From the IMG/VR virus record IMGVR_UViG_3300027793_000264, positions 1-25,660 of that record: a DNA stretch of 25,660 nt, one strand, 5' to 3'. Of the stretch, positions 1 through 25,660 are shown piece after piece. Every line of letters starts with the position of its first letter. The first letter of the stretch is position 1. Source of the stretch: a virus. A program made the translations under genes and the position numbers. The notes under the pieces were generated by a model. It saw nothing but the letters and a program-made list of their open reading frames with translations, made no database searches and was not told where the DNA came from.

Positions 1-20
1 AGGTCCTTGACGGTCTTCAT
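1..20 (-). CDS. Start of an unidentified gene, cut by the window edge
   Basis: An ATG at 20-18 overlaps the TGA stop (19-17) of the preceding giant-protein frame in an ATGA junction, the commonest junction type in this window. Only six codons are visible (MKTVKD), so no function can be given. The ATGA overlap and continued direction suggest translational coupling to the giant internal virion protein. No clear Shine-Dalgarno sequence precedes it. Confidence 0.5.
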
Positions 21-859
21 TTGCGCACGCACTCCAGCAGGCGTTGCATGGCGGTCTCTCGCTCGTTGATGTCGGTGAGCGAATCGCCGGCGTCCATGGT
101 CAGTGTGCCGGTCTCGCCGGTGGACTCGACGCGAACCTGCATGGCGACCTTGCGGCCGCGCAATTCTGCCAGCGGAATGTCGGTTGCGGCGCGTTCTCTT
201 GAGCGACTCAGCTTCACGCCCTTGATCTTCGCGTCGGCCGGCAGACTGCCTCTGCGCTCGTCGGCTGCAAGGCCGTCGATGAATTCCTTCATCGGCGCGT
301 CGACCTCAGCGTCACCGGTCAGCGTGTACTGGACCGGGGGTAGCGCGGCCTTCTGCTCAGCGAAGCCCCGTTCCACCAGCGACAGATCTTCAGCGCCGGG
401 GCGGAAGTTCTGCCATGCGTTTTGCAGCCGCGTTTCTGCGGTCAGCGCCCACCGAGCAAGCGGGTCCGGCGTGCTGGCCATGTGGTTGCGCCAGGCTGCG
501 GCCTCGCCAGCTGGACCGAACTGCGTCGCCGACAGGTTGTGGGCAAAGTAGTCGTGGACCGCCCGCAGCACGTCGTTGTACAGCATCGGGTAGCCGTTGA
601 CGTCTTTCAGGCCGGAGTCCTGGAGCAGGGGGTGGCCGGAGAAGTCGCTACCTGGAGGGCCAAACGTGGCCGGCGATGTCTTGTAGACGCGGAACCGGTT
701 GTTGACGCTGACGTCGCGTCGCATTGCGGTGCTGTTCGCGTAAGGCTCTCCGTCCATCGCCTTGATCGCGGCAAGGGGTCCCGTGCGCCAACTCTTTGAC
801 GGCGAGCCGTAGTTGCGCTGGAGATACTGCACGGCCCGCCGAGCCTGGTCGGCCTCATG
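17..859 (-). CDS. C-terminal part of the giant polyvalent virion protein, displaced by a -1 frame change
   Basis: This frame encodes about 280 residues and continues the protein encoded at 607-7125. The upstream frame runs ...KLVDDG and this one picks up as HEADQARRAVQYL. It has no credible start or Shine-Dalgarno of its own; the first in-frame start-like codon is a GTG (Val) at 832. A conserved block around bases 480-590 reads YNDVLRAVHDYFAH, then QFGPAGEAAAW and ALTAETRLQNAWQNF. I recall this His/Asp/Arg-rich block from the ends of large phage and mobile-element proteins but cannot assign an activity. The remainder is charged and helical-looking, ending CVRK. It is most likely the C-terminus of one 2,369-residue protein whose frame is broken by a one-base deletion, real or artefactual. 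A separately translated or frameshift-made product is less likely. Confidence 0.75.
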   Translation of the reverse strand, partial: HEADQARRAVQYLQRNYGSPSKSWRTGPLAAIKAMDGEPYANSTAMRRDVSVNNRFRVYKTSPATFGPPGSDFSGHPLLQDSGLKDVNGYPMLYNDVLRAVHDYFAHNLSATQFGPAGEAAAWRNHMASTPDPLARWALTAETRLQNAWQNFRPGAEDLSLVERGFAEQKAALPPVQYTLTGDAEVDAPMKEFIDGLAADERRGSLPADAKIKGVKLSRSRERAATDIPLAELRGRKVAMQVRVESTGETGTLTMDAGDSLTDINERETAMQRLLECVRK

Positions 860-3800
860 CCGTCGTCGACCAGCTTGCCTACCAAGGTTTGCGACTTCGG
901 ACCCCAGTACGGGTAGGCCTTGCCGTCGACCTCGACCGAGGCCATGACCTCGACCTTGATCGGCAAAACCTGGAACTGCTCCTTGAGCGCAGTGGTCAGT
1001 GCGCTGTAGGCCTGCTGCACCACCGGCCGAGCAAGATCGTTGGTAGGCAGCGCCTCGAAGACTTGGGCGAGCTGCTTTTGCTCTTTGACTTGCGCCGCGG
1101 TCAGCGGCTTCTGCGCAAAGGTCTTGATCGGACCCTTGTTCAGGTACTCCGCGATCAGTCGCGGGGTTTCGGTGTCTGCGTCGGCCTTGGTACGAACGTC
1201 GCCACGGATTGCCGAGTACGGGATTCCTGCGCCATCTCCTTCGCCGTAGGCGTATAGGCGTTCAACTCGGTATTTAGGTCGGCCACCTCTTTCGCCAGCC
1301 AGCTCTTGTACTCGGGCGATCCGCGCCTTAAAGGCTTTGTAGCTGTCGACATCGGTGGCTTCCTCAGTGGGCCGGACCCAGTACGCGGTCAACGTCTTCG
1401 GGGTGACGGTGAACCCCAGGAGACCGGTGTCAGCAATGATAGCGGAAATATCATCCGCCGAGAGTTCGCGCTGCAGATCGATCTCGTAGACCGGCGTGGC
1501 GTAGGAGCCGTCGCCGAAGTCATGGCCCACCGGCTGCGCGGTGGGGGCGCGGACGTGGATCTGCTGCTGGTTGTAGCTGTCCGCAAACGTGGCCAGAGCG
1601 GCCAGCACGGGCTTGCTCTCGGACTCGTCGAACGCAACCTGGATCGAGATCGACGGCTCCCGGTCCGACATGTACACACCAGTGGACGGGGCAACGACAA
1701 GGCGAGCCTTGGTGCCGCCCAGCAAGAACCGCAGCGAGCTCTCCGCGACCTGCTGCAGCAGTTGGCCGGCCTCGGCCTCACCACTCATCGCCCGGGCGTA
1801 GAGCTCCTTGAGGCCGGGGATCGAGCTCGTGGCGGCAGACACGTTGACCGTGACCTTTTCGCGCAGCTCCTTCGCTTCTCTAAGACGAACACCGCCCTCG
1901 GGCACGAAGCTCTTGTCGTAGCTGGTGCCGCCGTCGGCGACGAACTGGCCAGGCCCGGAGCCCACCCAGTCGGGATCGATGATGCCGCCCTTGACCTTGT
2001 TGTAGCCTTCGGCGATCTTGACGATGGCGCGGCGGGCAGCGGCAAACGACAGCTTGCCGTCGCGGAACTGGCTCCAAACCTCCCGCACCTTGGGCTTGAT
2101 GGAGCTCTTGATGTTCTCGCCAAAGAGACCGCGCACCGCCTCCCAGGTAATGGACTGCATCTCGCGGGCGCTGACGCCGGCCAGGCGCGCCGCTTCCCGG
2201 TACGCATCGGCCACGATGCCGTAGGTCCCGCCAACCCCGAGGAGGGAGGAGCCGCCGGTGCCACCGAAGTTGTCGGTGACCTCCTTGTCTGTGCCGGCCA
2301 ACGCTTCAAAGTGCCCGGCGGCCACGGCGTGCGTGTCGATCGTGACGTGGGAGATCGGGCTGTTGGGCGCGGCGATGTTGTTGTAGAAAGAACGGATCTT
2401 GTGCTCTTCCCCGAGCTGCTCGCTGATGTTCTTGCGGCTGCCGTCACGGAAGATGCTGACCGACTTCACGATCGGGTCGTAGGTCGACCACATCATCGTG
2501 GACGGCGTGCCGTCAGCGTTTCGCACCAAGTCGCCGAACCCACCCTCCGGGGTGACGATGCGGTACTGGCGCGAGTGGTACGCCTCGTCGTAGGACCGGA
2601 TGAAGACCGCGGCGTCTTCGGGGCTCATGTCGTCGAGGACGGTGCCGGCCTTGGCAACCTGCTCCGCCCTGTCGTAGGCCTTCTGCCGCTTCTCGCGCTC
2701 CTTGCGGTCGCGCGTCTCTTCGACGTAGCTCTTGGCGTAGGCGAGCATGTTGTCGTCCCACGCCTTCTGCCCCTGGCCCGTCAGGATGTCGAGGGCGCGC
2801 TCGGCCATGGACACGTTCTGGAACCAGTCCTTCTGCGGGGACATTGCCGCCATGATGCCGGCGACCTGTTCCATCTTCACGCCGTACGCCTTGCCCATGT
2901 CGGTGGCGATGCGGTTCGCGCCGTCGTACCAGAGCTTGCTGCGCTCGCGGATGTTCCTGGGCACCTTGCCAAACAGGTACATCAGGTTGCTGACGATGCT
3001 CTGCTTGTAGACCTCAATGACTTTGTCGCGGGGCGTGTCACGGGGGACGAAGCCGTAGCCCAAGATCGCGTTGGTGATGCTTTCAGCCAGCGGCGTCTTG
3101 CCCGACTTGACCGGCAACGCCATGGCTTCGCGCACCGCCGCCTCATCAATCGACAACATGTCGTTGATGGGGTCGTACAGGCGGTTCACGGCCTGCGGGT
3201 TCTGCGTGCTGATCTCAGTTTCTTCAGGCACCGCCGGGCGCACAGGGCTCGCAGTAATCGGCTCTGCCGTTTCGCCAGCCACACTTGCGCTCGCGGGCAC
3301 GCGAGAGCCTGCGGTCAAGTCGACCTGGCTCTCCTGACGCATGAGCTCGGCGTCCAGGCGCATGGCCGGCTCGCGGCGCTGCTGCGCGTACTGCGTCACT
3401 GCGGTGCGCACCGCGGCCTTCACCGCGGTCAGGTCCTTGACGTACTGGTCAGCGTTGAACGTCTGGCCGCGCACTACGCGCATGAAGGCGTTGACCGCCT
3501 TGTTCACCGACGCGGCCAGTCGGGTGATGATGCCGCGCGCCTGCTCCGGGTTCTTGGCAGCGATGTCCTCGAACACGCCGTTCCAGAAGTCGGCCTCCTG
3601 GAACCGGTTGCCCACCAGATCGCTGGAGAGCTCCTCCAGGTTCGCCCCCTGGCCGTAGTCCTGCTCAAACCCGGCCATGCCCTCGGGCTTCAGGTTGGCC
3701 TTGACCACCGCCTCCAGCGCGCTGTAGGCCTCGGGGCTGTCGCGCTTGATCAGGTGCGTGAGCTCGTGGCCGAACACGGCCAGCGGCGAGACGCTGGACT

Positions 3801-6800
3801 TTGAGCTGAGGTAGATCGTGGAGTCGTCGTCGTCGCGCACGAAGCCGTCCACCTGCGCGGTGTCGGACTCGAACACGACCACCTTCTTGCCGAAGATCCG
3901 AGCCACCTGCTGGATCATCTTTCCCGGCTCGCCGAGCGTGGAGCTGTCCACTACGCGAAGCTGGTGGTCGGTGCCCTGGTCGTTGACCGTCAGCGTGCTG
4001 CCCGGCACCGCCGCCCGGGCGGTGGACATCTTCACCCCAGAGGTGATGATGCGCCCCGGCGCAGGCTGGTCTAGGGGCTTGGTGGCTTGAGCCGCAGCGG
4101 CCTGCAGACGCGCGCTGACATCGTCAGCCGGCGGCTGGGCAGGGGCAGCTGCCCGCTCGGTCTGTTGGCGCGCCAACAGCTCAATCTGAGCGCCGCGGCG
4201 GGTGATCGCCGGCAGCCCCATGTCGTTGGCTGTCTGCTGCAGATCAGCGTCCGTGAGCGACGCGGCACGGCGGCCGCCGACCATCGTCGGCCTCGGCAGG
4301 TTATTGCCGGCACGGATCGCCTCGTTGCGCCCGCGGAACGCCCCGCGTGGCGTCAGGTCCTCGCTCTGGGCGATCTCGATGCCGCTTGCCGTGACCTGCG
4401 GTGCCGGAGCCTGCTGGCCGGCGCGAGCGATGCGCGCCGTGGCGCCCTCCACCGTCAGGTCTTGCTGCGTGAGCGGGCGGTTGCCGTACAGCTCCACCGC
4501 CTCGCGCAGTGCGGGGTTCTCGACTCTGGCGCTGGGCGTTTCCACCTGCACGCCGGTCGGCGTGGCGGGAGCCGGCGCTGCTGCGGCCGCGCCCTCGATG
4601 CGCTCTTGCGAGCTTGGCGGCAGACCACGCTGGATGTCCAGCGCGCTTTGCACCTCAGCCGGCGAGATGCGCCCGGCCTCGTAGTCCTGCACGAACGCCC
4701 GGGCTGCGGGCGTGTTGGTCTCGCGCATCTGCTGCACGAACGTGCCGACGATGTCGGCCTGCGGCGCAGCTTGCTCCGCCGGCTCGGCGCGCTTGCGGCC
4801 CTGCAGCTCGGGCGTGTAGGCAAACCCGGTGGAGACATCGTCCGGCGTGCGGTTGCGCTCCAACGGGATGCGCTGCTGAACGTCTTGGTCGCTGACCCGG
4901 GAGAAGATGTTCTGTCCCGCAGCTTGCGGGTTTCGCTGCACGAGCTCGCCGCGCTGTTGCGCGGTCTGTTGCGCAATGTCGGTCAGCGCATTGTCTGTGC
5001 GAGCACCGTAGCCCAGACCCGCCTCGGAGCCGACCGGGATGCCGGTGGCTGCGGTCAGCAGTTGGTCCTGAGAAGCCGGGCGGCCAAGGTTCGGATCAAT
5101 GCTGTTGTACGGCTGGCCCAGGTTGGCCGAGCGCAGCAGCTCTGCCTCGTAGGGTGAGGCCACTCCGCCGCGGGCTTCGATGTTGGCCATCGCCCGGCTG
5201 ATCATCTGCTGGCGCGGCGCGTCCTCTGCGCGGCGCTGCACTTCCTTGCCGGCCAGGGCTGCAGACTCGATCTGCACCTGGGCTTGCGCAGGCGCCACAG
5301 GGGCGCGCAGGTCCGGCATCTCCAGGTCGGCGGCGCTGACCGGCAGCTCGCGCCGGCCGATCGCAAAGCGCTCCTTCTGCGCCGGGTGCGGGACGATCTC
5401 CAGGCTCAGCGGGGTGCCGGTCTGCTCCTGCAGCACCGTCAGCCGCTGCTGCGCCTGGCGCGCGTCCATCGGCGTGAGGTCGGCGTAGCGGGCGGCCGGG
5501 CCCGGTGCCGGAGTGGGCAGCGAGACCTTGGCCTGCTCAAGCGCCTGCTGGCGCTCGAACTCCGTGCCGGCCTGCGCAGCTTGGCCCATCAGCTCCATGT
5601 TGCGCTGGGCAGCGGGCTGCGGCAGCGGCGGCAGAGTCGGCAACGCAGGACGCTCGGCAGTCGGCGCGACGTCCAAGCCGGCGGCTTGATCGAGCTGGCG
5701 CTGGATGTCGAGCTGACGGCCGAGCAGGCCCGGGCTCTCCGCGGCGGCCAGCCGCTCGTCCATGGTGGGCAGCGGCGGCAGGGTCGGAGCCACCGGCACC
5801 GAGGCCGCGCTGACCGCTGCATTGATCGCCTCGTCGGCGGTGCGGGCCTGGCCGAGATCGCGCAGGTAGGAGTCCACCGCTGAGCTGAGCTCGGTGTTGG
5901 CGGTGCCGAGGTCCTGCAGCGCGGAGGGCGGTGCGGGCGGCGACGCCTGGTCGAGCGGACGGGAGCGCGACATCTCCTGAGTCAGGATGCCCGGCTGGTC
6001 AAGCCGCTTGGCGACGTACAGCTCAGGCAGGCTCGTGGCCAAGCCGGCCACAGACTCCAGCGCCGCATCGGTGAACGACGCCTCACCGGTAGCGGCCAGC
6101 TCACCGGTGTACTCGCCCAGTCCCTCGCCGAACGACTCCAAGCCCAGCGCGGTCGCACCGCGTCCCGTGCGTTTCGCAAGCGTGGTGCTGGTGTCGAAGG
6201 CGGCTTTCTGCGCGGACTGCACAGCCGACACCAGGTCAGGCTTGAGCAGACCTTGGCGGGCCATCGCCTCGACCGTCGCCTTCTCAACGGACTCCTGCAG
6301 CGCCTCGCGGCTCAGGCCCCGGCCGGCTTGCAGCGCATCGCGCTGCGCCTGCTGGATAGCTTGCGCGGCTTTCTGCGCGTCGATGCCAGCGTCTGACAGC
6401 GTACGCACGGTGGCTTGCTCGACGGCGCGATTCGCTGCGCCAAGCACGTACTTGCTTGCGCCCAGGGTGACCGCGTCAACACCGGTGATGACTGCGCCCT
6501 TGACCGCGCCCTCGCGCATCACGCGCTCGCGCTCTGCGGGTGTGAACTGCTTGTCTTGACCAGCCTCAATCGCCTTGCCGCCGGTCTCCAGCAGCGTGTT
6601 CGCGCCGAACAGACCGGTGATGAAGCCGACCGTTCCACCGACTGCGGTGCCCACAGGGCCGAACGCAGAGCCGATCAGCGCGCCGCCCTTGGCCCCGGCG
6701 AAGCCTGTGCCCAGTGCCACAGCGGCGTTGGGCGCCTGCTCAGCCACCAGCTGTGCCCCGCCGCGCGGGTTGTCAATAATGGCGCCGGCGACGTTCTTGA

Positions 6801-7125
6801 TGCCAGACCACAGCGAGTCGTCGTCCGCGACCTTGCGCGCTTGAACGTCTCGCTTGAGTTGGGTCAGGCCGGTGGCGCGAGAGTCCCGCTCAATCTCTTG
6901 CGTGCGCGCCGACTGCTCGACGACGTCTTCGCCAGCGCCCAGGTAGGTGCTGAGCGCAGCGCGTGCCGAGCGGTAGGTCTTCTGCGCGCCTTCGCTGACG
7001 GCCGACCCAAGTTCGCTGAAGAACCCGGCGGGTTTTCGATCAGGCGCATCAACTTCCCAGGAACGGGTCCACGGCTTGGCCTCCTCATCCTCAACCGCCC
7101 ACGCTCTTTCCCAGGGGTTCGCCAT
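607..7125 (-). CDS. Giant polyvalent internal virion (ejection) protein with metallopeptidase motif
   Basis: As read, this is 2,172 residues; with the frame correction near base 859 the product is about 2,369. It starts at an ATG at 7125, seven bases past the previous stop. The N-terminus has a duplicated PWxRxWxV motif (residues 3-10 and 17-24). Residues about 130-180 are Gly/Ala-rich and hydrophobic, a candidate membrane-inserting segment. Residues about 380-1050 are long Ala/Pro/Gln-rich linkers. H1120-E-L-T-H1124, followed by LEELSSDL with E1164/E1165, fits a gluzincin-type zinc peptidase. Residues about 1340-1710 form a helix-rich domain with MSPQKDWFQN and TIDTH motifs, known to me from large phage proteins but not functionally assigned. 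It is the last and largest gene of the ejection block, like T7 gp16, and probably enters the cell with the DNA. No transglycosylase or RNA polymerase motif was found. The last 83 residues (858-607) look out of frame. Confidence 0.8.
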   Translation of the reverse strand: MANPWERAWAVEDEEAKPWTRSWEVDAPDRKPAGFFSELGSAVSEGAQKTYRSARAALSTYLGAGEDVVEQSARTQEIERDSRATGLTQLKRDVQARKVADDDSLWSGIKNVAGAIIDNPRGGAQLVAEQAPNAAVALGTGFAGAKGGALIGSAFGPVGTAVGGTVGFITGLFGANTLLETGGKAIEAGQDKQFTPAERERVMREGAVKGAVITGVDAVTLGASKYVLGAANRAVEQATVRTLSDAGIDAQKAAQAIQQAQRDALQAGRGLSREALQESVEKATVEAMARQGLLKPDLVSAVQSAQKAAFDTSTTLAKRTGRGATALGLESFGEGLGEYTGELAATGEASFTDAALESVAGLATSLPELYVAKRLDQPGILTQEMSRSRPLDQASPPAPPSALQDLGTANTELSSAVDSYLRDLGQARTADEAINAAVSAASVPVAPTLPPLPTMDERLAAAESPGLLGRQLDIQRQLDQAAGLDVAPTAERPALPTLPPLPQPAAQRNMELMGQAAQAGTEFERQQALEQAKVSLPTPAPGPAARYADLTPMDARQAQQRLTVLQEQTGTPLSLEIVPHPAQKERFAIGRRELPVSAADLEMPDLRAPVAPAQAQVQIESAALAGKEVQRRAEDAPRQQMISRAMANIEARGGVASPYEAELLRSANLGQPYNSIDPNLGRPASQDQLLTAATGIPVGSEAGLGYGARTDNALTDIAQQTAQQRGELVQRNPQAAGQNIFSRVSDQDVQQRIPLERNRTPDDVSTGFAYTPELQGRKRAEPAEQAAPQADIVGTFVQQMRETNTPAARAFVQDYEAGRISPAEVQSALDIQRGLPPSSQERIEGAAAAAPAPATPTGVQVETPSARVENPALREAVELYGNRPLTQQDLTVEGATARIARAGQQAPAPQVTASGIEIAQSEDLTPRGAFRGRNEAIRAGNNLPRPTMVGGRRAASLTDADLQQTANDMGLPAITRRGAQIELLARQQTERAAAPAQPPADDVSARLQAAAAQATKPLDQPAPGRIITSGVKMSTARAAVPGSTLTVNDQGTDHQLRVVDSSTLGEPGKMIQQVARIFGKKVVVFESDTAQVDGFVRDDDDSTIYLSSKSSVSPLAVFGHELTHLIKRDSPEAYSALEAVVKANLKPEGMAGFEQDYGQGANLEELSSDLVGNRFQEADFWNGVFEDIAAKNPEQARGIITRLAASVNKAVNAFMRVVRGQTFNADQYVKDLTAVKAAVRTAVTQYAQQRREPAMRLDAELMRQESQVDLTAGSRVPASASVAGETAEPITASPVRPAVPEETEISTQNPQAVNRLYDPINDMLSIDEAAVREAMALPVKSGKTPLAESITNAILGYGFVPRDTPRDKVIEVYKQSIVSNLMYLFGKVPRNIRERSKLWYDGANRIATDMGKAYGVKMEQVAGIMAAMSPQKDWFQNVSMAERALDILTGQGQKAWDDNMLAYAKSYVEETRDRKEREKRQKAYDRAEQVAKAGTVLDDMSPEDAAVFIRSYDEAYHSRQYRIVTPEGGFGDLVRNADGTPSTMMWSTYDPIVKSVSIFRDGSRKNISEQLGEEHKIRSFYNNIAAPNSPISHVTIDTHAVAAGHFEALAGTDKEVTDNFGGTGGSSLLGVGGTYGIVADAYREAARLAGVSAREMQSITWEAVRGLFGENIKSSIKPKVREVWSQFRDGKLSFAAARRAIVKIAEGYNKVKGGIIDPDWVGSGPGQFVADGGTSYDKSFVPEGGVRLREAKELREKVTVNVSAATSSIPGLKELYARAMSGEAEAGQLLQQVAESSLRFLLGGTKARLVVAPSTGVYMSDREPSISIQVAFDESESKPVLAALATFADSYNQQQIHVRAPTAQPVGHDFGDGSYATPVYEIDLQRELSADDISAIIADTGLLGFTVTPKTLTAYWVRPTEEATDVDSYKAFKARIARVQELAGERGGRPKYRVERLYAYGEGDGAGIPYSAIRGDVRTKADADTETPRLIAEYLNKGPIKTFAQKPLTAAQVKEQKQLAQVFEALPTNDLARPVVQQAYSALTTALKEQFQVLPIKVEVMASVEVDGKAYPYWGPKSQTLVGKLVDDGMRPTRLGGPCSISSATTARRQRVGARDPLPRSRRWTESLTRTAPQCDATSASTTGSASTRHRRPRLALQVATSPATPCSRTPA
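854..862 (-). other. -1 frame change inside the giant gene
   Basis: On the minus strand the upstream frame reads GAC GAC GGC ATG AGG. The sensible continuation is CAT GAG GCC GAC CAG, which requires base 859 to be read twice or one C to be restored (GGC CAT GAG). The upstream frame stays open for another 83 codons but turns into an Arg/Ser/Thr/Pro-rich tail typical of an antisense or shifted GC-rich frame. No X-XXY-YYZ slippery heptamer is present, which argues against programmed -1 frameshifting and for an indel in the genome or the assembly. Confidence 0.8.
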
Positions 7126-7131
7126 GCTGTG

Positions 7132-8247
7132 TTACCTCGCAACCGAGCCGGCCGCAGAACGGCTGGCAGGAGTCCAACTTTTCGGGTCGTTGGGATTGCC
7201 ACCCATGAACCGGTAGCCCTCAACGACATCGCCCACCTTGAGCCGGCTAGGAGCGGGCCCCGCACCGCCGCGGTCGGAAGGCGGCACCTTCTTGTCGCCA
7301 GCGCCCGTCGACAGCCGGGCCGCTTCCTTGCGCAGCCGCTTCGCCTCTTCCGTGTTGCCCTCGTTGTCAGCCGCCTCGGCGAGCTTGATTAGGTTGGCAG
7401 CGTTGGCGGCCACGCCGGTGATGTCCACCTTGCCCTTGCCATCCGCCGTGGCCCGAGCGTCAGCGGACGCCTTGCCAGCCTGTGCACGGTTTTCGGTAAT
7501 GACTGACTGCCCCACCGCTGTCGCGCCGGACTCACCGCTGTAGCGGTTGCGGGTGGTGTTGCTGTCGCCCTCAAAGACGGCGTTGCCCTTCATGCCGCCG
7601 ACCGAGGCCGCGCCCCGGCCTGGGCCAACAGCGCCGCTCAGGATGCCCTTGCCGACATCAGTCTCGAACTCGTTCTGACGACCCTCGGTGACTTCCTTGT
7701 AGTTCTTGCCCAGCCGGTAGGACTCCTCGATGCGGGCGAGAGATTGCATCTTGGCGCGTATCTCAGGCTCGAACCCGGGCGGCAGCTCCTTGGCCTTTTC
7801 CTCGACCAGCTTGGCGGTCTTGCGCGAGACAGCGTCGCCGAACTCATCGTTGGGCCCGGCCATCGTGTCATCTTGATCGCGGCTGTAGCGCGTCACGTCG
7901 CGCTTGAACGGCTCCTTGTCGCCGGTTGAGGAGTATTGCCGCAGCGCACGCAGCTCAGGCACGGTCAGCCCGGCAGCGCGAGCCAGCATGGCCTCGTCTT
8001 CGCCACCCTCGCCGATGCTCTTGGCAGGCAGCCCGCCATCCGCACCACCGCCGCTGCTGCGCGCTGCAGCCGTCTGCTGGTCAGCCGTGCGGCGGTACAG
8101 CGCATCGCGCTCGGCCTGCCGCCTGGCGTCCTCTTCGCGCTCACGGCGGCGCTCTTCCTGCCGGTCCTCTTGCAGGTTCGACTGGAGCATGTAGTTGCCG
8201 ATCGTCGAACCGATGTTCGAGATCGCTTGTCCGATCAGCCCGGCCAT
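7132..8247 (-). CDS. Probable internal virion protein, 371 aa
   Basis: The ATG at 8247 directly follows the TAA of the upstream gene (TAAATG). The N-terminus MAGLIGQAISNIGSTIGNYM is amphipathic and glycine-rich. Residues about 25-50 are a highly charged Arg/Glu helix, and the rest is mostly soluble, charged and helix-prone. A short module near the C-terminus (KVGDVVEGYRFMGGNPNDPKSW) resembles a cap found in many phage structural proteins, where it often follows a linker. It lies between the 165-aa protein and the giant protein, the position held by internal core protein genes in T7-like phages. No catalytic motif is visible. The virion role is inferred from position and composition; a cytoplasmic assembly factor remains possible. 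Confidence 0.65.
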   Translation of the reverse strand: MAGLIGQAISNIGSTIGNYMLQSNLQEDRQEERRREREEDARRQAERDALYRRTADQQTAAARSSGGGADGGLPAKSIGEGGEDEAMLARAAGLTVPELRALRQYSSTGDKEPFKRDVTRYSRDQDDTMAGPNDEFGDAVSRKTAKLVEEKAKELPPGFEPEIRAKMQSLARIEESYRLGKNYKEVTEGRQNEFETDVGKGILSGAVGPGRGAASVGGMKGNAVFEGDSNTTRNRYSGESGATAVGQSVITENRAQAGKASADARATADGKGKVDITGVAANAANLIKLAEAADNEGNTEEAKRLRKEAARLSTGAGDKKVPPSDRGGAGPAPSRLKVGDVVEGYRFMGGNPNDPKSWTPASRSAAGSVAR

Positions 8248-8745
8248 TTAAGCCTCCTGCGCCATGCGGTTGAACTCTTCGGGATCGACCTGGTCCATCG
8301 CCTGCTGCAGCTGCGAGGTGTCCATCCCCTGCTCGCCGAGGTAGCGCAGGATCATCTGCTTCAACGCCAGGGCGATGTCCGAGGGCTTGTACTGGATGCC
8401 CGCTGCGCCGCCTATGTCAGCGACCTCTTCGAGGATCTTGGTCGCCAACAGCGCGAAGAGCTCGTCAGGCACGCTGCCCTCGGTGCGCTCGTCCACAACC
8501 GACGTGATCTCGTAGGCGGTGTTGGCCAGGCCATCCACCGGGTCTGTGGCGGTGCGCAGCCCTTCAGCCACACCTTCCGCACCGCCGTTCTCGTACAGCG
8601 CCTGCATCGCAAACTTCAGCGCGGTGACGTACTGCGGATTGCTGTCAGCGTCCTCACCACCCTCGTCGTCCATCGGGGGCATCTCACCTTGCGGCGGCAT
8701 CGCCTCCTGCCCAGGAGCCATCTGCTCTTTGATCAGTCCTGCCAT
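8248..8745 (-). CDS. Conserved acidic protein of the ejection block, 165 aa
   Basis: The start is the ATG at 8745, chosen because AAAGGAATCATC precedes it with good spacing. In-frame codons further upstream overlap the preceding gene and translate as Arg-rich shadow sequence. The start MAGLIKEQM is followed by a Met/Pro/Gln-rich segment, an acidic stretch (DDEGGEDAD), and then a helical domain (about residues 45-150) with conserved-looking LAxKILEEV and ALKQMILRYLGEQG segments. The stop TAA abuts the next ATG. It has no signal peptide or membrane segment and I cannot name a family. Between two membrane-active-looking proteins it could be a chaperone or an internal core component. That it is a real gene is well supported; its function is unknown. 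Confidence 0.7.
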   Translation of the reverse strand: MAGLIKEQMAPGQEAMPPQGEMPPMDDEGGEDADSNPQYVTALKFAMQALYENGGAEGVAEGLRTATDPVDGLANTAYEITSVVDERTEGSVPDELFALLATKILEEVADIGGAAGIQYKPSDIALALKQMILRYLGEQGMDTSQLQQAMDQVDPEEFNRMAQEA

Positions 8746-8756
8746 GATGATTCCTT

Positions 8757-9437
8757 TCAGGCGTAGGTGAAGCCGCCGATGTTCTGGTTGTAGTTGGCGC
8801 GCTGCTCTTCCGTGGCGTCTTCCTGCTCCTTCTTGGCGTACATCGCGCCGCCGAGCTGCAGGCCGCCAGAGACCGCTGCGGCCTTGCCGTAGGGGCCGAG
8901 ACCGTTCCACATGCCGCTGATGATGCCGGAGCCGCCGGCGCCGGCCGCCCCAGGAATCGCGGTTTGCGCCGCGGCCTGCGTTGCGGACAGTCCTTTTGCG
9001 CCAAAGCCGGCAGTTTGCTCAGCCAGCAAGGCTGCCTGCGATCCTGCCCCAGTTGCGGCGCCGCTCCCCAGCGTGCCGGCGTAAGCCCCTGGCGTTATAG
9101 CCGCGGCGTTGGCTGCCTGGGCCCCGGCCGCGCTGGCGCCAGAGAAGCCAGAGCTGAGAGAGCCCGTGACGGACCCGCCGCCTCCAGTCAGCGCTGTCCA
9201 GGCGCCGCTTATCCCCGATGCCGCACTGGATAACCCTGCACTAGCGCCTGTCAGGAAACTGCCTCCTGCGGTTGCACTGCTGAGTCCGCCCATCAGCGCA
9301 GCACCACCAAAGTAGACCAGTGCAGCACCCACCAAGATCTTGCCCAGCTTGGACTTGGCGACCTTCTTGACGACGTTGCCAACGCCCTTGACGACCTTAC
9401 CGATCGCGCGGCCTACGCCCTTGACGACTTTTGACAC
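8757..9437 (-). CDS. Cationic, Gly/Ala-rich internal virion protein (T7 gp14-like position), 226 aa
   Basis: The start is GTG at 9437 with a strong AAAGGAG eight bases upstream; that Shine-Dalgarno overlaps the TAA of the GNAT gene. Residues 1-33 form a Lys/Val/Gly amphipathic segment with repeated KVVKGVG, then a hydrophobic stretch (ILVGAALVYFGGAALMG, about residues 34-50). The long Gly/Ala/Ser-rich middle is followed by a short charged C-terminus (KKEQEDATEEQRANYNQ). This composition is typical of phage ejection proteins that insert into the host envelope. Position after a GNAT-like gene and before two further virion-type genes matches T7 gp14. The virion and membrane role is inferred; the coding call is firm. 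Confidence 0.75.
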   Translation of the reverse strand: MSKVVKGVGRAIGKVVKGVGNVVKKVAKSKLGKILVGAALVYFGGAALMGGLSSATAGGSFLTGASAGLSSAASGISGAWTALTGGGGSVTGSLSSGFSGASAAGAQAANAAAITPGAYAGTLGSGAATGAGSQAALLAEQTAGFGAKGLSATQAAAQTAIPGAAGAGGSGIISGMWNGLGPYGKAAAVSGGLQLGGAMYAKKEQEDATEEQRANYNQNIGGFTYA

Positions 9438-9448
9438 TTGGAGCTCCT

Positions 9449-9895
9449 TTACGTTCTTACGTAGCTCATGTTGATGCTCTTGCGCTCAAACCCGAGGCGG
9501 CGCAGGAACCTGATCAGCCGGATGTCGGTGCTGGGTTCCAGCTCCAGCACCGCTACCTTGATGCCCGAGCGGGACTTCACCCACCGAGCGAACTCGCGCA
9601 GCAACGCTGCGCCCGCGCCGGGCACCCGCGCGTAGTACAGCATCACGCTGCACTGCAGGCCCCGATACCAAAACGACTGCTGCGCGCACGCAGCCACCGC
9701 ACCCACCACGTTGCCAGACCCGTCCTCTGCGACCCAGAGGAAGTGCGCCGGGTTGAGCAGCGTCTTGCCTGTCTCCAGCATGCCGTCGCGGTCGACCTTG
9801 ACCGGCAACGGATCGCGAGACACCGACTCGCAGGCGAGGTCCACGATCGCCGGCAAGTCGCCGATCTTGGCTTTGCGGCAGACGATCTTGGTCAT
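9449..9895 (-). CDS. GNAT-fold acetyltransferase-like protein in the virion block, 148 aa
   Basis: The ATG at 9895 overlaps the TGA of the 887-aa gene (ATGA). The sequence follows the GNAT layout: beta1/alpha1 (IVCRKAKIGDLPAIVDLA), a central strand pair (FLWVAEDGSGNVVGAVAA), and an acetyl-CoA loop R-x-x-G-x-G (RVPGAGAALLREFARW) starting near residue 92. It ends in a C-terminal strand-helix block (DIRLIRFLRRLGFERKS). The length is usual for a single GNAT domain. T7 gp13 (Pfam Phage_T7_Gp13/DUF2833), to my recollection, belongs to the acetyltransferase-like clan and is also encoded just before gp14-15-16, so this may be its counterpart rather than a host-type metabolic enzyme. Whether it is active, and on what substrate, cannot be read from sequence. 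Confidence 0.8.
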   Translation of the reverse strand: MTKIVCRKAKIGDLPAIVDLACESVSRDPLPVKVDRDGMLETGKTLLNPAHFLWVAEDGSGNVVGAVAACAQQSFWYRGLQCSVMLYYARVPGAGAALLREFARWVKSRSGIKVAVLELEPSTDIRLIRFLRRLGFERKSINMSYVRT

Positions 9896-12555
9896 GGGCC
9901 GCTTGATTCAACGTACGGATTGACGCCGTACATCGGGTCAAACGGGCTTCGACCCCACTGGTCTTGCACGGAAGCTCTTGCGTCCCCAATGACGCCGCCA
10001 CCACCCGTCGCCGGCGCTGGTGCAGGCGCTGGTGCAGGCGCAGGCGCAGGAGCTGGAGCGGGCGCGGCTGCATTACCACCCGGCGCGATCGGCGTGGACG
10101 TGCCGCCTGGTCCAGTAATTCCGGGCAGCGTCGTGTTGTAGAACGACGCGCCCCACTGCAGCGTGGCGTTGGCGTTGGCAATGACGTTGTCGATTGCCTG
10201 CTGCTTCGGGCTCTTCCCGGTACTGGAGTTCACCTCTGAGCTCAAGTTCGGATCAGCCAGGAGGGCGTTGATCGCAGAGCTGGTGTTGGCCGTGATGTTG
10301 GCCGCGAAAGTGCCCGAGACGCTGGACTGCGACAGCGTGTTCTGCAACCTGATCATGGCCTCTTGCTGCGTGCGGTCGAGCTGCGCTTGAGTGGCCTGGA
10401 AGCTCTGCTGCGCCTGCTGCAGGGTCTGCTGCTGCGTGCGATCCAGCCCGGCCTGCTCGCGTTGGAACGCTTGCTGATTAGTCTGCAGGTTGGACTGCTG
10501 CGTTCGATCCAGTCCAGACTCTGCGCGCTGGAACTCCTGACGCGCGGTCTCCAGAGCCTTCTGAGCCGTGATGTTCTTGTCGGCCAGCATGATCTGCTGA
10601 GCGCGATCAAGCTCTGCCTGGGAGCCTTGGAACGTCTGCTGCGCCTGCTGCAGCGCCGTCTGCTGAGTGCGATCCAGCGCAGACTCTCCGCGCTGGAACT
10701 CCTGACGCGCTTGCTCCAGGGCCTGCTGAGCCGTGATGTTCTTGTCGGCCAGCATGATCTGCTGAGCGCGATCAAGCTCTGCCTGAGAGCCTTGGAACGT
10801 CTGCTGCGCCTGCTGCAGCGCCGTCTGCTGAGTGCGATCCAGCGCAGACTCTCCGCTCTGGAACTCCTGACGCGCCTTCTCCAGGGCCTGCTGAGCCGTG
10901 ATGTTCTTGTCGGCCAGCATGATCTGCTGAGCGCGATCAAGCTCTGCCTGAGAGCCTTGGAACGTCTGCTGCGCCTGCTGCAGCGCGGTCTGCTGAGTGC
11001 GATCCAGCGCAGACTCTCCGCGCTGGAACTCTTGACGCGCGGTCTCCAGAGCCTTCTGGGCTGTGATGTTCTTGTCGGCCAGCATGATCTGCTGAGCGCG
11101 ATCAAGCTCTGCCTGAGAGCCCTGGAACGTCTGCTGTGCCTGCTGCAGCGCCGTCTGCTGAGTGCGATCCAGCGCAGACTCTCCGCGCTGGAATTCCTGT
11201 CGCGCTTGCTCCAGAGCCTTCTGAGCCGTGATGTTCTTGTCGGCCAGCATGATCTGCTGAGCGCGATCAAGCTCTGCCTGAGAGCCTTGGAACGTCTGCT
11301 GTGCCTGCTGCAGCGCCGTCTGCTGGGTGCGATCCAGTTGGGACTCTCCCTTCTGGAACTCCTGACGCGCCTTCTCCAGGGCCTGCTGAGCCGTGATGTT
11401 CTTGTCGGCCAGCATGATCTGCTGAGCGCGCTCAAGCTCTGCCTGAGAGCCTTGGAACGTCTGCTGTGCCGTCTGCAGCGCCGTCTGCTGAGCGCGGTCA
11501 AGCTCTGCCTGAGAGCCTTGGAACGTCTGCTGTGCCGTCTGCAGCGCCGTCTGCTGAGTGCGATCCAGCTCTGCCTGCGTGCCTTGGAACTCCTGACGCG
11601 CCCTCTCCAGAGCCTGTTGAGCCGTGATGTTCTTGTCGGCCAGCATGAGCTGTTGAGCGCGATCAAGCTCACCCTGAGAGGCTTGGAACGTCTGTTGTGC
11701 CTGTTGCAGCGCCGTCTGCTGAGTGCGATCCAGCGCAGACTCTCCGCGCTGAAACTCTTGACGCGCTTGCTCCAGGGCCCTCTGAGCTGTGATGTTCTTG
11801 TCGGCCAGCATGATCTGCTGAGCGCGCTCAAGCTCTGCCTGAGAACCTTGGAACGTCTGCTGTGCCTGCTGCAGCTGGAACTGCTGCTGGCGGTCCAGAT
11901 TGTTCTGAGTTGATTGGAACGCCTGCTGCTTCTCCTGCAGCGAGGTTTGCTGCGATCGGTCAAGAGCAGCCTGCGCAGCGCTGAAGTTCTGCCGCGCCGT
12001 TTCCAGGGCCTGCGTCGCCTCAATCGACTTGTCAGCCAAAGACGTCTGCAGTGCTCGGTCCAGCGCGGTTTGCGCAGCCGTGAAGTTCTGCGTCGCCCTC
12101 GTCTGCTCAGCCGTGAACGCCTGGCCGGCGGTGCGCTCTGAAGTCTGGAACTTGCGCTGAGCCTCGTTCTCACCACGGGTGAACTTCTGCTCGCCCAGCT
12201 GCAGGCCGAACTTGTTCTTCTCGCTCGCGCTGAACATCCCGGCTTCGTTGAAAGCCTTCTGGTTGGACAGCGCTTGGTTTGCGTAGGTCTGCGCGTCCTG
12301 CTGGGCCAGCGGCGTGACGCGGTCGATCATCGCGGCTACGCCAGCGCCCTGAGCCATGGAGCTGTTGACCAGTCCGCGCTGGTTCATGCCCTGCATGGCC
12401 TGCGTGCGGGCACGCTGCAGCAGTGGACTGTCCTTGGCCAGCAGGCCCTCTACCTGGCCCGCAGCGGTCTCGGTTCCGCGGTCAACGCTGCGCTCACGAG
12501 CGGCGAACGTGTTCGCGTTTCCGGTGTTGATGTCGAACGGGTTGGTTTCTGCCAT
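9892..12555 (-). CDS. Hendecad-repeat helical rod protein, probable virion/ejection protein, 887 aa
   Basis: The ATG at 12555 is preceded by GAGG seven bases upstream. Residues 1-126 form a non-repetitive head (NPFDINTGNANTF, LLAKDSPLLQRAR, QGMNQRGLVNSSMAQGAG), which I recall from other podophage virion proteins. Residues 127-731 are 55 consecutive 11-residue units with no insertion or deletion; within them, residues 226-687 form eight 55-residue repeats plus one 22-residue part-repeat. Hydrophobic residues alternate L3/A6/F10 with L6/A9 in successive units, giving an amphipathic hendecad helix, Gln-rich and poor in Cys/Trp/Pro. Residues 732-825 are a globular-looking tail, followed by an (Ala-Pro)n linker and a short terminus (WGRSPFDPMYGVNPY). 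It sits between lysis and ejection genes. An elongated virion or ejection role is inferred; an appendage is the alternative. Confidence 0.8.
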   Translation of the reverse strand: MAETNPFDINTGNANTFAARERSVDRGTETAAGQVEGLLAKDSPLLQRARTQAMQGMNQRGLVNSSMAQGAGVAAMIDRVTPLAQQDAQTYANQALSNQKAFNEAGMFSASEKNKFGLQLGEQKFTRGENEAQRKFQTSERTAGQAFTAEQTRATQNFTAAQTALDRALQTSLADKSIEATQALETARQNFSAAQAALDRSQQTSLQEKQQAFQSTQNNLDRQQQFQLQQAQQTFQGSQAELERAQQIMLADKNITAQRALEQARQEFQRGESALDRTQQTALQQAQQTFQASQGELDRAQQLMLADKNITAQQALERARQEFQGTQAELDRTQQTALQTAQQTFQGSQAELDRAQQTALQTAQQTFQGSQAELERAQQIMLADKNITAQQALEKARQEFQKGESQLDRTQQTALQQAQQTFQGSQAELDRAQQIMLADKNITAQKALEQARQEFQRGESALDRTQQTALQQAQQTFQGSQAELDRAQQIMLADKNITAQKALETARQEFQRGESALDRTQQTALQQAQQTFQGSQAELDRAQQIMLADKNITAQQALEKARQEFQSGESALDRTQQTALQQAQQTFQGSQAELDRAQQIMLADKNITAQQALEQARQEFQRGESALDRTQQTALQQAQQTFQGSQAELDRAQQIMLADKNITAQKALETARQEFQRAESGLDRTQQSNLQTNQQAFQREQAGLDRTQQQTLQQAQQSFQATQAQLDRTQQEAMIRLQNTLSQSSVSGTFAANITANTSSAINALLADPNLSSEVNSSTGKSPKQQAIDNVIANANATLQWGASFYNTTLPGITGPGGTSTPIAPGGNAAAPAPAPAPAPAPAPAPAPATGGGGVIGDARASVQDQWGRSPFDPMYGVNPYVESSGP
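10009..10071 (-). repeat. (Ala-Pro)n simple repeat inside the hendecad protein
   Basis: About ten consecutive Ala-Pro dipeptides (residues about 829-849) are encoded by GCx-CCx codons; on the plus strand this shows as repeated ggcgct/ggtgca/ggcgca. Such linkers are stiff and extended. It separates the globular tail from the last 38 residues and is a likely site of length variation between strains. Confidence 0.85.
10495..11880 (-). repeat. Nested 165-bp tandem repeats (8 copies plus 66 bp), each five 33-bp sub-units
   Basis: The plus-strand anchor gatgttcttgtcggccagca (11626: last bases differ downstream only) begins at 10570, 10735, 10900, 11065, 11230, 11395, 11626 and 11791, with slight variation in some copies. 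Spacing is exactly 165 bases, except one interval of 231 (165+66) where a 22-residue pair is inserted. Every copy keeps the frame. Several neighbouring copies look nearly identical over their whole length, so recent expansion or gene conversion is likely and assembly collapse is a risk. Confidence 0.95.
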
Positions 12556-12566
12556 GTTCAGGCCTC

Positions 12567-12599
12567 AAAAGCTAGAAAGGGCCGCCCGATGGGCAGCCC
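12567..12599 (-). terminator. Intrinsic terminator after the endolysin gene
   Basis: The minus strand reads GGGCTGCCC-ATC-GGGCGGCCC, a nine-pair stem with one G-U pair (arms 12591-12599 and 12579-12587), then TTTCTAGCTTTT. It lies between the endolysin stop (12624) and the ATG of the hendecad protein (12555). The T-tract is interrupted, so partial read-through into the ejection block is likely. Confidence 0.75.
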
Positions 12600-12623
12600 T
12601 TCCCGGAGAAAATTGTAGGGGCG

Positions 12624-13100
12624 TCAGGGCAGCAGCGCTACCTCTGCCGCACGTCTTTTCACAAGTCCTGGTAAAACTCGGCCGCCGCCGCGCGTCCAGC
12701 GCATCAGCTCGGCCTTGGCTCCTGCCTCGTCGTCAGCATTGATGCGCTTGCGCAACGTGCTGCCTTGCAAAGCGCCGACGCCGCAGTTGAAGGCGAAATC
12801 CAGAATGGCGCCCGTGGCCTGTTCGCCCCAATCTTTGAGCCCCGGGCACAAACGCCGCACTCTGGGCAGGCAGTGGTTTAGCTCCCACTCCAATAGCGCC
12901 ATCGCTCTCTCGCGAGTGATCGCAGGATCAGCCAACGATACGCGCGTACCGTCCTCGTAGAAAGTCGAGCCGACGCCGATGGTCGGCACGTTGGCCGGGC
13001 ACAGATACGGCTTGAGGTACATGCCCTCGAACACGAGACATAGGTCCCGTGCAACCGCGACAGCCTTACCTTCCACGCTTGCCAAGGCTGCGGTCCGCAA
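12624..13100 (-). CDS. Endolysin, GH24 (T4-type) lysozyme
   Basis: The protein hydrolyses the glycan backbone of peptidoglycan for host lysis. The catalytic region reads FEGMYLKPYLCPANVPTIG: Glu, then Cys nine residues on, then Thr fifteen residues on, matching T4 lysozyme E11/D20/T26 with Cys in the Asp position. Downstream blocks QATGAILDFAFNCGVGAL, STLRKRIN and MRWTRGGGRVLPGLVKRRAAE are typical of the family. The start is uncertain: TTG at 13100 (158 aa) or GTG at 13076 (150 aa), neither with a strong Shine-Dalgarno, both overlapping the end of the holin gene. No signal peptide or SAR segment is visible, so export should depend on the adjacent holin. Family assignment is firm; the start is not. 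Confidence 0.9.
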   Translation of the reverse strand: MRTAALASVEGKAVAVARDLCLVFEGMYLKPYLCPANVPTIGVGSTFYEDGTRVSLADPAITRERAMALLEWELNHCLPRVRRLCPGLKDWGEQATGAILDFAFNCGVGALQGSTLRKRINADDEAGAKAELMRWTRGGGRVLPGLVKRRAAEVALLP

Positions 13101-13533
13101 AGAAAAAACCCAACACCGTCCCCGCCAGAGTGATGTCCCACTCCTGCATGATCCAGTTCTGGCTGTTGAGCTTAAGCACCCACAACGTCAGCGCAATGGT
13201 GGCAGCCGACGGGCGGATGATTCCGTTCCAGATGTCCACGAAGGCCCAGCCTGAGGGCTTGAAAGCGTTCTCCATGGCTTTGACAAAGGCGTCGGCTTCG
13301 GCTGTGGCCACATCCGCCTCTGCTTGCGCCGCCACCGTCTTGATGCCAAGCTCGCTTTGCAGGCGCAGCATTTCCTGCGTGCGCTGGTGCTGCGCTGCGT
13401 CCAGGTCGGACTGCAGCCGCAAGCGCTCAATCTCGAAAGCGTGATCCTGCCGCTTGTTGTACCAAGCCGAAACCTCGCCCCAGATCATGCGGAAAACCGA
13501 GCCGCCGAGAAAAGAGAAGAGTGCTTCCAACAT
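13066..13533 (-). CDS. Holin, 3TM type, with coiled coil
   Basis: The start chosen is ATG at 13533, seven bases after AAAGG; a GTG one codon earlier is also possible. The N-terminus (LEALFSFLGGSVFRMIWGEVSAWY) is amphipathic to hydrophobic. It is followed by a charged coiled coil at about residues 28-85 (FEIERLRLQSDLDAAQHQR) and then two hydrophobic segments, RPSAATIALTLWVLKL and DITLAGTVLGFFFADRSLG. This arrangement matches phage holins of the GTA-holin-3TM type. It overlaps the endolysin gene by up to 35 bases, giving a compact lysis pair. Its Shine-Dalgarno overlaps the stop of the fibre-associated gene (TGAAAGG), suggesting coupled translation. No spanin (Rz) gene is seen next to it. Confidence 0.75.
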   Translation of the reverse strand: MLEALFSFLGGSVFRMIWGEVSAWYNKRQDHAFEIERLRLQSDLDAAQHQRTQEMLRLQSELGIKTVAAQAEADVATAEADAFVKAMENAFKPSGWAFVDIWNGIIRPSAATIALTLWVLKLNSQNWIMQEWDITLAGTVLGFFFADRSLGKRGR

Positions 13534-13544
13534 CACAACACCTT

Positions 13545-14090
13545 TCAGGTCGGCCAGGCGAGCGCTGGCAATTCTGGCTCAACATCCGCGAAGCTGGAAG
13601 GCATCGGCCGCGTGCCGGCGTTCACTTCGTCAAGCATGTCGTACAGCTTGGCCCAGGTCTCGGCCCGGGCGTCGCGGCAGTAGGTGCCCTCGACGCTGAA
13701 CTTGGGCACCGAGCAGCCGGCGTAGTCGCTGGCGCTCTTGATGTCGTCGTAGCTGCGCGTGCGCGCGAAGGCGTCCAAGCGGGCCTGGGTGGCGGCCACG
13801 ATGTCGGCCAGCAGCGCCTGCTCTTGCTGCGTCACCTCGGCGGGTGTCGCTGCGCGCACCGCCCAGGCCTGCATCCACGCCCCAGACACCAGCTCCGGCG
13901 TGGTCTCCTCGACCACCTGGCCCACCGAGGCCGCAGGCGGGCTGGCCGGGGTGACGGCGTAGATGCCCACCTCGTTGAGCTGCGCCGTGGTCGGCGACAT
14001 CGGCAGCGCCACATGCGGGTTGTCGGCCTGGAACTGGCCGATGGAGTACGGGTACGTTACAACGGCCCCGGCTTGAATGAGTGCGTACAT
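13545..14090 (-). CDS. Tail-fibre-associated protein, 181 aa
   Basis: The ATG overlaps the stop of the preceding fibre gene by one base (TGATG). The N-terminal half (MYALIQAGAVVTYPYSIGQF, PHVALPMSPTTAQLNEVGIY) looks like a small beta domain of tail-fibre-linked proteins. The C-terminal half (ARLDAFARTRSYDDIKSASD, then AETWAKLYDMLDEVNAGTRP) resembles the DUF4376-like helical module common in fibre assembly or fibre-tip proteins. Its place directly after two fibre genes supports a fibre chaperone or attached subunit. The exact role is inference. Confidence 0.7.
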   Translation of the reverse strand: MYALIQAGAVVTYPYSIGQFQADNPHVALPMSPTTAQLNEVGIYAVTPASPPAASVGQVVEETTPELVSGAWMQAWAVRAATPAEVTQQEQALLADIVAATQARLDAFARTRSYDDIKSASDYAGCSVPKFSVEGTYCRDARAETWAKLYDMLDEVNAGTRPMPSSFADVEPELPALAWPT

Positions 14091-16183
14091 CAGAAGTTGC
14101 TCCCAAAGAAGAGTCCGTTGCCGCTGGAGAAGATCCAGCCGGTGTTGGTGCCGCCGTTCACGTTTCCGTCAGCAGCCAGCGCGCGCCAAGTCGCCCCGCC
14201 CGTGGCGTTGGACTTGCTGATGCTGGTGTACGAGACCGACACCGTGCCGGACGCCTTGGACAAGGTGGCCTGGCCGGTTGAGGTCGCCGTGATGGTGACC
14301 AGGTTTCCCGCAGTCCCTGAGACGTTGAAGTTGGTGACCGTCTGCGTGGTGCCCGACGTGAAGTTGAACGTCGTCGGCTGGACCGAATTGCTGATCGTCG
14401 TGAACGTGTTGTTGCCGCTGATGGTGAGCGATCCGGCGCCGCCGTTCTCCAGCTCGGGATACGTCAATCCGTTGCCGGCAAACGTCTTGGCCGACGCAGA
14501 CGTCATCCTGATCTTGCCTGTGCCGGTAACCGAAAAACCAGAACCGCTGGCGGAAAATGCGCTTGCGCCGCTACCTGCGCAAACCAAATTGTTTGATCCA
14601 AGAGCCAGTGTCCTCGACGACGACCCGGCCGCCGAAAATGATCCGCACGTAAAGTTGCTTCCGTTCAGATCAAGAGTGCCCGTCGTAAGTGAAACAGAAT
14701 ACGAAGACGTTTGAGAAAAGGCATCAAGCAGGGAAACAGTTCCGCCAATAGCGTTGATGGTGACGTTGGTGTCTACGGATGCTCCGTTACTGTCAATGCT
14801 TCCAGAAGAGCGATTTAGCAGGTGGACGGAGCTTGTGCCGCCAAATGCCATAACAAAACTCAGTTTCCAATCCTTGTATATGTAGAACGCAGAGCTGCCG
14901 GCGGAGAAGGTAAGAGCACCTGAGCTTCTTGCACTCAGGTCCAATGTCCCTACTGCCTGCGGGAAATTTAGCGTGTCGACCGTGATAGTGCCGGTTCCGC
15001 TGCTGTTGTCGACGACGACGGTATCTTGAGCCAGCGGGTAGTTTGTTACGGCAGCAGCTCCTCCGCTAGACGCGGCCCACTTGGTGCCAGCGTCGCTGCT
15101 CCAGTTGCCCGTGCCGCCCACCCAGTAGCTGGTCTTGGCTGCAGTGAAAGTGATGCCTGAATTGCCCAGTCTGTTCGACAGGCTGCTGCCGCTGATGGGC
15201 GAAGCCGCCCCAGTGATCGCAATGTCCTCAAAGTCAAGCGTCTGGACGTTCTGAGCAGTTGCGATCGAAATGGTGCGCTGCGTTCCGAAGGTATTGGACT
15301 TGATGACCGTGCGCCGGTCGTGGGGGTTTGACGTCGGCGACGCACCACCAAAGTTCAATGCGCTCGTAACAGTCTGATTGGCGGAGACAGTTACTGTCCT
15401 GGAAACATTGGCAGGGCTTGCAAAGATGAGGTTCGTGTACGTGTTGGCCCCGTTCACAACCAAGCTGGTTGCGCTTACGCTGCCCATGGTGACTTGGTAG
15501 AAAGTCTTTCCGCCGCCATTGAGCGTCTGGGTTCCTGCGCCGTTCATCCAGACGTGGCCCGTGCCTGCGGTTACGGTTCCGTTGAACGTGTGCGTTATGT
15601 TTGACGCCGTGCTGTATATAACGCCGCCGGTGCCGAAGCTGATGGTTCCGCCAGAATTAAGCGTAAAGTCCGACGCGATGGTTAACGTAAACCCGGCAAG
15701 CGCAAGCGTCGACGGGTTTTGCACCGTAACTGAACCACCCGTAGTCACTCCGGTGGACAGCGTGTATGTGCCGCTTGAGTTAAATACAAGAGTCCCGTTG
15801 CTTAATTTTGCGGCATTAGACAGGCTTATTGTCTGAGCGCCTGTCCCATTCAGGGACCACTCATGCGTATTGGTGGCGTTATATCTACCTGAAACAACCG
15901 GGTTTATGTTGATAGATCCATGTATGTTCAGCCTGACATTTGTGGAGGCAAGTGTGAGGATGAAGTCCTGAGAGCTGATGGTCAGGTTTGCACAACTGGC
16001 GGCGGGGTCATGCGTAATCGTGACCGTGTAATCCGCTCCGCTGTCCGACGCATTGTCAAAGAAGACGTTGTCGGCGGACGTGGGAACGCTCGCCCCACTG
16101 GCCCCGCCAGACGACGCAGACCAGTTGGCGGTGTTTGTGGCACTCCAGCTACCCGTGCCGCCGACCCAATAGCGATCTGCCAT
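14090..16183 (-). CDS. Second tail-fibre/adhesin-like protein, Ser/Thr/Asn/Gly-rich, 697 aa
   Basis: The ATG at 16183 follows AGGTG (which precedes the TAA of the 779-aa gene) with suitable spacing. The N-terminus MADRYWVGGTGSWSATNTAN recurs as SYWVGGTGNWSSDAGTKW at residues 352-369, so the protein contains two related modules. Between and after them are short beta-strand repeats rich in Ser, Thr, Asn, Gly and Val (SGTYTLSTGVTTGGSV, NGAGTQTLNGGGKTF), consistent with a beta-helix or beta-solenoid. It ends with a compact tip-like sequence (NVNGGTNTGWIFSSGNGLFF). Neighbouring fibre genes make a receptor-binding or depolymerase-type appendage likely; no catalytic residues could be picked out. The middle is markedly AT-richer than the rest of the window, suggesting modular acquisition. 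Confidence 0.7.
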   Translation of the reverse strand: MADRYWVGGTGSWSATNTANWSASSGGASGASVPTSADNVFFDNASDSGADYTVTITHDPAASCANLTISSQDFILTLASTNVRLNIHGSININPVVSGRYNATNTHEWSLNGTGAQTISLSNAAKLSNGTLVFNSSGTYTLSTGVTTGGSVTVQNPSTLALAGFTLTIASDFTLNSGGTISFGTGGVIYSTASNITHTFNGTVTAGTGHVWMNGAGTQTLNGGGKTFYQVTMGSVSATSLVVNGANTYTNLIFASPANVSRTVTVSANQTVTSALNFGGASPTSNPHDRRTVIKSNTFGTQRTISIATAQNVQTLDFEDIAITGAASPISGSSLSNRLGNSGITFTAAKTSYWVGGTGNWSSDAGTKWAASSGGAAAVTNYPLAQDTVVVDNSSGTGTITVDTLNFPQAVGTLDLSARSSGALTFSAGSSAFYIYKDWKLSFVMAFGGTSSVHLLNRSSGSIDSNGASVDTNVTINAIGGTVSLLDAFSQTSSYSVSLTTGTLDLNGSNFTCGSFSAAGSSSRTLALGSNNLVCAGSGASAFSASGSGFSVTGTGKIRMTSASAKTFAGNGLTYPELENGGAGSLTISGNNTFTTISNSVQPTTFNFTSGTTQTVTNFNVSGTAGNLVTITATSTGQATLSKASGTVSVSYTSISKSNATGGATWRALAADGNVNGGTNTGWIFSSGNGLFFGSNF

Positions 16184-16186
16184 GTC

Positions 16187-18526
16187 TTACACCTGGTTTG
16201 TGCCGATCATGTGGTAGTTGGTGCCGTCGTACCAGAAGTTGATGACGGCTTTCTTGTTGTTCGCCCCGGCCCAAGTGGCGCCATACTGGATCACCGTGCC
16301 CGGCCAGTTGATCGTCTGCGCCGTGCTGGTGCCGTCGCTGTTGATGATGAGCTGCAGGTGGCACGGCCCGGGCGGCGCGGTGAAGGTGTAGGTGATCGTG
16401 CCCGTAGGCTCGGTCTGCAGTTGGTTCTGGGCCGTCGTCCAGTCCACCGTGATGCTGCCGCTCGTCGTGGCGATGGTGGTCTGGCTGTTGAACGTCGCGT
16501 TCTTGATGCCGGTCAGGTTGCTGTTGCCCAGCGCCGGGTTGGTCAGCGTCTTGTTCGTCAGCGTGTCCGTCGTAGCTCGACCCACCAGCGTGTCGGTGCT
16601 CGTCGGCAGAGTCAGCGTGCCGGTGTTGCTGATCGAGCTGATGACCGGTGCCGTCAGCGTCTTGTTGGTCAGCGTCTGCGTTGCAGCGGCAAGCACGACC
16701 ACGCCGTCTGCGTCAGGCAGCGTGACACTGCGTGACGCCGACAAGGTCGTCGGCGCGATCGTGACGCGGTACGAGCTCGCCCCGCCGGCTCGGCCGTTGA
16801 CAACCACGCCGTCTTGCGAGGCGTTGGTTGACGCAAGAAACGTCTGCCCGCTGACGTTGCCAAACACGTTGGCACCGGTGAACGAGTTCGCCTCTTCGCG
16901 AGTGGCTACCGTGAGCGAGGTTGCCCCCGTTCCAAAAGACAGAGCGCCCGAACCGTAGCCAAGCGCGCCAGAAGTGTTGGAAGTGGTCGCAGACAAGACC
17001 GGCGTTGTCAGCGTCTTGTTGGTCAGCGTCTGGGTATCGGTAGTGCCGACGATCGCGCCGGTGGGCGCTGTAAGCGACGTCCCCCATGCCGACCCGGTAG
17101 ACACCGCAACGCCCGCGCTGGGGTACACCATCCCCGCCGTCGACGCGATGGTGATCGACCCCGCGCCGTTGGTGATGGAGATGCCACTGCCCGCGGTCAG
17201 CGTCGACTTGGCCAGGGTGTTGCCGGTGCTGTTGCCGATGAGCAGCTGGCCATCGGTGTACGACGTCTGACCCGTGCCACCGTTGGCCACCGCCAAGGTT
17301 CCGGCCAGGGTGATGGTGCCAGCCGTCGTGACAGGGCCGCCAGAAGTGGTCAGGCCCGTCGTGCCGCCCGAAACGGCCACGCTGGTGACGGTGCCTGTGC
17401 CAGCGGCCACGATGTATTCGACGTCCGTGGCGCCGGCATTGACGGCCAGCACCTTGCCGGCGTTGCCGGTGAATGAGGGCAGCAGGTTCGTGCGCGCGCC
17501 CGAGGCGCTGGTGGCTCCCGTGCCCCCGTTGGTCACGGCCACCGTGCCGGTGACGTTGGCCGCGTTGCCGCTGATGTTGCCCGAGACCTTGCTGCCGGCC
17601 AGGCTTGTGATCCACGAAGGATCAGCGTAGGACCCGCTCGTGTAGACGCCGTTGGTGACCGTGCTGGCGTTGCCGGTGAGCGCGCCCACGAAGCTCGTGG
17701 ACGTCACGCTGGTCAGCCCAGCCAGCGTCGTCGCAGTGCCGCCCAGGCTCACCGAGGTGCTGCCGATTGTCAGCGACGAGTTCGTCAGGCTGGCGTTGGC
17801 GATGTTGCTCAGGGTGTTGCTCGAACCGCTGATGGTCTTGTTCGTCAGCGTGTCCGTCGTGGCCCGGCCAACCAGCGTGTCCGTGCTGGTGGGCAGCGTC
17901 AGCGTGCCGGTATTGCTGATCGAGCTGATTACCGGGCTGGTCAGCGTCAAGCCCGCCACCGTGGTGGCCGTGCTGCCCAGGCTGACCGACGTCGAGCCGA
18001 TGGTGACGGACGAGTTGGTCAGGCTCGCATTGGCGATGTTGCTGAGCGTGTTGCTGGATCCGCTGATCGTCTTGTTGGTCAGCGTGTCGGTGGTTGCGCG
18101 ACCGACCAACGTGTCCGTACTGGTGGGCAGCGTCAGCGTACCGGTGTTGCTGATGGTGCTGATGACCGGCGCCGTCAACGTCTTGTTGGTCAGCGTCTGC
18201 GTGCCGGTGGTCGTAACCACGTTCGCCCCGCCAACCGTGGCGCTGGTCGCAGCCAATGACGTGAACGTGCCTGCGGCAGGCGCCGCGCCGCCGATTACCG
18301 TGCTGTCGACAGTCGAGCTCGTGACGGCCAACGATTGCAGGGCCGAGCTGGCCACCAGCGCCGTGCCAGTTCCATTGACAACCGCGACCTTGTTGGCATT
18401 GCCAGACAGAGTCGGCAGCAGGTCAAAGCCGTCGGTGATGGACTGCAGTTCCGCGCGCAACGCAGCCGACGAACCCGGCGAGTTCGGGGTCGGATAGGTT
18501 CCGTGGTTGTAATACGAGTTCGACAT
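16187..18526 (-). CDS. Tail fibre protein with TQTLTNKTL repeats, 779 aa
   Basis: The start ATG overlaps the previous stop (TGATG). The N-terminus (YYNHGTYPTPNSPGSSAALR, ITDGFDLLPTLSGNANKV) is a recognised phage fibre N-terminal module, probably binding the tail. The shaft carries TQTLTNKTL motifs (first at residue 109, others near the middle and C-terminal third) and a 78-residue tandem duplication at residues 120-275. The C-terminal domain (AQTINWPGTVIQYG, KAVINFWYDGTNYHMIGTN) is a common fibre tip. The composition is Ser/Thr/Gly/Val-rich with almost no Cys, as expected for trimeric beta-rich fibres. It follows the neck protein gene and precedes a second fibre gene; the two may form a branched or hetero-fibre. 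Host-receptor binding is the expected role. Confidence 0.85.
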   Translation of the reverse strand: MSNSYYNHGTYPTPNSPGSSAALRAELQSITDGFDLLPTLSGNANKVAVVNGTGTALVASSALQSLAVTSSTVDSTVIGGAAPAAGTFTSLAATSATVGGANVVTTTGTQTLTNKTLTAPVISTISNTGTLTLPTSTDTLVGRATTDTLTNKTISGSSNTLSNIANASLTNSSVTIGSTSVSLGSTATTVAGLTLTSPVISSISNTGTLTLPTSTDTLVGRATTDTLTNKTISGSSNTLSNIANASLTNSSLTIGSTSVSLGGTATTLAGLTSVTSTSFVGALTGNASTVTNGVYTSGSYADPSWITSLAGSKVSGNISGNAANVTGTVAVTNGGTGATSASGARTNLLPSFTGNAGKVLAVNAGATDVEYIVAAGTGTVTSVAVSGGTTGLTTSGGPVTTAGTITLAGTLAVANGGTGQTSYTDGQLLIGNSTGNTLAKSTLTAGSGISITNGAGSITIASTAGMVYPSAGVAVSTGSAWGTSLTAPTGAIVGTTDTQTLTNKTLTTPVLSATTSNTSGALGYGSGALSFGTGATSLTVATREEANSFTGANVFGNVSGQTFLASTNASQDGVVVNGRAGGASSYRVTIAPTTLSASRSVTLPDADGVVVLAAATQTLTNKTLTAPVISSISNTGTLTLPTSTDTLVGRATTDTLTNKTLTNPALGNSNLTGIKNATFNSQTTIATTSGSITVDWTTAQNQLQTEPTGTITYTFTAPPGPCHLQLIINSDGTSTAQTINWPGTVIQYGATWAGANNKKAVINFWYDGTNYHMIGTNQV
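17702..18169 (-). repeat. Two tandem 234-bp (78-codon) copies in the tail fibre shaft
   Basis: Residues 120-197 and 198-275 both run PVIS-ISNTGTLTLPTSTDTL through NASLTNSS, GSTSVSLG and TATT-AGLT with a few substitutions. A third partial copy (PVISSISNTGTLTLPTSTDT, then TLTNKTL) occurs near base 16640-16530. Such direct repeats in fibre shafts allow length change by recombination. Confidence 0.9.
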
Positions 18527-20577
18527 CAGCGCAGTCCTCGACGCGGTGTGTAATGGATGATGATCGTGTTCACCGTGAACGGTTCAAAGAGATCCGACGC
18601 GCAAGACACGCGGATGGCAATGTTCTCTGCCGTGCCACTGATCTCGATCTCCGACGGCGTTACGTCAGAACCGTCAAACACAAAGTTGTCCCAGATCATG
18701 GAGTCCCAGTAGCTTGACCTGAGGTCATTTGGGAATGCCGCGTCCAAGGGCTGAGGGATCTCCGCCCTTCGGTAACCAAGGTCGTAGCCGAACTGGATCT
18801 CGGTGTAGTAGTTGCCCGCCAGCTCGACACTGGCCTTGCGGTATCTCTTCAGAATCCGCGGCGACTTGATCGAGTTGTAGACCAGGTTGACGCTGGCAGA
18901 GATGATGTCGCCATCAAAGCTGGTGCCCTTGTCGAGCTCGTAGACGAACCCGTCATCGGAACCAAAGAACGACACCGCGTTGCCGTCGGCGTCCTCGCCC
19001 TCATCGCAGCACACCACGGGGTCCAGAAACTCCACAGGCATCGAGCCGATCAACTTGCCGTTGATCATCGTCATGTAGATGCCGGTGCCGTCAGAGAAGA
19101 ACACCCGGTACTGACCTTTGTTGCGGTTCAGCGAGCTGGCCGTGGCCAAGTTGATCCGGCTCTGCAAGTACGGCCGCAGGTTCATGGTCAGCGACGCCGG
19201 CAAGAAGTTGCCGAAGTTCAGCGTCGTGCCCAAGCTGATGATGCCGCGGTCGTCCAGGACGTAGGCCTGGTCCATGTTGCGCGCGGTGTAGGGCACCGCA
19301 CCCGTGCCCGTGTTGAACGTCGACAGCGAGAAGTTGGCCTCGCTTGTGCCGTACAGCACCGAGGTATCGCGCCGGGTGTAGACGCCCAACGCACCGCTGG
19401 TCTGGTCGCCGGGCAGCACGATCAGATTCGTGATCTGGCCGTTCATGGCGATCTCGCCAGCGCCCAGTACGGGGTCCCACTGATACGGATACCCGAGGGC
19501 GGAGAACTGCAGCGACGCGCCAAACGACAGGAACAGGTGCTGCTTGTGCACAGCCACATGCAGAGGAACGTCGCTGGGCATCGTGGTTGCGATCGGCACA
19601 AACACCGTGCCGTCGAACTCAAACGCGCGGTTGACGCCGTCGCACCCGTAGAGGCGGAAGTTGGCGTCGCCGCCGCCGAAGTTGCCGACGACGGTCTCGT
19701 ACCGCCCGTTGGGCAGCAACGTGATCTGCGTGGCCGCCCCGCCCGCGTGTGCGTGGACTGTCGCACCGATGCGCAGGTTTTCGCCGGTGGTGAAGGTGCC
19801 CGTGGTGCTGGACAGGATCAGCCGGCCTGAGGCCAGCGTGGTGCCGCCCCAAGAGCCGGCCTGCAGCACCGTCCTGGCCACCACGCCCGTGGCGCCGCTG
19901 GACTGCCCGGTGACCGTTGAGCCCTCGGGGATGTCGACCACGCCGTTGGTGAAGACGAGCTCCTTGCCCAGCGTCACCGCAGTCCAGCCGCTGGTCGTAG
20001 CCTTGAACATGGCCGCGCTGGCGCCGCCGATCGCGTTGCGCCAAGCGTAGACGTCGCCCTTGTAGATGGCCACGCCCAGGACCTTGCCGGACCCGGGCAC
20101 CGCTTGGATGCTGGAGCGGTACTCGTCGGCCGCCAGGTTGCGGTACTGCGCGTCGGTCAGGCCGTCGGCACTGACGCCTTGAATTCCCGTTACGGTGGCC
20201 CTCTGCACGGCAGAGACCGACAGGCCCTCGCTCACAACGAAGTCGCCCACCTGGCGCGTGACCACGACCGTCGTGTCGGTCACGGCGATCACCTTGCCGG
20301 TGGCCGCAGACGTCATGCCGGTGACCGTGTTGCCGACCGCGACGACGCCGGTGAAGGTGCAGATCAGAATGTTGTAGAGGGCCGCTGACGGGCTGGTCCG
20401 GCCATCGAAGCGCTCGTAGCCTGCGATGCGGGTGTAGCCGCCGCTGACGTTGCACTCGAAGTTGGCGGCCTTGCGCGCGAAGCCTGGCGGCAGAGTCAAC
20501 GTCGGCGTGACCTGATCCAAGCCTCCACCGAGGCGGATCAAGTCGTACTGAACCGGCGGCATCTTAGGCGTTGGCAT
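18526..20577 (-). CDS. Neck/tail nozzle-like structural protein, 683 aa
   Basis: The ATG at 20577 is preceded by GAGGTAAGGC. The N-terminus reads YDLIRLGGGLDQVTPTLTLP, PGFARKAANFECNVSGGYTR, a conserved opening of large podophage tail proteins that bind below the adaptor. The remainder is beta-rich, with several Gly-Thr-Val segments of the type EGSTVTGQSSGATGVVARTV and propeller-like strands. The position immediately after the adaptor and before the fibres matches the nozzle/tail tube B slot of podoviruses (T7 gp12 and analogues). The length (683) is slightly below T7 gp12. There is no enzymatic motif. Structural assignment is well supported by order; the specific nozzle role is inferred. Confidence 0.7.
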   Translation of the reverse strand: MPTPKMPPVQYDLIRLGGGLDQVTPTLTLPPGFARKAANFECNVSGGYTRIAGYERFDGRTSPSAALYNILICTFTGVVAVGNTVTGMTSAATGKVIAVTDTTVVVTRQVGDFVVSEGLSVSAVQRATVTGIQGVSADGLTDAQYRNLAADEYRSSIQAVPGSGKVLGVAIYKGDVYAWRNAIGGASAAMFKATTSGWTAVTLGKELVFTNGVVDIPEGSTVTGQSSGATGVVARTVLQAGSWGGTTLASGRLILSSTTGTFTTGENLRIGATVHAHAGGAATQITLLPNGRYETVVGNFGGGDANFRLYGCDGVNRAFEFDGTVFVPIATTMPSDVPLHVAVHKQHLFLSFGASLQFSALGYPYQWDPVLGAGEIAMNGQITNLIVLPGDQTSGALGVYTRRDTSVLYGTSEANFSLSTFNTGTGAVPYTARNMDQAYVLDDRGIISLGTTLNFGNFLPASLTMNLRPYLQSRINLATASSLNRNKGQYRVFFSDGTGIYMTMINGKLIGSMPVEFLDPVVCCDEGEDADGNAVSFFGSDDGFVYELDKGTSFDGDIISASVNLVYNSIKSPRILKRYRKASVELAGNYYTEIQFGYDLGYRRAEIPQPLDAAFPNDLRSSYWDSMIWDNFVFDGSDVTPSEIEISGTAENIAIRVSCASDLFEPFTVNTIIIHYTPRRGLR

Positions 20578-20585
20578 GCCTTACC

Positions 20586-21275
20586 TCACGCCAACGGCGG
20601 ACCGCTGACAGGCGTGGTGATCTGGTCGATCTCCAGCCGGTTCATCAACCGCTTGAACTCCAGCTCGCCGCGCGAGTAAACCTCGGGCGCAGCCTCAAAA
20701 CTGCCGTAGGACATCATGGCCCGGTAGACGATGGCCATGTGAAAGCGCGACGGCAGCACAGGCTCATCGGTGTTGGCCGACATCTCAGTCGGCGCAACGT
20801 AGTACTCGCCCACGATGACGTAGGGCTGGTCGGGGATCGACCCGAACGCCAGGCTCTTGTCACTGGGCTGGATCGACACCACCACCGGTCGCGCGTAGGT
20901 GAACCGCATGTTCCTGTACTGGTACAGGTTGCGGAAGGTGGTGTACTCCATGAAGTTCAGCAGCTGCTCATCGGCGTAGTTCTGACCGACCGACGAGCAG
21001 CGGAAGCTGTCGCGCTTCCAGTTGCCAAACGTAGACCCCACGCCGGCTTGCGTCGGCGTGTAGGTCTGCTGCTGCGTCACCGTGTTGAACTGCACCGGGT
21101 AACGCATCCACTGCCAGTCCTCGTGCGCGGTCTGGATGTCTATCCACGCCGAGTTGACCCACTGCTTGATGCGCAGCAGCTCGCCCGTGACTCCTGTCAG
21201 CGTGGTCAACGGCGTGCTGGCACCAGAGACGCCGCACTCGACCAACGTGCGGTTCACAAGGGCGAGGAAGTTCAT
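20586..21275 (-). CDS. Head-tail adaptor protein, SU10-adaptor type
   Basis: The N-terminus (NFLALVNRTLVECGVSGAST, TGVTGELLRIKQWVNSAWID) and the following DWQWMRYPVQF are characteristic of the SU10-type phage adaptor family, which forms a ring joining portal to tail. A long helical C-terminal section (LPSRFHMAIVYRAMMSYGSF, YSRGELEFKRLMNRLEIDQI) is also typical. The ATG begins two bases after the stop of the 141-aa gene, and the next gene is the nozzle-like protein, the usual order in podoviruses. The length of 229 aa fits the family. No oddities were seen. Confidence 0.85.
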   Translation of the reverse strand: MNFLALVNRTLVECGVSGASTPLTTLTGVTGELLRIKQWVNSAWIDIQTAHEDWQWMRYPVQFNTVTQQQTYTPTQAGVGSTFGNWKRDSFRCSSVGQNYADEQLLNFMEYTTFRNLYQYRNMRFTYARPVVVSIQPSDKSLAFGSIPDQPYVIVGEYYVAPTEMSANTDEPVLPSRFHMAIVYRAMMSYGSFEAAPEVYSRGELEFKRLMNRLEIDQITTPVSGPPLA

Positions 21276-21277
21276 GC

Positions 21278-21703
21278 TCAGGCAGGCTCAGCCAAGACGT
21301 TCTGCAGCCACGCGCGGCCACGAGGATTGTCGTCGGACACTAAGTCAAAGGGGTAGGCCAAGCCGTGCCGCGGCACCAGCTCGGACTGATCCGGCGCGGC
21401 CGGGTTCGGCGTGCGCTGGGTGTACTTGGTCTCCTTCATCCGCGCCAGGATCTCGACGTACTTGCGTCGCACCTTGGTCGGATAGCCGCGGACGATCGGC
21501 TGGTTCATCCCGTTGCAGTTGACGATCACATGCGGAGCCTGGTTCTCGTCGGTGGTGCTGTGCACCATCACCGTGACCATCTCGTTCATGAACGCCTCGT
21601 CAGCGGCCAGCTGCCGGAAATCCTTGGACTCCGCCACGGTCTCGACAACAGGCGTGTCGTCAGCGATTTCGATGCCCTGCATGGGGTCCTTCTTGTTTGC
21701 CAT
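21278..21703 (-). CDS. Conserved phage protein of the head-tail region, 141 aa
   Basis: The start is ATG at 21703 (MANKKDPMQGIEIADD), with GGAGAG six bases upstream; a longer in-frame reading would run back into the terminator hairpin. The mid-region (DEAFMNEMVTVMVHSTTDEN, HVIVNCNGMNQPIVRGYPTK, RRKYVEILARMKETKYTQ) and C-terminus (GLAYPFDLVSDDNPRGRAW) form a pattern I recall from podophage genomes between capsid and adaptor genes. It has no membrane segment, signal peptide or catalytic motif. The function is not known to me; a head-completion or assembly role fits its position. Confidence 0.75.
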   Translation of the reverse strand: MANKKDPMQGIEIADDTPVVETVAESKDFRQLAADEAFMNEMVTVMVHSTTDENQAPHVIVNCNGMNQPIVRGYPTKVRRKYVEILARMKETKYTQRTPNPAAPDQSELVPRHGLAYPFDLVSDDNPRGRAWLQNVLAEPA

Positions 21704-21740
21704 CTCAAGCTCTCCGTCTGGTTGGGAAAAGGGAATTGCC

Positions 21741-21769
21741 AAAAAGAGAGGCGCCCGAAGGCGCCTCTC
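21741..21769 (-). terminator. Strong intrinsic terminator with UUCG loop after the capsid block
   Basis: On the minus strand GAGAGGCGCC-TTCG-GGCGCCTCTC forms a perfect ten-pair stem closed by C-G on a UUCG tetraloop, followed immediately by TTTTT. It lies in the 102-base gap between the decoration-like gene (stop 21806) and the next ATG (21703). Placement after the capsid genes parallels the T7 terminator downstream of gene 10 and would set a high capsid-to-tail mRNA ratio. Confidence 0.92.
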
Positions 21770-21805
21770 AAACTCCACTGAGGAGGATCAGGGAGATGGC
21801 AATGG

Positions 21806-22246
21806 TTACTGCGCGCTGCCCGGCATGACCATGCAGTCGAGGTAGACGTCGGTGACGCCCGCTGCGCCCAGGTCAGTGGATCCCGGGGTGAAGGTGGTCG
21901 AGCTGTTGGTCGTGACCTTGATCAGGCCGACCAGAGCGACGTCACCGGCAGGAGCGCTGGGCACCGGGCAAGGAGCGCCGGTCTCGACCACCGGGCCGCG
22001 GGTGTTGCTGAAGTTGCCAGAGCCGTCGATCCACACGCCGTACAGGGCGGCGCTGGACGGGGGCACGGTGCCCACGCCGGCGGTCATGGCGACGTTGTCC
22101 GTTGCACCCTTGGACTTGAACACGCCGTTGACCGTGTAGGCCAGCGTGTTGGTCGTCTTGTAGGTGTTGGCGTTGGTGCCCTCGGCCAAGCCGGCGGCGG
22201 TCAGCGACACGGAGCCGCTGTTGATTTGCTCAATGTTGTAAGACAT
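21806..22246 (-). CDS. Capsid decoration/head protein candidate, 146 aa
   Basis: The start ATG has the leader AAAGGAACCTGAACC, nearly the same as that of the major capsid gene, indicating matched high translation. The protein is Thr/Ser/Gly/Val-rich and beta-like (SGSVSLTAAGLAEGTNANTY, NTLAYTVNGVFKSKGATD, GDVALVGLIKVTTNSSTTF), with only two cysteines and no charged clusters, as in outer capsid or decoration proteins. It directly follows the capsid gene and a 61-aa gene and precedes a strong terminator. I do not recognise a named family. The decoration role is inferred from position, composition and leader. Confidence 0.65.
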   Translation of the reverse strand: MSYNIEQINSGSVSLTAAGLAEGTNANTYKTTNTLAYTVNGVFKSKGATDNVAMTAGVGTVPPSSAALYGVWIDGSGNFSNTRGPVVETGAPCPVPSAPAGDVALVGLIKVTTNSSTTFTPGSTDLGAAGVTDVYLDCMVMPGSAQ

Positions 22247-22263
22247 GGTTCAGGTTCCTTTAG
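22247..22263 (-). promoter_or_regulatory. Ribosome binding leader shared with the capsid gene; stop codon inside it
   Basis: The minus strand reads TAAAGGAACCTGAACC before ATG. The TAA stop of the 61-aa gene (22262-22260) is the beginning of the Shine-Dalgarno. Apart from one extra C it equals the leader of the major capsid gene (AAAGGAACTGAACC). Confidence 0.8.
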
Positions 22264-22445
22264 TCTTTGACGAAGGTGGCGATGGTCGCGGCGTAGTTGG
22301 TGTCACCGACACCAGAGTCCGCGTCCAGCTTGGCGCCGACGGCTTGCAGCGCGTCGACAATGGCGGTCAGCAGGATGCCCAGCTCTTGACGGTCGATGCC
22401 GTCAGCAAGCCGATTAACCCGCTCTGCTACGGATTCAGTAGCCAT
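22260..22445 (-). CDS. Small capsid-adjacent protein with AKLDADSGVxDTNYAAT motif, 61 aa
   Basis: The ATG at 22445 has GAAAGGAAC four bases upstream. The first half is an amphipathic helix (RVNRLADGIDRQELGILLTA), and the second half carries VGAKLDADSGVGDTNYAAT, a short motif seen next to capsid genes and in head-fibre proteins of many phages. The C-terminus is TFVKD. It sits between the major capsid and decoration-like genes and shares their strong ribosome-binding pattern. A minor head protein or linker is plausible, but the function is unknown. Confidence 0.65.
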   Translation of the reverse strand: MATESVAERVNRLADGIDRQELGILLTAIVDALQAVGAKLDADSGVGDTNYAATIATFVKD

Positions 22446-22466
22446 GTACGTTCCTTTCAGAGTGGT

Positions 22467-22488
22467 GGGGCCAGGGTGACCTGGCCCC
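22467..22488 (-). promoter_or_regulatory. Perfect stem-loop just after the major capsid gene, without a T-tract
   Basis: GGGGCCAGG and CCTGGCCCC form a perfect nine-pair stem with a four-base loop, seven bases past the capsid stop codon. On the minus strand it is followed by ACCACTCTGAAAGG rather than T residues, so it is unlikely to terminate on its own. It could protect the 3' end of capsid mRNA, mark a processing site or slow ribosomes or polymerase before the 61-aa gene. Confidence 0.7.
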
Positions 22489-22494
22489 GGATCA

Positions 22495-23553
22495 TCACAG
22501 AGCGGTCACGCCGGCCTCGATACGAGCCATGAAGGCGTCGTTGAGGCGGACCGTGGCGAACCATGTCGAAGCACCCACGTAGCCGAACTGGCCCAGCGGG
22601 TTGGCGTGGTTGGTCTGGCTGGCCTTGAGCACCACCGGCTTGATGGCCGCCATGCCCTTGAGCGCAACCTGGCCCCAGCAGTCCTCACCGATGATGATGA
22701 AGGGGTACACGTCCACGTTGGAGGCGCCGATGGACAGCATGCCGTTGAGCGTGCCGGAGCCCGAAGCGGCGAAGCTCTTGAGCAGCGGCGAGCTGATGAA
22801 GCGGAAGTCCTCGCAAGCCCCGACCTCACGGTCGTGGATGGGCTTGAACGAGCCGTACTCTTCCACCCGGGTGAAGCCGGGCAGGTTACGCACGTCGCTC
22901 ACAGCGTCGGTGTGGCAGAACACGATGAACGCGGGCTGCACAGCACGGGTGCCGAAGTTCACGCCAGGAGCCAGGCGGCTGGTCACGCGGCGAGCGCGGT
23001 TGGACTCCAGCGTACGAGCGGCCTTGCGCAGGGCGTTCAGGCTGATCGCGGTGTTCACGGCCGAGCGGCTGGAGCCGTTGGCGTAGATCACCGTGGAGCC
23101 GGCCTTCAGCACGCCGTAGCGCACGAGCTCCATCACCTCGGCCAGGGTCTCGCCAGTCAGCTTGACCATCTCGCCAGGGATGTCGTCTTCGTACAGCTGC
23201 TCGACCTTGGAGCTGTACTTGAACAAGATACCGTACTGCTGCAGCTGCACGCTCACGTCCTGGAACGAGATCGTGTTGGCGTTGGGCGTGACGCCTTCAG
23301 CCAGCACGAAGTTCGACGCCGTGACGTCAGGCGTGCCAACGTAGCGCTGGCTGTTCTCGATCGTCGTGCCGGTGGTCGAAGCGCCGAAGGGCAGCGTACG
23401 ACGGAAGACCAGGGTGTCGGTCGAGTTCTGGGGCATCTCGCGCTGGGTGCCAAAGTCACCCAGAACAGTGATGGGCTGTGCGTGCTCCAGCATGCCTTGC
23501 GCCGCGCGAATGAGGTTTCGCGACGCAACGGTGCCGTAGTTTTGGATAGACAT
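22495..23553 (-). CDS. Major capsid protein, N4-gp56 family
   Basis: This is the shell protein of the phage head (HK97 fold). The 352-residue length, the opening (NYGTVASRNLIRAAQGMLEH, FGTQREMPQNSTDTLVFRR), the segment SVQLQQYGILFKYSSKVEQL and the late block (FIIIGEDCWGQVALKGMAAI, GQFGYVGASTWFATVRLNDA) fit the N4-gp56 family of major capsid proteins. The ATG at 23553 has AAAGGAAC six bases upstream. The scaffold-like gene precedes it and decoration-type genes follow, the standard capsid order. No protease gene is seen, so the shell may mature without a dedicated protease. Confidence in the family is high. Confidence 0.93.
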   Translation of the reverse strand: MSIQNYGTVASRNLIRAAQGMLEHAQPITVLGDFGTQREMPQNSTDTLVFRRTLPFGASTTGTTIENSQRYVGTPDVTASNFVLAEGVTPNANTISFQDVSVQLQQYGILFKYSSKVEQLYEDDIPGEMVKLTGETLAEVMELVRYGVLKAGSTVIYANGSSRSAVNTAISLNALRKAARTLESNRARRVTSRLAPGVNFGTRAVQPAFIVFCHTDAVSDVRNLPGFTRVEEYGSFKPIHDREVGACEDFRFISSPLLKSFAASGSGTLNGMLSIGASNVDVYPFIIIGEDCWGQVALKGMAAIKPVVLKASQTNHANPLGQFGYVGASTWFATVRLNDAFMARIEAGVTAL

Positions 23554-23567
23554 GGTTCAGTTCCTTT
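23554..23567 (-). promoter_or_regulatory. Strong ribosome binding leader of the major capsid gene
   Basis: AAAGGAACTGAACC directly precedes the capsid ATG. The same sequence with one inserted C precedes the decoration-like gene, and AAAGGAA variants precede the 61-aa and 165-aa genes, so this is the phage's preferred high-expression leader. Confidence 0.8.
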
Positions 23568-23580
23568 GAGGTTGATGTGG

Positions 23581-24498
23581 TCAGTAGCCGCGGGCTGCGC
23601 GAGTCTTCTCACGCTGCGCGGCTTCGTAGTTCCAGAGTTCGGCTGGCGACATGTCACCCATCGTCTTGGGTGGCGGTGTCTGCCCCGGGCGAGTTGTTGC
23701 AGCCATTGCAAGTCGCGCTGAGCGCTCTTGCCTCACTTCGGCAGCGGGCTTGGCCTTGGCCTGGTGGTACGAATCAAGCAGCCGAATGGCGTCCTTGGCA
23801 GCAGTGCTGTCCGCGAGCGCTTTCGTCTGGGCTGGCTGCAGTGCGAACCATGCCGCGAATTCCGGTGTGTTCACCGTCTCGCGCCAGTCGTCGTACTTGC
23901 CTTCAACCTTGGCTTCCTCGATGCGCTTGGCAATCGTCTCGCGCTCGGCAGCGATTTCTCGTCTGACGTACTCGACAACCAAATCCGACGAAATGCCGGG
24001 CTTGTCTTGCGACTGCACACCGCTGAGCTTGGACGCGACGTACTCTTCCATCGCACCAGCCCACTCAGGAAAGTCGTTCTTGAGTGATTCCCACTTCTCC
24101 GGGTTCTTGGCCGCTGCAGCCATTTGTCCCTGCGTCGGCGCGTCTTGTGGGGCAACGGATTGCTGCGCCACCTTCGCCTGCTGGAACTCACGCTGCATCG
24201 CAGCCACTCGACCCTCGGCCGAATTGACCTTGTGCTGCAACTGGGCATTGGCCTGCTCAAGGTGCGTGATCTTGGCCAGAGCCGCCTTCACTTCCTCGGG
24301 TAGACCGGCGAGCGGATCGGCTGCCTGCTCCGGGACTGCTGCTTGAGCTTGCGGAACTTCTTCCTGCGGCGGCGCCTCTTGGGCGGCTGGCGCATCGGCC
24401 TGTAGCTCTAACGCGGGCAATTGCTCGCCGGCGTCAAGTTTTTCGGCCTCTTCGTTCCAGAGCTCTTGCATCTGCTCCTGAGTCAGCTGTTCATCCAC
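23581..24498 (-). CDS. Capsid scaffolding protein candidate, 305 aa
   Basis: The start is GTG at 24498 (VDEQLTQEQMQELWNEEAEK), chosen because GGAGGG lies six bases upstream. The longer reading from 24528 would run through the terminator's T-tract. The sequence is acidic and Ala/Gln/Glu-rich, with a disordered region (residues about 30-65), a coiled coil (about 75-110, ALAKITHLEQANAQLQHKV), a central helical part (WESLKNDFPEWAGAMEEYVA) and a basic C-terminus (QREKTRAARGY). A basic helical end of this kind binds coat protein in P22-type scaffolds. The position directly before the N4-gp56 capsid gene supports the call. There is no protease motif. Assignment rests on composition and order rather than on a diagnostic motif. 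Confidence 0.8.
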   Translation of the reverse strand: MDEQLTQEQMQELWNEEAEKLDAGEQLPALELQADAPAAQEAPPQEEVPQAQAAVPEQAADPLAGLPEEVKAALAKITHLEQANAQLQHKVNSAEGRVAAMQREFQQAKVAQQSVAPQDAPTQGQMAAAAKNPEKWESLKNDFPEWAGAMEEYVASKLSGVQSQDKPGISSDLVVEYVRREIAAERETIAKRIEEAKVEGKYDDWRETVNTPEFAAWFALQPAQTKALADSTAAKDAIRLLDSYHQAKAKPAAEVRQERSARLAMAATTRPGQTPPPKTMGDMSPAELWNYEAAQREKTRAARGY

Positions 24499-24512
24499 TT
24501 CATGCCCTCCAG

Positions 24513-24540
24513 AAAACACAAAAGCCACCCGAAGGTGGCT
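24513..24540 (-). terminator. Intrinsic terminator with UUCG loop before the capsid block
   Basis: The minus strand reads AGCCACC-TTCG-GGTGGCT (seven pairs, C-G closed UUCG loop) followed by TTTGTGTTTT. It lies between the 67-aa gene (stop 24563) and the scaffold GTG (24498). It shares its architecture with the terminator at 21741-21769. Only 14 bases separate its T-tract from the scaffold start codon, too little for a conventional promoter downstream of it. Confidence 0.85.
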
Positions 24541-24562
24541 CGCTTGCCATCGTGCGGCGGGA

Positions 24563-24766
24563 CTATTCGTCCGGCAGCACGCTTAGGTCCCGAGCTGCCG
24601 CGTTGGGCAGATCAAGGAATCTTTTGAGTAGTCGGATCTCGCCGCGCAGGGCGGCGGTCTCTGTGGCGTCCAAGTCCGCGGAATCGTTCTTCTCGCGGGC
24701 CCGCCTTAGCTGCTCATCTGCCCACTTTCGCAGCAGATGCCAGGTGGCGGATTGGTAGTCGATCAT
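24563..24766 (-). CDS. Small helical phage protein, 67 aa
   Basis: The ATG at 24766 has AAGGTG five bases upstream, and the frame ends with TAG before a terminator. The sequence (MIDYQSATWHLLRKWADEQL, ATETAALRGEIRLLKRFLD) is two amphipathic helices with a conserved-looking TWxxxxKWA start, and I recall similar 60-70-residue proteins from podophages in the same region. The ending NAAARDLSVLPDE is acidic. There is no membrane segment. The function is unknown. Confidence 0.7.
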   Translation of the reverse strand: MIDYQSATWHLLRKWADEQLRRAREKNDSADLDATETAALRGEIRLLKRFLDLPNAAARDLSVLPDE

Positions 24767-24790
24767 GGACGCACCTTGCCGCGAAAAAGT

Positions 24791-25162
24791 CTACGATAGG
24801 AAACGCAGTTTGTACAGCGTCGCTTGATAGAGGCTCACTATTTCGTCCAGCGCGTTGTGCAGCGCGCTCTCGCTGCGCGGCGCGATGGCTTCGCGGTTGT
24901 CCTCGATCCACGACATCTGCTGCTCCAGCACGTCGCCGATCTCGCCCTCGAAGTCGTTGTCGGCCAGCGGGATGTCCAGCAGCTCGTTGAACCGCCCCTG
25001 GTAGGCCTCAGCGAAGCCGTCCACCAGCGGGATGATGCCCTCGTAGAAGCCGCCGAGCGCCATGTGCTCAGCGTAGCTGCGCGTGCTCAGGTGGGCGCGA
25101 TGCGCCATGTCGCGGCCCACAAAGACCATCGCGATCAGCTCGCCTGCTTTGCCCATCTTCAT
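24791..25162 (-). CDS. DUF5856-like phage protein, 123 aa
   Basis: The start chosen is ATG at 25162 (MKMGKAGELIAMVFVGRDMA), overlapping the previous stop in an ATGA junction; the longer in-frame reading is Arg/His-rich shadow of the upstream gene. The conserved-looking core AHRAHLSTRSYAEHMALGGF followed by YEGIIPLVDGFAEAYQGRF is the pattern I associate with DUF5856, a helical-bundle family found in phages. The His/Glu residues in these helices resemble a ferritin-like arrangement, but no metal site is proven. The remaining helices (DVLEQQMSWIEDNREA, ALDEIVSLYQATLYKLRFL) complete a four-helix bundle. The biochemical role is unknown. Confidence 0.75.
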   Translation of the reverse strand: MKMGKAGELIAMVFVGRDMAHRAHLSTRSYAEHMALGGFYEGIIPLVDGFAEAYQGRFNELLDIPLADNDFEGEIGDVLEQQMSWIEDNREAIAPRSESALHNALDEIVSLYQATLYKLRFLS

Positions 25163-25425
25163 TTCCCCATGAACTTGGCGCCGAACTGCACCACCGCGAA
25201 GAGCATGGTGGCCGCGACCCACACCCCGATGCCGCGGTTGATCCACTGGTCGACCTTCTTGTCGGTCTTGTGGATCATCGTGTCGTGCACGGCGATCGAG
25301 GCCTCGCACTTGCCGATCCGCTCGCCCTGACTGGACTGCCTCTCCTCGATGAGGATCAGCCGCTGGATGGCGTCGGTGAGCTTGTCCACTTTGGCTTCAA
25401 GCCGCTGGAAGTCAGAGTCAGTCAT
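25159..25425 (-). CDS. Coiled-coil protein with C-terminal membrane anchor (XhlA-like topology), 88 aa
   Basis: The start is uncertain: ATG at 25425 (MTDSDFQRLEAKVDKL) is used, but in-frame GTG codons at 25431 and 25437 lie closer to the AAGGCAGAAAG upstream. Residues 5-60 are a charged coiled coil (LEAKVDKLTDAIQRL, ERIGKCEASIAVHD). Residues about 64-83 are a single membrane helix (GIGVWVAATMLFAVVQFG), ending in a short basic tail (AKFMGK). This coil-then-anchor topology is shared by XhlA-type lysis proteins and by many phage membrane proteins of unknown role. It lies far from the holin/endolysin pair, so a lysis role is only one option. Confidence 0.65.
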   Translation of the reverse strand: MTDSDFQRLEAKVDKLTDAIQRLILIEERQSSQGERIGKCEASIAVHDTMIHKTDKKVDQWINRGIGVWVAATMLFAVVQFGAKFMGK

Positions 25426-25450
25426 GGCCACGTTCACGATCTTTCTGCCT

Positions 25451-25651
25451 TCAGGCCCACACACGAAGAGGAGTTACGGGAGTCGGGCTCACCACAAACG
25501 CATCCAGCTCAGGCGCTGGCCCGATGTTGCGCACGTTGGCGTGGTAGCCCGTGTACGGCAGCGGCTTGTAGTTCTCAGGCACCGGATCAGGCGCAGGCTC
25601 GTAAATCGTGCCGATCATGTCCACCGCAGTGAAGCGCGGCGTCAGCGTCAC
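25451..25651 (-). CDS. Short unidentified phage protein, possibly cut by the window edge
   Basis: The frame is open from base 25660 to the TGA at 25451. A GTG at 25651 preceded by GAAGG could be the start (66 aa), or the gene may extend beyond the window. The sequence TLTPRFTAVDMIGTIYEP then PLPYTGYHANVRNIG, ending SPTPVTPLRVWA, has the look of short beta-rich proteins I recall from phages of Burkholderiales, but I cannot name a function. There is no membrane segment or signal peptide. The next gene begins about 20 bases after its stop. Confidence 0.6.
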   Translation of the reverse strand: MTLTPRFTAVDMIGTIYEPAPDPVPENYKPLPYTGYHANVRNIGPAPELDAFVVSPTPVTPLRVWA

Positions 25652-25660
25652 GTTGCCTTC

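What the first reader, a model, noticed from the sequence alone, without database searches (positions are those of the whole stretch)
10363..12177. A 605-residue perfect hendecad array: 55 consecutive 11-residue units without one register slip
Residues 127-731 of the 887-aa protein divide exactly into 55 units of 11. Consensus pairs are T-A-L-Q-Q-A-Q-Q-T-F-Q and G-S-Q-A-E-L-D-R-A-Q-Q, interleaved with I-M-L-A-D-K-N-I-T-A-Q, and the hydrophobic positions alternate. Eleven residues make three turns at 3.67 residues per turn, the signature of hendecad (straight or right-handed) helical rods and also of lipid-binding 11/22-mer helices. As one continuous helix, 605 residues at 0.15 nm would be about 91 nm, longer than a typical podovirus head is wide. 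The array is therefore either folded back, an appendage, or a ruler or envelope-spanning element used during ejection. The preserved register implies strong selection on length modulo 11.
Basis: partly seen in the sequence, partly recalled or inferred. Interest (0 to 1): 0.8.

Follow-up and report, generated by a model that had tools for sequence, protein, structure and literature searches.

The report
Phage helix array built in elevens
A short-tailed phage carries a long helical protein, probably injected into the host to help the DNA in, and across its relatives the middle of that protein grows or shrinks almost only in steps of eleven amino acids (three helix turns), which shows that natural selection guards the helix's register.

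Summary
On the minus strand, residues 127-731 of the 887-aa protein are 55 x 11 residues without a slip; a profile extends this to 117-733.

In 52 non-identical relatives, the distance between a conserved N-terminal motif and a conserved C-terminal domain runs from 49 to 954 aa. It equals 8 mod 11 in 40 of 52; other moduli show nothing. A held-out set gave 17 of 17. On a tree, at least 45 length changes go with only 7 register changes. The proteins' own terminal linkers show no such rule. The rule holds in arrays without near-identical DNA repeats, so recent duplication alone does not explain it.

The continuous 91-nm rod is doubtful: AlphaFold2 (low confidence) breaks the helix at every DK(S/N)I unit. 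Lipid-binding and capsid-ruler roles are not supported.

Best reading: a variable-length helical component of the ejection apparatus of a podovirus lineage distantly related to N4 by capsid and nozzle, encoded between tail genes and a giant DarB-like polyvalent protein. It works like the phiX174 H tube, N4 gp51 or tape-measure hendecads, but no homology to solved ejection proteins was found. Function and presence in virions are inferred.

The parts
9892..12555 (-). Gene of the 887-aa hendecad protein (ATG at 12555)
   Evidence: identical gene in contig L001
12208..12519 (-). N-terminal conserved region (about residues 13-116) with invariant RGLVNSSMA motif (residues 60-68)
   Evidence: alignments A1 and A4; shared with cultured phages
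10357..12207 (-). Hendecad array in one unbroken register, residues 117-733 (617 aa); the finding's 127-731 (12177-10363) lies inside it
10495..11503 (-). Recently amplified part: 165-bp (55-aa, 5 hendecads) tandem repeat, 6.1 copies, 93% match
   Evidence: synonymous differences slightly outnumber non-synonymous (132 v 113) between copies
11782..11814 (-). Example of a DK(S/N)I unit (IMLADKNITAQ, residues 248-258), the predicted helix break; further copies start at residues 303, 380, 435, 490, 545, 600, 655, and TSLADKSIEAT at 171
10087..10326 (-). C-terminal conserved helical domain (FAANITANTSSAIN...LQWGASFYNT, about residues 744-823)
   Evidence: helices 748-766 and 783-805 at pLDDT about 81-86
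9892..10086 (-). Pro/Ala linker and C-terminal tail ending DQWGRSPFDPMYGVNP
   Evidence: sequence; similar ends in L003 and L047
9449..9895 (-). GNAT acetyltransferase gene, just downstream in nearly all close relatives
   Evidence: PF00583 above cut-off; synteny
8757..9437 (-). 226-aa protein with a transmembrane-like segment (residues 34-52), candidate membrane-inserting ejection protein
   Evidence: synteny; homologue in phage Y3
8248..8910 (-). 220-aa conserved protein of the cassette
   Evidence: Y3 homologue
7132..8247 (-). 371-aa protein of the cassette
607..7125 (-). Giant polyvalent protein (DUF7178 here; DarB-like C-terminal part in the twin contig), probably injected

Best explanation
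The protein is a helical component of the genome-delivery (ejection) apparatus of a podovirus lineage. It has a conserved N-terminal domain and a conserved C-terminal domain joined by an amphipathic hendecad helix of adjustable length. Shown: the register law and the synteny. Inferred: (1) the hydrophobic a/d/h stripe packs helices together into hairpins, bundles or an oligomeric tube; (2) adding or removing 11 residues adds 1.65 nm of helix and exactly three turns, so stripe, DK(S/N)I turns and end domains keep their faces, whereas other indels rotate them and are purged; (3) the protein is packaged and leaves with its downstream partners (membrane-inserting 226-aa protein, giant DarB-like protein), and its Gln/Arg-rich polar face lines or shields the path of DNA or protein through the envelope; (4) repeats make length quick to change, perhaps to suit different host envelopes.
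For: Register law: 40 of 52 at 8 mod 11; held-out 17 of 17; 45 length v 7 register changes on a tree; linkers as internal control, chi2/df 1.65 v 29.6; holds without exact DNA repeats of 20 nt or more (26 of 34); isolates Vibrio 1.232.O and 219E41.1 differ by exactly 55 aa. Cassette: nozzle - fibres - this gene - GNAT - 226 - 220 - 371 - giant conserved. Same relative position in podophages Y3, StenR_269 (before its putative vRNAP), PTXU04 and Vibrio 1.232.O. The giant is DarB-like. N4 carries its ejection genes gp52-gp51-gp50 at the corresponding place (PMC12633501). Lumen-like chemistry: arrays 23% Gln, one face 91% Gln and another Gln/Arg, as in the phiX174 H tube, lined by N/Q/R and built from 3 hendecads plus heptads (PMC7354561). 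PTXU04 and StenR_269 are podoviruses by EM (PMC6563267, PMC10747016); no tape-measure or sheath hit in 12 relatives. In PTXU04, expressing cassette genes 20 and 22-25 was toxic or interfered with infection (PMC11879866).
Against: No profile similarity to N4 gp51 or gp52, and no PDB, Pfam or PHROG family. Peptide fingerprinting of four PTXU04 virion bands did not name the homologue gp19 (PMC6563267). The span varies about 20-fold among relatives, more than an envelope-spanning tunnel needs, and array-less members exist (190 aa). Models are weak (pLDDT 60 and 67.5).
Confidence: 0.55

Rival explanations
1. Tail needle, whisker or external fibre: a multimeric coiled coil extended by hendecads, attached to the nozzle.
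For: The gene follows nozzle and fibre genes (in StenR_269 directly after the nozzle homologue). P22-like phages have a trimeric tail needle (PMC3741392 abstract).
Against: Linked to GNAT-226-220-371-giant rather than to fibre genes, which vary. No receptor-like C-terminal domain; the C-end is a Pro/Ala linker and short tail. AF2 breaks the helix at each DK(S/N)I unit.
Confidence: 0.15
2. Internal core, scaffold or chaperone: folds as a zig-zag helical bundle that organises the giant polyvalent protein or DNA in the head and does not form a conduit.
For: Close to the giant DarB-like gene; hairpin predictions; Gln-rich faces.
Against: Span does not follow contig size. No direct evidence of binding.
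Confidence: 0.2
3. The register is only a by-product of tandem duplication: unequal exchange between 33-, 66- or 165-bp repeats always adds multiples of 11 codons, and there is no selection on length.
For: 165-bp repeat with 93% match in the window. Near relatives differ by 55 (525 v 580). Short-read assembly could also add or drop whole repeats.
Against: 26 of 34 members without exact repeats of 20 nt or more, and 17 of 23 with best 66-nt identity below 0.80, keep residue 8. Linkers of the same proteins vary in length with no mod-11 rule. Super-repeats differ between clades (33, 55, 66, 77, 88 aa).
Confidence: 0.07
4. Lipid-binding 11/22-mer helices of the apolipoprotein or synuclein kind that coat membrane during ejection.
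For: 11- and 22-residue amphipathic periodicity.
Against: Mean moment 0.22 (22-residue windows), charge near neutral, discriminant above 0.68 in 1-2% of windows. The hydrophobic face is only three of eleven positions, each about half occupied.
Confidence: 0.03

Closest known systems
phiX174 DNA pilot protein H (decameric DNA-translocating tube)
   Same: Helical phage DNA-delivery protein with 11-residue (11,3) repeats and a face of Gln/Asn/Arg (PMC7354561 Table 1).
   Different: H has 3 hendecads then 11 heptads in an ssDNA microvirus; this array has about 55 hendecads (up to about 80 in relatives), variable length and predicted turns. No sequence relationship was tested or is claimed.
Tail tape-measure proteins with 11/18-residue repeats (TP901-1, p2)
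   Same: Phage helical protein with 11-residue repeats; repeats thought to ease length change; a half-repeat deletion abolished visible plaques (PMC5099701).
   Different: No tape-measure or sheath family found in 12 relatives; no 18-residue units in the array; no transmembrane-like segment in this protein; cultured relatives are short-tailed.
N4 gp51/gp52, DEV gp72/gp73, T7 gp15 ejection proteins
   Same: Gene position between tail nozzle and giant injected protein; gp51 forms a helical hairpin before ejection (PMC12633501).
   Different: No detectable homology to gp51 or gp52; I know of no report of variable-length hendecad arrays in them.
Hypothetical proteins of Pseudoalteromonas phage vB_Pun_Y3, StenR_269, PTXU04 gp19, Vibrio 1.232.O gp23
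   Same: Homologues of the N-terminal domain (E 5e-18 to 3e-7), and for PTXU04 and the Vibrio phages also of the C-terminal domain; same kind of cassette.
   Different: Short or no hendecad array; PTXU04 has 29-residue helix-turn repeats instead.

Membership tests
Hendecad coiled-coil/rod proteins | 11-residue periodicity with a hydrophobic stripe at a/d/h, 3.667 residues per turn | tested here: met
   peak at 3.667 in the window and long relatives; phases 2, 6, 9 hydrophobic
Hendecad coiled-coil/rod proteins | uninterrupted helix that oligomerises | tested here: inconclusive
   AF2 monomer models break at DK(S/N)I units; low confidence; oligomers could not be modelled
Podoviral ejection proteins (T7 gp15 / N4 gp51 type) | gene in the ejection cassette beside a giant injected protein | tested here: met
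   (that the giant protein is injected is itself inferred)
Podoviral ejection proteins (T7 gp15 / N4 gp51 type) | sequence or fold similarity to a known ejection protein | tested here: not met
   gp51 and gp52 profile comparison, PDB sequence search, Foldseek
Podoviral ejection proteins (T7 gp15 / N4 gp51 type) | present in full virions and lost on genome release | not testable with these tools
   needs virion mass spectrometry or cryo-EM
phiX174 H-like tube | inward face of Gln/Asn/Arg on an 11,3 helix | tested here: inconclusive
   a Gln (91%) and a Gln/Arg face exist; which face points inward is unknown
Tail tape-measure proteins | long-tailed virion with a tape-measure domain | tested here: not met
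   PF10145, PF20155 and PF04984 absent from 12 relatives; relatives PTXU04 and StenR_269 are podoviruses
Apolipoprotein/synuclein-type 11/22-mers | lipid-binding amphipathic discriminant above 0.68 | tested here: not met
   1-2% of windows
Pfam or PHROG family | convincing match to a curated family | tested here: not met
   only sub-threshold or compositional hits

The most novel reading that the evidence does not exclude
A family of podoviral delivery proteins in which a helical tube or rod between two fixed end domains is tuned in discrete 1.65-nm, zero-rotation steps, so that phages adjust the reach of their genome-delivery conduit to the host envelope by copying hendecads: a phase-locked, length-adjustable molecular conduit.
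Probability: 0.25. Interest if true: 0.85.

Novelty: new variant of a known kind. Interest (0 to 1): 0.68.

Why it matters
Length rules modulo a helical repeat are usually inferred from a few proteins. Here one undescribed family gives more than 40 natural lengths from 49 to 954 residues, most of them obeying one modulus, with internal controls. It is a natural experiment on how strictly helix phase is selected, and a clean system for testing how short-tailed phages build delivery structures. Homologues occur in cultured phages, including the E. coli phage PTXU04, so the idea can be tested at the bench.

Tried and rejected
Sequence search for known families: phmmer/HMM against PDB gave only Pro/Ala-linker hits (DRS2, myosin light chain) and a weak TRIM25 coil; the Pfam DUF7854 and PHROG 17907 hits look compositional, with no stretch significant on its own. 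Foldseek of both models gave no hit below E 0.001; the good local matches are generic 70-residue helical hairpins, which show only that AF2 folds a hairpin at the DK(S/N)I turn. N4 gp51 and gp52 homology: none. Other moduli (5-10, 12-15): no signal. Capsid-ruler idea: no correlation with contig length. Lipid-binding idea: rejected by discriminant. Antisense 516-aa open frame over the array: a mechanical mirror of the repeat, no evidence of a gene. Search of phages with the window protein alone found one weak relative; reaching cultured phages needed intermediate relatives.

Full report
Observation. The open frame is on the minus strand, 12555 to 9892, 887 aa. Residues 127-731 fall at 12177-10363 and cut into 55 elevens. 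The unit sequences are of several types (TALQQAQQTFQ, GSQAELDRAQQ, IMLADKNITAQ, KALEQARQEFQ, RGESALDRTQQ). Self-identity is low at lag 11 (0.15), higher at 22 (0.36) and highest at 55 (0.68), so the sequence repeat is 22 and 55 residues; at DNA level it is a 165-bp tandem repeat. The 11-residue order lies in the pattern: hydrophobic residues sit at phases 2, 6 and 9, and the spectrum peaks at 3.667 residues per turn. A phase model with explicit slips gives one unbroken block of 617 residues. There is no proline in it; Gln is 91% at one phase, and Gln plus Arg/Lys make 84% at another.

Family. Close relatives came from IMG/VR and prophage-like regions of halomonads and other bacteria. They share an N-terminal motif (RGLVNSSMA) and most a C-terminal domain (FAAN...), with a helical middle of very different length. 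Cultured members were reached through intermediates: Pseudoalteromonas phages vB_Pun_Y3 and Slicky01, Stenotrophomonas StenR_269, E. coli PTXU04 gp19, Vibrio 1.232.O and 219E41.1.

The law of eleven. In 52 non-identical members the distance from N motif to C motif runs from 49 to 954 aa with 42 distinct values; 40 of 52 give residue 8 modulo 11, and moduli 5-10 and 12-15 give nothing. Exceptions are residue 1 (five; equivalent to minus one heptad), 5 (four halomonad-type prophages), 4 (two; plus one heptad) and 3 (one, L003, which carries a 68-residue insert). In all, 23,366 residues are in register with three slips, and one block runs 879 residues (L016). On a tree of the conserved ends there are at least 45 length changes but only 7 changes of register, against 28-37 for other moduli. 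A held-out set, found later with a different query and scored with the earlier C-domain model, gave 17 of 17 at residue 8, with 11 distinct lengths. Two isolate genomes, Vibrio 1.232.O and 219E41.1, have homologues that differ in this distance by exactly 55 (94 v 39).

Duplication or selection? Copying of 33-, 66- or 165-bp repeats supplies lengths in elevens, and misassembly would too. But 26 of 34 members with no exact internal repeat of 20 nt or more keep residue 8, and so do 17 of 23 whose best 66-nt internal identity is under 0.80. The same proteins' N-terminal leaders and C-terminal tails vary in length with no such rule (chi2/df 1.65 each, v 29.6). Super-repeats differ between clades (55, 66, 33, 77, 88). 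I take this as selection on helix phase, with duplication as the supplier. Slicky01 has an unrelated Gln/Asn-rich sequence with the same 11/22/33/44/55 autocorrelation.

Shape. AlphaFold2 of the full protein (pLDDT 60, pTM 0.27) makes helices mostly of about 50 residues, broken at every LADKNIT. A short member (327 aa, pLDDT 67.5, and 82-85 around the break) breaks at ALTDKSV and matches hairpin coiled coils at about 1 A over 65-71 residues. The S/N position of these units is S, N or T in 244 of 288, good helix N-cap residues. So the array may be a zig-zag of hairpins rather than one 91-nm rod. Both shapes need the register. The models are weak and single-chain.

Context. In relatives the order is head-tail adaptor, nozzle, fibres, this gene, GNAT, 226, 220, 371, giant. 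The capsid protein is related to the N4-gp56 type. The giant protein's C-terminal part in the 57.4-kb twin contig is DarB-like; P1 DarB is a packaged, injected protein (my knowledge). In N4 the corresponding place holds the ejection genes gp52-gp51-gp50 (PMC12633501). StenR_269 places its homologue between the nozzle and a putative virion RNA polymerase. PTXU04 and StenR_269 are podoviruses by EM (PMC6563267, PMC10747016). Two tape-measure families and a sheath family are absent from 12 relatives. In PTXU04, the giant gp25 is needed for plaques, and cassette genes 20 and 22-25 are toxic or interfere with infection when expressed (PMC11879866); the score for gp19 itself could not be read.

Mechanism. 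I infer a packaged helical protein that is ejected and, with the membrane-inserting 226-aa protein, helps form or line the delivery path, its reach set by the number of hendecads. The nearest working analogy is phiX174 H (hendecads, Gln/Asn/Arg face; PMC7354561); the nearest analogy for register is the tape-measure protein of TP901-1, where a deletion of one and a half repeats abolished visible plaques (PMC5099701). Membership in either is not claimed: the tape-measure definition is not met, no homology to gp51 was found, and homology to H was not tested beyond the PDB sequence search, which did not return it. Confidence in an ejection role is 0.55; in the register law itself, above 0.95.

Limits. 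Most relatives are metagenome contigs, probably assembled from short reads, so exact copy numbers of near-identical repeats may be wrong, though such errors would be in whole repeats. Relatives are not independent; the tree count addresses this.

Noticed in passing
window 9449-9895: A GNAT acetyltransferase gene follows the hendecad gene in nearly all relatives with sequence there; its substrate is unknown, and the conserved Lys of the DK(S/N)I units is one candidate to test.
   Followed up: partly
window 17-832 and 607-7125: The giant protein's end looks frame-shifted near 607-830 in the window; in the twin 57.4-kb contig the gene appears to run on across the contig junction, for roughly 3,100 aa with a DarB-like end (L101:11583-17324 and L099:2-3565).
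   Followed up: partly
L107:9146-11008: Homologue in cultured phage Slicky01 has its own unrelated Gln/Asn-rich array with 11-residue autocorrelation, suggesting independent expansion.
   Followed up: partly
L108:13170-14303: PTXU04 gp19 carries 29-residue helix-turn repeats (around NQASQFAQSLEEQIRSGKVSEQQAQQQI) in place of hendecads.
   Followed up: partly
L003:5983-8877: The homologue has a 68-residue non-hendecad insert in mid-array, and the register after it is shifted.
   Followed up: no
L030:7803-10205: Array reading frame lacks the C domain, with a second similar frame beside it: a frameshift or an assembly fault.
   Followed up: no
window 17715-18169: 234-bp tandem duplication (about 1.9 copies, 83% match) inside the 779-aa tail-fibre gene.
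   Followed up: no
L099:3747-4787: Integrase gene in the twin contig, so the phage may be temperate; relatives occur in bacterial genome contigs.
   Followed up: no
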